Below are positions 1 through 64,000 of a DNA stretch of 64,000 bases, piece after piece (the first letter of the stretch is position 1; every line of letters begins with the position of its first letter). The translations under genes were made by a program, and so were the position numbers. The notes under the pieces are model-generated. The model made no database searches. It saw only the letters and a program-made list of their open reading frames with translations, and was not told the DNA's origin. Source of the stretch: Solirubrobacterales bacterium 67-14 (GTDB taxonomy: Bacteria > Actinomycetota > Thermoleophilia > Solirubrobacterales > 70-9); assembly GCA_001897355.1 (NCBI GenBank), contig MKST01000007.1:310228-374227 (forward strand), read 5' to 3'.

Positions 1-1
1 G

Positions 2-289
2 AAGATCAGCGTGAGATATGTCGAGGATCGCGCGAACAGGACGACGGACATGAGAGAACGCAACAACCCGTGGCACGGGCCAGGCAGTGCGTTCACGTTC
101 CGTTTCGAGGTCGACGGACAAGCGGTCGAGTTCAAAGAGCCGCGTGCCAATCTCACCGGTTCAAGGACGAAAACGATTCACCAGGAACTCGGTTGGTTCG
201 AGCTGCCCGGCACCTGCGAGGTCAACGTCGTCACCGAACACACTCCCACCGAAAACGTCCACAACTCCCGACTCATCTTTCGGCAGTAA
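2..289 (+). CDS. Hypothetical protein, 3' part of a gene entering from the left edge
   Basis: The reading frame is open from the window edge to a TAA at 287-289, so this is probably the C-terminal end of a longer protein; a GTG at 11 is only a possible start. About 95 residues are visible, mostly polar, with one Cys and no motif, signal or membrane segment that I recognise. The DNA is visibly less GC-rich and less third-position biased than the genes to its right, which could mean recent acquisition. It runs towards tRNA-fMet on the opposite strand. No function can be assigned. Confidence 0.5.
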   Translation, partial: KISVRYVEDRANRTTDMRERNNPWHGPGSAFTFRFEVDGQAVEFKEPRANLTGSRTKTIHQELGWFELPGTCEVNVVTEHTPTENVHNSRLIFRQ

Positions 290-315
290 TAGCTCCGCAC
301 GGGGCGCCCCCTGAC

Positions 316-341
316 AAAAAACGCCCCCCGCAAAGGTGGCG
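316..341 (-). terminator. Intrinsic terminator of tRNA-fMet
   Basis: Read on the minus strand, CGCCACC pairs with GGGGGCG around a TTTGC loop with one A-G mismatch and is followed by six T. It lies just past the 3' end of tRNA-fMet in the right orientation to end its transcript. Confidence 0.75.
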
Positions 342-362
342 CTTCTGGCTTTGTATCTGGGA

Positions 363-436
<74 letters not shown>

Positions 437-447
437 GCGGACCGCTA

Positions 448-453
448 ATTCTA
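448..453 (-). promoter_or_regulatory. -10 element of tRNA-fMet
   Basis: TAGAAT on the minus strand fits the actinobacterial TANNNT -10 and sits 11 nt before the mature tRNA 5' end. No good -35 is evident. The rest of 454-620 shows no other feature that I can support. Confidence 0.45.
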
Positions 454-620
454 ACACCGAAAGGGCGGCTGGAGGTTTGCCGGCAATGAGGTTGAGAATT
501 CGAGCGCTATTTGGCCGAAATCTCAATGTCGGTGGGGAGAGGCTAGTTTTCTCGGGGATTCCTGGGGTTCCGGGAGCCGGGACTGTGCGGATGTTGGGCG
601 AGCCGGGGGAAGCGAGTAGT

Positions 621-626
621 TAGTCT
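621..626 (+). promoter_or_regulatory. -10 box for a leaderless MFS transcript
   Basis: TAGTCT lies 7 nt before the GTG start at 634. That spacing would start the transcript at or next to the start codon. No Shine-Dalgarno sequence is present. Confidence 0.45.
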
Positions 627-633
627 CACCGAC

Positions 634-2163
634 GTGGATCGCAAGTGGTTGTCTCTCGTCGCCGTGATCACCGGCATCTTCATGCTGCTGATCGACGTCA
701 CCATCGTCAACGTCGCGCTGCCGGACATCGGTACGGATCTGAAAGCGTCGTTCACGAGCTTGGAGTGGGTGGTCAACGCCTACACGCTCACCCTCGCCTC
801 CTCGCTGCTGGTGTCCGGCTCCCTGGCCGACCTGATCGGCCGCAAGCGGGTCTTCGCCGGCGGCCTGATCATCTTCTCGCTCGCCTCGCTGGCCTGCGCG
901 CTCTCCGAATCCTCGCTGATGCTGAACCTGATGCGGGCGGTCCAGGGGATCGGCGGCGGCATGATGTTCTCGACCTCGCTGGCGATCGTCGGCCAGACCT
1001 TCCACGGCCATGAACGCGGGACGGCCTTCGGGATCATCGGCGCGACCACCGGCGCCGCGGTGGCGATCGGCCCGCTGGTCGGCGGCCTGCTCACCGACGC
1101 CTTCGGCTGGGAGGCGATCTTCTTCGTCAACGTGCCGATCGGGGCGATCGCGCTGCTGCTCACCATGCGCAACGTGGACGAATCGAAGGATCCGCACCCG
1201 GCCGGGATCGACTGGCTCGGCGCGGTCCTCTTCACCGCCGCCCTCTTCCTGCTGATCTACTCGCTGGTCCACGGCAACGACAAGGGCTGGGGCAGCTTCG
1301 AGATCATCGGCTCGCTGGTCCTCTCGGCCCTGCTGCTGCTCGCCTTCGGGACGGTCGAGCTGCACAAGGAACACCCGCTCTTCGACCTCTCCCTGTTTCG
1401 CCGGCCGGCCTTCGTCGGGGCCTGCGTGGTCGCCTTCTGCATGTCGGCCTCGCCCTTCGCCCTCTTCCTCTTCCTCACCTTCTACATCCAAGGCGGCGTG
1501 CTCGGCTACACCCCGCTCCAAGCCGGTCTGAGGTTCCTGCCGATCACCGGCATGATGCTGCTGGCCGGGCCGATCGCCGGACGCCTGACCACCAAGGTCC
1601 AGGTCCGCTACCTGCTGAGCGGCGGTCTGCTCGGGGTCGCGGTCGGCATCTTCCTGCTGCACGGGATCGACGTGAACTCGGGCTGGACCGCGCTGATCCT
1701 CGGCTTCGTCGTCGCCGGCATCGGCTCCGGTTTCGTCAACCCGCCCTTGGCCTCGACCGCGATCGGCGTGGTCGAGCAGCGCCGCTCCGGCATGGCCTCG
1801 GGGATCAACGCCACTTTCCGCCAGGTCGGCATCGCCGCCGGCGTGGCCGGGCTCGGGGCGATCTTCCAGAGCCGGGTCGGCAACCTGCTGGCCGAGCAGT
1901 TGAGCGGCACCAAGGCCGCCTCCCACAGCGACCAGATCTCGGCCGCGGTGACCGCCGGCCAAACCGAGACGGCGATCTCCCACATCCCCCACTCGATCGG
2001 CGCGCAGCAGATCGACCAGGTCCGCGAGGCGGCTCACTTCGCCTTCGTCGGCGGGATGAACACGCTCTTCCTGGTCACCTGCGCGATCGCGCTGGTCGGC
2101 GCGATCGGCGGCCTGCTGCTGGTCCGCCAGAGCGATTTCATCGCCCCGCCGGGCCATGATTGA
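634..2163 (+). CDS. MFS drug exporter, DHA2 (EmrB/QacA) family
   Basis: This 509-residue protein is a multi-pass membrane exporter expected to use the proton gradient to expel lipophilic drugs or metabolites. Its length and some 14 hydrophobic helices match the 14-helix DHA2 branch of the major facilitator superfamily. A first-helix LLIDVTIVNVALP signature, a loop 2-3 motif LADLIGRKR, and the Gly/Pro-rich antiporter motif C around residues 136-154 (ending GPLVGGLL) are all visible. The GTG start at 634 is preferred because translation begins directly at the first helix and a -10 box sits 7 nt upstream. It is monocistronic and convergent with the sulfatase gene. The substrate cannot be told from sequence. 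Confidence 0.9.
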   Translation: MDRKWLSLVAVITGIFMLLIDVTIVNVALPDIGTDLKASFTSLEWVVNAYTLTLASSLLVSGSLADLIGRKRVFAGGLIIFSLASLACALSESSLMLNLMRAVQGIGGGMMFSTSLAIVGQTFHGHERGTAFGIIGATTGAAVAIGPLVGGLLTDAFGWEAIFFVNVPIGAIALLLTMRNVDESKDPHPAGIDWLGAVLFTAALFLLIYSLVHGNDKGWGSFEIIGSLVLSALLLLAFGTVELHKEHPLFDLSLFRRPAFVGACVVAFCMSASPFALFLFLTFYIQGGVLGYTPLQAGLRFLPITGMMLLAGPIAGRLTTKVQVRYLLSGGLLGVAVGIFLLHGIDVNSGWTALILGFVVAGIGSGFVNPPLASTAIGVVEQRRSGMASGINATFRQVGIAAGVAGLGAIFQSRVGNLLAEQLSGTKAASHSDQISAAVTAGQTETAISHIPHSIGAQQIDQVREAAHFAFVGGMNTLFLVTCAIALVGAIGGLLLVRQSDFIAPPGHD

Positions 2164-2182
2164 GTTGGCGGTCAGGCGCGCT

Positions 2183-3856
2183 CTACCTGCATTGGGAGGT
2201 ACCGACACAGCCACGCAGCCGGCTCGCCTCGGCTTCAAGCTCGACCAGCAGGTCGGCCTTTGACGGGTCGCCGGCCAGGTTCTCCATCTCGTCCGGATCG
2301 TTCCTTAAGTCGTAGAGCTCTTTGTCACCGAACGACCAGTTCACGTACTTGTATCGGTCGGTCTTGACCCCGTAGTAGGGGACGTCGTAAGCGGTGAGCG
2401 GAGTCGAATACTCGAACAATGGTTTCAGTGCTTCGAGCGGGATGTCGCGCTGCGGCAGACCCTGCTTGCCCTTTGCCGCCTTCAGCAGCGAGATGCCGTC
2501 CATGGTCCGGCCCGGTTTGGCGCCGGCGATGTCAAGCAGGGTCGCAGTGAGATCGACATCCATGGCCGGTCCGGTGACCTCGCGGCCTGCCTTGATGCCG
2601 GGGCCCGAGATCATCGCCGGGATCCGGACCGAGTTCTCGAAGGGAAGGAACTTCGAGGCTGAGAGACGGTGCTCGCCCTGCAGGTAGCCATTGTCGGAGA
2701 CGAAGACGAAATAGGTGTTCTTGAACTCCCCCTTCTTCTTCAGCACCTTGACGATCCGGCCGACCTGGTTGTCGACTTGACGAAGCGCCCCGAGCCGGCC
2801 GCGGTAGTTGTCCTGGATCGTCGCGATGTCTTCATCGGTGAGCAACGGTAGGTCGCTGACGTTGCTCGCCTTGTCCGAGACATCGGCCTCGTTGAACGAG
2901 GGGGTGCGGATCAGCGGCTCCTCGTCGTAGGTGTCCCGGAACTGCTTCGAGGGCCGCGGGTCCGGACCGGGGGCTCCCTGGCGGATACCCTGGAGGTGGT
3001 TGGCATCCTCGGCATGCGGCTGTGGTGGGGCGTAGTAGAGGAAGAACGGCTTCCTGCGGTTGGACTGGTTGCGCACGAACCGGACCGCGTAGGTCCCCGT
3101 GATCGTGGCCGAGTACTGCTTGTAGAACTGGGTGCCGAAGAAGTCCCACGGCCGGTAGGCCGTGAGGAAGTCCTTCATCAGCTGGGCGAAGCTGGTCTGG
3201 GGCCGGGCGTAGCCGATCGTGCCCAGCTTGATGTGTTCGCGGGCGTAGCCCTCGTCGCCGTGAAAGCGGATCTTGCCATCCACGTTGAGGCCGAAGTTGA
3301 AGTAGTCGTAGGTCGAGTTGTCGAGCATCGCGACCCAGCGGTCCCAGCCCGGCGGAACTTCGGACTGCTCGGCAACCCCGTACTCGTTCAGGTACTTGCC
3401 GACCAGGGCCGTCCGGTAGCTGGCCTTCCGCATCCACGGACCGAGCGAGTTGGACTGGTTGAGCTTGCCTTCGAGGTTGCGGAAGACGAAGTGCCCGCCG
3501 TGGCTCTCGCGGAAATTACCCATCATCTTGTTGTTGTGGGCGAGTTGGCCGGTAAGCAGCGAGGCCCGCGCCGGTCCGCAAAGGGGATATGGCGCGTTGT
3601 AATTGGTGAAGTTTGTTCCGCCCCTCTGGATCACCTCCCGCACGTTGGGAAGGTAGGAGATGTCGCTGCGGACCGCGTCGTCAACCTGGATCAGGACGAT
3701 GTTGGGCCTGGTGCTAGCCGACTTCGGCTTCTTGGCCTGAGCTGTCTCCACCGTTGAGATCGCAGCAACCAATGCGAAGACGCAAATCATCAACGATCCG
3801 AGCAGCCAGGGCCCAAGCCAATTCCTGTTCCACCGAATTTCCGCCCAGTCCCGCAT
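2183..3856 (-). CDS. Secreted or membrane-anchored type I sulfatase
   Basis: A 557-residue sulfatase that should hydrolyse sulfate esters outside the membrane. A hydrophobic segment at about residues 13-34 is a signal peptide or anchor. NIVLIQVDD supplies the metal-binding Asp pair. The sulfatase signature C93-G-P-A-R97 carries the Cys converted to formylglycine, so a formylglycine-generating enzyme is needed; none is in this window. VSDNGYLQGEHR near the centre is the second conserved metal-site block. The overall pattern resembles N-acetylglucosamine-6-sulfatase or choline/aryl sulfatases; the exact substrate is unknown. An AAGGAAGGTGGGG ribosome site precedes the ATG. Positions 3857-4013 upstream hold no gene, only AT-richer leader or promoter DNA. 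Confidence 0.88.
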   Translation of the reverse strand: MRDWAEIRWNRNWLGPWLLGSLMICVFALVAAISTVETAQAKKPKSASTRPNIVLIQVDDAVRSDISYLPNVREVIQRGGTNFTNYNAPYPLCGPARASLLTGQLAHNNKMMGNFRESHGGHFVFRNLEGKLNQSNSLGPWMRKASYRTALVGKYLNEYGVAEQSEVPPGWDRWVAMLDNSTYDYFNFGLNVDGKIRFHGDEGYAREHIKLGTIGYARPQTSFAQLMKDFLTAYRPWDFFGTQFYKQYSATITGTYAVRFVRNQSNRRKPFFLYYAPPQPHAEDANHLQGIRQGAPGPDPRPSKQFRDTYDEEPLIRTPSFNEADVSDKASNVSDLPLLTDEDIATIQDNYRGRLGALRQVDNQVGRIVKVLKKKGEFKNTYFVFVSDNGYLQGEHRLSASKFLPFENSVRIPAMISGPGIKAGREVTGPAMDVDLTATLLDIAGAKPGRTMDGISLLKAAKGKQGLPQRDIPLEALKPLFEYSTPLTAYDVPYYGVKTDRYKYVNWSFGDKELYDLRNDPDEMENLAGDPSKADLLVELEAEASRLRGCVGTSQCR

Positions 3857-4013
3857 ATCCCCACCTTCCTTGAAGCCAACAAGATCAAAAGTTGATGCGC
3901 GTCATGTTTTATCAAGGATCGCGGCGAACCGCCAGTTGGATGTGTCTCTGCCAGACGCCGAAAAGGATTCGAATCGCCGAGCGCGCACGGGTTGAGGAGT
4001 AACCTCATAGGGT

Positions 4014-4029
4014 AGTTGCCTAAGCAACT
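4014..4029 (+). promoter_or_regulatory. MarR-type operator upstream of doxX-like gene
   Basis: AGTTGCCTAAGCAACT has 6-nt inverted arms around CTAA. TTGC-N4-GCAA dyads are typical MarR-family sites. It begins right after a TAGGGT -10 candidate (4008-4013), so a bound repressor would cover the transcription start of the DoxX gene. Confidence 0.45.
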
Positions 4030-4052
4030 CTTACTTCACAAGGAGGTTCATC

Positions 4053-4463
4053 ATGGACGTTGTTCTGCTTGTCGGGCGCATTCTCTTCGTGGTTCTGTTC
4101 ATCAGTTCGGGCATCGGGCACATCAAGAACCGTGAGATGTTGGCCGGCTACGGCGCCCAGATGGGGCTGCCCGCACCGAACCTGCTGGTTCCCTTGACCG
4201 GGATTCAGTTGCTGCTCGGATCCGCGATGGTCCTGCTCGGGATCTGGGCTGACGCCGGGGCGCTCCTGATCGCGCTCTTCCTGCTGCCGACCGCCTTCGT
4301 GATGCACGCTTACTGGAAGGTCGAAGACCCCCAGGCCAGGCAGGGCGACCAGATCCACTTCCAGAAGGATATCGCCCTGCTCGGCGCGGCCTTGATTGCC
4401 TTCGTGCTGTTCCAGCAGTACGGCAACGACCTCGGCCTGATGATCACCGGCCCGCTCTTCTGA
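4053..4463 (+). CDS. DoxX family membrane protein
   Basis: A 136-residue protein with four hydrophobic helices typical of DoxX/DoxD-like membrane proteins. The first helix, VLLVGRILFVVLFISSGIGH, followed by a short polar loop, is characteristic. Members are linked to thiol or oxidative stress and quinone-associated redox complexes, but the molecular activity is unsettled. The ATG is firmly placed by an AAGGAGG Shine-Dalgarno 6 nt upstream. The gene is monocistronic, with a MarR-type operator at its promoter and a strong terminator directly after the stop. Confidence 0.82.
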   Translation: MDVVLLVGRILFVVLFISSGIGHIKNREMLAGYGAQMGLPAPNLLVPLTGIQLLLGSAMVLLGIWADAGALLIALFLLPTAFVMHAYWKVEDPQARQGDQIHFQKDIALLGAALIAFVLFQQYGNDLGLMITGPLF

Positions 4464-4476
4464 GGTCGCGTCAAGA

Positions 4477-4517
4477 ACGCCGTTTGCCCTGACTATTTGC
4501 GGGTAAACGGCGTTTTT
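4477..4517 (+). terminator. Strong intrinsic terminator of the doxX-like gene
   Basis: The left arm AACGCCGTTTGCCC (4477-4490) pairs with GGGTAAACGGCGTT (4502-4515), a 14-position stem with one G-T wobble, followed by five T. Confidence 0.9.
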
Positions 4518-4534
4518 GCGACGGTCAAACCTGC

Positions 4535-5296
4535 CTAGGGCTGGGTGGTCGGGCGGATCAGCAGTTCGTTCAGGGAGACGTGGGCCGGGCGGGTCACCGC
4601 GTACTCGATTGCGTCGGCGATGTCATGGGCCTGGAGCGGCTCGACCTTTGCGGTCCGCTCCTTCAGCTTCTCGTGGACCTCGGGTCGGTTGTGACCCTGC
4701 AGCTCGGTCTCGACGAAGCCGGGCTCGATGATCGTGACCCTGACCCCGTGGCGGCTCGCCTCCTGGCGAAGCGCCTCGCTGACCGCGCCGACCCCGTGCT
4801 TGGTCAGGTTGTAGACCCCGGCCCCGGCGGTGGCTACCCGGCCGGCGACCGAAGAGATGTTGACCACGTCGGCGACCCCGCGGGGCGAATCCTCCTGCGC
4901 CTTGAAGAGGTAGGGCAGGGCGGCGTGCGTGGTGTAGAGCAGGCCCTTGAGGTTGACGTCGATCATCCGATCCCACTCCTCGGTCGGGGCGCCGTGGATC
5001 GGGCCGAGCAGCATCACGCCGGCGTTGTTGACCACGATGTCGAGCCGCCCGAAATCCCCGGCGGCCCGCTCGACCGCGGCGATCGCCTGCCGCTGGTCGG
5101 TCACGTCGGCCTCGACCGCGAGGGCCGTATGGCCACGGCCGGCGATCTCCTGGGCGAGCTTCTCGATCCGTTCGGTCCGCCGCGCGACCAGCGCCACCTT
5201 CGCTCCCTGGGCGGCCAGGGCCCGGGCCGTCGCCTCGCCGATCCCGCTGCTTGCGCCGGTCACCAGAGCCACCGCACCTTCAAGTCTGTCCGCCAT
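4535..5296 (-). CDS. Short-chain dehydrogenase/reductase (classical SDR)
   Basis: A 253-residue NAD(P)-dependent oxidoreductase with a complete classical SDR set. The Rossmann dinucleotide motif TGASSGIG is at 13-20. ARR at 38-40 hints at NADP preference. NNAG is at 90-93. The catalytic residues are N119 in DVNLKG, S149, Y162 and K166 (YNLTK). The length is standard, and close relatives include serine or clavaldehyde-type dehydrogenases; the substrate is unknown. An AAGGGTG ribosome site precedes the ATG, and a TATGCT -10 (5328-5333) gives a leader of about 25 nt. It is divergent from the Ppx gene. Confidence 0.9.
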   Translation of the reverse strand: MADRLEGAVALVTGASSGIGEATARALAAQGAKVALVARRTERIEKLAQEIAGRGHTALAVEADVTDQRQAIAAVERAAGDFGRLDIVVNNAGVMLLGPIHGAPTEEWDRMIDVNLKGLLYTTHAALPYLFKAQEDSPRGVADVVNISSVAGRVATAGAGVYNLTKHGVGAVSEALRQEASRHGVRVTIIEPGFVETELQGHNRPEVHEKLKERTAKVEPLQAHDIADAIEYAVTRPAHVSLNELLIRPTTQP

Positions 5297-5327
5297 CTTT
5301 CACCCTTCTACGGTTTGGTTACGACCG

Positions 5328-5333
5328 AGCATA
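5328..5333 (-). promoter_or_regulatory. -10 box of the SDR gene
   Basis: TATGCT on the minus strand. It is separated by only 11 bp from the oppositely facing -10 of the Ppx gene, so the two promoters are back to back. Confidence 0.45.
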
Positions 5334-5344
5334 GCCGCGGCCAA

Positions 5345-5350
5345 TATCCT
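5345..5350 (+). promoter_or_regulatory. -10 box for a leaderless ppx transcript
   Basis: TATCCT ends exactly 6 nt before the TTG at 5357. This supports both leaderless transcription and the choice of the TTG start. Confidence 0.5.
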
Positions 5351-5356
5351 TGAACC

Positions 5357-6310
5357 TTGGCCGCCACCCTTCCCAAGAGCGAGTCGTCGGTTCGAGTTGC
5401 GGTGATCGACATCGGCACCAACTCGACCCGGCTGCTGATCGCCGATGTCGAAGGCAACCAGGTCGACGAGATCTACCGCGAAAGCCGCGTCACCCGGCTC
5501 GGCCGCGGGGTCGACTATTCCGGGCAGCTTTCCGGCGAAGGGATCGAGGCCGTCTGCGGCACGATCGCCGAGTACCTGCCGCTGATCCACGGTGAGGAAG
5601 CCCGCGAGGTAATGGTGATCGCGACCAGCGCGGTCCGTGACGCCGAGAACGGGGATGCCTTCGTGGCCGAGTTGAGGGAACGCTTCGACCTTCGGTGCCG
5701 AGTGATCGACGGCGACCAGGAAGCGAACTACACCTACCTCGGCACCACTGCCGGCCGCCGTGCCGACGAGACCCTGCTGGTCATCGACATCGGCGGCGGC
5801 TCGACCGAGATGATCGTCGGCCGTGGCCCCGACCCGGCCTTCCACACTTCATTGCAGGCCGGGGTGGTTCGCCACACCGAACGAATCCTGACCGGTGACC
5901 CGCCCACCTCAGCCGAGCTGGAGGCCCTGGCCAAGGACATCGACAAGCTGGTCCAGGCCTCGCTGGAAGGTATCGACATCCCCACGGTCGACCGGGCGAT
6001 CGCCGTCGCCGGCACCCCCTCCTCGCTGGCCGCGATCGACCTCGAACTGGTCCCCTACGACCCCAAAGCCGTCGAAGGTCACCGCCTGCCGCTGCGGACC
6101 GTCCAATGGTGGCTCTCACGGCTGGCCTCGATGCCCCTGGAGGAACGCAAGCAGGTTCCGGGCCTCCATCCCGACCGGGCCCAGGCGATCGTCGCCGGGG
6201 TGGTGATCCTGATCGAGATCATGCGGAAGTTCGACCTGCTCGAGATCGAGGTATCCGAACACGACATCCTCTACGGCTGCGCGATCAGCGTCGCCGCTTC
6301 GGCCGGCTGA
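5357..6310 (+). CDS. Exopolyphosphatase / pppGpp phosphohydrolase family (Ppx/GppA)
   Basis: A 317-residue ASKHA-fold phosphatase expected to release phosphate from polyphosphate and/or convert pppGpp to ppGpp. The phosphate-1 loop VIDIGTNSTRLL (about 16-27) and the second glycine loop VIDIGGGSTE (near 142-151) are intact. It is the short form lacking the C-terminal HD-like domain of E. coli Ppx, as is usual in actinobacteria. There is no Shine-Dalgarno; a TATCCT -10 exactly 6 nt before the TTG makes a leaderless start at 5357 the best choice. It is convergent with the next gene. Confidence 0.88.
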   Translation: MAATLPKSESSVRVAVIDIGTNSTRLLIADVEGNQVDEIYRESRVTRLGRGVDYSGQLSGEGIEAVCGTIAEYLPLIHGEEAREVMVIATSAVRDAENGDAFVAELRERFDLRCRVIDGDQEANYTYLGTTAGRRADETLLVIDIGGGSTEMIVGRGPDPAFHTSLQAGVVRHTERILTGDPPTSAELEALAKDIDKLVQASLEGIDIPTVDRAIAVAGTPSSLAAIDLELVPYDPKAVEGHRLPLRTVQWWLSRLASMPLEERKQVPGLHPDRAQAIVAGVVILIEIMRKFDLLEIEVSEHDILYGCAISVAASAG

Positions 6311-6336
6311 GCCAGTCCGCCGCCTGGTCCTGCCGC

Positions 6337-7779
6337 TCAGTCGCCGCCCAGGATCCGCTTCTTCTCGGCCGCGAATTCTTCATCGTCTAGCACGCCCGAT
6401 TCCTTCAGCCGGCCCAGCTTCTCGAGCTGGTCGAGCCGGCTCTCGCCGGCCGCAGGCGCAGCCGGCTGAGTCGGCAGGACCGCAGTGTCGGCTTCGGCCT
6501 GCGGCGAATGGACGGCGGTCGGCGCCTCAGAGCCTCCTTCGCCTTCGTCATCCCCCTTGCCGCCGATCTTCGGCATCGAGATGTTCTTCGGCCGGCCCGC
6601 CCAGGCCTCCTTGGCCCGGTCGCGGGTGCGGTCGCCGAAGTCGCGAAGGCCCGAGTAGTCGGCGTCCGGGTACTCGAGCATGACCTGACGGCGGAAGAAC
6701 CAGAAACCCGCCCCGGCCATGATCACCACCATGAGCCGGATCAGGAATTCCCGGCCGTCGCCCGCACCCATGATCAAGAAGATGAAGGCGAGCAAGCCCA
6801 GCAGGCTGAAGGTCGCGGCCGGATACTGACCGAAGGGGACGGCGAGGAACTCGCGGACCTTCCCGGACGCCTTGACCGGCGAGATCACCCAGGCCACGAC
6901 CAGCAGGGCGACCGCGAACCAGAGCACCGTCCAGGCGACCGACTTGAGCAGTTCGGTGGCGATGTTCCAGGCCGCGTGGGCGGCAGGTTGGATGTCCGGG
7001 TCGGCCAGTTCGGGTATGGCCACGTTGCCGGCGACCGAGCGGACGATCAGCACGATCAGCGCGGCGAGGATCAGGCCTACCGCGAGCCAGAGCAGGGTCA
7101 GCCAGCGGTAGCCCGGTGAGAGGTAGACCGCCAGCACGATCAGCAGCAGCGCCAGCAGCGCGGTCACGAGCGCGAGCCCGTGGATCAGCTTCGCGACTGT
7201 CTGCACCTGGGCCAGTTCGTCGGAATCGACGATCTTCACGTTGCCGACCGAATCGGGGATCTTGTCGCGGGCCTGGTCACCCAGGCCGACCTGGTCGGCG
7301 ATCTCGATGATCAGTGGTTGGAGCTTTAGTTCGACCTGGCCGTTGGAGGTACTGGTGAACTTCCCCTTGTCCTCGATGATGTTGATCAGGGTCGTGTGGG
7401 CGGCGATGTTGGCCGACTTCCAAGCCGACTGGACCTTGTCGTTGCTCAGTGCCCTGAGGGCGAGAGAGTCGGCACCCTGCCTGCCCAGGCCGGCCAGCGG
7501 CCCGGCCAGCGTGTCGCCGAGGTTCGAGTTGATGTCGTCCAGGTTCTTCTTCAGTTCGCCCTGCACGTCGACGTTCGCGTAGAGCTCGTCGACCGCGTAG
7601 GTCGCAACCTGTTTCTGGATCTCGGGGTTCTGAAGCAGCTTCAGGGAGGTGTCACCCCACTCCTGGGTGTCGAACACCTGGCGGTCGACCCAGGTGGAGA
7701 GGATCGCCAGAACGGTCACGAAACCGGTCAGGATCGTGATGAATCGAACCCAACCGAGATGCGGCCGCTCTTTGGTCAA
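6337..7779 (-). CDS. Membrane protein with C-terminal SHOCT domain
   Basis: A protein of about 480 residues. One hydrophobic helix lies near the N-terminus, followed by a long extracytoplasmic alpha-helical stretch, then about six membrane helices in the middle. The tail is Pro/Ala/Glu-rich and ends in a SHOCT module (LGRLKESGVLDDEEF then AEKKRIL), a short oligomerisation domain common in actinobacterial membrane proteins. I chose the TTG at 7779 because AAGGGGAG lies 7 nt upstream; a TTG at 7821 would add 14 residues without such a site. The function is unknown. Confidence 0.75.
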   Translation of the reverse strand: MTKERPHLGWVRFITILTGFVTVLAILSTWVDRQVFDTQEWGDTSLKLLQNPEIQKQVATYAVDELYANVDVQGELKKNLDDINSNLGDTLAGPLAGLGRQGADSLALRALSNDKVQSAWKSANIAAHTTLINIIEDKGKFTSTSNGQVELKLQPLIIEIADQVGLGDQARDKIPDSVGNVKIVDSDELAQVQTVAKLIHGLALVTALLALLLIVLAVYLSPGYRWLTLLWLAVGLILAALIVLIVRSVAGNVAIPELADPDIQPAAHAAWNIATELLKSVAWTVLWFAVALLVVAWVISPVKASGKVREFLAVPFGQYPAATFSLLGLLAFIFLIMGAGDGREFLIRLMVVIMAGAGFWFFRRQVMLEYPDADYSGLRDFGDRTRDRAKEAWAGRPKNISMPKIGGKGDDEGEGGSEAPTAVHSPQAEADTAVLPTQPAAPAAGESRLDQLEKLGRLKESGVLDDEEFAAEKKRILGGD

Positions 7780-7874
7780 TGCTCTGCTCCCCTTCTGATC
7801 TGACGCGCCAATATGCCGCAAGCCTAGCCCTCTGGGGCAGTGGCCGCATCACACCGTTCAGGTGAACGGGGAAA

Positions 7875-7958
7875 TACCCGGAGCGGGATTCGAACCCGCA
7901 CGCCCCATAAGGACTGCGGCTTTTAAGGCCGCTGCGTCTACCGTTCCGCCATCCGGGC
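7875..7958 (-). tRNA. tRNA-Leu (UAA)
   Basis: The minus strand gives an 84-nt class II tRNA. The anticodon stem is GCGGC/GCCGC around loop CTTAAAA (anticodon TAA). It has a long variable arm, a T arm GCGGG/CCCGC around TTCGAAT, an acceptor stem with a G1-U72 wobble, and discriminator A. CCA is not encoded. It reads the TTA codon, which is rare in such GC-rich genomes. Confidence 0.95.
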
Positions 7959-7964
7959 CTCTCA

Positions 7965-7970
7965 AGCCTA
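7965..7970 (-). promoter_or_regulatory. -10 box of tRNA-Leu
   Basis: TAGGCT on the minus strand ends exactly 6 nt before nucleotide 1 of the mature tRNA, so the primary transcript may start at the mature 5' end. Confidence 0.4.
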
Positions 7971-8136
7971 GATCCTCAGGCCGGAAGCGGGGAAAGAGGC
8001 GTACCATGGAAGAAGCGTTCCGATCTTTAGAAACTGGAAGATTCGCGTTTAGAGACCGCTACATTTGCCTGGGTACCGTGTTTTCGTAAGCACAGGAGGA
8101 AACCCGGGCCGCGAGGTCCCCAGTCAAAGGAGTCCC

Positions 8137-9711
8137 TTGGAAGCATCAGCACTAAATCACGCGGCACGACGAGGCCTTCTCGCCAGGAAGTCGCCCCTGC
8201 TGAAGCTTCAAGGCGACGAAAAGCTGGTCGCCATGGTGCGGGCCGGCAACTCGGGAGCCTTCGACACGATCGTCGACCGGTACCAGGCCCGCCTGCTCGG
8301 CTTCTGCCGGCAGATGATCGGCTCGACCGAGGACGCCGAGGATGTCCTCCAGGAAGTCTTCGTCAACGCCTACAAGGCGATGATGGCCGACAACCGGGAG
8401 ATCAACCTCCGCCCTTGGCTCTACCGGATCGCCCGCAACCGCTCTTTGAACCATCTGCGCAAGCCCCGGGCCGTCGCCCAGGAGTCGATGGACATGGTCC
8501 CGATGGTGGACGCCGCCTCGACCGCGGAGAAGGTCCACAACCGGGAAGAGTTCCGTCAACTGCTGCAGGACGTGACCAAGCTCCCCGAGACCCAGCGCGC
8601 TGCCCTGCTGCTGCGGGAGATCGACGCGCTCTCCTACGAGGAGATCGCCGAGGCGATGGACACGACCGTGCCCTCGGTCAAGTCGCTGCTGGTCCGGGCG
8701 CGGATCTCGCTGGCCGAGGCCAGCCAGGCCCGCATGCTCACCTGCGGCGAAGTCCGGGTCGAGCTGGCCGAGGCCGCCGAAGGCCTGGCCAAGGCTTCCG
8801 GCCCGGTCCGCCGTCACGTCCGTGACTGTGAGGAATGCCAGGCCTTCCGCAAACAGCTTCGAAGCGACAACAAGGCGCTCGCCGCACTGATGCCGGTCGG
8901 TCCGCTGGTCGCCCTCAAGGGTGCGATCGCGGCCAAGCTCGGGCTCGGTGGCGGCGCGGCCGGCACGAGTGCCGCCGGAACTGGTGCCGCCGGCGCCGGC
9001 GCCGGTGCGGGTGCGGCCGGAGCAGGAGCTGCCGGTGCCGCCGGCGGTGCGGCAATCAGCGCCGGTACTGCTGCCTCGGGCATCGGGGCCGTGACCAGTG
9101 CGGTCGGCGCCAAGGCCCTGGCCGGTGTCGTCACCGCCGCGGTGATCACCGCCGGTGCGGTCAAGGTCAAGGACAAGGTTTCGACCGAGCGGGTCACCGA
9201 TGGCAACGCCGCCACCACCAAGGCGCTCGCCTCGACCGACCCGGTCAACCCGGCCCACGCCGTGGCCCCCGCCGACCGGACTGCGGTGATCGCCGATCCG
9301 GAACTCGAGAAGGCAGATGCCGAAACCCCGACGACGCCCCCCGCCGAGCCGACCACGCCGGACGAGAGCACCGACACCACGGCTCCCCCGGTGACCGATG
9401 AACATCCGGATGACACGGCGACGATGCCGAGTGAGCCGGTGACCCCGGCCGAGCCGGCCTCCTCGGATGATGGCGACGGCCTCGAAGGCCGGCCCACCTA
9501 CCCGCCGGACGAGATCGTGAACGAGAGCCCGGCCACGGTGCCGAGCGAGGGTACGACCGATCCGGTGACCTCGCCGCAGACCCCGGGCTCGACCCCGTCC
9601 ACCCCGGTGGTCACCGACCCGTCCACCCCGGTGGTGCCGGTGACCCCGACCCCGGCTCCCGCGCCGAGCTCGCCGTCCACACCCCAGAACAGCACGGTCG
9701 TCGGGAAATAA
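8137..9711 (+). CDS. ECF-type sigma factor fused to an anti-sigma-like zinc motif and a long extracytoplasmic tail
   Basis: About 524 residues. Region sigma-2 (roughly 27-100, with the DAEDVLQEVFVNAYK segment) and region sigma-4 (roughly 140-195, with LLREIDALSYEEIAEAMD) form a complete ECF sigma factor. Beyond the usual end come C203, then H227-x3-C231-x2-C234, a spacing like zinc-binding anti-sigma domains. A Gly/Ala-rich hydrophobic stretch (about 270-350) follows that could cross the membrane, then a Pro/Thr/Ser-rich tail. I infer a sigma factor tethered to its own regulatory domain. The TTG at 8137 is chosen for its AAAGGAG site; an upstream TTG at 8065 lacks one. Repeat copy A begins at the stop codon. 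Confidence 0.82.
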   Translation: MEASALNHAARRGLLARKSPLLKLQGDEKLVAMVRAGNSGAFDTIVDRYQARLLGFCRQMIGSTEDAEDVLQEVFVNAYKAMMADNREINLRPWLYRIARNRSLNHLRKPRAVAQESMDMVPMVDAASTAEKVHNREEFRQLLQDVTKLPETQRAALLLREIDALSYEEIAEAMDTTVPSVKSLLVRARISLAEASQARMLTCGEVRVELAEAAEGLAKASGPVRRHVRDCEECQAFRKQLRSDNKALAALMPVGPLVALKGAIAAKLGLGGGAAGTSAAGTGAAGAGAGAGAAGAGAAGAAGGAAISAGTAASGIGAVTSAVGAKALAGVVTAAVITAGAVKVKDKVSTERVTDGNAATTKALASTDPVNPAHAVAPADRTAVIADPELEKADAETPTTPPAEPTTPDESTDTTAPPVTDEHPDDTATMPSEPVTPAEPASSDDGDGLEGRPTYPPDEIVNESPATVPSEGTTDPVTSPQTPGSTPSTPVVTDPSTPVVPVTPTPAPAPSSPSTPQNSTVVGK

Positions 9712-9792
9712 GCAGTCGGCCCGGTCTGCGCCGGGCCTCCAGGTTCAACCCGCCCCTCCCAATCTCATTAACTGATGGTTGGGAGGGGCTCT
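9709..9792 (+). repeat. Two-hairpin dispersed element, copy A
   Basis: It starts at the TAA of the sigma gene. Hairpin 1 is GGCCCGG (9718-9724) with CCGGGCC (9731-9737). The linker resembles CCTCCAGGTTCAACCCG. Hairpin 2 is GCCCCTCCCAA (9752-9762) with TTGGGAGGGGC (9779-9789), an 11-bp stem around a 16-nt loop containing CTGATGG. It lies between convergent genes and may act as a bidirectional terminator. Confidence 0.85.
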
Positions 9793-9806
9793 GGTTTGTG
9801 GCGTCT

Positions 9807-10523
9807 CTAGAGTTCCGCCGTCTGGCCCGGGTCGAGGACGATCGCTTCGATGCCGTTTGCCTGGCAGTCGGCGGCAAACGCCTGCGCGTCGGTCTTGATC
9901 GGGGGGAAGGTGTCGTAATGGATCGGCACGACTCGCTTGGCGCCGATCAGCTCAGCGGCGTAGGCGGCGTCCTCCCGGTCCATCGTGTAGTGGCCGCCGA
10001 TCGGCAGCAGGGCGACATCGACCCCGTGGCGCTTGCCGATCAGTTCCATGTCACCGAACAGGCAGGTGTCACCGGCGTCATAGATAGTCAGCCCACCCAT
10101 CTCGATGATCAGGCCGGAAGGGGTTCCGATCGGGGTGCCGAGCTCGGCGCTGAAGGGACGCTCTTCCGACCCGGGCAGGGTGTTGGTGTGCCAGGCCTGT
10201 ACGAGCTTGATCGAAAGGTCGTCGTCCTCGAATCGCACGGTGCCGCCGAGGTTGGGGTCGGAGACGTTCTCGACGCCCTGCATCTCGAGCCAGTTCGCGA
10301 CCTCGACCATCGCCACACACTGGGGCTTGTTCTTCGTCGCGACGGCGACCGCGTCGGCGACGTGGTCGGCGTGGCCGTGGGTCAGGGCCAGGTGGGTGAC
10401 CGAGACATCATCGGCGGTCACGTCGGCAATCGGGTTGTTCGGGGCCAGGAACGGGTCGACGATCAGGTTCGTGTCGCCGTGGGACAGTTCGAAGCAGGAA
10501 TGGCCGTGGTAGCGAATCTCCAT
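9807..10523 (-). CDS. Metal-dependent hydrolase, metallo-beta-lactamase fold (UPF0173-like)
   Basis: A 238-residue cytosolic hydrolase. The fold opens with MEIRYHGHSCFEL and carries the metal-binding T48-H-G-H-A-D-H54, a later GGHYTM, and a final IHYDTFP block, all typical of the UPF0173/UlaG-like branch of the metallo-beta-lactamase superfamily. Members hydrolyse phosphoesters or lactones; the substrate here is unknown. The ATG at 10523 sits behind a GAGGAGAG site and gives the conserved N-terminus. It begins 1 nt after the upstream gene's stop, so the two form an operon. Confidence 0.88.
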   Translation of the reverse strand: MEIRYHGHSCFELSHGDTNLIVDPFLAPNNPIADVTADDVSVTHLALTHGHADHVADAVAVATKNKPQCVAMVEVANWLEMQGVENVSDPNLGGTVRFEDDDLSIKLVQAWHTNTLPGSEERPFSAELGTPIGTPSGLIIEMGGLTIYDAGDTCLFGDMELIGKRHGVDVALLPIGGHYTMDREDAAYAAELIGAKRVVPIHYDTFPPIKTDAQAFAADCQANGIEAIVLDPGQTAEL

Positions 10524-10524
10524 T

Positions 10525-10881
10525 TCAGCTCTCCTCGTTTTCGTTTTCCGAGGCGCCGGGTGCGCCCCTGTTTTCAAGTTCCTGGCGAAGCGCCCAGCCG
10601 ACCGCGACGCCGACCATCATCCCCATCTGGGTTTCCTCGGTGAGCAGCGCGCGGATCGCGGTGAGCCGCTGGTCCTCGTCCGGAATCGTGGCCGCCTTCA
10701 GCGTTTCCGACTGGTGCGACTCGCCGAACCAGCCGCCGCTGCCGAGCGCCGTGACCAGCACCGACGGCAGACCTGGGGCCACACGGGAAACGAGCTGCTC
10801 GGCCTCGCGGAAACGCCCGGGGTCGCTCAACCGCTCGACCGCGGCGGCCAGTTCCTCGTCGGAGATGATCTCGTCAGCCAC
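10525..10881 (-). CDS. Conserved-looking hypothetical protein, 118 aa
   Basis: A small protein without recognised family. An acidic alpha-helical N-terminal half (DEELAAAVERLSDPGRF) is followed by a Gly/Ser-rich patch, a short hydrophobic MGMMVGVAVGWALRQEL segment and a Glu/Asn-rich tail. It starts with GTG. A TAGTCT -10 lies exactly 6 nt upstream and overlaps the TAG stop of the rhomboid-like gene, so it probably has its own leaderless promoter and leads into the metallo-hydrolase gene 1 nt downstream. Confidence 0.65.
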   Translation of the reverse strand: MADEIISDEELAAAVERLSDPGRFREAEQLVSRVAPGLPSVLVTALGSGGWFGESHQSETLKAATIPDEDQRLTAIRALLTEETQMGMMVGVAVGWALRQELENRGAPGASENENEES

Positions 10882-10887
10882 CGGGCC

Positions 10888-10893
10888 AGACTA
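10888..10893 (-). promoter_or_regulatory. -10 box overlapping an upstream stop codon
   Basis: TAGTCT on the minus strand. Its TAG is the stop codon of the rhomboid-like gene, and the box ends 6 nt before the GTG of the next gene. Confidence 0.45.
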
Positions 10894-11682
10894 ACGCGGT
10901 GAGTGGAACCGGGTCGCGGTGAAACCGGCCAGCAATCCGACCAGTCCGCCGGCCAGGCCGCCCCAGAAGTCGGCGGTCGGGACGAGCACCGGCAGCAGCA
11001 GGATCACCGCCGCAGCGACCAAGGCACCGGCGGCTTCGAAGCCCTCCCCGTTCACCCGTGATTCGAAGCGGGCGAGCATGAACCAGGCGGCGATCGCGCC
11101 GAGGGCGATGCCGTTGCCGCCGGCGATCACGGTCACGACATCTCGCTGGTCGGCTACCGCCGAGGCCGCGAGGGTGCCGAGGACGCCGCAGGCAAGCAGC
11201 AGCAGGAAGGCCGGAAGGGTGCCGAAGCGGCGTTCGAGGCCCGGGCCGAAGAGGGCGATGGCGAGGTCGACCGCGAACAGGTAACCGACGCTGAGGTAAG
11301 CGAAGGGAGCCGTGACCAGCCGCCACCACTCGCTGTCGAAGGGCACGATCACCCCGCCGAAGTCCTCGAGCGCGTTGCCGATAGCGATCCGCACGACCAG
11401 CGCGACTGCGGGAATCAGGATCAATGCGATCGAAGCCCAGGGCCGGGCGGCGAGCGAGGCGCTGACCGTGAAACGGGGTTCCCTGGCGGCCTTCTGCCGG
11501 GCCTTCTCCTCGCGCCGGCGCTCCCGGCGCGACTGCTTCGGCTCGAGCGCCCCGTCACCGCCCCGTTCGAGGTCGGGTGCCCGCTTGCGGACTCGGGCCC
11601 CGCAGTACGGGCACTCGGTCACGTAGGGGCTGACTTCGGCCCCGCAAGACTTGCAGACGACGCTGAGTTCCGTTTCGCTCAT
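10891..11682 (-). CDS. Zinc-ribbon, rhomboid-like membrane protein (probably catalytically dead)
   Basis: A 263-residue protein. The N-terminal zinc ribbon has C10-x2-C13 and C24-x2-C27, then a basic linker, then about six membrane helices of rhomboid type. Helix landmarks are visible: WWRLVTAPFAYLSVGYL, and FGPGLERRFG after helix 2. In active rhomboids the serine lies in GxSG; here the equivalent reads GGNGIALG, with Asn for Ser. The last-helix His is also missing (DFWGGLAGGLVG). It is therefore a pseudo-rhomboid by sequence. The ATG at 11682 follows a GGAGGGAAGG ribosome site. A role in binding or chaperoning membrane proteins is conjecture. Confidence 0.78.
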   Translation of the reverse strand: MSETELSVVCKSCGAEVSPYVTECPYCGARVRKRAPDLERGGDGALEPKQSRRERRREEKARQKAAREPRFTVSASLAARPWASIALILIPAVALVVRIAIGNALEDFGGVIVPFDSEWWRLVTAPFAYLSVGYLFAVDLAIALFGPGLERRFGTLPAFLLLLACGVLGTLAASAVADQRDVVTVIAGGNGIALGAIAAWFMLARFESRVNGEGFEAAGALVAAAVILLLPVLVPTADFWGGLAGGLVGLLAGFTATRFHSPR

Positions 11683-11787
11683 CCTTCCCTCCGAGGATAG
11701 AACCTTTGAGCCGCCTTCTCCGCTCCGGCACTGACATACTGCCCTGCAAGAGTTTTTTCCCAGATCCCCAGGAGGACCGAGAAGCAA

Positions 11788-12708
11788 ATGGAAGCCAACA
11801 CCCTGACCGAACAGAAGTCACTGCTCGCGACGCTGCCCCCCGGCAAGCGCGCCAGGCTTCACCGGCTGCTCTTCGAGTTCGGCCCGGGTAACGGGACCCT
11901 GATGCTGCTGCCGATCGACCAGGGCATCGAGCACGGGCCGCGCGACTTCTTCCCCAACCCGGCCTCGAAGGATCCGGAGTACCAATTCAAGCTCGCCGCC
12001 GAAGCCGGTTACTCGGCCCTCGCCTGCCAGATCGGCATGGCCGAGAAGTACTACCCCGACTACGCCGGTGAGGTGCCGCTGATCCTCAAGGTCAACGGCA
12101 AGACCGACATCCCGTCTTCCGCCCACGCATTCTCCGCCTGCAACGCCACGGTCGAGGATGCGGTCCGGCTCGGTGCCGACGCGATCGGCTACACGCTCTA
12201 CGTCGGCTCGCCCCGCCAGGACGAGGACCTCGCCCAGCTGCGCCAGGTCCGCCAGGACTGTGACCGCTTCGGCATGCCGCTGGTCGTCTGGTCCTACCCG
12301 CGTGGCGAGGCGATCGACGCCAAGGGCGGCGCCGGATCCTTCTACGCGATCGATTACGCGGCCCGCATGGCGATGGAGATGGGCGCCGACGTGGTCAAGC
12401 TGAACTACCCGAAGATCGACCCCGAGAACGACAAGAACGCCCAGCCGCCGTACAACGAGTTCGACGTGACCGCCGAAGAGGCGATGCGCCAGTGCGTCGA
12501 GTCGGCCGGCCGTTCGCTGGTCGTCCTCTCCGGTGGTTCCAAGACCGACGACGCGACCGTACTCGGCCACACCAAGTCTGTCATGGAAGCTGGAGGGTCC
12601 GGCGTGATCTTCGGCCGCAACGTGTGGCAGCGCGAGTGGAACGAGGCTCTCGAGATCATCGCCCAGATCAAGGAGACCCTGCTCGCCAACGTGAAGCGCA
12701 CCCCGTAG
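11788..12708 (+). CDS. fbaB: Class I fructose-bisphosphate aldolase, DhnA/FbaB type
   Basis: A 306-residue glycolytic and gluconeogenic aldolase that cleaves fructose-1,6-bisphosphate through a Schiff base. It is of the archaeal-type DhnA family: LLPIDQGIEHGP near the N-terminus, K204 in GADVVKLNYP as the likely Schiff-base lysine, and LSGGSK and VIFGRNVWQRE forming the phosphate-binding loops at the end. An AGGAGG site lies upstream of the ATG. It is followed after 50 nt by the nuclease gene, whose 5' part contains a terminator-like hairpin that may end this transcript. Confidence 0.9.
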   Translation: MEANTLTEQKSLLATLPPGKRARLHRLLFEFGPGNGTLMLLPIDQGIEHGPRDFFPNPASKDPEYQFKLAAEAGYSALACQIGMAEKYYPDYAGEVPLILKVNGKTDIPSSAHAFSACNATVEDAVRLGADAIGYTLYVGSPRQDEDLAQLRQVRQDCDRFGMPLVVWSYPRGEAIDAKGGAGSFYAIDYAARMAMEMGADVVKLNYPKIDPENDKNAQPPYNEFDVTAEEAMRQCVESAGRSLVVLSGGSKTDDATVLGHTKSVMEAGGSGVIFGRNVWQREWNEALEIIAQIKETLLANVKRTP

Positions 12709-12760
12709 AGGGCGTTTGAAACAGGGGAACATTCCGACACCCCCGGTCCAGTTCGGGGAC

Positions 12761-13279
12761 ATGTTTCCGGATCACATGCGGCGGTATGTGATTTGGCTGG
12801 TGATCCTGCTCGGCATGGCGGCCGTGGCCTGGTTCAGTCAGAAAGATTCGAAGGAGGGCCCCGCGAAAGCGGGGTCCTCCGTTTTTGCGAAGGTCGACCG
12901 GGTGGTCGACGGCGACACCGCGAAGGTCTGGGTCGACGGCAAGGACGAGTACGTCCGCTACATCGGTATCGACACGCCGGAATCGGTCAAACCCGACGCC
13001 CCGGTCGAGTGCTTCGGCGAGGAGGCGAAGGCCTTCAACGAGCGGCAGCTCGTGGAGAGCCCCACGGTGAGGCTGGTCTTCGACCGGGAGCAGCGTGACC
13101 GGTACGGCCGCCTGCTCGCCTACGTCTACTCCGGATCCACTCTGCTCCAGGCCGAACTGCTGAGGCGTGGCTACGCGACCACCTTGGAGGTGCCGCCGAA
13201 CACCTCGAGGGCAGACCAGTTCGGCCGGCTCGAGGACGAGGCTCGGCAGGCCGGCCGCGGCCTCTGGTCGGCGTGCTGA
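12761..13279 (+). CDS. Thermonuclease-family (SNase) nuclease, membrane-anchored or secreted
   Basis: About 172 residues. A hydrophobic helix (RRYVIWLVILLGMAAVAWF) is followed by a short linker and a staphylococcal-nuclease fold. The fold shows VVDGDT (calcium and catalytic Asp), YVRYIGIDTPE (catalytic Arg), ECFGEEA (catalytic Glu) and DRYGRLLAYV. It should cleave DNA or RNA outside the membrane with calcium. The start is uncertain: ATG 12761, ATG 12776 and TTG 12716 are in frame and all give the helix; 12761 has a GGGG-rich upstream. A perfect terminator-like hairpin is embedded in the linker codons. Confidence 0.8.
   Translation: MFPDHMRRYVIWLVILLGMAAVAWFSQKDSKEGPAKAGSSVFAKVDRVVDGDTAKVWVDGKDEYVRYIGIDTPESVKPDAPVECFGEEAKAFNERQLVESPTVRLVFDREQRDRYGRLLAYVYSGSTLLQAELLRRGYATTLEVPPNTSRADQFGRLEDEARQAGRGLWSAC
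12853..12886 (+). terminator. Terminator-like hairpin inside the nuclease reading frame
   Basis: GGAGGGCCCCGC (12853-12864) pairs with GCGGGGTCCTCC (12869-12880), 12 positions with one G-T wobble, closed by a GAAA tetraloop and followed by GTTTTT. It could end the aldolase transcript or attenuate the nuclease gene. Confidence 0.7.
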
Positions 13280-13290
13280 CCGGCTGGTTC

Positions 13291-13306
13291 TGTGATCTCC
13301 CTCACA
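13291..13306 (+). promoter_or_regulatory. Perfect Crp-type binding site
   Basis: TGTGATCTCCCTCACA matches TGTGA-N6-TCACA at every defined position. Its centre (13298.5) lies about 61 bp upstream of the start point predicted from the promoter at 13324-13351, a classic class I activation position. Confidence 0.6.
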
Positions 13307-13323
13307 GATTTGTGAGCGAAGAC

Positions 13324-13351
13324 TTGAGATCGGCCAATCATTTGCTACCGT
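13324..13351 (+). promoter_or_regulatory. Promoter of the 79-aa membrane protein gene
   Basis: A TTGAGA -35 and TACCGT -10 are separated by 16 bp. The predicted start is near 13358-13360, giving a leader of about 42 nt. Confidence 0.55.
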
Positions 13352-13401
13352 GACCGGACGGTCTGCTTTCGGAAGCGCGCTTCTGTCCGGGCCGAACCAC
13401 T

Positions 13402-13641
13402 ATGAGAATGCGTCAAAGCGTAAATCAGTTCGAAGCGGCATTCGAACAGCAGAAGGTTCTCGAGCAGCGTCGGCGCGAACAGCTCCGCAACCGCGCCGTG
13501 AACCGCTCGCGTGCCCGGCGGGTGTCGCGTTCCCAGCAGCAGGGCAAGGTGCGCTTCAGCGTCTTGGCCGTTTGCCTCATCGTGACAGTGGTCGTCGTGA
13601 CCATCGCCATGTTCGAGGCGCTGCTCCTGGTCATGTCTTAG
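13402..13641 (+). CDS. Small single-pass membrane protein, 79 aa
   Basis: The N-terminal half is highly charged and helical, rich in Gln and Arg (QQKVLEQRRREQLRNR), followed by an Arg/Ser basic patch and one C-terminal membrane helix (FSVLAVCLIVTVVVVTIAMF). The layout suggests a tail-anchored protein with a basic cytosolic part. I recognise no family. Support for expression comes from a good promoter and a perfect Crp-type site upstream. An alternative start is the ATG two codons later. Confidence 0.6.
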   Translation: MRMRQSVNQFEAAFEQQKVLEQRRREQLRNRAVNRSRARRVSRSQQQGKVRFSVLAVCLIVTVVVVTIAMFEALLLVMS

Positions 13642-13691
13642 GGGCGTCGGGGTGAACTCCGAGGGCTCCCCATGCCCCCGGGTTCCTGCCT

Positions 13692-13877
13692 TCAGGCCTT
13701 TTCGGCCTCAACCTGCGCGCCACCGCGTTCATCGATGACTTCCTTGCGGAAGACGTCGACTTCCCGCGGAGCGGTGATGCCCAGACGCACCTTGTCACCG
13801 GAAACGCCGAGAACCATGATCTCCACGTTCTCGCCGATGATGATGCTCTGTTCCTTTTTTCTGGTCAGTACCAGCAT
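13692..13877 (-). CDS. csrA: Carbon storage regulator CsrA
   Basis: A 61-residue RNA-binding translational regulator. The canonical N-terminus [18 protein letters not shown], the central [16 protein letters not shown] and the [10 protein letters not shown] segment match CsrA throughout. The dimer binds GGA-containing leaders and blocks or stabilises mRNAs. A GGAGT ribosome site precedes the ATG. No flagellar gene or FliW partner is visible in the window, which is unusual because CsrA often travels with them. A palindrome upstream (13910-13927) may regulate it. Confidence 0.95.
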
Positions 13878-13909
13878 CAGACTCCATTCGAATCCATTTG
13901 GTCGGTTCG

Positions 13910-13927
13910 ATACCTAATAATAGGTAT
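13910..13927. promoter_or_regulatory. Palindrome upstream of csrA
   Basis: ATACCTAATAATAGGTAT has 7-nt arms around ATAA and is strikingly AT-rich for this genome. On the csrA strand it contains TATTAT, a near-consensus -10, so it could be promoter plus operator. A -35 at the usual distance is not convincing. Confidence 0.45.
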
Positions 13928-13993
13928 TCCCTCCGACGGGGCGACGGACTGGCTCAACACTACCCCGGAGAGCGCCGTCCCAAGCGGGGAAGA

Positions 13994-13999
13994 TAGACT
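13994..13999 (+). promoter_or_regulatory. -10 box of the 208-aa protein gene
   Basis: TAGACT lies 11 nt before the ATG at 14011, giving a leader of only a few nucleotides with a GGGAG ribosome site close to its start. Confidence 0.4.
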
Positions 14000-14010
14000 C
14001 GGGAGCCTCT

Positions 14011-14637
14011 ATGGCTCGCCGATCACTACGCCCCCAACTTAACCAGATTCGGGCTTGGGTCCGCCAAGGACGCACCGACGCCTGGATCGCCCATCAGCTC
14101 GAAGTGAGCGCGTCCGAACTCCGTGAGTTCCGTCGCCAACACGACCTTGCACCGGACGACGAAGCAGACGGTACGACCGAGGTCGATCTCCGCGACGAGA
14201 TCGAAGCCGAGATCGAAGCTGCTGCCGCCGAAGAAGAAGCCGCCCGGGCCAAGGCCGAGGAGGAAGCAGCCGACAAGGCCGCTGCCGAGGCCGCCGAGCG
14301 CGAAGCCGCCGGCGACGACTCCGACGACGCGGACGCGGACACGGATTCCGACTCGACCGACTCCGAAGACACCGAGTCGGACGGGTCCGAAGCCGAAGGC
14401 CGTCCCCGTCGCCGCCGCCGCGGACGCCGAGGGCGTCGCGGACGTGGCGCGAGCAACAAGCTCGAAGGCACCTTCGAGCATGGTGACGAGGGCTATGGCC
14501 TCTGGCTCGACCCCGCGATCCAGGACATCCAGGCTTACAGCGAGAACTGGGCCGGCAAGCGGGACGTGACCGTCACCGTCGAGGCCGACCAGATCGTGAT
14601 TCGCCGGGCCGGCGAAGAACCCGCCGAAGAGTCCTAG
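14011..14637 (+). CDS. Helix-turn-helix-like protein with long charged low-complexity region, 208 aa
   Basis: Residues 1-45 look like a small DNA-binding helix-turn-helix (IRAWVRQGRTDAWIAHQL then VSASELREFRRQ). A long Glu/Ala-rich helix follows, then an Asp/Ser/Thr acidic tract, an Arg/Gly block (RRRRRGRRGRRGRG), and a compact C-terminal beta-like segment ending DVTVTVEADQIVIRRA. The alternation of strongly acidic and strongly basic tracts suggests a disordered nucleic-acid-binding linker. No established family or function is claimed. Confidence 0.65.
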   Translation: MARRSLRPQLNQIRAWVRQGRTDAWIAHQLEVSASELREFRRQHDLAPDDEADGTTEVDLRDEIEAEIEAAAAEEEAARAKAEEEAADKAAAEAAEREAAGDDSDDADADTDSDSTDSEDTESDGSEAEGRPRRRRRGRRGRRGRGASNKLEGTFEHGDEGYGLWLDPAIQDIQAYSENWAGKRDVTVTVEADQIVIRRAGEEPAEES

Positions 14638-14647
14638 GACTCGAAAT

Positions 14648-14977
14648 CTAAGACTCGACTTCCAGGTCGAGGACCACTCGCCCGCCGGCGAAATCACCGG
14701 CGGCCTGGAGGTGGAGCCAGAAAGCCGCGTCGATCAGTTCCTGCACGTCGGCGAGGCCCGGGTTCACCCCGGGGAGGAGTAGCGCCCAGTCGGTTCCCTG
14801 GCCGTAGAGGTCGGCCAGGTCCGCGGCGGTGAAGGTGGCGCCCAGGCGGCGCCGGAGCTCCTCTCGGACCGGGATCGTGACGTCATCGCCGCGGAGCTCA
14901 CCGGAGCGTTCCAGTTCACGCAGCCGGTCGATGCCGGCTTCCCAGTTGAAGAGGGCGTTCTCGAGAGGGTAGGCCAC
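14648..14977 (-). CDS. Hypothetical protein, 109 aa
   Basis: A small soluble protein with a GTG start. Its helical N-terminus (LENALFNWEAGIDRLRELE) is followed by a segment that may bind a partner (FTAADLADLYGQGTDW), ending in acidic residues. It resembles actinobacterial proteins of unknown role, and I cannot name a family. It is the last gene of the minus-strand run that begins with mfd, with a 37-nt gap after the GT-C-like gene, and may be cotranscribed. Confidence 0.6.
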   Translation of the reverse strand: MAYPLENALFNWEAGIDRLRELERSGELRGDDVTIPVREELRRRLGATFTAADLADLYGQGTDWALLLPGVNPGLADVQELIDAAFWLHLQAAGDFAGGRVVLDLEVES

Positions 14978-15014
14978 GCGGGAATGATGGCAGGCCGACC
15001 ATCTCGGCCGCCGG

Positions 15015-17186
15015 TCAACCCTGGTCGCGGCCCGGAATGAAATCGTCGCTGGGATCCAGCCGCGAGCAGAGGGCCGGGTCCATCGGCCCTTTCACCTTCC
15101 AGACCCCGAGCCAGGCGAAGGACTGTGAGTAGTAATGCGAGGAGATCCGCTCAAGGGCCGCCGGGTCGTTGGCCGCCCAACCGAACTCCGGCGAGTCCTT
15201 GGGCAGGTCGTAATCGTCGAAGTTGAGGTACGGGGCGGTGACCAGATAGTCCGGGTCGGCCGCGTTGACCGCGCGGGCAAACTCCTCGCAGGTCCCGATC
15301 GCGTCGAAGCCACCGTGGGGCGCGTCGCGGCCGAGATAGACCACCTCGTTCGAGAGGTCCGGGCCCCAGAACCCGTACTGCTTGAAACCGGCCATCGTGC
15401 CGGCCAGGGCGATCTTCGAGTCGGTGATGCCCTCCGCCCAACGGTAGGGGCCGGTCAGCCCGGACCCTTCGGCCAGCTCGAAGTCCTGGTAGCGGTTCTC
15501 GAAGTAGCTCCTCTGGATCGGCCAGGCGAAGACGGCGAAGACGACCAGCGCCAGTCCCAGCCCGACCGCCAGGGGTGGGAGACCGAGGCGGCGCGAGAGG
15601 CGCTCCCTGAGCAGCCAGAAGGCGAAGGGCAGGGCGACGAAGAGCAGGGCCAGGGCGAGGCCGAAATTCCGGCCCGGGGCTGAAAGTACCGGGTCGGTGG
15701 AACTGGTGCCGACGAAGAGGACGACCAGGAGGAGGCCGAGGACGACCCGGCGCCAGCCACGGTCGAACCAGGAGGCGAGCGGGACCAGGACCACCGCCAG
15801 GCCGAGCGCCGGGACCAGGAAGCGCAGGTTGATCGCGAAGGCGCTCGGGTCACCTTCCGGCCCGGCGGCGCTGAGCGGGGTGAACAGGTAGGCGACGATC
15901 GCCAGCAACGCGACCGCGCCGTGGGCACGGGTCAGGCGGCCGTGGGCGGTGAGCATGACCAGGACCAGGCCACCGACCACCAGGGCGAAGAGCAGGGGCC
16001 AGACGTGGCCGAAGCCCTGGTCGAGGCCCGGCACGAAGTAGTCGCTCCAGATGCCGCGGTCGGTCAGATAGTGGGCGACCGAGAAGTCGGGGCGACCAAC
16101 CTGCAGCCGATCCGGCGAGGGCAGTTCGATCGGACCGACCCGGGTGATCTGCGGCAGCGGGTTGCCGGCCGCGACCAGGTTCCTCAGGTACCACCAGCCG
16201 CCGCCGGCAAAGGCGGCGGCCAGCCAGACCCCGGTGGCTCGGAGCCGGCGACCGGGCACCGTCGCGTAGACCACCGCGCAGGTGACCAGGAAAGCCGGGG
16301 CCAGGGCGGTCACCTTGGTCCCGGCGGCCAGCCCGACCGCGAGGCCGGCGGCGGCCATCACCCAGTCGGGCCCGACCCGGCCGGGCGGGTCGGGCTTCCC
16401 GGCCGAACGGTTCAGCATGATCGCCACCGCGGCGAGGACCAGGGCGGCCGCCATCACGTCGTTCTTGCCGGTGCCCGGCTCGCGGACGACCAGGGTGTGG
16501 ATGGCCATCAGGACCGCGACCCCGAGCATGGTCAGGTGGGGACGGCCGTAAGGCCGCCCGACGCACCAGCCGGCCAGCAGGCCGAGACCCAGCCAGCCCA
16601 GATTGATGAAGACAGAGACGAAGTCACGGCCGGTCAGGACCATCCCGACGGCGTGGATCAGCTCCGAGTTCTGCGGGTAGAACCAGTTGGTGAAGACGGT
16701 CTCCGGGTGGAAGAAGCCGGTGACCGAGCCGGTCCGGGCGATCTCGGCCGCGAACGGCATGTGGTACCAGACCGAATCGAAGTTGGTGATGCCGTGGTCG
16801 AGGTTGTAGGAGGTGAAGGCACCCCACTGGGCGAAGACCGCGAAAGCGGCCAGGAAGGCCAGCGCCTGGGCTCCGGTGGAAACGGCCGGAGCCGGAGGGA
16901 CCGGGTCACCCTTGCCGGCCGGGCGGGGCGCCAGCCACAGCCAACTCGCCAAGGCGGCCAACCCGAGCAGGATGACCAGCGGGAAGACGTCCAGCCAGCC
17001 GAACAGCCCGAGCAGTTCGGAGGCCAGCAGGAGCAGGCCGACCGCCGTGACGGCCTCGACCAGCCGGGCTGGGGAGCCGTCCCAGCCGGGTACCAGCCGG
17101 GATCGCAGCCGGAAGGCGGTGAACCCGGTGAACGCCGCCACCAGCGTGAGGTGGACCAGGCCAGAGGTGAAGTCAGCGAAGCTCAA
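15015..17186 (-). CDS. Large polytopic membrane protein, GT-C glycosyltransferase-like
   Basis: A 723-residue protein with a dozen or more hydrophobic helices and a soluble C-terminal domain of about 150 residues. The loop after the early helices (ITNFDSVWYHMPFAAEIARTG) carries an acidic residue and aromatic/His pattern reminiscent of GT-C enzymes such as GT39/PMT and ArnT. FFHPETVFTNWFYPQNSEL in the next loop fits this. It would use polyprenyl-phosphate sugars at the outer face of the membrane. The TTG start lies 21 nt after ftsB. The assignment rests on topology and a few motifs only. Confidence 0.6.
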   Translation of the reverse strand: MSFADFTSGLVHLTLVAAFTGFTAFRLRSRLVPGWDGSPARLVEAVTAVGLLLLASELLGLFGWLDVFPLVILLGLAALASWLWLAPRPAGKGDPVPPAPAVSTGAQALAFLAAFAVFAQWGAFTSYNLDHGITNFDSVWYHMPFAAEIARTGSVTGFFHPETVFTNWFYPQNSELIHAVGMVLTGRDFVSVFINLGWLGLGLLAGWCVGRPYGRPHLTMLGVAVLMAIHTLVVREPGTGKNDVMAAALVLAAVAIMLNRSAGKPDPPGRVGPDWVMAAAGLAVGLAAGTKVTALAPAFLVTCAVVYATVPGRRLRATGVWLAAAFAGGGWWYLRNLVAAGNPLPQITRVGPIELPSPDRLQVGRPDFSVAHYLTDRGIWSDYFVPGLDQGFGHVWPLLFALVVGGLVLVMLTAHGRLTRAHGAVALLAIVAYLFTPLSAAGPEGDPSAFAINLRFLVPALGLAVVLVPLASWFDRGWRRVVLGLLLVVLFVGTSSTDPVLSAPGRNFGLALALLFVALPFAFWLLRERLSRRLGLPPLAVGLGLALVVFAVFAWPIQRSYFENRYQDFELAEGSGLTGPYRWAEGITDSKIALAGTMAGFKQYGFWGPDLSNEVVYLGRDAPHGGFDAIGTCEEFARAVNAADPDYLVTAPYLNFDDYDLPKDSPEFGWAANDPAALERISSHYYSQSFAWLGVWKVKGPMDPALCSRLDPSDDFIPGRDQG

Positions 17187-17207
17187 ACGAGGCCCCCGCC
17201 GACACGG

Positions 17208-17573
17208 CTACTTGACGCCGTTCACGACCCAGGCTTCTTCGTCGGGCTTGATCATGCCCTGACGACGGGCCTCGCGCTGCAGGGTGGTTTCGCTGCGGGC
17301 CTTTTTTACCTGCCGTTCCAGCATCGCGTTCTCGGCCTGGGCTTCGTGAAGCCGAACCTTGGCCTGCCCGGCCAGCCGGTAGGTGTGGACCGCGTTCCAG
17401 ATCGGCTTGGCCATCGCCGCGACCAGCAGCACGATCACGATCGCGAAGACGATGCGTCCGAAACGGTCCCACTGGATCCGGCCGGCGCCGGGCCGACCGG
17501 CATTCCGCCTCGCGGCCGGCCGCCGCCGCGGCGTCCGGCGGGCACCGGCGTAGCTTTGCGCGCGTGCTGACAC
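17208..17573 (-). CDS. ftsB: Septum formation initiator (FtsB/DivIC-like)
   Basis: A 121-residue division protein. The N-terminus is Arg-rich and cytosolic, one membrane helix follows (IVFAIVIVLLVAAMAKPIW), then a periplasm-side coiled coil (AQAENAMLERQVKKARSETTLQ). FtsB/DivIC joins FtsL and FtsQ to activate septal wall synthesis. It starts with GTG 33 nt after eno, the position this gene takes in many actinobacteria, which supports the call. Confidence 0.85.
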   Translation of the reverse strand: MSARAQSYAGARRTPRRRPAARRNAGRPGAGRIQWDRFGRIVFAIVIVLLVAAMAKPIWNAVHTYRLAGQAKVRLHEAQAENAMLERQVKKARSETTLQREARRQGMIKPDEEAWVVNGVK

Positions 17574-17606
17574 GTCCGACCCTTCTAGGCCGGACGGTCA
17601 AACCCT

Positions 17607-19563
<1,957 letters not shown>

Positions 19564-19570
19564 CTGTGCC

Positions 19571-20848
19571 TTACTGACCGGCCGCGGCGCCGAGCTGGCT
19601 CAGATCGACCCCGCCGGCACCCGTCGCGCCGGTGTCGGCATTCGCGTCGGAAGGCTGAACCGGCCGCTGCGGCAGGCTCTGGGTCTGGCCGAGCAAGGCG
19701 CTGGCGGAGGCGTTGCCACCCGGCGTCATCGGCTTCGGCAGAGCGATCGGAGCCGGGCAGGCCAGGTCCGCGTTCTTGCCGGCGCCGGGCTTGTAGCACT
19801 TCGGGTCCGCCGCATCGAGGCGACCATCGCCCTCGTAGTTGTCGCAGCGCGAAACCACGTAGTCATCCGAGCAGAAGGTGCGTGAGCGCCACTTCGAGTT
19901 GTAGTCGGCCACGAAATCGCTCATCGCCTGCTGCTGCAGGGTCGGCAGCAGCTGCTGCGTGATCTGGTCGCGGACGTCGTCGAGCGACTTGGTCTCCTTG
20001 GGGGTGACCTTGGTCACCCGGAAGACGTAGTACTGCTTGCCCGCCTCGATCGGCCCTTCGATCGTGCCGGCGTCGGCCTTCATGATGTCGGCTCCGGCCG
20101 GGTCGGGGAAGGCACCGTCGGTGGCGACCGTCTTGCCACCCTCGGCCTTGCTGGAGTGGACCGAAAGCTTCTTCGCGACCTTGGCGAAATCTTCATCGGA
20201 GGGGTCGTCACCCAGTTCCTTGACCGCCTTCTCGGCGTCGGCCTTCTTGTCGGTGACGATCAGGCGGATGTCACGGGTCTCGGGAGTGGTGAAGCTCTCC
20301 TTCGAGGACTCGTAGTAATCCTCGATCTCCGAGTCCGGGACCGTGGTGACCGACTTCTGGATCTGGTCCTGGATCTTGCGGCTGAGCACCTGGAGCTTGA
20401 CCCGGGCCGTGACGTCCTCAGTGCTGAAGCCGCTGGTCTTGAGGAAGTCCTGGAAGGCCTTCTCGGTCTTGAACTGTTGCTTCTTGATGGTCGCCAGCTC
20501 GGCCGCGACCTCGCGCTGGGTCGCGGTGACGCCCATGTCGGCCGCCTGACCGGTCAGCCAAGCCTGGTCGAGCAGGTCGTTGATCGCCGCTTCCTTGACC
20601 TGGTCGTACTGCGCATCGCCGGCCTTGGGCGCGGTCTTGAGGCCACCGCCCTTCCAGGTCTGCAGGAACGCACGCTTGTACTGATCCTCGGTGATGTTGC
20701 CCTTGCCGTCCGGCACGTCATGGACGGTGATGATGTCGCCACTGTCGACGCCGGGCTTGGAAACGCCCTGTGCAATCGCGATGCCCGCGAACAGAACCAC
20801 CAGGATGGCCCCGAAAACAATCAAACCGAACTTGCGTGCGCCGCTCAT
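19571..20848 (-). CDS. SurA/PrsA-like peptidyl-prolyl isomerase, exported foldase
   Basis: A 425-residue protein. A signal/anchor helix (FGLIVFGAILVVLFAGIAIA) leads to a SurA-N type helical chaperone domain with a conserved-looking AAINDLLDQAWLTGQAADMGV segment. A parvulin-like rotamase core follows (about 185-300; RDIRLIVTDKKADAEKAV, DEDFAKVAKKLSVHSSK, YYVFRVTKVTP). The tail beyond 340 is Cys-containing and Pro/Ala-rich. It is expected to fold proteins outside the membrane. It sits between mfd and mazG, the slot often held by a SurA-like lipoprotein gene in related genomes. Confidence 0.85.
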   Translation of the reverse strand: MSGARKFGLIVFGAILVVLFAGIAIAQGVSKPGVDSGDIITVHDVPDGKGNITEDQYKRAFLQTWKGGGLKTAPKAGDAQYDQVKEAAINDLLDQAWLTGQAADMGVTATQREVAAELATIKKQQFKTEKAFQDFLKTSGFSTEDVTARVKLQVLSRKIQDQIQKSVTTVPDSEIEDYYESSKESFTTPETRDIRLIVTDKKADAEKAVKELGDDPSDEDFAKVAKKLSVHSSKAEGGKTVATDGAFPDPAGADIMKADAGTIEGPIEAGKQYYVFRVTKVTPKETKSLDDVRDQITQQLLPTLQQQAMSDFVADYNSKWRSRTFCSDDYVVSRCDNYEGDGRLDAADPKCYKPGAGKNADLACPAPIALPKPMTPGGNASASALLGQTQSLPQRPVQPSDANADTGATGAGGVDLSQLGAAAGQ

Positions 20849-20891
20849 GCAGTGACTCCTCCTCGAAAGGTCTTGTGGCTAACCGCGAAAA

Positions 20892-24272
<3,381 letters not shown>

Positions 24273-24292
24273 CAATCAAACAACAAATCCGG

Positions 24293-24327
24293 GGGCGATC
24301 ACCCACCGATTACGTGAGTGATCGCCC
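24293..24327 (-). promoter_or_regulatory. Hairpin in the mfd leader region
   Basis: GGGCGATCAC (24293-24302) pairs perfectly with GTGATCGCCC (24318-24327) around a 15-nt loop, 20 nt before the mfd ATG. It could be the terminator of the upstream oxidase gene or a leader structure. No strong T run follows on the mfd strand. Confidence 0.5.
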
Positions 24328-24339
24328 TTGGAACCCCTC

Positions 24340-24358
24340 GGTGTACGTAACGTACACC
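24340..24358. promoter_or_regulatory. 19-bp perfect palindrome upstream of mfd, putative operator
   Basis: GGTGTACGTAACGTACACC is a perfect dyad of 9-bp arms around one base, the form of a dimeric repressor site (TetR or GntR type). The cognate protein is unknown. 24359-24397 holds nothing else. Confidence 0.5.
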
Positions 24359-24397
24359 ATAGGTGCTGTTCTGCGTGGTTGCCCCGCCGGGCTGCTG

Positions 24398-25696
24398 TCA
24401 GCCGGGGATGGGTGCCGCGGCCGGAGCCTGGGCGGTTTCGTCGGCGACGCTGGCGGTGCGGGAAATCGGGTGGGGGTGGTCGATCACGCAGTCCGGGTCG
24501 ATCGCCTCGTAGAGGTCGGCCAGGCGGTCGATCGTCTCCTGCCGGTAGGCGGTCCGGCGACCGGTCCTCCTCGGCATGAAGTTGAAGTAGGTCCGGCCCC
24601 GTCCGTAGTCGGAGAGGATGTCCACGGCATGGGCCATCGCCGGGACGGCCTCCATCGGGCCGAGCACGAATAGCGAGAACTCACCGTCGATCCGGTCCAT
24701 CGCCCCACCGAGGTTCGAGGGCCGGCCCAGAGCGCCGCCGAGGTGACGCAGCTCGACCATCATCGCGCCGCAGCCACCTTCCGGCTGGGCGAACTCGGCG
24801 ACCAGCTGGCAGGCTTCGGCCGGGAGCTGGTCCAGCAGCACGTGCTCATAGGCATGCGGCGCCTCTTCGGGGTCGATCTCGGGGTCGGAGTACTCCTTCA
24901 TGAAGGCCTCCGGATCGGTGTCGCGGACGGTGTTCAAGACCGGCTGGAGGTCGGTCAAGGGAGCCAGCACGGCCTGCAGGTCGTCTTCCTCACGGGGCGC
25001 GGTCACCACGACCACCGTCAGGGCCGGACCCTCAGGCACTTGGACCAGGCGAACCGCGGAGGTGACGTCTTCGGGCAGGTTGGTGGTCCAGGCCGACCAG
25101 GCCTTGAGCACGCGATCCGCGTCCTCGATGCCCCAGCCGAGCACGCCGCCGGCCATCCGCGGCATCGGAGTCAGATTGAGCTCGAGGCTGGTGACCACGC
25201 CGAAGCCGCCCCCGCCACCACGCAGAGCCCAGAAAAGATCGGGGTCGGAATGCGCGTCGATCCGGCGGATGTGGCCGTCCAGCGTGACCAGTTCCGCGGC
25301 CCGGATCGCGCTGCTGCCGAGCCCGAGGTGGCGCGACATGAAGCCGATGCCCCCGCCCATCATGTAGCCCGTCACGCCGACCGAGCTGGCCGACCCGCAG
25401 GGCGCCGTCAGGCCGTGGAGGTTGGCGGCCGCGAGCAGGTCGCTCCACCGAGTGGCGCCGCCGATCCGCGCGACCCTGGTCACGGGATCCACTTCGACGC
25501 CGTCGAAGGCACTCATGTCGAGCAGGATCCGCTCGGAGGTGTCACCGATCGGGGGGATGCCGTGGCCGGTCGAGAAAACCACGACCTTGCGGCCGGTCTG
25601 GCGGGCGTCGGCGAGCGCGGAGGCCACTTCTTGAGGGGTTTTCGGCGCCATGCGGGCCGCCGCGGGCAGGAGGTTTATGAGCGAAGTCGTTGACAT
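24398..25696 (-). CDS. FAD-linked oxidase, berberine-bridge-enzyme (BBE) type
   Basis: A 432-residue flavoprotein oxidase. The PCMH FAD domain has H45 in STGHGIPP, the residue that normally carries covalent FAD, plus GVTGYMMGGGIGFMSRHLGL. The Cys that forms the second covalent bond in bicovalent members is replaced at the usual position (GSASSVG), so FAD is probably held by His alone. The C-terminus has the BBE block (YFNFMPRRTG and DPDCVIDHPHPIS). Such enzymes oxidise sugars, alcohols or alkaloid-like metabolites with oxygen. It is divergent from the first AfsR-like regulator with 62 bp between starts. Confidence 0.87.
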   Translation of the reverse strand: MSTTSLINLLPAAARMAPKTPQEVASALADARQTGRKVVVFSTGHGIPPIGDTSERILLDMSAFDGVEVDPVTRVARIGGATRWSDLLAAANLHGLTAPCGSASSVGVTGYMMGGGIGFMSRHLGLGSSAIRAAELVTLDGHIRRIDAHSDPDLFWALRGGGGGFGVVTSLELNLTPMPRMAGGVLGWGIEDADRVLKAWSAWTTNLPEDVTSAVRLVQVPEGPALTVVVVTAPREEDDLQAVLAPLTDLQPVLNTVRDTDPEAFMKEYSDPEIDPEEAPHAYEHVLLDQLPAEACQLVAEFAQPEGGCGAMMVELRHLGGALGRPSNLGGAMDRIDGEFSLFVLGPMEAVPAMAHAVDILSDYGRGRTYFNFMPRRTGRRTAYRQETIDRLADLYEAIDPDCVIDHPHPISRTASVADETAQAPAAAPIPG

Positions 25697-25758
25697 GGCT
25701 GGCAGAATCCCGGGGGTACCTTGCTCGCGGATTGCGGCGAAATGACAGGCACCTTGCG

Positions 25759-28700
25759 ATGACCGAAACCGGGGATACGACCTCGGCAACCCCGGCTGAC
25801 CCCCGGATCACGCTCTGCGGGCGGTTGACCGTGAGCTGGGACGGCAATGAAGTCGGGGAATCCCTGCCCGGACGCCAGGGCCGTCTTCTCTTCGCCTACC
25901 TGACCCTGAACCGGAACCGGCCGGTCCGGCGGGATGAACTGGTCGAGGCGCTTTGGGCGGACGAGGGGCTGCCGAGCGGCGGTGAATCGCTGCTCGCGCC
26001 GCCGCTTTCCCGGCTCCGCAAGGTGCTGGGCCCGGGACGGCTGGAAGGCCGTTCGGAACTGAGCCTGGTGCTCGGCGACGACGCGTGGATCGACTGGGAA
26101 GCCGCCCAGGAAGGAATCGAGAAGGCCCGTCAGGCCGAGGTGGAGGGCGAGTTCAGGGCGGCGTTCACCGAAGCGGTGGAGGCGGAGAGGATCCTCTCCG
26201 GTGGCCTGCTCCCCGGCCTCGAATCCGGGTGGATCGACGAGTACCGCAACCAGCTCGAGGATCTGCGGCTGCAGGCTCTCGAGGCGATCGCGCGGGCCGG
26301 TGGCCGGCTGGGCGAAGCCGAGAGGGCCCGCGGCGAACGGTCGGCCCGCATCGCGATCGAGGCGGCACCGTTCCGGGAGTCGTCCCGCACCGCCCTGATC
26401 GAGGTCATGGAAGCCCAGGGCAACATCGCCGAAGCGCTGCGGGCCTACGAAGATTTCCGGGTGCTGCTGCGGGATGAGCTCGGCACCTTCCCCGCCCCGG
26501 AGCTGAACCAGATCCACGAGCGACTGCTGAACGCCCACGAGAACGGCGGCCCCGCGTCCGTCCGGCCGGCCGTGACCGGCGAAGAAGCCGAGTCCTCGGC
26601 GGAGGTACCGGCCGAACGGCTCGCCACCCCGGACCAGATCGGCCGCCTGATCGACCCCCGGATCGCCGAGATCGGACTGGTCGGCCGGGATCAGATCCTG
26701 CGGCAGTTGAACGAAGAGCTCGACCTGGCGGTGGCCGGCGACTTGCGGATCGCGCTGCTGGCTGGCGAGGGCGGGATCGGCAAGACCCGGATCGCGGCCG
26801 AGCTGGCGGCCGGCCGGGACGACGTCACGGTGCTCTTCGGCCGTTCTGAGGCGGACGAGATAAACCCCTTCCGGATCTGGTCCGGACTGCTGCGCTCGGC
26901 GATGCGCCAGGCCGGGGACATCCCGCCGGCCGAGATTGTCGGCGGCGACGGGCCGACCCTGGCCCGGATCCTGCCGGAACTGGTTCGCAGCATGGAGCTG
27001 CCACCACCCGGCCCGGCCGGTGACCTCGAATCCGAACGCCGCGCCCTGTTCGGCGCGGTGATGCGGATGATCGGCCGGCTCACCGCCCGCAAGCCGATGC
27101 TGATCGTGCTCGACGACCTGCACTGGGCCGACCGTTCGACCCTGATGCTGCTGGCCAGCCTGGCCGGCGACAACCCGCCTGGCGGAGTGCTGGCCCTCGG
27201 CATCTACCGCGACACCGAACTGCCGGAGGACAGCCTCCTGCCGGAGACGCTGATCAACCTCCAACGGCGACTGCCGACCCTGAAGCTCGAGGTCGAGGCG
27301 CTGGAGAAGGATGACGTCGACCAGTTGGTCGGCGATCGGCTCGAATCGAACCTGGCCGCCTCGCTCCACGACCAGACCGGCGGCAACCCTTTCCTGATCG
27401 AACAGCTGGTCCGGCACCTCGAGGAAACCGGGATCGATGACCCGGGCGACATCCCGGCCGAAGTACGCGAGATCGTCTCCCAGCGGGTCAACCACTTGCC
27501 GGAGGGTGGACCGGACCTGCTGCGCCGGGCTGCCCTGATCGGCCGTGAGTTCGACCTCTCGATCCTGATGGCCACGACCAGTTGGGACGAAGACGAGGTG
27601 ATCGACCTGCTTGACGAGGCGGTCACCGCCGGGCTGCTCGACGAATCCCCCACCGTGCCCGGCCGCTACTCGTTCGTCCATGCCCTGCTGCGCAGCACCC
27701 TGGAGGAGGAGCTGGGACTGACCCGCCGGGCGATGACCCACCGTGACATCGGCGAGGCGATCGAACGACAGACCAGCAGCCGGCCCGAACGCCGGGTCGG
27801 CGAGAAGGCCTGGCATTTCGCCCAGGCGGGACCGGCCGAGGCCGACCGGGCGGTGCATTGGGCCACCCAGGCGGCCGAGCAGGCCGAGGGCCGGCTCGCC
27901 TACGACGAAGCAGTCGATTTCTACGAGGGTGCGATCGACGCCGCGCGGGCCGACGAACCGGTCGACCTCGGCCTGCTGGCCAGGCTGCTGCTAAGCCAGG
28001 CCAAGGCGAAGTGGAAGAACGGCGCCCTGCAGGAGGCCGGTGACACGTTCCTCGAAGCGGCCAAGGCCGCCCGCGATTCCGGCCTGCCGGAATTGGCCGC
28101 GGAGGCCGCGATCGGCAGCCGTTGGGGCGGCTGGGATGCCTTCGACGCCGACATGGCGGAGCAGCTGATGTTGATGCGACAGGCGCTGGACAGCCTGCCG
28201 CCGACCGACAGCCCGCTGCGGGCCGAGCTGATGGCGATGCTGGCCCACGGGCTCTACTACGGCAGCGGCAAGGCGGCGGAAGCCCGCGAGCTCGCCGGCC
28301 GGGCAATCGACATGATCGGGCGGATGGACGCGCCCGAGGCCGAGTTCGCGGTGGTCCAGGGGTCCGCTTTCCTGCGTTGGGAACCGCCCAACCGCGACAG
28401 CCGGCTGCCCGCCTCGGAACGGATGATGGAGTTGGCCGAGCAGCTCGACGACCCCGAACTGGTCGGCCAGGCGCTCGTTTCCCGGTCGCTTTCGCTGATC
28501 AACCTCGGCCGCGGGGCGGAAGCGGAAGCCGATCGCAGCCGCCACTACGCGATGAGCGAGACCCTGCCTCAGATCCGGATGATCTCGAAGGCGATGCGGG
28601 CCTGCTCCTGGTTCCTGACCGGTGACTGGCAGGATGGCGAGGATCTGGTCAGGGAACTCGAAGGTGAGCGGATGCCGCGTGGCGCAGCCCTGCTGCTGGA

Positions 28701-29337
28701 GGACGCACTCCGGTTCATGGTCCGAGCGCAGCAGGGTGCCCTGGCCGAGCACCTGGGCCGGCTCGAGCTGTTCGAGGCGGGGGCGAAGGGCTGGGAGATG
28801 TGGCCGACCTGGCGGCTCGGGCTGTTGCTCGCCAAGGCCCAGGCCGGACAACTCGACGAGGTCCGGAAGAAGGTCGCCGAGATGGGCTATTCCGGCCTCG
28901 ACAACACCAAGGATTTCAACGCCACCCTGCTTCCGTTCTGTGCGGTCGGCAACCTGCTGGCCGGCGAGCTCGCGGACGTCGAAGGGGCAGCCAAGCTGAT
29001 CGAGCTGCTGGGGCCGTACAGCGGCGAGTGGATCATGATCGCTCGGATCGGCTCTACGCTCGGGCCGGTCGACATGCACCTGGGCGAACTCCACCTGCTG
29101 ACCGGCGACCATCGCGAGGCGGCGACCTCGCTGGAACGGGCCTTGGTCAGTTGCGAGGCGATGGACGCGGTGCCATATCTGGCCCGGACCCGGCTCGCCC
29201 TGGCCGCGGCCTTCGAAGAGATGGGCGACCCAGACGGCCGGGAACGGCGCCTCGAGCTGCGACATGAGGGCAAGGAAGTCGCGAAGAGGCTCGACATGCA
29301 GGCGATCCTCAAGCGTCACCTCGCTCCGTTCTTATAG
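25759..29337 (+). CDS. Giant AfsR/SARP-like transcriptional regulator with ATPase (copy 1)
   Basis: A protein of 1192 residues. Order of domains: OmpR-type winged helix (about 10-95; PVRRDELVEALWAD), bacterial transcriptional activator domain BTAD (about 100-255; APFRESSRTALIEVMEAQGN), then an AAA/STAND ATPase with Walker A GEGGIGKT (336-343) and Walker B MLIVLDDLHWADRS (near 448), and a long helical TPR-like half. No LuxR domain closes the protein, separating it from LAL regulators. Such proteins activate metabolite or stress genes after ATP-dependent oligomerisation. Divergence from the flavin oxidase suggests that gene as a target. Copy 2 follows 9 nt after the stop. Confidence 0.88.
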   Translation: MTETGDTTSATPADPRITLCGRLTVSWDGNEVGESLPGRQGRLLFAYLTLNRNRPVRRDELVEALWADEGLPSGGESLLAPPLSRLRKVLGPGRLEGRSELSLVLGDDAWIDWEAAQEGIEKARQAEVEGEFRAAFTEAVEAERILSGGLLPGLESGWIDEYRNQLEDLRLQALEAIARAGGRLGEAERARGERSARIAIEAAPFRESSRTALIEVMEAQGNIAEALRAYEDFRVLLRDELGTFPAPELNQIHERLLNAHENGGPASVRPAVTGEEAESSAEVPAERLATPDQIGRLIDPRIAEIGLVGRDQILRQLNEELDLAVAGDLRIALLAGEGGIGKTRIAAELAAGRDDVTVLFGRSEADEINPFRIWSGLLRSAMRQAGDIPPAEIVGGDGPTLARILPELVRSMELPPPGPAGDLESERRALFGAVMRMIGRLTARKPMLIVLDDLHWADRSTLMLLASLAGDNPPGGVLALGIYRDTELPEDSLLPETLINLQRRLPTLKLEVEALEKDDVDQLVGDRLESNLAASLHDQTGGNPFLIEQLVRHLEETGIDDPGDIPAEVREIVSQRVNHLPEGGPDLLRRAALIGREFDLSILMATTSWDEDEVIDLLDEAVTAGLLDESPTVPGRYSFVHALLRSTLEEELGLTRRAMTHRDIGEAIERQTSSRPERRVGEKAWHFAQAGPAEADRAVHWATQAAEQAEGRLAYDEAVDFYEGAIDAARADEPVDLGLLARLLLSQAKAKWKNGALQEAGDTFLEAAKAARDSGLPELAAEAAIGSRWGGWDAFDADMAEQLMLMRQALDSLPPTDSPLRAELMAMLAHGLYYGSGKAAEARELAGRAIDMIGRMDAPEAEFAVVQGSAFLRWEPPNRDSRLPASERMMELAEQLDDPELVGQALVSRSLSLINLGRGAEAEADRSRHYAMSETLPQIRMISKAMRACSWFLTGDWQDGEDLVRELEGERMPRGAALLLEDALRFMVRAQQGALAEHLGRLELFEAGAKGWEMWPTWRLGLLLAKAQAGQLDEVRKKVAEMGYSGLDNTKDFNATLLPFCAVGNLLAGELADVEGAAKLIELLGPYSGEWIMIARIGSTLGPVDMHLGELHLLTGDHREAATSLERALVSCEAMDAVPYLARTRLALAAAFEEMGDPDGRERRLELRHEGKEVAKRLDMQAILKRHLAPFL

Positions 29338-29346
29338 GTTGCCGCG

Positions 29347-32300
29347 GTGGCGAATCCCGCGATTACGGTTTGTGGCAGGCTCACCGTTCAATGGGACGGC
29401 AACCAGCTGGAGGGTGACCTACCGGGCCGTCAGGGACGGCTGATCTTCGCGTACCTGGTGCTGAACCGGTCCCGGCCGGTCCGGCGGGACGAGTTGGTCG
29501 AAGCACTCTGGGCCGACGAGGGCCTGCCCAGCGGCGGCGAGGCGCTGCTCGCCCCGCCGCTCTCCCGTCTGCGCAAGGCGCTGGGCAAAGGCCGCCTCGA
29601 AGGCCGGTCCGAGCTCTCGCTCGAGCTGGGCGAAGACGCCTGGATCGACTACGAAGTGGCGCAGCAGAAGCTCAGCGCGGCCCAGGACCTGGCCGGTGAC
29701 CGGGAGGCCAGCGCCGAACGGCTGACCGCCGGCTGGGACGACGCGCAGGAGGCGGCCCGGATCTTCGAGGGCGGCCTGCTGCCGGGCCTGGAGGCACGCT
29801 GGATCGAGGAACACCGGTTCTATTTCGAGGAGCTCAGGCTCAAATCGCTTGAGACCGTCGCCCGGATCGGGGCCAGGCTCGGCCCGGCCGAGCAGGCGAG
29901 GGCCGAACGGTCGGCCCGCAACGCGGTCGAGGCTTCGCCTTTTCGCGAGTCGGCCCGGGCCGCGCTGATCGAGCTGCTTGAAGCGCAGGGCAACGTCGCC
30001 GAGGCGCTGCGGGCATATGAGGAGCTGCGGGTGCTGCTCCGGGACGAGCTCGGCACCTTTCCCGCCCCCGAACTCACGGCCATCTACGAACGGCTGCTGA
30101 ACGCCCACGAACAGACCGGCGCCCAGGAAAACTGGCCGGCACCCTCCCCGCCCGTGCCTACTCGGCGCTCGGCCACCACCCCGAAGAAGATCGGCCTGGA
30201 AATCGACCCCCGGATCGAGGCCGGTGGCCTGGTCGGTCGCGACAAGATCCTCGGCCAGCTCAAGGCCGAGCTGGACCTGGCCGCGGCCGGCGAGCTGCGG
30301 ATCGCGCTGCTGGCCGGCGAAGGCGGGGTCGGCAAGACGCGGCTCGCGGCCGAGCTGGCGGCCAGCCGGGATGACATCACGGTCCTCTACGGCCGGTCTG
30401 ACCCCGATGAGGTCCGGCCCTTCCGGATCTGGGGCGGCCTGCTGCAGTCGGCGGTGCGTCAGCTCGGTGACATCGACCCGGCCGACATCGTCGGTGGTGA
30501 CGGCCCGACCCTCTCGCGGCTCTTGCCGGAGCTGACCCGTCGCATGGACCTGCCCGCGCCCGGACCGACTTCCGACCTCGAGTCTGAACGGCAGGCCCTG
30601 TTCGGTGCGGTGATGCGGATGATCGGCCGTTTCTCGGCGAGACGGCCGATGTTGATCATCCTCGACGACCTGCACTGGGCCGACCGCTCGACCCTGCGCC
30701 TGCTCGCCTCGATGGCCGGCGACAACCCGCTGCGGAGCATCCTCGCGCTCGGCATCTACCGTGACACCGAGCTGCCGTCGAAGAGCCACCTGCCGGAGAC
30801 CCTCAGCCAGCTTCAGCGCCGGCTGCCGACGACGCGGGTCCAGATCGAAGCCCTCGACACGGACGAGGTGCGGAACCTGATCTCCGGCCGCCTCGACGAA
30901 AGCCTGGCCCCGGTCATCCGCGACCAGACCGGCGGCAACCCGTTCTTCATCGAGCAGCTGGTCCGCAACCTGGAAGAGTCGGGAGCGGACCATCCGTCGG
31001 CCGTCCCGCCCGAGATCAGGGAGATCATCTCCCAGCGGGTCGCCCGCCTGCCCGATGGCGGGTCCGAGTTGCTCGGCCGGGCGGCGCTGATCGGGCGTGA
31101 CTTCGAACTGAACATCCTCGAGCGGACCACGAACGAGGACGAGGACCGGATCATCGAACTGCTCGACGCCGCCGTCGAGGCGGGGCTGCTGGACGAGTCG
31201 ACCTCCATCCCGGGCCGGTACTCGTTCGTCCACGCCCTGGTCCGCAGCGCCTTGGGCGACAGCTTCAGCCTGACCCGCCGGGCCGCGATCCACCGCCGGA
31301 TCGGCGAGGCGATCGAGCATCGCAACCAGAACCGCCACGGCCGTCAGCAGGATGACGACCTGCCGGCGCTCGCCTGGCATTTCACCCAGGCCGGCCCGGC
31401 CGAGGCCGACCGTGCGATCAACTACGCGAGCCTCGCCGCCCGCCAGGCCGAGGACCGCCTCGCCTACGACGAAGCGGTCCAGTTCTATGACGGCGCGATC
31501 GCCGCCTGCCGGGCCGACGAGCCGGTCGACCACGGACTGCTGGCCGAGTTGCTGATCTACCAGGCTGAGGCCGAGTGGCGCATGGCTCTGCTGCCGCAAT
31601 CGGTCGCTTCCTTCGTCCAGGCGACCGAAGCGGCCCGCGAATCCGGCCTGCCCGAGCTTTTCGCACGAGCCGCGAACGGGGTCAGTTGGGGCAGCTGGGA
31701 AGCCTTCGACAACGTCCGCGACACCCCGATCTCGCTGCTCAGCGAAGCGATGGAGATGCTGCCCGAGGGGGACGGCCCGCTACGGGCGGAGACGATGGCC
31801 AACCTCAGCCATCTCAAGTTCTTCAGCGGCGACCCTGACGACGACGCGACCGAGATGAGCGCCGAAGCGATCGCGATGGCCGAACGCCTCGATGACGAGA
31901 CCTTCTTCAAGGTGGCCGTTTCGCTGCACTACTACCTGCTGCAGAGCACCACTACCGAGTACCGGATCGGCGCCGCGGACCGGGTGGTCCGGATCGCCGA
32001 GGAATCCGAGGACCGCGAGGATCTGGCCGAGGCGCTGGCCCTGCGGGCGGTCATGTTGACCAAGAACGGGCGCGGCCCGGACTCGGCCGCCGACATCGCC
32101 CGGCACGAAGCCCTGGCCGAGACCCTGCCCCAGGTCCGGAACACGAACTTCTCCCTGCAGGCGGCCCGCTGCTTCCTCGAAGGCCGCTGGAAGCAGGGCG
32201 AGAAGCTGACCGAGGAGGCGCTGGCCGGAGAGCACATGCCCCACTCGGCCCGGATCGCGATGATCGACGCGCTCCACTACATGGACTATGCCCAGCGGGG

Positions 32301-32889
32301 CAAGCTCGGCGAGGTGGTGCCGATTCTCGAACTCGAAGCCGAGGTCTCGGCCAGTTGGAACACCTGGCCGGCCTGGGAGGTCGGCCTCGCCCTCGGTTAC
32401 TGGCAGGCCGGCGACCGGGATCGCGCAGTCGAGCAACTGGAAACGGTCGATTTCGAAGCTCTGAGGTCGATCAACCGGATGCCGCTGATCAAGCCGGTCT
32501 TCTGCGGCGTCGCGGTCATGTTCCTTTCCGAGTTCACCGACCCCGACCGGGCCCGGGTGGTGACCGACCTGATGGAGGACCTTGAGGATCGCTGGACGAT
32601 CTTCGGCCCCGGGGCGCCGACCTTCGGGCCCTACAGCCTGCTCTTCGGAGAGATGTACCTGCTCCAAGAGCGCGACCGGGAAGCCGCGACCGCCTTGGAG
32701 AACGCGGTCGTCGAGTGCGAGGCGATGAACGCCCAGCCGTTCCTCGCCCGCGCCCAACTCGCCCTGGCCGAAGCCCTCACCAGGCTTGACGATCCAGAAG
32801 GCCCAGAACGCACCGCGGAACTGCGCAAATCAGGTTTGGCCATCGCGAAGGATCTGGAAATGGCCCCGCTCCTAGCCCGCTACGCCTAA
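29347..32889 (+). CDS. Giant AfsR/SARP-like transcriptional regulator with ATPase (copy 2)
   Basis: 1180 residues, a tandem duplicate of the preceding gene with the same order: winged helix, BTAD, ATPase with Walker A GEGGVGKT (about 324-331) and Walker B MLIILDDLHWADRS (near 435), TPR-like region. The DNA-binding and ATPase halves are very similar between copies, while the C-terminal sensor half has drifted, which suggests different inputs with related DNA targets. The GTG start lies 9 nt after copy 1, so they form one transcript. An inverted repeat (32897-32914) separates it from the convergent gene. Confidence 0.88.
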   Translation: MANPAITVCGRLTVQWDGNQLEGDLPGRQGRLIFAYLVLNRSRPVRRDELVEALWADEGLPSGGEALLAPPLSRLRKALGKGRLEGRSELSLELGEDAWIDYEVAQQKLSAAQDLAGDREASAERLTAGWDDAQEAARIFEGGLLPGLEARWIEEHRFYFEELRLKSLETVARIGARLGPAEQARAERSARNAVEASPFRESARAALIELLEAQGNVAEALRAYEELRVLLRDELGTFPAPELTAIYERLLNAHEQTGAQENWPAPSPPVPTRRSATTPKKIGLEIDPRIEAGGLVGRDKILGQLKAELDLAAAGELRIALLAGEGGVGKTRLAAELAASRDDITVLYGRSDPDEVRPFRIWGGLLQSAVRQLGDIDPADIVGGDGPTLSRLLPELTRRMDLPAPGPTSDLESERQALFGAVMRMIGRFSARRPMLIILDDLHWADRSTLRLLASMAGDNPLRSILALGIYRDTELPSKSHLPETLSQLQRRLPTTRVQIEALDTDEVRNLISGRLDESLAPVIRDQTGGNPFFIEQLVRNLEESGADHPSAVPPEIREIISQRVARLPDGGSELLGRAALIGRDFELNILERTTNEDEDRIIELLDAAVEAGLLDESTSIPGRYSFVHALVRSALGDSFSLTRRAAIHRRIGEAIEHRNQNRHGRQQDDDLPALAWHFTQAGPAEADRAINYASLAARQAEDRLAYDEAVQFYDGAIAACRADEPVDHGLLAELLIYQAEAEWRMALLPQSVASFVQATEAARESGLPELFARAANGVSWGSWEAFDNVRDTPISLLSEAMEMLPEGDGPLRAETMANLSHLKFFSGDPDDDATEMSAEAIAMAERLDDETFFKVAVSLHYYLLQSTTTEYRIGAADRVVRIAEESEDREDLAEALALRAVMLTKNGRGPDSAADIARHEALAETLPQVRNTNFSLQAARCFLEGRWKQGEKLTEEALAGEHMPHSARIAMIDALHYMDYAQRGKLGEVVPILELEAEVSASWNTWPAWEVGLALGYWQAGDRDRAVEQLETVDFEALRSINRMPLIKPVFCGVAVMFLSEFTDPDRARVVTDLMEDLEDRWTIFGPGAPTFGPYSLLFGEMYLLQERDREAATALENAVVECEAMNAQPFLARAQLALAEALTRLDDPEGPERTAELRKSGLAIAKDLEMAPLLARYA

Positions 32890-32896
32890 GGGGTCG

Positions 32897-32914
32897 GGCG
32901 GGATCCGGCCCGCC
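32897..32914. terminator. Short inverted repeat between convergent genes
   Basis: GGCGGG and CCCGCC pair around a 6-nt loop in the 26-nt gap between convergent genes. It lacks a T run and may be a weak bidirectional terminator. Confidence 0.4.
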
Positions 32915-32915
32915 T

Positions 32916-34793
32916 CTAGCGCTTCCGCCTGAGGATCGCGCTTCCGGTCCGTTTGGCGATGCCCTGAGCGGTGGCGGAGAAGGTGAGCTTGACCTTCTTG
33001 CCTACCTTGGCTTTCTTGGTCAGCTTGACCTTGAAGGTCGCGGTCTTGGTTCTGCCGGCAGCGACGCTGCCGAGCTTCACGCACTTCTTCTTGACCTTGA
33101 CCAGCTTCTTCGGCGCCTTCACGCAAACCTTGGCGTTCTGCGCCTCGCCGTCGCCGACGTTGACCACCTTGACCTTGATCACCCGGGACTTGCCGGCCTT
33201 CAGCTTCTTCGCCTTCGGCTTGATCTTCAATGGACCAAGCTTCGCCTTCGTCTGCTTGAACTCGGCCGTCACCTGGGTCGGGTCGATCAACGTCACCTCG
33301 CAACTCCCCGTTCCGGAACAGCCGCCGCCCGACCAGCCCACGAAGACAGAACCGGGACTCGGCGTGGCGGTCAAGGTCACCTTGGTGAACGAGGGAAGGT
33401 TCTCGGCGCAGTCGTCGCCGCAGTCGATCCCGGCCGGGCTGGACTTGACCGTCCCAGCGCCATCGCCGGCCCGTTTGACCTGGAGGAGCAGCGTCGGCTG
33501 CAGGGTCGACAGGGACTGGATGATCTCATCGGCCCCGTTGGAACGGACCCAGACCGCGGTCATGCTGCCGTCCAACGCGGACACGGCCCGGGGAGCGCCG
33601 GCATCTTGACCTGCGGCCGACAGATCTACCGGGGGACCGAAAGATCCACCCGGCGGACGGGTCGCTGCCTGAACGATGTAGTCGGTCCCGTTGAAGCGGT
33701 CCCAGATCGCCGTTGCGGTACCGTCCGGACTGACCGCGACGTGGGGGTCGTATGAATCGCCGCCGGTCGCGGACAGGTCGACCGGAGTACCAAACGATCC
33801 ACCCGAAGGCCGGGTCACCGCTTGCGCGATGTTGTTGGTCCCATTGGGCCGGATCCAGACCACGGTCGCGGTACCGTCCGCAGCGACCGCGACCTGGGGG
33901 CCGTACGCATCTCGGCCTGCTGCGGAGAGATCTGCAGGAGCACCAAAGGAGCCGCCCGCGGGCCGGCTCGCTGCCTGGATCACCGTGTTGGTCCCGTTGG
34001 AGCGGAGCCAGGTCACGGTCGCGGCGCCACCCGACACGAGTGAGACCTGGGGCTCGTCGGCATCCCGACCGGTCGCGGACAAATCGACCGGAGCGCCAAA
34101 CGAACCGTTTGGAGGCCGAGTCGCCGCCTGCACGATGTCACTGGTCCCGTCGTAACGGGACCAGACCACAGCCGTGGCACCATCCGGAGCGACCGCGACA
34201 TGAGGGGCGTAAGCACCCTGGTCCGCGGCGGACAGATCGACCGGAGTGCCGAAAGAGCCCCCGGGCTGACGAGTCGTCGCCTGGACGACGAAGTGGGATC
34301 CGTCGTAGCGACGCCAGACGACGGTCGCGGTGCCGTCCGAAGCGACCCCGATATCGGGGTCGTCGGCATCCTGTCCCGCGACCGACAGATCGACCGGTGC
34401 GCCGAAGGAACCACCCGGTGGGCGGGTGACCGCCTGAACCATGTTGTTGGTTCCGTTCGAACGGTCCCAAACCACGGTCGCGGTACCGTCCGAACTTACC
34501 GCGACCCCGGGGTTGTAGGCCCCTTGGCCGGTCGCGGACAAATCCACCGGGGCGCCGAAGGTGCCACCAGGAGGGCGGATCGCCGCCTGAATGATGCTGT
34601 CGGCCCCGTTCGAGCGGCGCCAGACCACGATCGCGGTGCCATCCGGAGCGACCGCGACTTGAGGGTTGTAGGCATCCCGTCCAGTCGCGGAGAGGTCAAC
34701 CGCAGGAAACACCCACGGCCCTTGGGAAGCCGCCCAAGCCGTGGCAGACCCAAAGCCGGCCAGAAGAGCAAACACCGCGAACAGCACCTTCAT
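32916..34793 (-). CDS. Secreted repeat protein, probable beta-propeller with CARDB-like tail
   Basis: About 625 residues. A signal peptide (MKVLFAVFALLAGFGSATAWA) is followed by eight tandem repeats of about 50 residues, each built as PVDLSATG, then VAVAPDGTATVVW, then RSNGT and IVQAATRPPGGSFG. This looks like a propeller of short beta blades. A Cys-containing beta repeat (SSPAGIDCGDDCAENLPSF then FVGWSGGGCSGTGSC) and a Lys-rich CARDB-like domain end the protein. A surface-binding or adhesion role is likely; no catalytic residue is evident. It lies 11 nt after a broken paralogue. Confidence 0.8.
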   Translation of the reverse strand: MKVLFAVFALLAGFGSATAWAASQGPWVFPAVDLSATGRDAYNPQVAVAPDGTAIVVWRRSNGADSIIQAAIRPPGGTFGAPVDLSATGQGAYNPGVAVSSDGTATVVWDRSNGTNNMVQAVTRPPGGSFGAPVDLSVAGQDADDPDIGVASDGTATVVWRRYDGSHFVVQATTRQPGGSFGTPVDLSAADQGAYAPHVAVAPDGATAVVWSRYDGTSDIVQAATRPPNGSFGAPVDLSATGRDADEPQVSLVSGGAATVTWLRSNGTNTVIQAASRPAGGSFGAPADLSAAGRDAYGPQVAVAADGTATVVWIRPNGTNNIAQAVTRPSGGSFGTPVDLSATGGDSYDPHVAVSPDGTATAIWDRFNGTDYIVQAATRPPGGSFGPPVDLSAAGQDAGAPRAVSALDGSMTAVWVRSNGADEIIQSLSTLQPTLLLQVKRAGDGAGTVKSSPAGIDCGDDCAENLPSFTKVTLTATPSPGSVFVGWSGGGCSGTGSCEVTLIDPTQVTAEFKQTKAKLGPLKIKPKAKKLKAGKSRVIKVKVVNVGDGEAQNAKVCVKAPKKLVKVKKKCVKLGSVAAGRTKTATFKVKLTKKAKVGKKVKLTFSATAQGIAKRTGSAILRRKR

Positions 34794-34804
34794 CGATTTC
34801 GTGA

Positions 34805-36091
34805 TCAACTGACGTTCCTTCCAGTCCGGCGGGTGAGCACCGCTTTCCCACTTCGTTTGGCGATTCCGTGGGCGGTGGCGGAGAAGGTGAGCTTGACCTT
34901 TTTGCCAATCTTGGCTTTCCTGGTCAGCTTGACTCTGAAGGTCGCGGTCTTGGTTCTGCCGGCAGCGACGCTGCCTAGCTTCACGCACTTCTTCTTGACC
35001 TTGACCAGCTTCTTCGGCGCCTTCACACAGACCTTGACGTTCCGAGCGGTGCCGTCACCGACGTTGGTCACCTTGACCTTCACCCGCTGCGCCTTCCCGG
35101 CCCGGACCTTCTTCGCCTTCGGGGTGATCTTCAACGGACCGAGCTTCGCCTTCGTCTGCTTGAACTCAGCCGTCACCTGAGTCGGGTCGATCAACGTCAC
35201 CTCGCAACTCCCCGTTCCGGAACAGCCGCCACCCGACCAGCCCGTGAAGGCGGAACCGGAGCTCGGAGAAGCAGTGAGCGTCACCTTCGTGAACGAGGGG
35301 TAGGTCTCGGCGCAATCCTCGCCACAGGCGATCCCGGCCGGGCTGGAGCTCACGCTCCCGGAGCCGGTGCCGGTCCGGCTGACCTGGAGGAGTGGAGTCG
35401 GTTGGGCGGTCGAGGCCGACTGGATGATGTAGTTGGTCCCGTTGTCGCGCAGCCAGACCGCGGTCGCAGTGCCGTCCCGCGCGATCGTTATCTATGGCGA
35501 ATAGGCGGTCTGGCCGGCCGCCGAAAGGGCGACCGGATCGCCGAAGGCGCCACCCGGCGGCCGGGTCGCCGCCTGAATGATCCTGTTGGTCCCGTCGGAG
35601 CGCCACCAAACAACGGTCGCGGTACCGTCGGCCGCGACTGCGATCTGGGCGTTGAGGGCGCTCTGGCCCGTCGCCGAGAGATCCACCGGATTGCCGAAGG
35701 CGCCGCCCGGCGGGCGGGTCGCCGCCTGGACGATGTAGTGGGTGCCGTTCAAGCGCGACCAGATGACGGTCGCGGTGCCGTTCGGGGCGAACGCGACCTG
35801 AGGCGAACCGGCATTCTCGCCGGCCTGGGAGAGATCGACCCCGGCACCGAAAGCACCGCCTGGTGGTCGGATCGCGGCCTGAACGATGTTGCTGGTCCCG
35901 TCGTTGCGGACCCACACCGCAATCGCGGTGCCATCGTCCCCGAACGCGACCTGAGGCTGGTCAGAGTTCTGGCCGGCCGCCGAGAGATCAACCGCGGGCA
36001 GCCAAGGCCCCTGCGGAGACGCCGAAGCCGCGACGGACCCGAGTCCGGTGACCACAACGACCGCCGCGAGCAACACCTTGATCAACCGCAA
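34805..36091 (-). pseudogene. Paralogue of the repeat protein, interrupted by an in-frame TAG
   Basis: The same architecture as its neighbour, with fewer propeller repeats (five), the Cys-containing beta repeat and the Lys-rich CARDB-like end. The frame is interrupted at 35492-35494 by TAG, where the repeats have Pro-Gln (NPQVAVAPDG): the codon CAG has become TAG, and the frame continues unbroken on both sides. TAG is a normal stop in many genes here, so recoding is unlikely. A TTG at 36091 behind AGGGGG is the likely start, followed by a signal peptide. Either a real nonsense mutation or a base-call error. Confidence 0.75.
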
Positions 36092-36213
36092 GACCGACCC
36101 CCTGCTTGCAACCGAACGGATTGTCGATCGGTTTTCGAGAGTTGAGAGATTTACTTCGCCGACCCTAGTCGATGTCGTAGCCACCGACATGAAGCCAACA
36201 TGAAGGATTGGCG

Positions 36214-36924
36214 TCAGTGAAGACCAGGCCCTGAAGCCTGCCACTCCACCTGGCCCTTGCCCTCGGCCGCCGAGCGGCCTTCGATGTCATCCCACTGGTG
36301 GAGCATCCGCTTGAGGCGGGCGACCCCGGCCGGGTCGTGGGCGGCGATGCGGCCGGCCAGCTCCAGGGCGGCGTTCTCGGTCGCGGCGCCCGGTGCGACC
36401 TGGTTGACCAGGCCGATCCGCAGCGCCTCGTCGACCTTGACCGTGTTCGAGGAGAGCAGCAAGTACTTGGCGTGGCTGAGGCCGCAGAGGGTGACCAGGC
36501 GGGCCGGACCGACCGGCACCCCGAGCGCAGCGCCGGGGAAGCGCATCTGCAGATTCGCGCCGCCGATCCGGATGTCGCAGGCGACCGCGATCTCCGCTCC
36601 GCCGCCGACCGTGTAGCCATGGCAGGCGGCGATCGTCGGCTTGGGGAACTGGACCACCGCGTCGTAGAGATCGGCGAACAGCTGCATCTTGTTCACCTTG
36701 GCCTCGTCGTCGATGTCCTCCTTGATGTCCGCGCCGGCCGAGAAGGCCATGTAGTCGGTCGAGGAGAAGACCAGCACCTTGACATTCTCGTCACCGCGGG
36801 CGACGGCGACATGCTCGATCAGCTCGACCAGCATCTCGGTGTTGATCGCGTTCAGCGCCTTCGGCCGGTCGAGCTGGATCAGGGCGACGCCCCGGTCGTC
36901 GACTTCATAGGTGCTCAGGCTCAT
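36214..36924 (-). CDS. Enoyl-CoA hydratase/isomerase (crotonase) family
   Basis: A 236-residue crotonase-fold protein. LDRPKALNAINTEM, the oxyanion-hole segment FSAGADIKED and GYTVGGGAEIAVACDIRI (first catalytic Glu) are present. The second Glu of true hydratases, normally in the P-E-I segment, is replaced (FPGAALGVPVGP), so hydratase activity is doubtful and an isomerase, hydrolase or other crotonase reaction is possible. It starts 14 nt after pth and is probably the last gene of the rplY-pth run. Confidence 0.83.
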   Translation of the reverse strand: MSLSTYEVDDRGVALIQLDRPKALNAINTEMLVELIEHVAVARGDENVKVLVFSSTDYMAFSAGADIKEDIDDEAKVNKMQLFADLYDAVVQFPKPTIAACHGYTVGGGAEIAVACDIRIGGANLQMRFPGAALGVPVGPARLVTLCGLSHAKYLLLSSNTVKVDEALRIGLVNQVAPGAATENAALELAGRIAAHDPAGVARLKRMLHQWDDIEGRSAAEGKGQVEWQASGPGLH

Positions 36925-36938
36925 TGGTCCTCAACCTT

Positions 36939-37547
36939 TCAGTTCTCGCCGGTTTCCCCGGCGGCGATTCGCTCGACAAGTCTTTCGGTTTCCCGGGCCG
37001 CGTCGTCGATCAGGTTTTCGACCTGCTCGCGGCTCTCGGAGAACTTCCCCAGCACGTACCCGGCGACCCGGTCGGGATCGGTGCTGTCGGGCCGGTCGAC
37101 CCCGATCCGGACCCGCCAGAAGTCGGCCGAACCGAAGCCCTGTTTCAGGCTCTTGACCCCGTTGTGCCCGGCCGCGCCGCCGCCGAGCCGGTTGCGGATC
37201 TCGCCGAAGGGCAGGTCGATCTCGTCATAGACCGCGATCACCCGGTCGAGCGGGATCTTCTTCGAGCCCCGGGCCGGGCCGGCCGACTTGCCGGACTCGT
37301 TCATGTAGGTGAGCGGGGTCATCAGCACGACCCGCGGACCGCCGGGGCGGATCCGCCCCTCGGTGATCCGGGCGTTGAACTTGTCCTTGGCCCGTGGCAG
37401 ATCCCAGCGCTCGGCCAGAAGGGCAGCGACCATGAAACCGGCGTTGTGGCGACTGCGCTCGTACTCGCGGCCGGGGTTGCCCAGCCCGACGATCAGGATC
37501 GGGGCATCGGACCCGTCTTCGGGGTCTGACCTACGCAGGAAGGACAG
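36939..37547 (-). CDS. pth: Peptidyl-tRNA hydrolase, probable CTG start
   Basis: About 202 residues; recycles peptidyl-tRNA. ILIVGLGNPGREYERSRHNAGF holds the catalytic His (about 34) and Asn. MTPLTYMNESGK, YDEIDLPFG and GHNGVKSL complete the active site. No in-frame ATG, GTG or TTG exists before GLGNPG. The frame opens right after the rplY TAG, and a CTG at 37547 sits 6 nt behind GAGGAG, an excellent ribosome site inside the last rplY codons. Starting at the internal ATG 37433 would delete the active site. The alternative is a missing C in the CCCC run at 37501-37504, which would place an ATG in frame. Confidence 0.88.
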   Translation of the reverse strand: MSFLRRSDPEDGSDAPILIVGLGNPGREYERSRHNAGFMVAALLAERWDLPRAKDKFNARITEGRIRPGGPRVVLMTPLTYMNESGKSAGPARGSKKIPLDRVIAVYDEIDLPFGEIRNRLGGGAAGHNGVKSLKQGFGSADFWRVRIGVDRPDSTDPDRVAGYVLGKFSESREQVENLIDDAARETERLVERIAAGETGEN

Positions 37548-37550
37548 GAC

Positions 37551-38237
37551 CTACTCCTCGTCGGAGGAGTCTTCGCCCGAGTCGCCCTCGTCGGCGGCCT
37601 CTTCGCCACCTTCCTCGCCTTCGCCGACCACTTCCGGCTCGGCTTCGAGATCCTCTTCGGGCTCCTCCTCGACCCGCGGCGGGGAGAGCGTGACAATGGT
37701 GACCTCGGCAGGATCGTCGGCGATCAGCGTGACGCCTTCCGGGGCAACCAGATCCTCGAGCGTGAGGGTGTCGTTGATCTCCATCTCGGAAACGTCGAGG
37801 GCGATCGAGTCCGGGATGTCGGTCGGCAGCGCTTCGACCGTGACTTCACGGGTGACGTGCTCGAGCACGCCGCCCTGCTTGACGCCGGGGCTGACGTCGT
37901 CACCGGTCAGCTCGACCAGAACCTCGGCTTGGATCGCCTGGTTGAGGTCGACCTGCTGCAGGTCGAGGTGCTGGAGGTCGCCGCGCACCGGGTGGTGCTG
38001 CTGCTCCTTGACCACGACCGGAACCGCCTCCGAACCCTCGATCGCGAGATCGAACAGCGCATGCCCTTCACCTAGGATGACCCGGGCGTCGCGGCTTTCG
38101 ACCTGGAAAGAGGTCGCTTCCTTGCCGCCCGAGTAGACGACCCCGGGAACCTTGCCTTCGCGGCGGAGGCGTTTGGAGGTTCGGGTGCCGAAATCGGTAC
38201 GGGTTGTGGCGTTAAGAGTTGCGCGTTCTGAAGACAT
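37551..38237 (-). CDS. rplY: 50S ribosomal protein L25/general stress protein Ctc
   Basis: A 228-residue long-form L25 that binds 5S rRNA. The N-terminal L25 domain (RTDFGTRTSKRLRREGKVPGVVYSGG, then LQHLDLQQVDL) is followed by the TL5/Ctc beta domain (VEALPTDIPDSIALDVSEMEINDTLTL). The last 45 residues are an acidic Glu/Asp tail, longer than in most homologues. The ATG at 38237 gives the standard start. A TATCCT -10 (38248-38253) lies 10 nt upstream. Its last codons carry the ribosome site for pth. Confidence 0.95.
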   Translation of the reverse strand: MSSERATLNATTRTDFGTRTSKRLRREGKVPGVVYSGGKEATSFQVESRDARVILGEGHALFDLAIEGSEAVPVVVKEQQHHPVRGDLQHLDLQQVDLNQAIQAEVLVELTGDDVSPGVKQGGVLEHVTREVTVEALPTDIPDSIALDVSEMEINDTLTLEDLVAPEGVTLIADDPAEVTIVTLSPPRVEEEPEEDLEAEPEVVGEGEEGGEEAADEGDSGEDSSDEE

Positions 38238-38247
38238 TGGACAGAAC

Positions 38248-38253
38248 AGGATA
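38248..38253 (-). promoter_or_regulatory. -10 box of rplY
   Basis: TATCCT on the minus strand, 10 nt before the ATG, within the 38-bp divergent gap shared with the ABC1 kinase promoter. Confidence 0.45.
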
Positions 38254-38263
38254 GGGAAACCCG

Positions 38264-38269
38264 TACGCT
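38264..38269 (+). promoter_or_regulatory. -10 box for a leaderless ABC1 kinase transcript
   Basis: TACGCT ends exactly 6 nt before the GTG at 38276. Confidence 0.5.
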
Positions 38270-38275
38270 TGAGGC

Positions 38276-39688
38276 GTGGCGGACGATTCGAAGATTCCCA
38301 AAGGACGCCTCCGCCGTTCGGCCAAGCTGGGCACGGCGATCGGTTCACAGGGTGCCAAGTACGCGGGAACCAAGGCCTCAAGCCTTTTTCGCGGCGGTGA
38401 CTCGAGCCAGGAAAAGTTGGATGAGCGGCACGCCGAGACGGCCGCGAAGATGGTCGCGACGCTGGGCCAGATGAAGGGCGCAGCGATGAAGATCGGCCAG
38501 TTCGCCTCCTTCATCGACATCGACTTCATCCCCGAGGAGTACCGGGAGGTCTACCAGGAGCAACTCGCCAAGCTGCGCTCCGAAGCTCCTTCCATGCCCT
38601 GGGACGAGGTGGTCGAGGTGATGAAGGAGGAGTTCGACGGCGAGCCGATCGAGCAGCTCTTCGACTCGATCGAACATGAAGCGTTCGCCGCCGCCTCGAT
38701 CGGGCAGGTCCACCGCGGTCGCCTGATCGACGGTCGCGAGGTGGCGGTCAAGATCCAGTACCCCGGCATCGCCGAGGCACTCGAGGCCGACCTGAAGAAC
38801 GCCGGCATGCTGGTGCGGATGGCCCGCGCACTGGCGCCGGGACTCGATGCCCGCGAGGTGACCCGAGAGCTCCGGGAGCGGGTGCTGGAGGAACTCGACT
38901 ACGAGTACGAGGCCCAGAACCAGCGCGCCTTCGCCCGCGCCTATCGCGGCCACCCGTTCATCTACGTACCGGACGTGATCACCCGGCTCTCGCGCCGCCG
39001 GGTGCTGGTCACCGAGTTCGTCGAGGGGATCGGCTTCGAAGAGATTCTCGAACTGGACCAAGAGGAACGGAGCCGCTTCGGGGAGATCCTCTTCCGCGGC
39101 AGCTTCGGCTCGATCTACCACCTACAGCACTTCAACGCCGACCCCCACCCCGGCAACTATCTGCTGATGAAGGACGGCCGGGTCGCCTTCCTCGACTTCG
39201 GCATGACCAAGAAGCTCGACAAGGAGCAGATCGAGCTCGAACAGCTCGCGGTCGACGCCGCGGTCCGGAACGACCCGGAGGGGTTGCGCGACGCCCTCCA
39301 CACGCTTGGCTTCGTCAAGAAGCCCTCGAACCTCGACGCGGAGCACCTGATGAACCACGTCAAGTCGATCGGCGGTTGGTACATGGAGGACCGGGAGATC
39401 GAGATCGACGGAAACCGGGTGATGAAGGTGATCGAATCGACCCATGACCCCCGCTCCGAGTACTTCGACCTGATGCGTCGCGAGTCGATCCCGGCCGACG
39501 AGCTGATGGGCCGACGCATGGAGATCGGTGTGCTCGCCGTGCTCGGCCGGCTGCGGGCCAAACGCAACTGGCATCGGATCATGCGCGAGTGGGTCTACGC
39601 CGACCCACCGGCGACCGAACTCGGCCGGGAGGAGTGGGCTTATTTCGAGGAGAGAGGGATTTTCCAGGTTCCGGGGATTAAGCGTTAG
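38276..39688 (+). CDS. ABC1/AarF/UbiB family atypical kinase
   Basis: A 470-residue protein kinase-like protein. The diagnostic N-terminal KxGQ motif (MKIGQFAS), the Ala-rich nucleotide loop AAASIGQVHRG, the lysine in VAVKIQYPG, ADPHPGNYLL (catalytic loop) and LDFGMTKKL (metal-binding DFG) are in order. Family members support quinone or isoprenoid-lipid metabolism by ATPase or kinase activity. No membrane helix is evident at the C-terminus. It is leaderless by promoter position; the next gene begins 9 nt downstream with its own -10 over this gene's stop. Confidence 0.9.
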   Translation: MADDSKIPKGRLRRSAKLGTAIGSQGAKYAGTKASSLFRGGDSSQEKLDERHAETAAKMVATLGQMKGAAMKIGQFASFIDIDFIPEEYREVYQEQLAKLRSEAPSMPWDEVVEVMKEEFDGEPIEQLFDSIEHEAFAAASIGQVHRGRLIDGREVAVKIQYPGIAEALEADLKNAGMLVRMARALAPGLDAREVTRELRERVLEELDYEYEAQNQRAFARAYRGHPFIYVPDVITRLSRRRVLVTEFVEGIGFEEILELDQEERSRFGEILFRGSFGSIYHLQHFNADPHPGNYLLMKDGRVAFLDFGMTKKLDKEQIELEQLAVDAAVRNDPEGLRDALHTLGFVKKPSNLDAEHLMNHVKSIGGWYMEDREIEIDGNRVMKVIESTHDPRSEYFDLMRRESIPADELMGRRMEIGVLAVLGRLRAKRNWHRIMREWVYADPPATELGREEWAYFEERGIFQVPGIKR

Positions 39689-39691
39689 ATT
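39686..39691 (+). promoter_or_regulatory. -10 box overlapping the ABC1 stop codon
   Basis: TAGATT begins with the TAG stop of the kinase gene and ends exactly 6 nt before the ATG at 39698. Confidence 0.45.
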
Positions 39692-39697
39692 CTCCTC

Positions 39698-40546
39698 ATG
39701 AAGCGGATCAAGGCTGGTTGGCAGTTGACCAAGAAGAGTTGGCGGGTCCTCTCCGATTCGCCCGGACTGGTGCGGTTCCCGCTGGTCGGCGGGTTGATCG
39801 CGCTGCTGCTCGCGATCGTGCTGATCGGCCCCGGCCTCTACTTCTTCGAAGACGACATGCCGGTGCTCGGCGCGATCCTGGTCGCGGTCGGCACCTACCT
39901 CTGCGCTTTCACCACGTACTACTTCGCGGTCGGCCTCGCCCACAACGCGGACCGCCAGATGCACGGCGAGTCCCCGAGCTTCGGCGACGGCATGGCCCTG
40001 GCTTCGAGCCGCATGGGCGCGGTTGCCGGCTGGGCCTTCGTCGCTACCGTCGTGATGACGATCATCCGGGCGATCCAGGAGCGCTTCGGGATCGCCGGCG
40101 CGATCGTCGGCGGCTTGGCCGGCGCCGCCTGGGGCATCCTCACCTTCCTCGCCGTGCCGGTGATCGCCCTCGAGGGCACCGGCCCGATCCAGACGATCAA
40201 GCGCTGCGCCCATCTGGTCAAGAGCCGCTGGGGCGAGCAGATCGCCGGCACCATCGCGATCGGCGGCATCGTCTTCCTGCTCGGCTTCCTGCCCGCGATC
40301 CTCTTCATCGTGGCCGGGGTGGCACTCTGGACCACGACCGGATTCGGTGGCGCGATCCTGATCGCGATCGGCGTCCTGGTCCTGGTCGTGGCCGCCCTGA
40401 TCCAGCAGTCGCTGGCGACCATCTTCGGCGTCGCCCTCTACCGCTACGTGGCCGGCCAGGAAGCGGTCGGCGGCTTCACCGAGGAAGAGCTGCAGAGCGC
40501 CGTCCGCCTCAAGCGCGGCGCGACCCCGGCCGCCGGCTCGATCTAG
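39698..40546 (+). CDS. Polytopic membrane protein, DUF6159-like
   Basis: A 282-residue protein with six hydrophobic helices and a basic N-terminus (MKRIKAGWQLTKKSWRVL). The pattern of helices with polar turns such as HNADRQMHGESPSFGDG and TIKRCAHLVKSRWGEQ resembles DUF6159 membrane proteins, which have no known activity. The leader is absent by promoter position. It is convergent with the Cys-containing regulator. Confidence 0.72.
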   Translation: MKRIKAGWQLTKKSWRVLSDSPGLVRFPLVGGLIALLLAIVLIGPGLYFFEDDMPVLGAILVAVGTYLCAFTTYYFAVGLAHNADRQMHGESPSFGDGMALASSRMGAVAGWAFVATVVMTIIRAIQERFGIAGAIVGGLAGAAWGILTFLAVPVIALEGTGPIQTIKRCAHLVKSRWGEQIAGTIAIGGIVFLLGFLPAILFIVAGVALWTTTGFGGAILIAIGVLVLVVAALIQQSLATIFGVALYRYVAGQEAVGGFTEEELQSAVRLKRGATPAAGSI

Positions 40547-40558
40547 AGCCGACCTGGA

Positions 40559-41230
40559 TCAGCCACCGGCCGCGACGACGACCACGCAACCGGCCTGGTC
40601 CGGATCCCGGGGCGTGAATTCGCTCAGCTTCAACTCGGGGTCGATCGCCTCCAGGAGGCCGGCCGTCATGCCGCGGTGCAGGCCGCAGATCGCCGGCTGG
40701 TTCTCACGGACCGCTTCCCGATAGGGGCAGTTCCCGAGTTCGCAGCCGAAGCCGCCTTCGCTCCGGTCGGTCAGCCGCGGCTGGAAGCCGAGCGTGGTCA
40801 GCGCGGCGGCGATCGCATCGGGGGCGTCACCCCAGCTTTCGCGATCGGTGTTTCGCCCCACCTCGCGACCCAGCTCCCGGCCCACCGACTCGAGCTCTTC
40901 CAGACGCTCCCCACCGGTCGGGCAGGCCCGGGCGAGCCAACGAGCCAGTTCCGCATACGCGGTAGGCGGGCTCCCCCCGGGCTCGGCCGAAGCTGAAATG
41001 GCCCACTCGTCCCGGGGGCGGCCCCGGCCGCGGCGGCTGCGGCGCCGTTCGACCAGGCCTGCCTCCTGCATCACTTCGAGGTGGTTGCGGACTCCGTTCG
41101 GATGCATCCCCAGTTTCTGGGCCAGCTCGACCGTGGCGGCCGGATGCCCGAGGTCCTCCAGCATCTCGAACAGGCGAGCCCGGGTCGGCTGGCCGAGCAC
41201 CCCATGTGACTTACGAGGCAGGTCAACCAA
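40559..41230 (-). CDS. Helix-turn-helix regulator with C-terminal Cys cluster (COG2345/SufR-like)
   Basis: A 223-residue regulator. The winged helix (VLGQPTRARLFEMLEDLG to GVRNHLEVMQEAGLVERRR) is ArsR-like with a basic wing. The C-terminal sensor has C-x4-C (CELGNCPYREAV) and a third Cys in ICGLHRGM, the arrangement of COG2345 proteins, of which SufR uses the cysteines for an iron-sulfur cluster. The TTG start overlaps the membrane gene's stop by 8 nt and has GGAGG 5 nt upstream, so both are translated together. It may read iron-sulfur, NO or redox state and act on the dyad at 42455-42478. Confidence 0.82.
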   Translation of the reverse strand: MVDLPRKSHGVLGQPTRARLFEMLEDLGHPAATVELAQKLGMHPNGVRNHLEVMQEAGLVERRRSRRGRGRPRDEWAISASAEPGGSPPTAYAELARWLARACPTGGERLEELESVGRELGREVGRNTDRESWGDAPDAIAAALTTLGFQPRLTDRSEGGFGCELGNCPYREAVRENQPAICGLHRGMTAGLLEAIDPELKLSEFTPRDPDQAGCVVVVAAGG

Positions 41231-42446
41231 GGTGGCCTCCGGGGCCGAGGCGGAAGGCGAGGATCACCGAGCGCAGCGCAATCGTCGCCAGGGCCAGCGC
41301 GGCAAGCAAGAGCAGCGCGGTGGCCGGCCAGCGCAGGGGATCGATCGAGGTGGCCAGGGCCAGTGCGAGCAGGGCGACCCCGCCGACCGCGACCCCGACC
41401 AGGACGCCGTCCCGGACCGGGTTCGGGGCCGGCACCGGGCGGCTGAAGTCCCGGACCCGGACCACGACCGAGACCAGGTGCAGGATCGAGCCGGCCACGG
41501 TCAGTCCGATCCAGCCGGCGACCAGCAGGACCGCGAGCACTGCCCGGTCGGACCCGACCAGCGGGGTCAGGGGCTGGTCGAGCGCCGCGACCAGGGCGAA
41601 GGCGACTCCGACCGGGAGGAACGGTTGTGACCAGGCGACCAGACGGGCCGAAAGCGGCAGGCCGCGGGGCGCACGGAACGCCGAGGAGACGAGGTTCACC
41701 GCCAGGGCGCAGGCTGCCCCGAACAGCAGCGCCCAAGCGACGACCGTGACCGTCCCCTGGCCGAAGCCATATCCCGCGGCGAGCCCGGCCACGCCGAGGC
41801 TCCAGAGCAGGAAGGTCGCCGGCTGCAGGCGGGGAAAGCGAAGCTGGGTACGGGTCAGCGAAGGAAAGAAGGTGTGCAGGGTGCCGACGATCGCGCCGCC
41901 CAGCCAGCCACCCAGGTTGAAAGCGAGATGGGCACCGAGCAGGGAGCCATGAGACCAGGCGACCCCGGTGGCGAGCATGACCCCGGCCACGATCCCGCCG
42001 ACCAGCCAGGCCGTGCTGGCCCGGTACCAGCGGCTGGCCCAGGGCGCCTTCTGGAGCGAGCCGCGAGCCAGGTTCCTCAGCACGACCAAGTAGAGCGCCA
42101 AGGTCGCGAGCAGCACCGCGGCGCCGGCGATGACCAGCGGGTCGGAACCGGCCGCGACGCCGACCGCGACCGCGACCGAGCCGACGCTCCAACCGGCAAC
42201 TTCGCTGACGGTCACCCGCCGTGAGGGTGGCGAGGTCGCCAGGAACGCGGTGACGAAGAACTGGCTGACCCCGATCACCAGCTGGGAGACACCACCGAGC
42301 AGGGCCAGGTGAAGCCCGGTCCAGGCGGCCCGGTCCCAGCCCGCCAGTTCACCCACGATCACCGTTGCGGCGGCAGCCACGAGAAAGGCCACGCCGGCCG
42401 CGAGGCTGGCCAGCAGCGGGTCGGTCGGACGCTGGGATCCGTTCAT
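41223..42446 (-). CDS. Polytopic membrane protein with intramembrane His, oxidase/NnrS-like topology
   Basis: A 407-residue protein with about 12 hydrophobic helices. Conserved-looking His residues sit inside helices (GLHLALLGGVSQL, GAHLAFNLGGWLGG, GTLHTFFPSL, GSILHLVSVV), as in haem-copper-oxidase-like and NnrS-like membrane proteins that bind haem or copper. No soluble copper domain is seen. The exact family is uncertain. It is co-transcribed with a Cys-containing regulator and divergent from a 7Fe ferredoxin, which suggests a redox or nitrogen-oxide role. A -10 (42453-42458) exactly 6 nt upstream makes it leaderless. Confidence 0.68.
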   Translation of the reverse strand: MNGSQRPTDPLLASLAAGVAFLVAAAATVIVGELAGWDRAAWTGLHLALLGGVSQLVIGVSQFFVTAFLATSPPSRRVTVSEVAGWSVGSVAVAVGVAAGSDPLVIAGAAVLLATLALYLVVLRNLARGSLQKAPWASRWYRASTAWLVGGIVAGVMLATGVAWSHGSLLGAHLAFNLGGWLGGAIVGTLHTFFPSLTRTQLRFPRLQPATFLLWSLGVAGLAAGYGFGQGTVTVVAWALLFGAACALAVNLVSSAFRAPRGLPLSARLVAWSQPFLPVGVAFALVAALDQPLTPLVGSDRAVLAVLLVAGWIGLTVAGSILHLVSVVVRVRDFSRPVPAPNPVRDGVLVGVAVGGVALLALALATSIDPLRWPATALLLLAALALATIALRSVILAFRLGPGGHLG

Positions 42447-42452
42447 GCGACA

Positions 42453-42458
42453 ATTTTA
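42453..42458 (-). promoter_or_regulatory. -10 box for the leaderless membrane protein gene
   Basis: TAAAAT on the minus strand ends 6 nt before the ATG at 42446. It overlaps the dyad at 42455-42478. Confidence 0.5.
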
Positions 42459-42478
42459 CACACTTGATACTGTATAAA
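42455..42478. promoter_or_regulatory. Inverted repeat between redox operon and ferredoxin gene
   Basis: TTTACACA and TGTATAAA form arms with one mismatch around an 8-nt centre, in an AT-rich stretch that overlaps the -10 of the membrane gene and lies 30 bp before the ferredoxin ATG. A plausible operator for the Cys-containing regulator. Confidence 0.5.
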
Positions 42479-42507
42479 TCTCTTTCTTCGACTCTGCGAG
42501 TAGCTCA

Positions 42508-42768
42508 ATGGCGTACGTAATCAACGAACCCTGCATCGGTGTCAAGGACAATTCCTGCGTCGAGGTCTGTCCGGTCGACTGCATCCACCCCACTCCCGAG
42601 GAGCCGGAATACGAGTCGGTTGACCAGCTCTTCATCGATCCCGACGAATGCATCGACTGCGATGCCTGCGTCGAGGCCTGCCCGGTCGACGCGATCACCC
42701 CGGAGGACATGGTCCCGCCGGAGTGGCAGCGCTTCATCGAGCTGAACGCGAATCACTTCAAGAGGTAA
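42508..42768 (+). CDS. fdxA: 7Fe ferredoxin (3Fe-4S plus 4Fe-4S)
   Basis: An 86-residue electron carrier. The first cluster motif C9-x7-C17-x3-C21-P is the 3Fe-4S type, with C25 following. The second, [12 protein letters not shown], is a standard 4Fe-4S motif. The acidic character and C-terminal [15 protein letters not shown] helix match actinobacterial FdxA-type ferredoxins that serve cytochromes P450 or oxidoreductases. The divergent dyad suggests control by the neighbouring regulator. Confidence 0.95.
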
Positions 42769-42789
42769 GCAGGCGGACGAGGCTCTGGC

Positions 42790-45298
42790 CTAGTCCAATT
42801 TGCCCCAGGTGATGTGCGATTCCTTGAGGGGCTTGCCGGACTCGGTGGTCGGGACCACGGTCGCGGTCAGCTTCCGGGTCGTGCTTCGCCCGGCGCCGCT
42901 CGCCGTCGCCTGCCAGGTGAGTGAGAACGGCTTGCCCGAGGTCAGGGTAGAGGTCGGCACCGAGGTCGAGATGAGCCCGACGTCGCCGCTCCAGTAGGAG
43001 TCCTTGAAGGCGCTGCCGCAACCACTGAGAAGGTCCGGCTTCGGCGCGACGACCTGGGCCTCCAGGGACTCGGCGTCGTCCTCGCCGATCGCCGTGGCGA
43101 TCGGGCCGCCCGGCTCGTTCAGGTCGAAATGGCAGGTCGGCGGGGTCGGGCAGTCGCTGCCAGACCCGGAGTAGTCCAGGGAACCCGACCACAGGACCGG
43201 CAGGTTCAAGACGAAGCTGCCGGGTTCGTAGCTGCCATCGGTGGGTCCCGCGTGACCGCCCGGGTCGATCGACGCCGTCTTGTGCTCCGAGCTGCTGACC
43301 GTGCAGGCGACCGGGCTCCCGACCGTGTAGTTGGCCGTGTAGTCGAGGTTGCCGCTGATCCCGGTCACCTTGAAGTAGTGGGCGCAGGAATCGCTGACAT
43401 CCATCATCAAGGTCATGTCATAGGTCTGCTGCGGCCCGTTGGGGTCCGGAATCAAGCCGCTGGGGGTGTTTTTCAATGAATCATCGATCGAGTGGTCGCC
43501 GACCACGAACACCATGCGGTCGATTCCCTGCTTGGCCAGGCAGTAGGTGGTGTCGGGCTTGTCCGTCAGATCCTTGATCTCCCAGTGGCCGCTCTTCATG
43601 TGGATCAAGAGCTGGACGTCCGTGCGCCCGTTGCCGATCGTGTGGTTCAGGACCCTGACCTGCTTGACCCGGGCTTGAAGGTGTTGTCGTCGTAGTCCGT
43701 CGTCAGCGACTTTCTCTTGTACAGATTCCAGGCGATCCGGCGCGCGTGCTCACCCTTTTCCAAGCCGATCTTGTCCTGTTTCGGACTGGCACAATCTGTC
43801 CCGTTGGTCGGCAGGGGCTTGCTTTTCATCCCGTACCACTTCTCGAGCTTGCTCCCCGTTGGCGAAGCGTTGAACGCGTCCAGCTCGAACTGCCGCCAGG
43901 CCTTGTCGAAGCCTCCGGGCAGGGCTGCGTCGATCCCCTGAAGGCTGGTCGCGGCATTGGCATAGGCGCGGTAGATCGCCGGCACCGTGCCGATCCCGTA
44001 CCGGTTCTGGATGTCCAGCACGAAAGCGAAAGCGCCGTAGTCGAAGGTGTCGAGCGAGCACATCCCGAAGTCGACCCAGTTGAGCACTTCATCGGGCGTC
44101 TTCTCGAAGGGTCGTTCCTCATGCGGGTAGAGCCAGGACGAGGCCCAGACCGCGGAGGCCTCGTCGAACCAGTTGTGCTCCTTCTCGGCGCCGCAGTCAC
44201 CCTGGATCGGGAAGGCGAACTGGAAGGCGTGGAAGATCTCGTGGCGAGCTCGAAGCGGGTCGGCGGATCACCGCCGCCGTGGGTGTTGAACTCGGTGAAG
44301 GCGGGCGAACCCGAGCAGGGCGGCGCGAACGGCAAGGTGACCGCGCGAAAGGTCGACGTGTCGGGGATGACGCTCTTCGGCAGGAGGTAGATGTCGTAGT
44401 GGCCGTCGCCCCCGTCACACTTCCTGCCGGCGTCCGAAGGTGGCGTGACCCCCATCAGCTTTCGGTAGGCGTCCCAGATGGTCCGGTCGGCGGCCCGGAC
44501 CAGCCCGGCCGCGGCCTTGCGGTTGGCGCCGTGCTCGCGCCACCACCAGATCCGCACGTACTTGCCGGTCAGCACGCTCCAGTGCTCGGTCGTCGCCTGC
44601 TGCTCGCAGGTCGTGTAGCCGGAGACCTCGCGCGAGGCGGTCGCGGAAGCGTCGGCGCGTGAGGCCCGGGCCTTGCCGTTCGCACCCACCCAGGCGGTCG
44701 GCGGCAGCAGTAAGCGGGCGATCTGCCGCCGGTCGATGGGCTTCATCCAGGACCGGGCGGCGATCGCGTCGAGCAGCGCCCCATGGTCGGTCGCGTCGAC
44801 GTCGCCCTGGTACTTGCGCGGCAGCCGGTGGTTGCCGAGCACCGCCCAGACCCGGTAGACGATCGCCCGGGACTTCGACAACCGGTTTGCCTGGACCGCC
44901 CGGTTGGTCAACTCCAGGGTGCCGATCGACGGGTCCGTGACCTTGACCTTGCCACCGACCTGGCAGCGCTTCCGGTGGCAGGCCAGCAGCCGGTAGCTTC
45001 CGGTCGACGCCCGGTCGGGGACCTTCAGCCGGAAAGTGCGATGCCGCCCCGTCGCGGGCGCTTTCAGGTTCTTTTTCAGGACCAGGTCGTGACGCCCGAG
45101 GCGACGGTCGGCCGAGAGCGCCACGGTCAGCCGGCCGCGCGGCCCGGGGCCTGGCCTTGCCTCGACCTTCAGCAACAAGTGCCCACCCGGGTGGGCGTAG
45201 GCACCGGGCTGGAGCTTCAGTTTGGCCCCGGCCGTGCCGGGCACGAGGGCGGCCGCACCGCAGAGGATCACGCCGGCCAGGATGGCAGTCCGCTTCAT
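42790..45298 (-). pseudogene. Secreted HExxH metalloprotease broken by two 1-nt deletions
   Basis: Reading three frames in turn gives one protein of about 836 residues. It has a signal peptide (MKRTAILAGVILCGAAALVPG), a beta-rich Lys/Arg pro-region, then FELA-HEIFHAFQFAF, a zinc-protease HExxH motif. The first frame is lost exactly before this motif at about 44243, where a GG/CC run is one base short. It is lost again near 43668-43673 at CCCGGG. Restoring one G-C pair at each place gives a continuous frame. It overlaps the RTX gene by ATGA, so it was an operon partner. Genuine decay and homopolymer sequencing error both fit. Confidence 0.8.
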
Positions 45299-46902
45299 TT
45301 CCAGACCGTGAACTTCCGGGTCGTCTTGCGCTTCCCGGTCCGGTACGTGGCGGTGGCTTCGATCCGGATCGCAAGTGAACTCGTGCGGCCCAGCGCCTGG
45401 GCGACCGGCCGGCTGAGCCGGATCTTCAGGGCAGCCTGGCCGGCCCGGCGGTAGCGGTGCCGGGCACGTCCCAGCGCAAACGGCTTCGCCGTCCCCCTCA
45501 CCTTCAGGCCCAACCGCCGCGCCGCCGACGCGGGGATCGTGGCCCGGACCGCGCAGGTCCCTGCGCGCGGCAGCCGGCAACGGATCACGACCACCCGCCG
45601 ACGGGCGATCTGACCGAGCTTCTGCTTGGAGAGGCCGACCTTCGGTGCGGGCCCTCCCGGCGCTGCCCCGACCTTGACCTTTTCGCAGCGGCGGGTGGTG
45701 TCGGCCCGGTCGACATAGGCGACGTCGGCCCCGGGGCCGCAGTCGATGCTGTCGGCGACCCCGTCGCGGGCGTAGATCGTGTCGTTGCCCGTCCCGATCG
45801 TGCAGGAACCGAAGATCGGCCCGACCTCGCAGGCCGGGTCGCGGTCACCGAGGATCGTGTCCCGCCCCGGGCCGCCGGTGATCACGTCGTCACCGAAGCC
45901 GCCGTAGAGGTGGTCCGGGCCGGACCCGCCGTCGAGCCAGTCGGGGTAGTCGGAGCCTTCGATGTCGTCGGCACCACCCTGGCCCTTGACGTTGCCGTTG
46001 GTGAAGAGCAGCAGGAAATCGTTCGGCCCGTTGTCACCGACCAAGGTGGTTGCTTTGCCGCTGTGCGGCACACCGCTCTCGATCCGCTCGACGCCAGTCA
46101 CGTTGTCCCCCTCCCCGGGACGGCCATCGTTGGCCTTGCCGTCGAAGGTCACAGACGGAGGAGGATCCTCGTCGCCACCGGCACCGTCGAAGCGATACCA
46201 GTCGTCCTTGACCGTGTCCCGCCCCGGGCCGCCGTCGAGCGTGTCCTTGCCGATGACCGCACCACCGTTCGGGGTGTCACCGGTCAAGGTGTCGTTCCCG
46301 GGGCCACCGTGGATCCGGTCGTCACCGCCGGCCGTCCCCTCGTTGCCGTTGGTCGCACCGTCGCCGTAGATCACGTCGTTGCCTTCGTCGCCGTAGATCA
46401 GGTCGTCCCCGCCGCGCCCGCCGATCGTGTCGGCACCCGGCCCGCCGTGGATCTCGTCGGGGCCGGAGCCGCCGTCCAATCGGTCGTCCCCGGCGCCACC
46501 CGAGACCGTGATCGGATATCCGGCGTCGGCGGGAAAGCTGTCGAGGTCGGATTCCAGCACCGAGACGTCGTCGGCGCCGTCGCCCCCGTCCACCTTCACT
46601 CCTGAGTGGTCGCCGTCCAGCAGGCACCAGACGTCTCCCTGCGACTGTACCTGGCAGTTGCCACCGGGTGTCCAGGTGACCGCGTCTCCGTAGAAGGTGA
46701 CGCAGTCGAGGTAGTTGCCTTCGCCGTCCACGCCGCAGTTCGCCGCGAAGCCGACGTTGACGTTCAGCGCCTCACCAGTTTCAGCCGAGTAGACGACCTG
46801 GCCGTCGGCGCCACCGCTGTATGTGATCTGGGCCGCTTCGGCCTGCCCGGCCAAGAGCAACGAGGTGATGCAAACGACCAGCAAGGGGATGAATCGGAAC
46901 AT
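45295..46902 (-). CDS. Secreted RTX/hemolysin-type calcium-binding repeat protein
   Basis: A 535-residue secreted protein. A signal peptide (MFRFIPLLVVCITSLLLAG) leads into a beta domain and then many nonapeptide repeats of the GGxGxDxxx type (GGAGDDRLDGG, GGPGADTIGG, GDEGNDVIYG), which bind calcium in a beta roll. A Lys/Arg-rich C-terminal beta domain follows. Its stop overlaps the start of the metalloprotease (ATGA), suggesting joint secretion. A TAGCAT -10 candidate lies 8 nt before the ATG. It carries no enzymatic domain that I can see. Confidence 0.85.
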   Translation of the reverse strand: MFRFIPLLVVCITSLLLAGQAEAAQITYSGGADGQVVYSAETGEALNVNVGFAANCGVDGEGNYLDCVTFYGDAVTWTPGGNCQVQSQGDVWCLLDGDHSGVKVDGGDGADDVSVLESDLDSFPADAGYPITVSGGAGDDRLDGGSGPDEIHGGPGADTIGGRGGDDLIYGDEGNDVIYGDGATNGNEGTAGGDDRIHGGPGNDTLTGDTPNGGAVIGKDTLDGGPGRDTVKDDWYRFDGAGGDEDPPPSVTFDGKANDGRPGEGDNVTGVERIESGVPHSGKATTLVGDNGPNDFLLLFTNGNVKGQGGADDIEGSDYPDWLDGGSGPDHLYGGFGDDVITGGPGRDTILGDRDPACEVGPIFGSCTIGTGNDTIYARDGVADSIDCGPGADVAYVDRADTTRRCEKVKVGAAPGGPAPKVGLSKQKLGQIARRRVVVIRCRLPRAGTCAVRATIPASAARRLGLKVRGTAKPFALGRARHRYRRAGQAALKIRLSRPVAQALGRTSSLAIRIEATATYRTGKRKTTRKFTVWK

Positions 46903-47054
46903 ATGACCCGATGCTAGGTCCGGCCCTCTGCCCGCGCGTCGGCCGCGGGTGCTATTCCCGGCCCCGCCGAAGGTCTGATTCAGAGGCCCGAGGATCATCC
47001 GAAAGTCGGATCGCATCGAGACTTTGAGCGGTATGCGGAGGGCCGATACCGCAA

Positions 47055-47060
47055 TAAGAT
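47055..47060 (+). promoter_or_regulatory. -10 box for the leaderless histidine kinase gene
   Basis: TAAGAT ends exactly 6 nt before the ATG at 47067. Confidence 0.5.
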
Positions 47061-47066
47061 CGGGAC

Positions 47067-48248
47067 ATGAGTCGGCTCACTGCCGCGCGGGGGCTGCCCC
47101 GGATCAGCCAGAGGACTTTGGACATCTCGCTGGCCGCGATCTTCGTCGTGGTCGGACAGATCGATGTCTGGCTCGGCTTCTCCGACGGCGATGGGGGCAT
47201 CGTGCCGACCGATGACCGGCTGCTCGTGGCACTGCTTTCCGTGCTGACCACGTCGATGCTGTCCCTGCGCCGCTCCCGTCCGCTCGAAAGCCTCGCGATC
47301 ATGCTCACCGCCGGCCTGGTGCAGGTCTATCTGGTCGTCCCGGTCGCCTTCTTCTTCGGACAGTTCATACCGATCGTCCTGATCACCTACGCCGTCGCCG
47401 CCTACGGCCGTCGCCCGACGCATGCCATCGCCGGGCTGCCGCTGGCGGTCCTCGGGGTGACCGCGATCACGATGGCGGTCCCGAGCATCAGCAACTTGGA
47501 CAACTACCTCTTCCAGGCCGTGGTGTTGATTTTCACCTGGTCGGTCGGCTTCGCGATCGGCACCCGGTTGCGCCGCACGGACGAACTCACCCGCCGGGCG
47601 GCCGAACTGGAAATGGAACGAACGCGACTGGTCAACGAGGAACGTGGCCGACTCGCCCGTGAACTCCACGACATCGTCGCCCACTCGGTCAGCATCATCG
47701 CGGTCCAGGCCGAGGCCGGCGAGACCTTGCTGCCGGATGACCCGGAGCGGGCCGGTGAGGCCTTTCGCTCGATCCAGGCGGCGAGCCGCCAGGCCCTGGT
47801 CGAGTTGCGCCGCCTGCTCGGCCTGCTGCGCGACGACGGTGCCCCGGCGGCGCTCGAGCCGCAGCCGGGCCTGGGCGAGCTGGAAGCCTTGATCACCCAG
47901 GTCCGGTCGGCCGGGCTGGAGGTCGACCTCAGGGTGGAAGGAACCCCGTCCGCCGTGGACCCCGGGGTCGCGCTCTCGGTCTACCGGGTGGTGCAGGAGG
48001 CATTGACCAACGCGCTCAGGCATTCCGGTGCGGATCGCACCGCGGTCATGGTGCGCTACCTCCCCGATGAGATCGAGCTCGAGGTCTCCGACGATGGCGA
48101 CGGGACCGGCACCAATGGCTCCGGCGACGGCCACGGGCTGACCGGGATGCGGGAGAGGGTCGCGCTCTACGGCGGCCAGCTGCAGGCCGAGCGGCGCACG
48201 GAGGGAGGGTTCGCAGTCCACGCGCGGCTGCCCCTCGGGCCGGCATGA
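47067..48248 (+). CDS. Sensor histidine kinase, NarL-partner (HisKA_3) type
   Basis: A 393-residue membrane kinase. Four to six helices fill residues 15-165. A coiled linker leads to the HisKA_3 dimerisation motif RLARELHDIVAHSVS with phospho-accepting H201, then a HATPase_c domain with VVQEALTNALRHSGA (N box), DDGDGTG and GHGLTGMRERV (G boxes). It should phosphorylate the response regulator whose start overlaps its stop (ATGA). The signal is unknown; no periplasmic domain of note is present. Confidence 0.93.
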   Translation: MSRLTAARGLPRISQRTLDISLAAIFVVVGQIDVWLGFSDGDGGIVPTDDRLLVALLSVLTTSMLSLRRSRPLESLAIMLTAGLVQVYLVVPVAFFFGQFIPIVLITYAVAAYGRRPTHAIAGLPLAVLGVTAITMAVPSISNLDNYLFQAVVLIFTWSVGFAIGTRLRRTDELTRRAAELEMERTRLVNEERGRLARELHDIVAHSVSIIAVQAEAGETLLPDDPERAGEAFRSIQAASRQALVELRRLLGLLRDDGAPAALEPQPGLGELEALITQVRSAGLEVDLRVEGTPSAVDPGVALSVYRVVQEALTNALRHSGADRTAVMVRYLPDEIELEVSDDGDGTGTNGSGDGHGLTGMRERVALYGGQLQAERRTEGGFAVHARLPLGPA

Positions 48249-48919
48249 GCGTGCGAGTACTGGTCGCCGATGACATGGCCCTGGTCCGGGCCGGCTTCAT
48301 CGCGATCCTCGACCGGCAGGAGGACATCGAAGTCGCCGGCGAGGCCGAGAACGGTGCCGCCGTCCTCGAGCAGGTCGACGAGTCGAAGCCGGACGTCGTG
48401 CTGATGGATGTCCGCATGCCGGTGATGGACGGGATCGAGGCGACCCGCCGGCTGCAGGCCCGGCCAGACCCGCCCCGGGTGCTGATGCTCACCACCTTCG
48501 ACCTCAACGAGTACGTCTACGAAGCGATGCGGGCCGGTGCCAGCGGCTTCCTGCTCAAGGACGTGCCGCGCGACGAACTGTCCGCGGCAATCCGCACGAT
48601 CGCCCGGGGGGATTCGCTGCTCGCACCGGCGATCACCCGGCGGCTGATCGAGGATTTCGTAAGACGCCCGGCCCCGGGCGGCGGCCGTCCGGCCGCTTTC
48701 GAGGAGCTGACCGACCGGGAGTTGGAGGTGCTCACCCTGATCGCCCGCGGCCTCTCGAACGCCGAGATCGCGGGGGAGCTCTTCCTCAGCGAGGCGACCG
48801 TCAAGACCCATGTCACCCGGGTGCTCCAGAAGCTCGGGGTCAGGGACCGGGTCCAGGCGGTGATCGCCGCCTACGAGAACGGCCTGGTCGCCCCGGGTTC
48901 GGGCAGTGGCATTGCTTAA
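48245..48919 (+). CDS. Response regulator, NarL/LuxR family
   Basis: A 224-residue regulator. The receiver has D9-D10, the phospho-acceptor D55 in VVLMDVRMP, the conserved Thr in MLTTFD and the Lys in FLLKDVP. The LuxR-type helix-turn-helix (LTDRELEVLTLIARGLSNAEI then EATVKTHVTRVLQKLGV) closes the protein. It is translationally coupled to the kinase. Two palindromic operators and the protoglobin gene lie immediately downstream, so control of that operon by this protein is possible but unproven. Confidence 0.95.
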   Translation: MSVRVLVADDMALVRAGFIAILDRQEDIEVAGEAENGAAVLEQVDESKPDVVLMDVRMPVMDGIEATRRLQARPDPPRVLMLTTFDLNEYVYEAMRAGASGFLLKDVPRDELSAAIRTIARGDSLLAPAITRRLIEDFVRRPAPGGGRPAAFEELTDRELEVLTLIARGLSNAEIAGELFLSEATVKTHVTRVLQKLGVRDRVQAVIAAYENGLVAPGSGSGIA

Positions 48920-48921
48920 TC

Positions 48922-48934
48922 GTAGGAGTCCTAC
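48922..48934. promoter_or_regulatory. Palindromic operator 1 of the protoglobin operon
   Basis: GTAGGAGTCCTAC, 6-bp arms around one base. It partly overlaps a TACTAT -10 candidate (48932-48937). Confidence 0.65.
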
Positions 48935-48951
48935 TATTGTGTTCTTTGTTC

Positions 48952-48964
48952 GTAGGATTCCTAC
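48952..48964. promoter_or_regulatory. Palindromic operator 2 of the protoglobin operon
   Basis: GTAGGATTCCTAC, identical to operator 1 except for the central base, with centres 30 bp apart (close to three helical turns). It ends 5 nt before the ribosome site of the protoglobin gene. Confidence 0.65.
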
Positions 48965-48978
48965 TGTTGGAGGCGATG

Positions 48979-49566
48979 ATGGAAGCAACGACTATCCCCG
49001 GCTACGCGTACGGCGACCAGGACCTCGGGTCCTCCCCCGTATCCGAGCGTGACGTCGAACTGTTGGAGGCGGCCCTGCTCTGGGACGCGGAGGACGACCG
49101 TCACCTGAAGCTGGCCGGCGAAGTGCTCGCCGACCAGGTGGACGACGTGCTCGAGCTCTGGTACGGGTACGTGGGCTCGCATGACCACCTGGTCGCCTAC
49201 TTCGCCGGAGCGGACGGGCTGCCGGACGGCGAGTACCTGGAACGGGTCAGGGCCCGCTTCGCCCAGTGGGTCCGCGACGTCTGTGCACGCCCGCGCGACG
49301 CGGCCTGGCGCGATTACCAGAACGAGATCGCCCTGCGCCACACCACCGCCAAGAAGAACCGGACCGACGGCGCGTCGGCCCCCTCCTACGTGGCACTGCG
49401 TTACATGATCGCTTTCATCTTTCCGATCACCGCCACCATGAGACAGTTCCTGAGCGCCGGCGGCCACGACGAGGCCACCGTAGAAGCCATGCATACGGCC
49501 TGGTTCAAAGCCGTGGTGCTGCACGTGTGCCTCTGGGCGCAGCCATATGCTCCTGAGGTCTGGTGA
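48979..49566 (+). CDS. Protoglobin (single-domain haem gas-binding globin)
   Basis: A 195-residue protein that aligns by eye with archaeal protoglobins over its full length: IPGYAYG opening, the LKLAGEVLADQVDDVLELWYGYVGSHDHL helix pair, the proximal haem ligand H121 in EIALRHTTAKKN, and RYMIAFIFPITATMR. Protoglobins bind O2, CO and NO with unusual access tunnels. There is no fused signalling domain, so it would act alone or with a partner. GGAGG lies 5 nt before ATG 48979 (ATG 48976 is possible). The stop overlaps the MarR start (GTGA). Confidence 0.93.
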   Translation: MEATTIPGYAYGDQDLGSSPVSERDVELLEAALLWDAEDDRHLKLAGEVLADQVDDVLELWYGYVGSHDHLVAYFAGADGLPDGEYLERVRARFAQWVRDVCARPRDAAWRDYQNEIALRHTTAKKNRTDGASAPSYVALRYMIAFIFPITATMRQFLSAGGHDEATVEAMHTAWFKAVVLHVCLWAQPYAPEVW

Positions 49567-50144
49567 ACGAAAACGACCTCGACCGACGAATCGCCGATGC
49601 CCTCGAACGAGTGGGGCAGGCGCTCCGCGTGCAGCTCTGGGATGCGGCCAAGGAACAAAGCCTTACCCCGACCCAGCTCCAGGTTCTCTTGAGGCTCGCC
49701 ACCGACCCGCCGCGACTGCGGCGGGTCGGCGCGCTGGCCGAGCAACTCGACGTGACCCACCCGACCATCTCCGACGCGGTCGGCGCCCTGCGCCGAAAGG
49801 GCCTGGTCGATCGCGAGACCGAGAGCCGGAGGTCACCGCTGATCCTGACCATCGAGGGCCGCGAGGTCGCCGGCGCTCTGGCCGGCTGGCAGGACCGCAC
49901 GATCGATCAGCTCTCCGAGCTGCCGAGCGAGGACAAGGAGGTGACCCTGCGGACCCTGCTGAGCCTGATTGCCGGCCTGCAGCGTGAAGGGGCGATCACC
50001 GTCGCACGGATGTGCTCGACCTGCCGCTTCTTCGAGCGCGACGCCCACCCCGGCGAAACCCCGCATCACTGCGGGCTGCTCGACATCCCCCTGGCCGACG
50101 CCGACCTCCGGGTCGACTGCCCGGAGCACCAGCCGGCCGCCTGA
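49563..50144 (+). CDS. MarR family regulator with four C-terminal cysteines
   Basis: A 193-residue regulator. Residues 1-140 form a MarR winged helix (LTPTQLQVLLRLA, LDVTHPTISDAVGALRRKGLVDRE). An added C-terminal segment holds C151-x2-C154, C170 and C186 with His nearby, spaced almost evenly, a set able to bind zinc or an iron-sulfur cluster. Translational coupling to protoglobin (GTGA) and two palindromes before the operon suggest a haem-gas/redox-responsive autorepressor. The Cys segment is absent from ordinary MarR proteins. Confidence 0.88.
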   Translation: MNENDLDRRIADALERVGQALRVQLWDAAKEQSLTPTQLQVLLRLATDPPRLRRVGALAEQLDVTHPTISDAVGALRRKGLVDRETESRRSPLILTIEGREVAGALAGWQDRTIDQLSELPSEDKEVTLRTLLSLIAGLQREGAITVARMCSTCRFFERDAHPGETPHHCGLLDIPLADADLRVDCPEHQPAA

Positions 50145-50173
50145 GTCCGGGCGTTTCACCCGCGGTTGGCCGA

Positions 50174-50920
50174 TCAGTTCAGCAGGCGCGGATCGTTCGA
50201 GCAGATCCCGTCGACCCCGAGGGCCGCGAGCGCGGCGATTCGGCCGGGGTCGTCCACGGTCCAGACGTTCAGGCGTTTGCCGGCGTCGTGGATCGTCTCT
50301 ACCAGCCGAGGCGTCACCACCCCCTGGAAGGCCCAGACCGAGTCGACGGCGAGCCCGGACAACCCGCGCCGGACCCGGCTGGGCGTCCGCACCCGCACCG
50401 AGGCCAGGCCCATGGCCAGGGCGGGCCGGATCACTTTCGGCATCCCGAGCCAGTCCTTGGTCACCTTGGGCACGGTCCAGCCGAGCCCCAGCCCCCGCTC
50501 GATTCCTTCCTGCCGTTTCAGGTCGCCGAGCCGCCTAAGGGTCGAGACCTCCATGGTCGAGATCGTGGCCCGCTCGAGCAACCCATGCGCCCGGACCGCT
50601 TCGAACACTTCGTCGTCGCGGCCAGGCAGCTTGATGTCGAGGTTGATCACGACCTGGTCTAGCGGCGGCCCGGTGAAGGCCTCCAGAGCCGCATCCAGGG
50701 TCAGCCTCTCCTCTTTCGCGTCGGCCGCGGCGGCGGCTTCCCAGTCGTGGGCCACCACGAGTTCGCTGCGCCGGTCGGGCGCGATCGAGGGATGGCCATC
50801 CTCGGTCCAGAGCACGTCGAACTCGATCGCGTCCACCCCGACTTCGACCGCCCGCTCGAAAGAAGCGACGGTGTTGCCCGGGACCAACGCATCGGCCCCC
50901 TTGTGACCTATTCGCAGCAC
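50174..50920 (-). CDS. Glycerophosphodiester phosphodiesterase family (altered active site)
   Basis: A 248-residue TIM-barrel protein of the GDPD family, which cleaves glycerophosphodiesters to glycerol-3-phosphate. AIEFDV (E33, D35) and VAHDW (H58) are the expected metal and catalytic sites, and the VWTVDDPGRI and GVDGICSNDP ends are typical. The usual HRG is H6-K7-G8, and the usual PENT reads PGNT, losing one metal ligand, so the activity may be reduced or changed. The GTG start has TAGGGT exactly 6 nt upstream, indicating a leaderless transcript. Confidence 0.83.
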   Translation of the reverse strand: MLRIGHKGADALVPGNTVASFERAVEVGVDAIEFDVLWTEDGHPSIAPDRRSELVVAHDWEAAAAADAKEERLTLDAALEAFTGPPLDQVVINLDIKLPGRDDEVFEAVRAHGLLERATISTMEVSTLRRLGDLKRQEGIERGLGLGWTVPKVTKDWLGMPKVIRPALAMGLASVRVRTPSRVRRGLSGLAVDSVWAFQGVVTPRLVETIHDAGKRLNVWTVDDPGRIAALAALGVDGICSNDPRLLN

Positions 50921-50926
50921 AACCCA

Positions 50927-50932
50927 ACCCTA
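50927..50932 (-). promoter_or_regulatory. -10 box for the leaderless GDPD gene
   Basis: TAGGGT on the minus strand ends 6 nt before the GTG at 50920. Confidence 0.45.
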
Positions 50933-50969
50933 CGAGACGTAAGAGGTCGCGCCGGTATTGCCACCCAGC

Positions 50970-51052
50970 GGAGCCAGCCCAACCATTAGTTTCTTCGATG
51001 GGCTGGCGGGTTAGTCATGGAGGGCGGGTTGGACCCCGCCCGACTTACTTAT
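50970..51052 (-). repeat. Two-hairpin dispersed element, copy B (fused to the ilvD 3' end)
   Basis: Minus orientation. Hairpin 2 is GCCAGCCCA (50973-50981) with TGGGCTGGC (50999-51007), a perfect 9-bp stem around a loop with the conserved TCGAAGAAACTAATGG (minus strand). Hairpin 1 is GGGCGGG (51022-51028) with CCCGCCC (51035-51041) and is part of the ilvD coding sequence; AATAAGTAAGTCGG marks the element end. Confidence 0.82.
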
Positions 51053-52900
51053 TCTTTCAACCCCTTCGACGTCGCGGACCGCGCCGGTGTCGGCCGAGGT
51101 CGCCATCATCGCGTAGGCCCGTAGCGCCGGTGAGACGACCCGGTCGCGGTCGATCGGCTGGTAGCCGCCCGAGGCTTCGATCGCTTCCCGGCGAGTGGCC
51201 AGCACCTCGTCGTCGACTTCGAGCGAAATGGTTCGGTTGGGGATGTCGATCGCGATCTCGTCGCCGGTCTCGACCAGGGCGATCGCGCCCCCGGCCGCCG
51301 CCTCGGGTGAGACGTGGCCGATCGAGAGTCCGGAGGTGCCCCCGGAGAAGCGTCCGTCGGTCAAGAGCGCGCACTCCTTGCCCAGCCCGAGCCCCTTCAG
51401 GTAGGAGGTCGGGTAGAGCATCTCCTGCATGCCGGGGCCGCCGCGCGGACCCTCGTAGCGGATCACCACGACGTCACCGGACTTGACCCGGCCGCTGAGG
51501 ATCGCGTCCACCGCGTCGTCCTGGGATTCGACCACGAAGGCCGGGCCGTTGAACTTGAGGATCGACTCGTCGACCCCCGCGGTCTTCACCACGCAGCCGC
51601 GCTCGGCGATGTTGCCGTAGAGGATCGCCAGCCCGCCGTCCTTCGAGTAGGCATGCTCGACGTCGTGGATGCAGCCCTCGGCCGCGTCGAGGTCGAGGGA
51701 CTCCCAGCGCTCGGACTGCGAGAAGGCCCGGGCCGATCGCACACAGCCCGGGGCGGCGTGGAAGAGGTCGAGCGCGACCTCAGAGGGCTTAGGGCCGCGC
51801 ACGTCCCAGCTGCCGAGCCAGGTGTCGATGTCCGGCGAGTGGACCGTGTGGACGCCTTCGTTGAGCAGCCCGCCGCGGCGCAGCTCGCCGAGGATCGCGG
51901 GGATGCCGCCGGCCCGGTGAACGTCTTCCATCAGGAAATGCCCGTTCGGGGCGACCTTGCAGATGCAGGGCACCCGCTTCGAGAGCTCGTCGATGTCGGA
52001 CATTTCGAAGTCGACCCCGGCCTCGCGGGCCGCGGCCAGCAGATGCAGCACGGTGTTGGTCGAGCCGCCCATCGCGATGTCCAGGGTCATCGCGTTCTCG
52101 AAGGCGTCGCGGGTGGCGACCGAGCGGGGTAGGACCGACTCGTCGTCCTCGCCGTAGTAGCGGTTCGCGATCTCGACCGCGGTCCGGCCGGCCGCCTCGT
52201 AAAGCTCCTTGCGGGCGGTGTGGGTGGCCAGGGTCGAGCCGTTGCCGGGCAGGGAGAGGCCGAGCGCCTCGGTCAGGCAGTTCATCGAGTTGGCGGTGAA
52301 CATGCCGGAGCAGGAGCCGCAGGTCGGGCAGGCGTTCTCCTCGATGATCGCGATGTCCTCGTCGCTGACCTCGTCGGCGACGGCGTCGGCGATCGCCGAG
52401 ATCAGGTTGACCCGCTTGCGGACGGTGCCGTCTACCAGGGTCGCCGTTCCCCCCTCCATCGGCCCGCCGGAGACGAAGACGGCCGGGATGTTGAGCCTGA
52501 GGGCGGCGTTCAGCATGCCCGGGGTGATCTTGTCGCAGTTCGAGATGCAGACCATCGCGTCGGCGCAGTGGGCGTTGACCATGTATTCGACGCTGTCCGA
52601 GATCAGGTCGCGTGAGGGCAGCGAGTAGAGCATGCCGCCGTGGCCCATCGCGATGCCGTCGTCGACCGCGATCGTGTTGAACTCCAGCGGCACGCCGCCG
52701 GCTGCCTTGATCGCCTCGGAGACGACCTCGCCGACCGGCTTCAGGTGGGTGTGGCCGGGGACGAACTGGGTGTAGGAGTTGGCGACCGCCACGATCGGCT
52801 TGCCGAAGTCTTCGCGGGCCACACCGGAGGCGCGCAGAAGCGCCCGGGCCCCAGCCATGTTGCGTCCGTGGGTGACGGTTTTCGATCTCAGGTCTGGCAT
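51011..52900 (-). CDS. ilvD: Dihydroxy-acid dehydratase
   Basis: A 629-residue enzyme of valine, leucine and isoleucine synthesis that dehydrates dihydroxy acids using an iron-sulfur cluster. [10 protein letters not shown] and [19 protein letters not shown] provide the cluster cysteines. [26 protein letters not shown] and [21 protein letters not shown] are family signatures. The last dozen residues ([12 protein letters not shown]) are encoded by repeat copy B and probably replace the native tail. The ATG at 52900 is leaderless, with TATCTT exactly 6 nt upstream, sharing a 17-bp gap with the divergent TetR gene. Confidence 0.96.
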
Positions 52901-52905
52901 GTGGC

Positions 52906-52912
52906 TAAGATA
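52906..52912. promoter_or_regulatory. Overlapping divergent -10 boxes of ilvD and tetR-like gene
   Basis: TAAGATA gives TAAGAT forward (52906-52911) and TATCTT reverse (52907-52912). Each ends exactly 6 nt before its start codon, so the two promoters share bases and cannot be occupied together. Confidence 0.55.
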
Positions 52913-52917
52913 GCGGA

Positions 52918-53475
52918 ATGACCATTCCGGCACAAGGGTGGGCGGAACTTTCCCAGGCGGAGAAGCGCGACCGGACGCTCGAGGCGGCCGACCGGCTGTT
53001 CGCCCGGGAAGGCCTCGACGCGCCGATGCCGGCCTTGGCCGAGGCGCTGGGGATCGGCGTCGGCAGCATCTACCGACAGGTCGGCAACAAGGAAGATCTG
53101 ATCGGTGCGCTGGTCATCGAGCGGTCGAAGGCGCTCAGCCGGAGGTTCGACGAAGCCACCGCCCGGCCCGATGCGTGGCAGGCGTTGAAAGGGGCGGTTC
53201 ACGAGACGGTCGACGACTGCCTCCGCGATGCCCTCACCCAGTCAGCCTGGGATCAGGCCGCGATCGTCAGCGACGAGGTCCGCACCGCTCGGCAGCAAGC
53301 GACCGACTCTCTGACTGCGATGTTCGACCGAGCAAGGGAGTCGGGACAAATAGCCGACGAAGCCTCCCCCGAAGACCTCCGCCTCCTCTTCTTCGCCCTC
53401 CGGGAGTTCAGTTCGGTCGGATCAGACCAAGCCCACCGCTTCGCCGACCTCGTCCTCCGCGGCATCCGCAGCTAG
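52918..53475 (+). CDS. TetR family transcriptional regulator
   Basis: A 185-residue repressor-type protein. The N-terminal helix-turn-helix ([19 protein letters not shown] then [23 protein letters not shown]) is typical TetR, and the rest is a helical ligand domain that differs between members. It is divergent from ilvD with overlapping promoters, so it may influence ilvD. The ligand is unknown. It is convergent with prs across repeat copy C. Confidence 0.92.
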
Positions 53476-53480
53476 ACCGG

Positions 53481-53568
53481 CGGAGTCCGATCATCCATCA
53501 GTTTCTTCCGTGATCGGACGGGTGGAACTTGGAGGCGGGGCGAGCGAAGCGAGCTCGCCGACTACTTA
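53481..53568 (-). repeat. Two-hairpin dispersed element, copy C
   Basis: Minus orientation, starting right after the prs stop. Hairpin 1 is GGCGAGC (53539-53545) with GCTCGCC (53553-53559). Hairpin 2 is GTCCGATCA (53485-53493) with TGATCGGAC (53511-53519), a stem sequence unrelated to the other copies but fully paired. The linker CCTCCAAGTTCCACCCG and loop GAAGAAACTGATGG are conserved. It lies between convergent genes. Confidence 0.85.
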
Positions 53569-54591
53569 TTAAAAAAGCTGGTTTTCGCCGGCGAAGATCT
53601 CGCTCACCGAGTCGTCGGTGAAGATCCGGCGGATCGAGTCGGCCAGGGTGCCGGCCGTGGAGAGCACGGTGATGTTGTCCGGGGCGCCGGGACGGAGCGG
53701 GATCGTGTCGGTGACGACGATCTTCTCCAGGCCCGAGTTCTCGTAGGGAAGGCGCTCGAAGGCCGGGCCGGAGAAGACCCCGTGGGTGGCGCAGGCGATG
53801 ACGCTCTTGGCGCCCTCGTCGAGGACGGTGCGGGCGGCGGCGCAGAGCGTGCCGGCGGTGTCGATCATGTCGTCGGAGATGATCGCGATCTTGTCCTTGA
53901 CGTCACCGACCACGTAGCCGATCTCGGCGACCTGCTGCTTGGGCCGTTCCTTCTCCATGATCGCCCACTCGGTCCCGACCTTGCGGGCGAAATTGCGGGC
54001 GGCCTTGGCGCGACCGGCATCCGGCGAGACGATCACCAGCTCCTCCGGCTCGTACTGGTCGGCGAACCACTGGGTCAGCATCGGCTGGGCGGTCATGTGA
54101 TCGACCGGGATCGTGAAGAAACCTTGGATCTGGCCGGCGTGGAGGTCCATGGTCAGGACCCGGTCGATGCCGACCGCCTCCAGCGAGCGAGCGACGACCC
54201 GGGAGGTGATCGGCTCGCGCGGGGCGGACTTCTTGTCCTGACGGGCGTAACCGAACCAGGGCATCACCGCGATGATCCGGTGGGCCGAGGCGCCCTGGGC
54301 GGCGTCGGCCATGATCATCAGCTCCATCAGGGCGTCGTTCGGGGTCATGCCCGTCTCGACGTTGGCGCAGGTCGACTGGACCAGGAAGACGTCGGCGCCG
54401 CGGATCGACTCCTCGTAGCGGCCGTAGATCTCGCCGTCGGAGAAGGTCTTGAGGGTTACGTCACCGACCGAGAGCGAGAGCTTGCCGGCGATCTTCGCGG
54501 CGAGGTCCTGGGAGGAGCGACCGCCGAACACCATCGCCCGCTTCGAATAATCGTGCGGGATCGTGGTGGCTGAAGCTTCGGTAATGGTCAC
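53569..54591 (-). CDS. prs: Ribose-phosphate pyrophosphokinase (PRPP synthetase)
   Basis: A 340-residue enzyme making phosphoribosyl pyrophosphate from ribose-5-phosphate and ATP for nucleotide, His and Trp synthesis. FSDGEIYGRYEESIRG, the ATP loop (PWFGYARQDKKSAPREPI), DLHAGQIQGFF, the flexible loop and the PRPP-binding ISDDMIDTAGTLCAA are intact. The GTG start overlaps the glmU stop (GTGA), the usual glmU-prs pair. Its N-terminus is about 15 residues longer than average. Confidence 0.96.
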   Translation of the reverse strand: MTITEASATTIPHDYSKRAMVFGGRSSQDLAAKIAGKLSLSVGDVTLKTFSDGEIYGRYEESIRGADVFLVQSTCANVETGMTPNDALMELMIMADAAQGASAHRIIAVMPWFGYARQDKKSAPREPITSRVVARSLEAVGIDRVLTMDLHAGQIQGFFTIPVDHMTAQPMLTQWFADQYEPEELVIVSPDAGRAKAARNFARKVGTEWAIMEKERPKQQVAEIGYVVGDVKDKIAIISDDMIDTAGTLCAAARTVLDEGAKSVIACATHGVFSGPAFERLPYENSGLEKIVVTDTIPLRPGAPDNITVLSTAGTLADSIRRIFTDDSVSEIFAGENQLF

Positions 54592-56000
54592 TGACTGCTT
54601 TCCCCTTCTGCCTCGCGGGCGGCGAGCCGCTCGGCGTAATCATCAACGTTCCTCTGGTCGTTCTCGCTCACGGAGAGAGCTCCGGGCGGAATGTTGTCGC
54701 GGATCACCGCGCCGGCGCCAGTGTACGCACCATCGCCTACTTCTACCGGTGCGACCAGCATCGTGTCGACCCCGAGTTTCACGTCGGAGCCGATCTTCGT
54801 GCGGTGCTTGCGGGCGCCGTCGTAGTTGGCGGTGATCGTGCCGGCACCCAGGTTGGAGCCAGTGCCGATCTCGGCGTCGCCTATATACGAGAGGTGCGGC
54901 ACCTTCGAACCTTCACCGACCGTGGAGTTCTTGATCTCGACGAAGGTGCCCGCCTTGGCCCCATCCTCGAGCTTGGCACCCGGACGCAGATAGGCGAACG
55001 GCCCGACCGAGCAGCCTTCGGCCAGCTCGCAGAGGTTCAGGTACGAATGGACCACCTGGCAGCCCTTGCCGATCCCTGAGTCGACGATCGTCGAGTGCGG
55101 CCCGATCACCGCTTCCTCGCCGATCTCGGTCGCGCCGCGCAGCAAGGTGCCGGGTTCGATCCGCGCGTCCTGACCGATCGTCACGCCGGCGTCGATCCAG
55201 GTGGTGGCCGGATCGACGATGGTCACGCCGTCGAGCATGTGCTGGCGCAGGATCCGCTGGCGGGCCTCCGCCTCGACCACGGCGAGGTCGGCCCGGTTGT
55301 TGACCCCGAGGTTGATCGCCGGGTCTTTCGAGACATGGGCGGTTACCAGCTCGCCGCGGGAGCGCATCACCGCGATCACGTCGGTCAGGTAGTACTCGCC
55401 CTGGGCGTTGTCGCTGGAGAGCTCGCCCAGCGCGGAAGCCAGGGACTTGCCGTTGAAGACATAGGTGCCGGAGTTGATCTCGCGGATCGCCAGTTCTTCC
55501 CGGGTCGCGTCGCCCTCGGCCTTGGCCTCGACGATCTTGCGGATCGTGCCGTCGCCACCGCGGACGATTCGCCCGTAGGAGCCCGGGTCGTCGAGGATCG
55601 CGGTCATCACCGTCGCCGAGGCGCCCGACTCCTCCTGCGAAGCGAGCAGGCCGTTGATCACCTCGGCGGAGATCAGCGGGACGTCACCGGAGAGGACGAG
55701 TACCCGGGCCGAATCCTCGACGATCGCCAGCGCGGAACGGACCGCGCCGCCGGTCCCGTCCGACTCGTGCTGCTCGACCGTCTCGACCCCCTCCGGCAGG
55801 GCGTCGGAAAGGTCGCGTTCGGGCGAGACGATCACCGCGACCCGGTCGGCGCCGGCCTCACGCGCGGCCAGCACCGGCCAGGCGATCATCGGACGGCCGC
55901 AGACGGGGTGAAGCACCTTAGGCAGGGCCGACCGCATGCGGGTACCCTGACCGGCCGCCATGATCAGCGCTGTTACGGGGGGCCCGGTCACGGGAGACAT
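54588..56000 (-). CDS. glmU: Bifunctional UDP-GlcNAc pyrophosphorylase / glucosamine-1-phosphate acetyltransferase
   Basis: A 470-residue enzyme making UDP-N-acetylglucosamine for peptidoglycan. The N-terminal uridylyltransferase has LIMAAGQGTRMRSALPKVLHPVCGRPM. The C-terminal left-handed helix repeats carry the acetyltransferase site (YLRPGAKLEDGAKAGTFVEIKNSTVGEGSK in part, NYDGARKHRTKIG). The ATG at 56000 gives the expected N-terminus. Repeat copy D ends 2 nt before this ATG, leaving no ordinary ribosome site or -10 box; the transcript may carry the element in its leader. Confidence 0.95.
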   Translation of the reverse strand: MSPVTGPPVTALIMAAGQGTRMRSALPKVLHPVCGRPMIAWPVLAAREAGADRVAVIVSPERDLSDALPEGVETVEQHESDGTGGAVRSALAIVEDSARVLVLSGDVPLISAEVINGLLASQEESGASATVMTAILDDPGSYGRIVRGGDGTIRKIVEAKAEGDATREELAIREINSGTYVFNGKSLASALGELSSDNAQGEYYLTDVIAVMRSRGELVTAHVSKDPAINLGVNNRADLAVVEAEARQRILRQHMLDGVTIVDPATTWIDAGVTIGQDARIEPGTLLRGATEIGEEAVIGPHSTIVDSGIGKGCQVVHSYLNLCELAEGCSVGPFAYLRPGAKLEDGAKAGTFVEIKNSTVGEGSKVPHLSYIGDAEIGTGSNLGAGTITANYDGARKHRTKIGSDVKLGVDTMLVAPVEVGDGAYTGAGAVIRDNIPPGALSVSENDQRNVDDYAERLAAREAEGESSQ

Positions 56001-56002
56001 TC

Positions 56003-56089
56003 TAAGTCGGCGAGCTCCGCTTCGCTGCGCCCCGCCTCCAAGTTCAACCCGCCAGCCCACGGGATTCAAGAATGGTTGGGCCGGCTCCG
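56003..56089 (+). repeat. Two-hairpin dispersed element, copy D
   Basis: Plus orientation; its hairpin-1 end nearly touches the glmU start. Hairpin 1 (GGCGAGC with GCTGCGCC) has one bulge. The linker is CCTCCAAGTTCAACCCG. Hairpin 2 is GCCAGCCCA (56051-56059) with TGGGCCGGC (56077-56085) and one A-C mismatch. The loop has TCAAGAATGG. Confidence 0.8.
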
Positions 56090-56138
56090 TCGGTGGTTGT
56101 CCGAGTCACCCGCGCTGTGAAGGACTCCAGGATGCCGT

Positions 56139-56181
56139 TTGGTTCGAGTTGCTCGGCTATAACGCTTGCAAATCGAACCAA
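56139..56181 (-). terminator. Inverted repeat after the HdeD-like gene
   Basis: TTGGTTCGA (56139-56147) pairs with TCGAACCAA (56173-56181) around a 25-nt loop, 20 nt past the stop of the HdeD-like gene. It has no T run, so terminator function is tentative. Confidence 0.4.
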
Positions 56182-56200
56182 GCGGCCCGAACCGTGTCGC

Positions 56201-56758
56201 TCAGGTGTCGAGGGCTTCGGCCTTGGCTTCCTGGGAGAGGAGGATCAGGGTCCAGCCGGAGAAGATCAGGTCGATCCCGACCAGCAGGCCGATCGCCCAG
56301 TCGGCCGACTCGGGGTAGTCGACCAGGAAGATCAGGCCGATGATCAGCGAGAGGACGCCGTTGAGGCCGAGCCAGCCCGCCCCCGGGATGCCGCGCTGGG
56401 CAAAGGCCGCGGCGAGCCGGACCACGCCGGCCGCGAGGAAGTAGATGATCAGGATCAGGGTCAACGCCTTGGCGCCCTTGTCCGGATTTATCAGCAGGAA
56501 GAGACCGGCCGCGAGGGTCAGGATCGACCAGGCGATCCGGGCGATCACATTGAGCGCGCCAGGCGCGGTGAACGACCAGGCGAAGAGGAAGGCGGCCCCG
56601 ATCACGAGAATCCAGCCGATCAGCACGGTCATACCCCAGGAGGCGATGTTCGGGATCAGGACGGCGAATGCCCCAAGCAGGATCATCAGCACGCCGACCC
56701 CGGTGAACACACCGGTGCTCCGCTTCACTTCTTTCTCTACATCCTCTTCGTAGGTCAT
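56201..56758 (-). CDS. HdeD family (DUF308) membrane protein
   Basis: A 185-residue protein with six hydrophobic helices in the paired-helix layout of HdeD/DUF308 proteins (VGVLMILLGAFAVLIPN then WGMTVLIGWILVIGAAFLF, WSILTLAAGLFLLINPDKG). E. coli HdeD is tied to acid resistance; the activity of actinobacterial members is unknown. TAGGCT exactly 6 nt before the ATG indicates a leaderless transcript. It is divergent from tRNA-Gln. Confidence 0.85.
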   Translation of the reverse strand: MTYEEDVEKEVKRSTGVFTGVGVLMILLGAFAVLIPNIASWGMTVLIGWILVIGAAFLFAWSFTAPGALNVIARIAWSILTLAAGLFLLINPDKGAKALTLILIIYFLAAGVVRLAAAFAQRGIPGAGWLGLNGVLSLIIGLIFLVDYPESADWAIGLLVGIDLIFSGWTLILLSQEAKAEALDT

Positions 56759-56764
56759 GGCCAG

Positions 56765-56770
56765 AGCCTA
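56765..56770 (-). promoter_or_regulatory. -10 box for the leaderless HdeD-like gene
   Basis: TAGGCT on the minus strand ends 6 nt before the ATG at 56758. Confidence 0.5.
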
Positions 56771-56787
56771 TTCGCGCCGTCGGCGGG

Positions 56788-56793
56788 TAGAGT
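56788..56793 (+). promoter_or_regulatory. -10 box of tRNA-Gln
   Basis: TAGAGT lies 10 nt before the first tRNA nucleotide. Confidence 0.4.
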
Positions 56794-56803
56794 CCGCAGC
56801 CCT

Positions 56804-56875
56804 TCCGGGATGGTGTAATCGGTAGCACACCGGTTTTTGGTACCGGCAGTGGAGGTTCGAGTCCTCCTCCCGGAG
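56804..56875 (+). tRNA. tRNA-Gln (UUG)
   Basis: A 72-nt cloverleaf with acceptor TCCGGGA/TCCCGGA. The anticodon stem is CCGGT/ACCGG around loop TTTTGGT (anticodon TTG). The T arm is GGAGG/CCTCC around TTCGAGT, and the discriminator is G. CCA is not encoded. Repeat copy E follows 9 nt downstream. Confidence 0.95.
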
Positions 56876-56884
56876 TTCGTTTAA

Positions 56885-56967
56885 CTGCAAGTCGGCGAGC
56901 TTCGCTCCGCCTCCAAGTTCAACCCGCTCCTCCCACTCGCACTAGATGATGGTTGGGAGGGGCTCTG
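56885..56967 (+). repeat. Two-hairpin dispersed element, copy E
   Basis: Plus orientation, directly after tRNA-Gln. Hairpin 1 (GGCGAGC with GCTCCGCC, 56894-56911) has one bulge. The linker is CCTCCAAGTTCAACCCG. Hairpin 2 is GCTCCTCCCA (56926-56935) with TGGGAGGGGC (56954-56963), 10 bp with one wobble. The loop ends with GATGATGG. It could terminate the tRNA transcript. Confidence 0.85.
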
Positions 56968-57007
56968 CCTGGTGTACTTCGGGGCTTTGCCTCGCGCGCC
57001 TCGGTGT

Positions 57008-57036
57008 TTGACAATCCGGCCGATCGGCTATATGCC
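57008..57036 (+). promoter_or_regulatory. Promoter of secreted hydrolase 1
   Basis: A consensus TTGACA -35 (57008-57013) precedes TATATGCC; -10 is TATATG (15-bp spacer) or TATGCC (17-bp spacer). A palindrome TGACGTCA (57037-57044) lies at the expected start and may be an operator. Confidence 0.55.
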
Positions 57037-57085
57037 TGACGTCAGTCTCAGTCCAGGCATTTAGGGAAACTCCCGGAGGGAATCG

Positions 57086-59401
57086 ATGCGAAAGCTCGTA
57101 GTTGCAGTCGCTGTTGTCGCCATGACCTTCTTCGCCTCGGGCGTCGAAGCCCAGGCAGCCGTCACCGATGCCTTCGACGGCTCCGTCAGCTGCACCACTC
57201 AGCCGACGATTCCTTCCCCGCTGCCGAACAGCGAGTACTCCGGCCAGCGCTGGTGCGGGTCGGATACCTCCCTGCCCGGGCTCGGCAGCACGGTCGCCTC
57301 CTGGGACGGCACCCCGATCGACGTCAACTTCGCCCTGCCACCGGCGCCTGGTTCCGGCCCGGACGGCAACTACCCGGTGGTGATGATCTTCCACGGCTGG
57401 GGTGGGATGAAGTCGGGCTTCACCAGCATGCAGCGCTGGCTCGCTCGCGGCTACGCGGTCTTCTCGATGACCGATCGTGGCTTCCACGAATCCTGTGGCA
57501 GTGTCGCCGCCCGCACCGTCGGGGGCGCGGCCTGCGAAAACGGCTACATCCATCTGCTCGACACCCGCTACGAGGTGCGGGATGCCCAGTACCTGGCCGG
57601 GCTCCTGGTCGATGACGGTTTGATCTCGCCCACCCGCATCGCCACGACCGGCGGTTCCTACGGCGGCGGTCTCTCGATGGCGCTGGCCGCCCTGAAGAAC
57701 CGGGTGATGCTGCCTGACGGCACCCTGACCCCGTGGAAAAGCCCCGGCGGCACCGACATGAGCCTGGCCGTGGCCCTGCCCAGCATCCCCTGGACCGACC
57801 TGGCTTACTCGCTGGTCCCGAACGGCAACAACCTCGACTACATCGAAGACGCTTCCTACTACGGGCGCTTCGGCGTGATGAAGGAATCCTGGGTGAACCT
57901 GCTCTACACGCTCGGGCTCGCGACCGGTAATTACGTCGCTTCCGGCGGCGACCCTGGTGCGGACCTGACCGGCTGGAAGAGCCTGCTCGACGCCGGCGAG
58001 CCTTACGAGGGAAGTGATCAGGCCCAGGCGATGCTGGACGAGATCACCAGCCACCACTCGTCGTACTACATCAACCACAGCCAGGCCCCGGCCCCGCTCC
58101 TGATCTACTCGGGGTTCACCGACGACCTCTTCCCGGTCGACGAGGCGACCCGCTTCTACAACCGGACCCGGGCCCAGTACCCGAACGCGAAGATCGGCCT
58201 GCTCTTCGGGCCGAATTCCGGCCACATGCGGGGCATGAGCAAGTCCGACGTAAGCGAGTATCAGGCGAACCTCGAGAACGAGTGGGTCGACTACTACCTG
58301 AAGGACGAAGGAGCGGAACCGGCCGGGAACGTGCGAGCCCTGCTTCAGACCTGCCCGGCCAGCGCCCCGGCGGGCACCCCGTATGTCGCCGGCGATTGGG
58401 CCTCGATCTCACCAGGAGAGATCCGGCTGATCTCACCTGCCGCCCAGACCGTGTCCGCGAGCGGCGGCGACCCCCTGGTCGGCGGCATCTTCAACCCGGC
58501 ACCGACCGGCCAGGCCTGCGCGACCGCTTTGGGCGCGAAGGAGACCGGCACGGCCGACTACGAACTCGACCCCGCCCCGGCCGGCGGCTTCACGGTGCTC
58601 GGCGCCCCGACCGTGGTCGCGAAGATCCGGCAGGAAGGCGTGAACTCGCAGATCGCGGCCCGGCTGGTCGACGTTTCGGCCGACGGGATGACGAAGACCC
58701 TGATCGCCCGTGGCCTCTGGCGCCCGCAAGGTGACGGCTTCCAGGTCTTCCAGCTCCATGCCAATGGCTGGAAGGTCGAAGCGGGTCACGTGCTGCGGCT
58801 GGAACTGCTGCCGAAGGACGCTTCCGTCCCGGCCGGCATGGTTGCCAATTACGGTCGCCCGTCCGACGGACAGGTCGACGCGACCATCACCGACCTCGAC
58901 CTGCGGATCCCGGTTGCCGACCAGCCTGGTGCGGCCGGCGGCCTGGTCACCAAACCTGCCGCCAAGGTGCTGCCGGACCGGCCTGGAGTGAAGCTCGCGC
59001 CCGGATATGACGTCGACGCTCAGATTCCGATCGACGACTACAAGCCGCCGGTCAAGAACCCGGGCGTGCACCGGAAACGGCTCGTCATCGGCAAGGTGAC
59101 GGTCAAGGGCAAGCGGCTGTGGATCAGGGTCAAGTGCCCCAAGGCCGCGACCGTCTGCCCGAAATCGAGGATCACCGTGACCGGGGCAAAGCGCAGAAGC
59201 CGCGGCGTCCTCGCACGCTTCGCGAAGGTCCGGGTCAAGCCAGGCAAGGGCCGGCTGATCTCGACCCGGTTGACCAAACGAGGCCGCAAGGTGGTCCGGA
59301 ACATCAAGGGCCGGAAGCTCGCCGTGAAGGTCAGGGTGAAGCCCGGCGGCATCAAGGGCAAGTCGGTGCGGCGAGTGGCGAAGCTCGCCCGCCGTCGCTA
59401 G
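57086..59401 (+). CDS. Secreted alpha/beta hydrolase, peptidase S15/CocE-NonD type (copy 1)
   Basis: A 771-residue exported hydrolase. The signal peptide (MRKLVVAVAVVAMTFFASGVEA) is followed by an alpha/beta-hydrolase core with S191 in TGGSYGGG, an acid in FTDDLFPVDEA (about 346-347) and H380 in SGHMRGM. FHGWGG supplies the oxyanion region. The second half is an X-Pro/CocE-like beta-sandwich, then a Lys/Arg-rich beta tail. Such enzymes cut proline peptides or esters; the substrate is unknown. GGAGGG lies upstream of the ATG. First of three tandem paralogues, each with its own leader. Confidence 0.87.
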   Translation: MRKLVVAVAVVAMTFFASGVEAQAAVTDAFDGSVSCTTQPTIPSPLPNSEYSGQRWCGSDTSLPGLGSTVASWDGTPIDVNFALPPAPGSGPDGNYPVVMIFHGWGGMKSGFTSMQRWLARGYAVFSMTDRGFHESCGSVAARTVGGAACENGYIHLLDTRYEVRDAQYLAGLLVDDGLISPTRIATTGGSYGGGLSMALAALKNRVMLPDGTLTPWKSPGGTDMSLAVALPSIPWTDLAYSLVPNGNNLDYIEDASYYGRFGVMKESWVNLLYTLGLATGNYVASGGDPGADLTGWKSLLDAGEPYEGSDQAQAMLDEITSHHSSYYINHSQAPAPLLIYSGFTDDLFPVDEATRFYNRTRAQYPNAKIGLLFGPNSGHMRGMSKSDVSEYQANLENEWVDYYLKDEGAEPAGNVRALLQTCPASAPAGTPYVAGDWASISPGEIRLISPAAQTVSASGGDPLVGGIFNPAPTGQACATALGAKETGTADYELDPAPAGGFTVLGAPTVVAKIRQEGVNSQIAARLVDVSADGMTKTLIARGLWRPQGDGFQVFQLHANGWKVEAGHVLRLELLPKDASVPAGMVANYGRPSDGQVDATITDLDLRIPVADQPGAAGGLVTKPAAKVLPDRPGVKLAPGYDVDAQIPIDDYKPPVKNPGVHRKRLVIGKVTVKGKRLWIRVKCPKAATVCPKSRITVTGAKRRSRGVLARFAKVRVKPGKGRLISTRLTKRGRKVVRNIKGRKLAVKVRVKPGGIKGKSVRRVAKLARRR

Positions 59402-59454
59402 CAGCGTTCCCAGACCGCACTTCGGCGAACACCGGCGGTACCCGCAGGTCGCAA

Positions 59455-59482
59455 CTTGTCGCGTACCAGGGCGTTCTATAGA
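59455..59482 (+). promoter_or_regulatory. Promoter of secreted hydrolase 2
   Basis: CTTGTC (-35) and TATAGA (-10) with a 16-bp spacer, about 60 nt before the ATG at 59542. Confidence 0.45.
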
Positions 59483-59541
59483 GTGACCCGGCCCCGGGAA
59501 CGGCCCGAGGCAGGGAACAACAGGAGAGAACCGGAGAACCG

Positions 59542-61971
59542 ATGCGCAAGCTTGCAGTGCTTTTTGCCCTTCTGGGCAGCCTTTTCGTCGTCGCCACCGC
59601 TCAGGCGACGCCCCCCACTTCCGTCTTCGACGGCGCCCTGTCCTGCACCACGCAGGGTTCCGGCAGCTACGAAGGCCAAACCTGGTGCGGCACCGGGGTC
59701 TACAACCCGTCGGCCCAGGATCCGCCCCAGGACACCCGCAGCACGGTGAAGTCTTTTGACGAGGTGCCGATCGACGTCAACGTCGCTTTCCCCGACGAGG
59801 GCGAGTTCGGCGTCGGCCCCTACCCGCTGGTCTACATCTTCCACGGATAGGGCGGCGGCAAGATCAACTTCACGGGCATGCAGCATTGGCTGAACAAGGG
59901 CTACGCGGTCTTCTCCCAGACCAATCGCGGCTTCCATGAGTCCTGCGGTACCGACAACGCGAAGGCGGCCGACCCGATCTGCGCCACCAAGGGCTTCGTC
60001 CGTCTGGACGACACCCGTTACGAAGTTCATGACGCCCAGTACTTCGCCGGCGTCCTGGTCGACGAGGACCTGGTCCAGCCGACCAAGATCGCCGCGACCG
60101 GCGGCAGCTACGGCGGTGGCATGTCGATGGCATTGGCCGCGCTGAAGGACCGCATCATGCAGCCCGACGGCAGCTACGTCGACTGGACCAGCCCCGAAGG
60201 CACCCCGATGAGCCTCGCCGTCGCCCTGCCGGACATCCCTTGGACCGATCTGGCTTACTCGCTGGTCCCGAACGGCAGCAACATCGACTACATCAAGGAT
60301 GCCTCCTACTACGGCCCGTTCGGCGTGATGAAGCAGTCCTACGTAAACGGCCTCTACCTCAGCGGGCTCGGCGCCCCGGGTTACTACACTCCGGCCGGTG
60401 AACAGCCGGAAGCCGACCTCGCCGGCTGGAAGGCATTCATGGACGCCGGTGAGCCATACGAGGGCAAGGCAGGCGCCACCCAGATGCTGGACGAAGTGAC
60501 GCAGCACCACTCTTCCTACTACATCGACCACAGCCAGGCCCCGGCCCCGCTGCTGATCAGTTCCGGGTTCACCGACGACCTGTTCCCGGCCAACGAGGCA
60601 ACCCGGTACTACAACCGGACGCGGGCCCAGTACCCGAACTCCCCGATCGGCCTGTACTTCGGCTCCTTCGGCCACATGCGCGGTCAGAATGGCTCCGAGG
60701 TCACCAGCGCTCGGGCGGCCGTGCAAGACGAGTGGATGGACTACTACATGAAGGGCGCCGGCTCCCAGCCGGCCTCGAACGTCACGACCTGGACTCAGGT
60801 CTGCCCGAACACCGAGACCGATGGCGGCCCGTACGTGACCAGCAACTGGGTCCAACAGTCGCCGGGCGAAATCGTCATCAACGATGACGCCAGCCAGACC
60901 ATTCAGCCGAATGGCGGCGACCGGGCGGCTGGAGCCGCCTTCAACCCGGCTCCTTCGGGTGTGGCCTGCGCCACGCCTTCCGGCGCAGTCGAGGCCGGAA
61001 CCGCGGATGTCGAGTCCGACGCGGCCCCGGCCGGCGGCTACACGGTGATGGGTTCACCGACCGTGATCGCCAAGTTCACCTACAGCGGAGACAACCCGCC
61101 TCAGGTGGCGGCGCGGCTGGTCGACGTCACCGCAGACGGCTCCAAGAAGACCCTGGTGAACCGTGGGGTCTGGCGCCTGAACGGCACTGGCTTCCAGGTC
61201 TTCCAGCTCAACCCGAACGGCTGGCACGTGGACGAGGGTCACAAGCTCCGCCTGGAGCTGTTGCCCTTCGACGGCGGCAACGCCAACCCGAGTGCGGTGC
61301 TGTCCAACTTCAGCCGTCCGACGACCGGCGAGCCGGCGATCACGGTTGAAGACGCCCAGCTGAGGGTTCCGGTTCGGGAATCCCCCGGCGCCCTGAACGG
61401 CCTGGTCAAGGCTCCGGCCAAGCGGGTCATGCCGGGTCGTCCCAGTGTCGAGTTGGCCCCGGGCAACGAGTCGATCGGCTCGCAGTCGATCGCCGAGTTC
61501 GTGTCCGAGACGTTCCCGTGCCCCGACGGCACGAGCGGCCCCGGTGGCGGCGACTGCACGCCGAACCCGAACCCGGTGATCGGCAAGATCAAGGTGGTCA
61601 AGGCCACGGTCAAGGGCAAGGTCCTGACCGCCCGCGTCTCCTGCGCCGGCTCGAACGACTCTTGCGCCGACGCCAAGGTGTCCTTCAAGGGCGCCCCGAA
61701 GAAGGGCAAGAAGGGTAAGGGCGTCGTGCTCGCCACCAAGGGCAACGTGACCGCCCCGGCCGGCAAGACCGTCGCGGTCAAGTTCAAGCTGACCGCCAAG
61801 GCCCGCAAGCTGTTCAAGGACAGCAAGAAGCGCAAGGTCGTGCGCAAGCGCGGCAAGAAGCGGATCAAGGTCGTGAAGGTGAAGGGACTCAAGTCGCTGC
61901 GGACCCAGGTCCTGATCGGCGGCAAGAAGTCCGGCTTCGTGACCGTGAAGCGGAACGGCAAAGTCAAGTAG
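59542..61971 (+). pseudogene. Secreted alpha/beta hydrolase (copy 2) with in-frame TAG at codon 103
   Basis: An 809-codon frame with signal peptide, S189 in TGGSYGGG, FTDDLFPANEA, FGHMRGQ and a Lys-rich beta tail like copy 1. At 59848-59850 the conserved FHGWGG tryptophan codon TGG is TAG; the frame is open on both sides. No nearby restart would keep the signal peptide. Either the gene is dead, it is read through, or the base is wrong. The rest of the sequence has no other lesion, which argues for a very recent change. A strong hairpin follows the stop. Confidence 0.8.
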
Positions 61972-61978
61972 GTACGAG

Positions 61979-62019
61979 CGTTTGGGTCGGCACCGGTGGA
62001 TCTGGTGCCGGCCCAAACG
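61979..62019 (+). terminator. Long hairpin terminator after hydrolase 2
   Basis: CGTTTGGGTCGGCACC (61979-61994) pairs with GGTGCCGGCCCAAACG (62004-62019), 16 positions with one T-G wobble and a 9-nt loop. No T run follows, a form common in actinobacteria. Confidence 0.8.
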
Positions 62020-62035
62020 TCAGTGCTACCTCAAA

Positions 62036-62130
62036 CGGAGCCCCTCCCAACCATCCTTTTCTTCGAGTGGGAGGGGCGGGTTCGCGCAAGTCCCGCCCGC
62101 CCGGGCGAGCGAAGACTCGCCCGACTGCTG
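62036..62130 (-). repeat. Two-hairpin dispersed element, copy F
   Basis: Minus orientation. Hairpin 2 is GCCCCTCCCA (62040-62049) with TGGGAGGGGC (62068-62077), 10 bp perfect. The loop has TCGAAGAAAAGGATGG on the minus strand. Hairpin 1 is GGGCGAG (62103-62109) with CTCGCCC (62116-62122). The linker is more diverged than in the others. 62131-62243 shows no further element that I can support. Confidence 0.82.
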
Positions 62131-62243
62131 TTAAGCAGTGGTAACCTGCGCGGGTCAGGGGGCGAGCCGACCGGCCCGTGCCCGTGTTTCAAAGGGAGCC
62201 GCAGGGAGCGGCGCTAACTTCAATAGGGAGAACCAGGGACCAC

Positions 62244-64000
62244 ATGCGTAAGTTCGTCGTAGCACTCGCTGCACTTTTCATGTTCGCCTTCGCCGCGCAG
62301 GCGAGCGCGGCGCCGCCCACTTCGATCTTCGGGGGCAAGATCCCCTGCACCCAGCAGGCGCAGCCTGACGGGCGGATCCTGTGCGCAGGCCCGGGTGGAT
62401 CCGACTCGAATGCGCCGGCGAACACAGTTCCGAGCTACGACGGAACCCCGATCGATGTCAACGTCGCCTTCCCCAATCCGCAGGAGTTCGGCGACGGCCC
62501 CTACCCACTCGCCATGTACTTCCACGGCTTCGGTGGCGGCAAGGAAGGCTTCGACGGTGACCTGAAGCGGTTCACCGACTCCGGCATGGCCGCCTTCTCG
62601 ATGACCGAGCGTGGCTTCAAGAAGTCCTGCGGCAAGCCCGACGCGATCCAGGCCCTCAACGCGGTCACCCCAGGCGCCTGCAACAAGGGCTTCATCCACC
62701 TGATGGACAGCCGCTACGAGGTCCGCGACGCGCAGTACCTGGTCAGCATCCTCGCCGACGAGGGCCTGATCGAGCCGAAGAAGATCGGCACGGTCGGCGC
62801 CTCCTACGGTGGCGCCAAGTCGATGACCCTGGGCGCGCTGAAGGACCGGATCATGCTGCCGAACGGCAACCTCGCCGACTGGAAGAGCCCCGGCGGCAAG
62901 GACATGGCGATCGCGGTCGCGGCCCCGATCGTGCCGCCCACCGACTTCGCCTACTCGCTGGTCCCCAACGGCCGCACCTACGACTACACCGTCGACAACC
63001 CCTACCTGGGCCCGGACGGCAAGGCGCCGTACGGGGTCATGAAGGCGGCGATCATCAACCTGCTGTTCGGCGCCGGTGACTCCTTCAGCGGCCAGAACGG
63101 CACCGACCTCGATCCGCTCTTCGACGTCGTCAGCTGGCGCAACCAGATGTCGGCCGGCGAACCGTACGACAACGCGGTCGGTCAGACCATGGTCTCCGAG
63201 ATGACCACCCACCACTCCTCGTACTACATCGACCACGGTGAGGAACCAGCGCCGATGGTGATCGCCGAGGGCCTCACCGACGACCTCTTCCCGATCGACG
63301 AAGCGCTGCGCTTCTACAACCGGACCAAGCACGAGTACCCGGACTCGACCGTCGGCCTGCTCTTCGCCGACATCGGCCATCCTCGGGCTCCGGTCAAGCC
63401 GGAATACAGTCAGGGTCGCGACGAAGACAAGGAGATGGGCTACCAGATCGTCGAGCAGTGGTTCAAGTACTACCTGCTCGGCCAGGGCGACAAGCCGTTT
63501 GACGGCGTGATGACCAAGTCACAGGTCTGCCCCTACTCGGACCCCTCGGGCGGCCCCTACACGGCCGACAACTGGGCCGACTTCGCGCCGGGCGAGATCC
63601 GCGTCTCGGACCCGGCCAAGCAGGTGATCTCCAAGGACGGTGGCAACTCCACCATCGCCGCCAAGTTCACGACCATCTTCGACGGCTGCACCCAGCAGGG
63701 GGAGACCGAGGAGCCCGGAATCGTCACCTATGACTTCCCGGTCACCCCGGCTGGTGGCTTCACTCTCGGTGGCGCCCCGACCGTGATCGCCGACGTCTCG
63801 GTGGCGAACGGCGGGGCCTCGCAGATCGCCGCCCGGCTGCTCGAGATCAAGAGCGGCAAGGAGCGGATCATCGCCCGTGGCGTGTACCGCCCGGACGCCA
63901 GTGGCCGCCAGGTGATCCAGCTGCACGGCAACGTCTACCACTTCGACCAGGGCAGCCGGGCCCGGCTGCAGCTGCTGCCGCGGGACGGCGACCCGGACCC
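62244..64000 (+). CDS. Secreted alpha/beta hydrolase, S15/CocE-NonD type (copy 3), runs off the right edge
   Basis: The frame is open from ATG 62244 to the window end; 585 residues are visible. It has a signal peptide (MRKFVVALAALFMFAFAAQASA) and the same core as copies 1 and 2: YFHGFGGG (Phe where copy 1 has Trp), S187 in GASYGGA, GLTDDLFPIDEA and ADIGHPRAP with the catalytic His. It is more diverged than copies 1 and 2 are from each other and has an inserted TVDNPYLGPDGKAP loop. The CocE-like beta-sandwich is entered before the edge. GGGAG lies upstream of the start. Confidence 0.87.
   Translation, partial: MRKFVVALAALFMFAFAAQASAAPPTSIFGGKIPCTQQAQPDGRILCAGPGGSDSNAPANTVPSYDGTPIDVNVAFPNPQEFGDGPYPLAMYFHGFGGGKEGFDGDLKRFTDSGMAAFSMTERGFKKSCGKPDAIQALNAVTPGACNKGFIHLMDSRYEVRDAQYLVSILADEGLIEPKKIGTVGASYGGAKSMTLGALKDRIMLPNGNLADWKSPGGKDMAIAVAAPIVPPTDFAYSLVPNGRTYDYTVDNPYLGPDGKAPYGVMKAAIINLLFGAGDSFSGQNGTDLDPLFDVVSWRNQMSAGEPYDNAVGQTMVSEMTTHHSSYYIDHGEEPAPMVIAEGLTDDLFPIDEALRFYNRTKHEYPDSTVGLLFADIGHPRAPVKPEYSQGRDEDKEMGYQIVEQWFKYYLLGQGDKPFDGVMTKSQVCPYSDPSGGPYTADNWADFAPGEIRVSDPAKQVISKDGGNSTIAAKFTTIFDGCTQQGETEEPGIVTYDFPVTPAGGFTLGGAPTVIADVSVANGGASQIAARLLEIKSGKERIIARGVYRPDASGRQVIQLHGNVYHFDQGSRARLQLLPRDGDPD

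What the first reader, a model, noticed from the sequence alone, without database searches (positions are those of the whole stretch)
8137..9711. ECF sigma factor carrying its own anti-sigma-like domain and a surface tail
After sigma-2 and sigma-4 the protein has a Cys/His set (C203, H227-x3-C231-x2-C234) like zinc anti-sigma domains, a Gly/Ala-rich hydrophobic stretch and about 150 Pro/Thr/Ser-rich residues. If it crosses the membrane, sigma, regulator and sensor are on one chain, and release would require proteolysis or a conformational switch.
Basis: partly seen in the sequence, partly recalled or inferred. Interest (0 to 1): 0.57.

Follow-up and report, generated by a model that had tools for sequence, protein, structure and literature searches.

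The report
Sigma factor with built-in membrane-linked inhibitor
A bacterial gene-switch protein carries its own zinc-binding inhibitor, a probable membrane anchor and a probably exposed tail on one chain, a known design seen here in a poorly studied bacterial order, where it usually sits next to a gene for a probably inactive rhomboid membrane protein.

Summary
The gene at 8137-9711 is real. It has a TTG start behind a ribosome-binding site, and both are kept in close relatives. It encodes sigma-2 and sigma-4, then a zinc anti-sigma domain (C203, H227, C231, C234), then a Gly/Ala linker, a conserved hydrophobic helix and a Pro/Thr/Ser-rich acidic tail. The four metal ligands are invariant in 30 of 30 orthologues, and 104 of 108 sampled family proteins carry them. 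Profile comparison aligns the domain with zf-HC2 anti-sigma domains. AlphaFold2 gives the four-helix class I anti-sigma topology and places sigma-2 and sigma-4 as in SigW-RsiW and CnrH-CnrY, not as in RNA polymerase-bound sigma. Membrane crossing is likely but marginal by hydrophobicity alone; support comes from relatives with stronger helices or exported Ig domains after the helix. The first hydrophobic piece (254-267) is most likely anti-sigma helix 4, not a membrane span. The architecture is known (ECF48/ECF52/ECF53); this is a separate, paralogue-rich clade without a recognisable sensor domain. Unexpected: across the order the gene is convergent with a zinc-ribbon rhomboid lacking its catalytic residues (same contig in 21 of 33 genomes compared), a candidate partner.

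The parts
8057..8082 (+). upstream block CGCTACA-N10-TACSGTGTT, largely conserved in front of the gene in close relatives; probably the promoter
   Evidence: alignment of 17 upstream regions; the only zero-mismatch copy in the genome
8126..8132 (+). ribosome-binding site AAAGGAG
   Evidence: sequence; similar site kept in close relatives
8137..9711 (+). coding sequence of the ECF sigma factor with fused class I anti-sigma domain, TTG start, 524 aa
8272..8463 (+). sigma region 2, residues 46-109
   Evidence: PF04542 E 8.6e-17
8572..8706 (+). sigma region 4, residues 146-190
   Evidence: PF08281 E 1.5e-14
8737..8889 (+). zinc-type class I anti-sigma domain, residues 201-251; ligands C203, H227, C231, C234
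8896..8937 (+). hydrophobic helix 254-267, read as anti-sigma helix 4 and not as a membrane span
   Evidence: model helix 254-267; helix 4 contacts sigma-2 in class I anti-sigma domains (PMC7406223)
8938..9102 (+). Gly/Ala-rich linker of variable length, residues 268-322
9112..9165 (+). conserved hydrophobic helix, residues 326-343, probable transmembrane span
   Evidence: more conserved than its flanks; marginal hydrophobicity; charge pattern
9166..9708 (+). Pro/Thr/Ser-rich acidic tail, residues 344-524, probably outside
10891..11679 (-). convergent zinc-ribbon rhomboid-family gene lacking the catalytic Ser and His; linked to the sigma gene across the order; candidate partner

Best explanation
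It is an ECF sigma factor that carries its own class I zinc anti-sigma domain, followed by a probable single membrane helix and an exported Pro/Thr/Ser-rich tail (sigma, zinc domain and helix 4 inside; tail outside). At rest the fused domain clamps sigma-2 and sigma-4 in a closed, RNA polymerase-incompetent arrangement at the membrane. A signal felt at or outside the membrane leads to cleavage in the helix or nearby, or loosens the zinc domain. The sigma part, freed or opened, then starts transcription. Shown here by sequence or model: domain order, ligand conservation, homology of the zinc domain, closed arrangement in the model, conservation of the helix. Inferred: membrane insertion, tail outside, zinc binding, inhibition, release by regulated proteolysis, and the nature of the signal.
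For: Sigma regions 2 and 4 intact. Ligands invariant in 30 of 30 orthologues and invariant columns in the family alignment. hhalign to 20 zf-HC2 domains of proteins that are not sigma fusions: probability 97.3, E 1.8e-11, with the HxxxCxxC ligands in register. Other actinobacterial sigma fusions of the same layout score above the Pfam zf-HC2 cut-off. AF2 model from 104 sequences: residues 21-250 mostly pLDDT above 90; helices 203-214, 222-230, 232-251, 254-267, matching the published class I topology in which Hx3Cx2C spans helices 2 and 3. The sigma arrangement fits SigW-RsiW (5wuq_A TMt 0.82, Z 18.6, rmsd 3.9 over 157) and CnrH-CnrY (4cxf_A TMt 0.86, Z 18.2, rmsd 2.4 over 153) far better than RNAP-bound sigma (6jbq_F 0.43, 5zx2_F 0.38, 6dv9_F 0.39). 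Helix window 321-340 is more conserved (0.72) than the linker (0.47-0.53) or tail (about 0.3). Tail net negative in 27 of 29 closed orthologues. Exported Big_7 and Big_6 Ig domains follow the helix in two relatives. Two M50 site-2-protease-family genes and an intact-motif rhomboid exist in the genome. Truncating the extension activates IutY, a fused sigma/anti-sigma (PMC8999054 section).
Against: The window protein itself has no zf-HC2 hit at E up to 1; only 2 of 24 orthologues do at E up to 1 and 11 of 104 family members at E up to 0.05. Helix hydrophobicity is within the soluble-control range, AF2 gives that region low confidence (pLDDT about 40), and the window protein has +2 net charge just after the helix, against the positive-inside rule. 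Many paralogue tails are net positive (36 of 56). The sigma arrangement does not match the RseA, MucA or ChrR complexes well (TMt 0.43-0.46). AF2 may favour a compact ECF sigma even without the anti-sigma domain; no such control was run and no inter-domain error matrix was available. Four of 108 family proteins keep sigma and a hydrophobic C-terminal part but lack the ligand motif.
Confidence: 0.68

Rival explanations
1. Soluble fused redox or zinc switch: the zinc domain inhibits sigma and opens on oxidation or zinc loss, and the Ala/Gly-rich helix and tail stay in the cytoplasm as linker or binding region.
For: Helix hydrophobicity is marginal; low AF2 confidence there; soluble class I domains are enriched in zinc motifs, about 72% (PMC7406223 passages); net-positive tails in 36 of 56 paralogues.
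Against: The helix is kept while linker and tail drift; homologues have clear membrane helices or exported Ig domains after them; tail is Pro/Thr/Ser-rich, acidic and almost Cys-free in orthologues.
Confidence: 0.2
2. Anti-sigma domain as a structural relic or specificity module: the protein is active without release and is controlled mainly by its synthesis; the membrane helix only places it.
For: Four of 108 family proteins dispense with the ligand motif but keep sigma and a hydrophobic segment; zinc sites can be structural, as in RsiW.
Against: Metal ligands are invariant in 30 of 30 orthologues; the model has sigma closed.
Confidence: 0.08
3. Two-span hairpin: 247-268 and 326-343 both cross, so the tail ends up inside.
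For: The first piece scores like the second by Kyte-Doolittle (1.73 against 1.75).
Against: The first piece carries an invariant Pro253 and Lys261, is modelled as a helix directly after the zinc domain and fits anti-sigma helix 4.
Confidence: 0.04

Closest known systems
ECF52 sigma factors (SCO4117 of Streptomyces coelicolor)
   Same: Sigma regions, zinc finger, transmembrane region and Pro-rich extension on one chain, in Actinobacteria (PMC5826349, passages).
   Different: ECF52 ends in a carbohydrate-binding domain; no Pfam domain is found in this tail. Group membership by the ECF HMMs was not testable here.
ECF48 and ECF53 sigma factors
   Same: Described as sigma fused to a zinc anti-sigma domain and one to two membrane helices, expected to be released by proteolysis (PMC8999054 section 3.5.3).
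   Different: No reference sequences could be compared. The Thermoleophilia clade holding this protein is cut off from sampled fused sigmas of other groups by a long, well supported branch.
IutY of Pseudomonas putida (ECF243)
   Same: Sigma fused to a membrane anti-sigma factor, released by proteolysis.
   Different: IutY is an iron-starvation cell-surface signalling protein of a Gram-negative; different sensor part and organism.
SigW-RsiW of Bacillus subtilis
   Same: Closed sigma arrangement and zinc-type class I anti-sigma domain.
   Different: Two separate proteins in Bacillus, one chain here.

Membership tests
ECF sigma factors | sigma-2 and sigma-4 present, no sigma-3 domain detected | tested here: met
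Class I anti-sigma domain (zinc type) | Hx3Cx2C plus an upstream fourth ligand, conserved | tested here: met
   30 of 30 orthologues; upstream Cys in 104 of 104 motif-bearing family proteins
Class I anti-sigma domain (zinc type) | four helices with the motif spanning helices 2 and 3 | tested here: met
   predicted helices 203-214, 222-230, 232-251, 254-267, model only
Class I anti-sigma domain (zinc type) | profile relatedness to known zf-HC2 anti-sigma domains | tested here: met
   hhalign probability 97.3; note that single-sequence Pfam search misses the window protein
Class I anti-sigma domain (zinc type) | binds and inhibits sigma | not testable with these tools
   closed model is suggestive only
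ECF52 | C-terminal carbohydrate-binding domain | tested here: not met
   no such Pfam match at E up to 1; not among the 16 families matched by 24 orthologues
ECF48 / ECF53 | membership by the published ECF group HMMs | not testable with these tools
   HMMs and reference sequences not held
ECF48 / ECF53 | one to two transmembrane helices after the zinc domain | tested here: inconclusive
   marginal hydrophobicity in this protein, support from homologues
Active rhomboid protease (neighbour at 10891-11679) | catalytic Ser in GxSG and His in the sixth helix | tested here: not met
   no Ser at that position in 21 of 21 aligned sequences and no His at the expected place; another rhomboid of the genome has GASG; the catalytic motif itself is recalled

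The most novel reading that the evidence does not exclude
The sigma factor and the convergent zinc-ribbon rhomboid pseudoprotease form one order-wide system: the inactive rhomboid holds the marginal membrane helix of the sigma factor, protecting it or presenting it to a protease, so that a membrane event gates sigma release.
Probability: 0.12. Interest if true: 0.72.

Novelty: new variant of a known kind. Interest (0 to 1): 0.42.

Why it matters
Most ECF sigma factors are held by a separate anti-sigma protein. One-chain versions are described in Actinobacteria but hardly tested. This one is kept in most genomes of its order searched, has many paralogues and no recognisable sensor domain, and has a candidate partner gene. 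It would be a compact case for asking how a fused anti-sigma domain lets go of its sigma and whether catalytically dead rhomboids regulate membrane-tethered transcription factors in bacteria.

Tried and rejected
Starting at 8065: rejected because the TTG at 8137 with its ribosome-binding site is the conserved one. First AF2 run on the full chain with 24 orthologues: mean pLDDT 53, not used. PDB sequence search with the zinc-domain alignment gave only weak hits; RsiW (5wuq_C) appears at E 0.4 and the top hit (collagen fusion, E 0.0013) has no stretch passing on its own, so I used profile-profile comparison instead. Autoregulated regulon: the upstream block has a single exact copy in the genome and near-matches are only slightly above the reversed control (19 against 13), so no regulon is claimed. 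Plasmid collection: the best matches listed cover only the sigma core, and no place covered 80% of the query. Literature: searches of the open PMC library showed no paper on this Solirubrobacterales group or on a rhomboid partner among the listed results; subscription papers are mostly not held, so this is not proof of absence. ECF52-type reference sequences were not recalled or typed, so no group number is assigned.

The family sample is biased: paralogues were picked by hand from hits to queries that included the zinc domain, so 104 of 108 overstates how common the domain is. Some rows were dropped: copies identical over the core, proteins under 230 residues, and hits starting after residue 80 of the query. 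Orthologue rows L024 and L034 end before the helix and L037 does not carry it in frame; the helix is seen in the other 27 of 30.

Full report
What is there. The window lies in a 3.23 Mb genome assembly whose close named relatives are mostly Solirubrobacterales MAGs. The finding's ORF is real: TTG at 8137 with AAAGGAG just upstream, 524 codons, stop at 9709-9711. The start context is kept in close relatives, and most relatives also use TTG or GTG. Pfam places sigma region 2 at 46-109 and sigma region 4 at 146-190.

The zinc domain. No zf-HC2 match is reported for the protein on its own. Four lines nevertheless say it is a class I anti-sigma domain. First, C203, H227, C231 and C234 are present in 30 of 30 orthologue rows. 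Second, in a wider set of 108 non-redundant family proteins, 104 carry HxxxCxxC after sigma-4, and all 104 also have a Cys 21 to 26 residues upstream, which was not selected for; in the 104-row alignment these four positions are among only seven invariant columns. Third, hhalign aligns the 82-sequence profile of this region with 20 zf-HC2 domains of other proteins at probability 97.3 and pairwise E 1.8e-11, with HxxxCxxC in register. Fourth, AlphaFold2 with 104 sequences gives blocks of mean pLDDT 92-98 for most of residues 21-250 (lower, 63 and 78, in the linker between sigma-2 and sigma-4) and helices 203-214, 222-230, 232-251 and 254-267. The published class I description has Hx3Cx2C over helices 2 and 3, helix 1 on sigma-4 and helix 4 on sigma-2 (PMC7406223, passages). 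By that reading the first of the two hydrophobic pieces is helix 4.

Sigma looks closed. The two sigma domains of the model fit anti-sigma-bound SigW (5wuq_A, TMt 0.82), CnrH (4cxf_A, 0.86) and RpoE-NepR (5uxx, 0.74-0.75), against 0.38-0.43 for sigma in RNA polymerase complexes 5zx2, 6dv9 and 6jbq; VIA-align gives Z 18.6 and 18.2 for the first two and rmsd near 27 for 6jbq, 6dv9 and 5zx2. Complexes with RseA, MucA and ChrR fit poorly (0.43-0.46). Limits: no inter-domain error, and no control without the anti-sigma domain.

Membrane helix. Residues 326-343 form the most conserved stretch after the zinc domain and helix 4 (mean 0.72 for 321-340, against 0.47-0.53 in the linker and about 0.3 in the tail), and K326, A327, A329, G330, T338, G340 and A341 are invariant in 24 sequences. 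But it is short and rich in Ala, Gly and Thr: best 19-mer 1.75, soluble controls 0.86-1.82, membrane controls 2.44-2.97. What tips the balance is relatives. Fused sigmas elsewhere in the class and phylum have plain membrane helices at the same place (for example L144, L183, L223, L228), and two have bacterial Ig domains after the helix: L184 (Big_7, E 1.1e-8), whose helix is about as weak as this one (best 19-mer 1.91), and L214 (Big_6, E 4e-8). In closed orthologues the tail is net negative in 27 of 29 and the segment before the helix is net positive in all 29; among the other family members 36 of 56 tails are net positive. I put membrane crossing at about three in four.

Family. 55 of 61 genomes (own and relatives) hold a match at E 1e-100 or better to the sigma plus zinc-domain query; one more has a 98% partial match (G001); five (G004, G017, G021, G022, G030) have only weaker matches. 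In a draw of 296 genomes of the phylum, strong matches (E up to 1e-30) came from 10 genomes, all of the same class and nine of the same order. A tree of 123 rows puts the orthologues in one clade (100/99) and 102 Thermoleophilia fused sigmas in one clade (100/99) on a branch of 0.84, apart from the sampled fused sigmas of other groups. The same genome also has other fused sigmas (L003, L044), one without the zinc motif (L002), and a conventional sigma followed by a separate zf-HC2 gene (L005/L043).

Neighbours. Downstream, convergent, are a metallo-beta-lactamase-fold gene, a 118-residue ORF without Pfam match, and a rhomboid-domain protein with an N-terminal zinc ribbon. In 18 loci from across the order the rhomboid and the 118-residue ORF are next to the sigma gene in 15 each, against 4 for PPX and 1 for the upstream membrane protein (L244 is cut by its contig end). 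Combining, 33 genomes had both genes listed: 21 on one contig, 2.4-6.3 kb apart between the compared match ends, convergent in 21 of 21. In 12 they are on different contigs. In nine of those the sigma match lies at or very near a contig end on its downstream side, or its frame runs off the contig. The other three (G039, G042, G045) are all of one genus, where G042 has several kilobases downstream without the rhomboid. G055, not in that comparison, also lacks it within the stretch taken. The rhomboid has Asn or another residue, never Ser, at the catalytic position in 21 of 21 aligned sequences, unlike another rhomboid of the same genome (GASG). Linkage does not prove interaction, and convergent genes are not an operon.

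Mechanism and known systems. The most likely working is an autoinhibited, membrane-held sigma released by regulated proteolysis or by loosening of the zinc domain. The same layout and the same proposal are in print for ECF48, ECF52 and ECF53 (PMC8999054, section 3.5.3 read) and for SCO4117 (PMC5826349, passages). It is not ECF52 by the domain test, as no carbohydrate-binding domain is found. Whether it belongs to ECF48, ECF53 or a group of its own could not be tested.

Verdict. The less expected parts are the order-wide conservation without a sensor domain, the paralogue expansion and the linked pseudo-rhomboid.

Noticed in passing
10891-11679: Rhomboid-domain protein with N-terminal zinc ribbon, lacking the catalytic Ser and His, convergent with the sigma gene in 21 of 21 genomes where both lie on one contig.
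   Followed up: partly
10525-10881: 118-residue ORF without Pfam match, linked to the sigma gene in 15 of 18 loci across the order.
   Followed up: no
L078, L002, L065, L070: Family members that keep sigma and a hydrophobic segment with tail but lack the zinc-ligand motif; L078 still has a hydrophobic piece like anti-sigma helix 4.
   Followed up: partly
L062, L066: Arg-rich, net-positive tails after the hydrophobic helix in some paralogues, odd for an exported tail.
   Followed up: no
9475-9525 (residues 447-463): Short motif DGLEG with PPDEIVNE downstream, kept inside the otherwise drifting tail among the closest relatives.
   Followed up: no
9752-9789: Inverted repeat GCCCCTCCCAA / TTGGGAGGGGC between the convergent genes, likely a shared terminator.
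   Followed up: no
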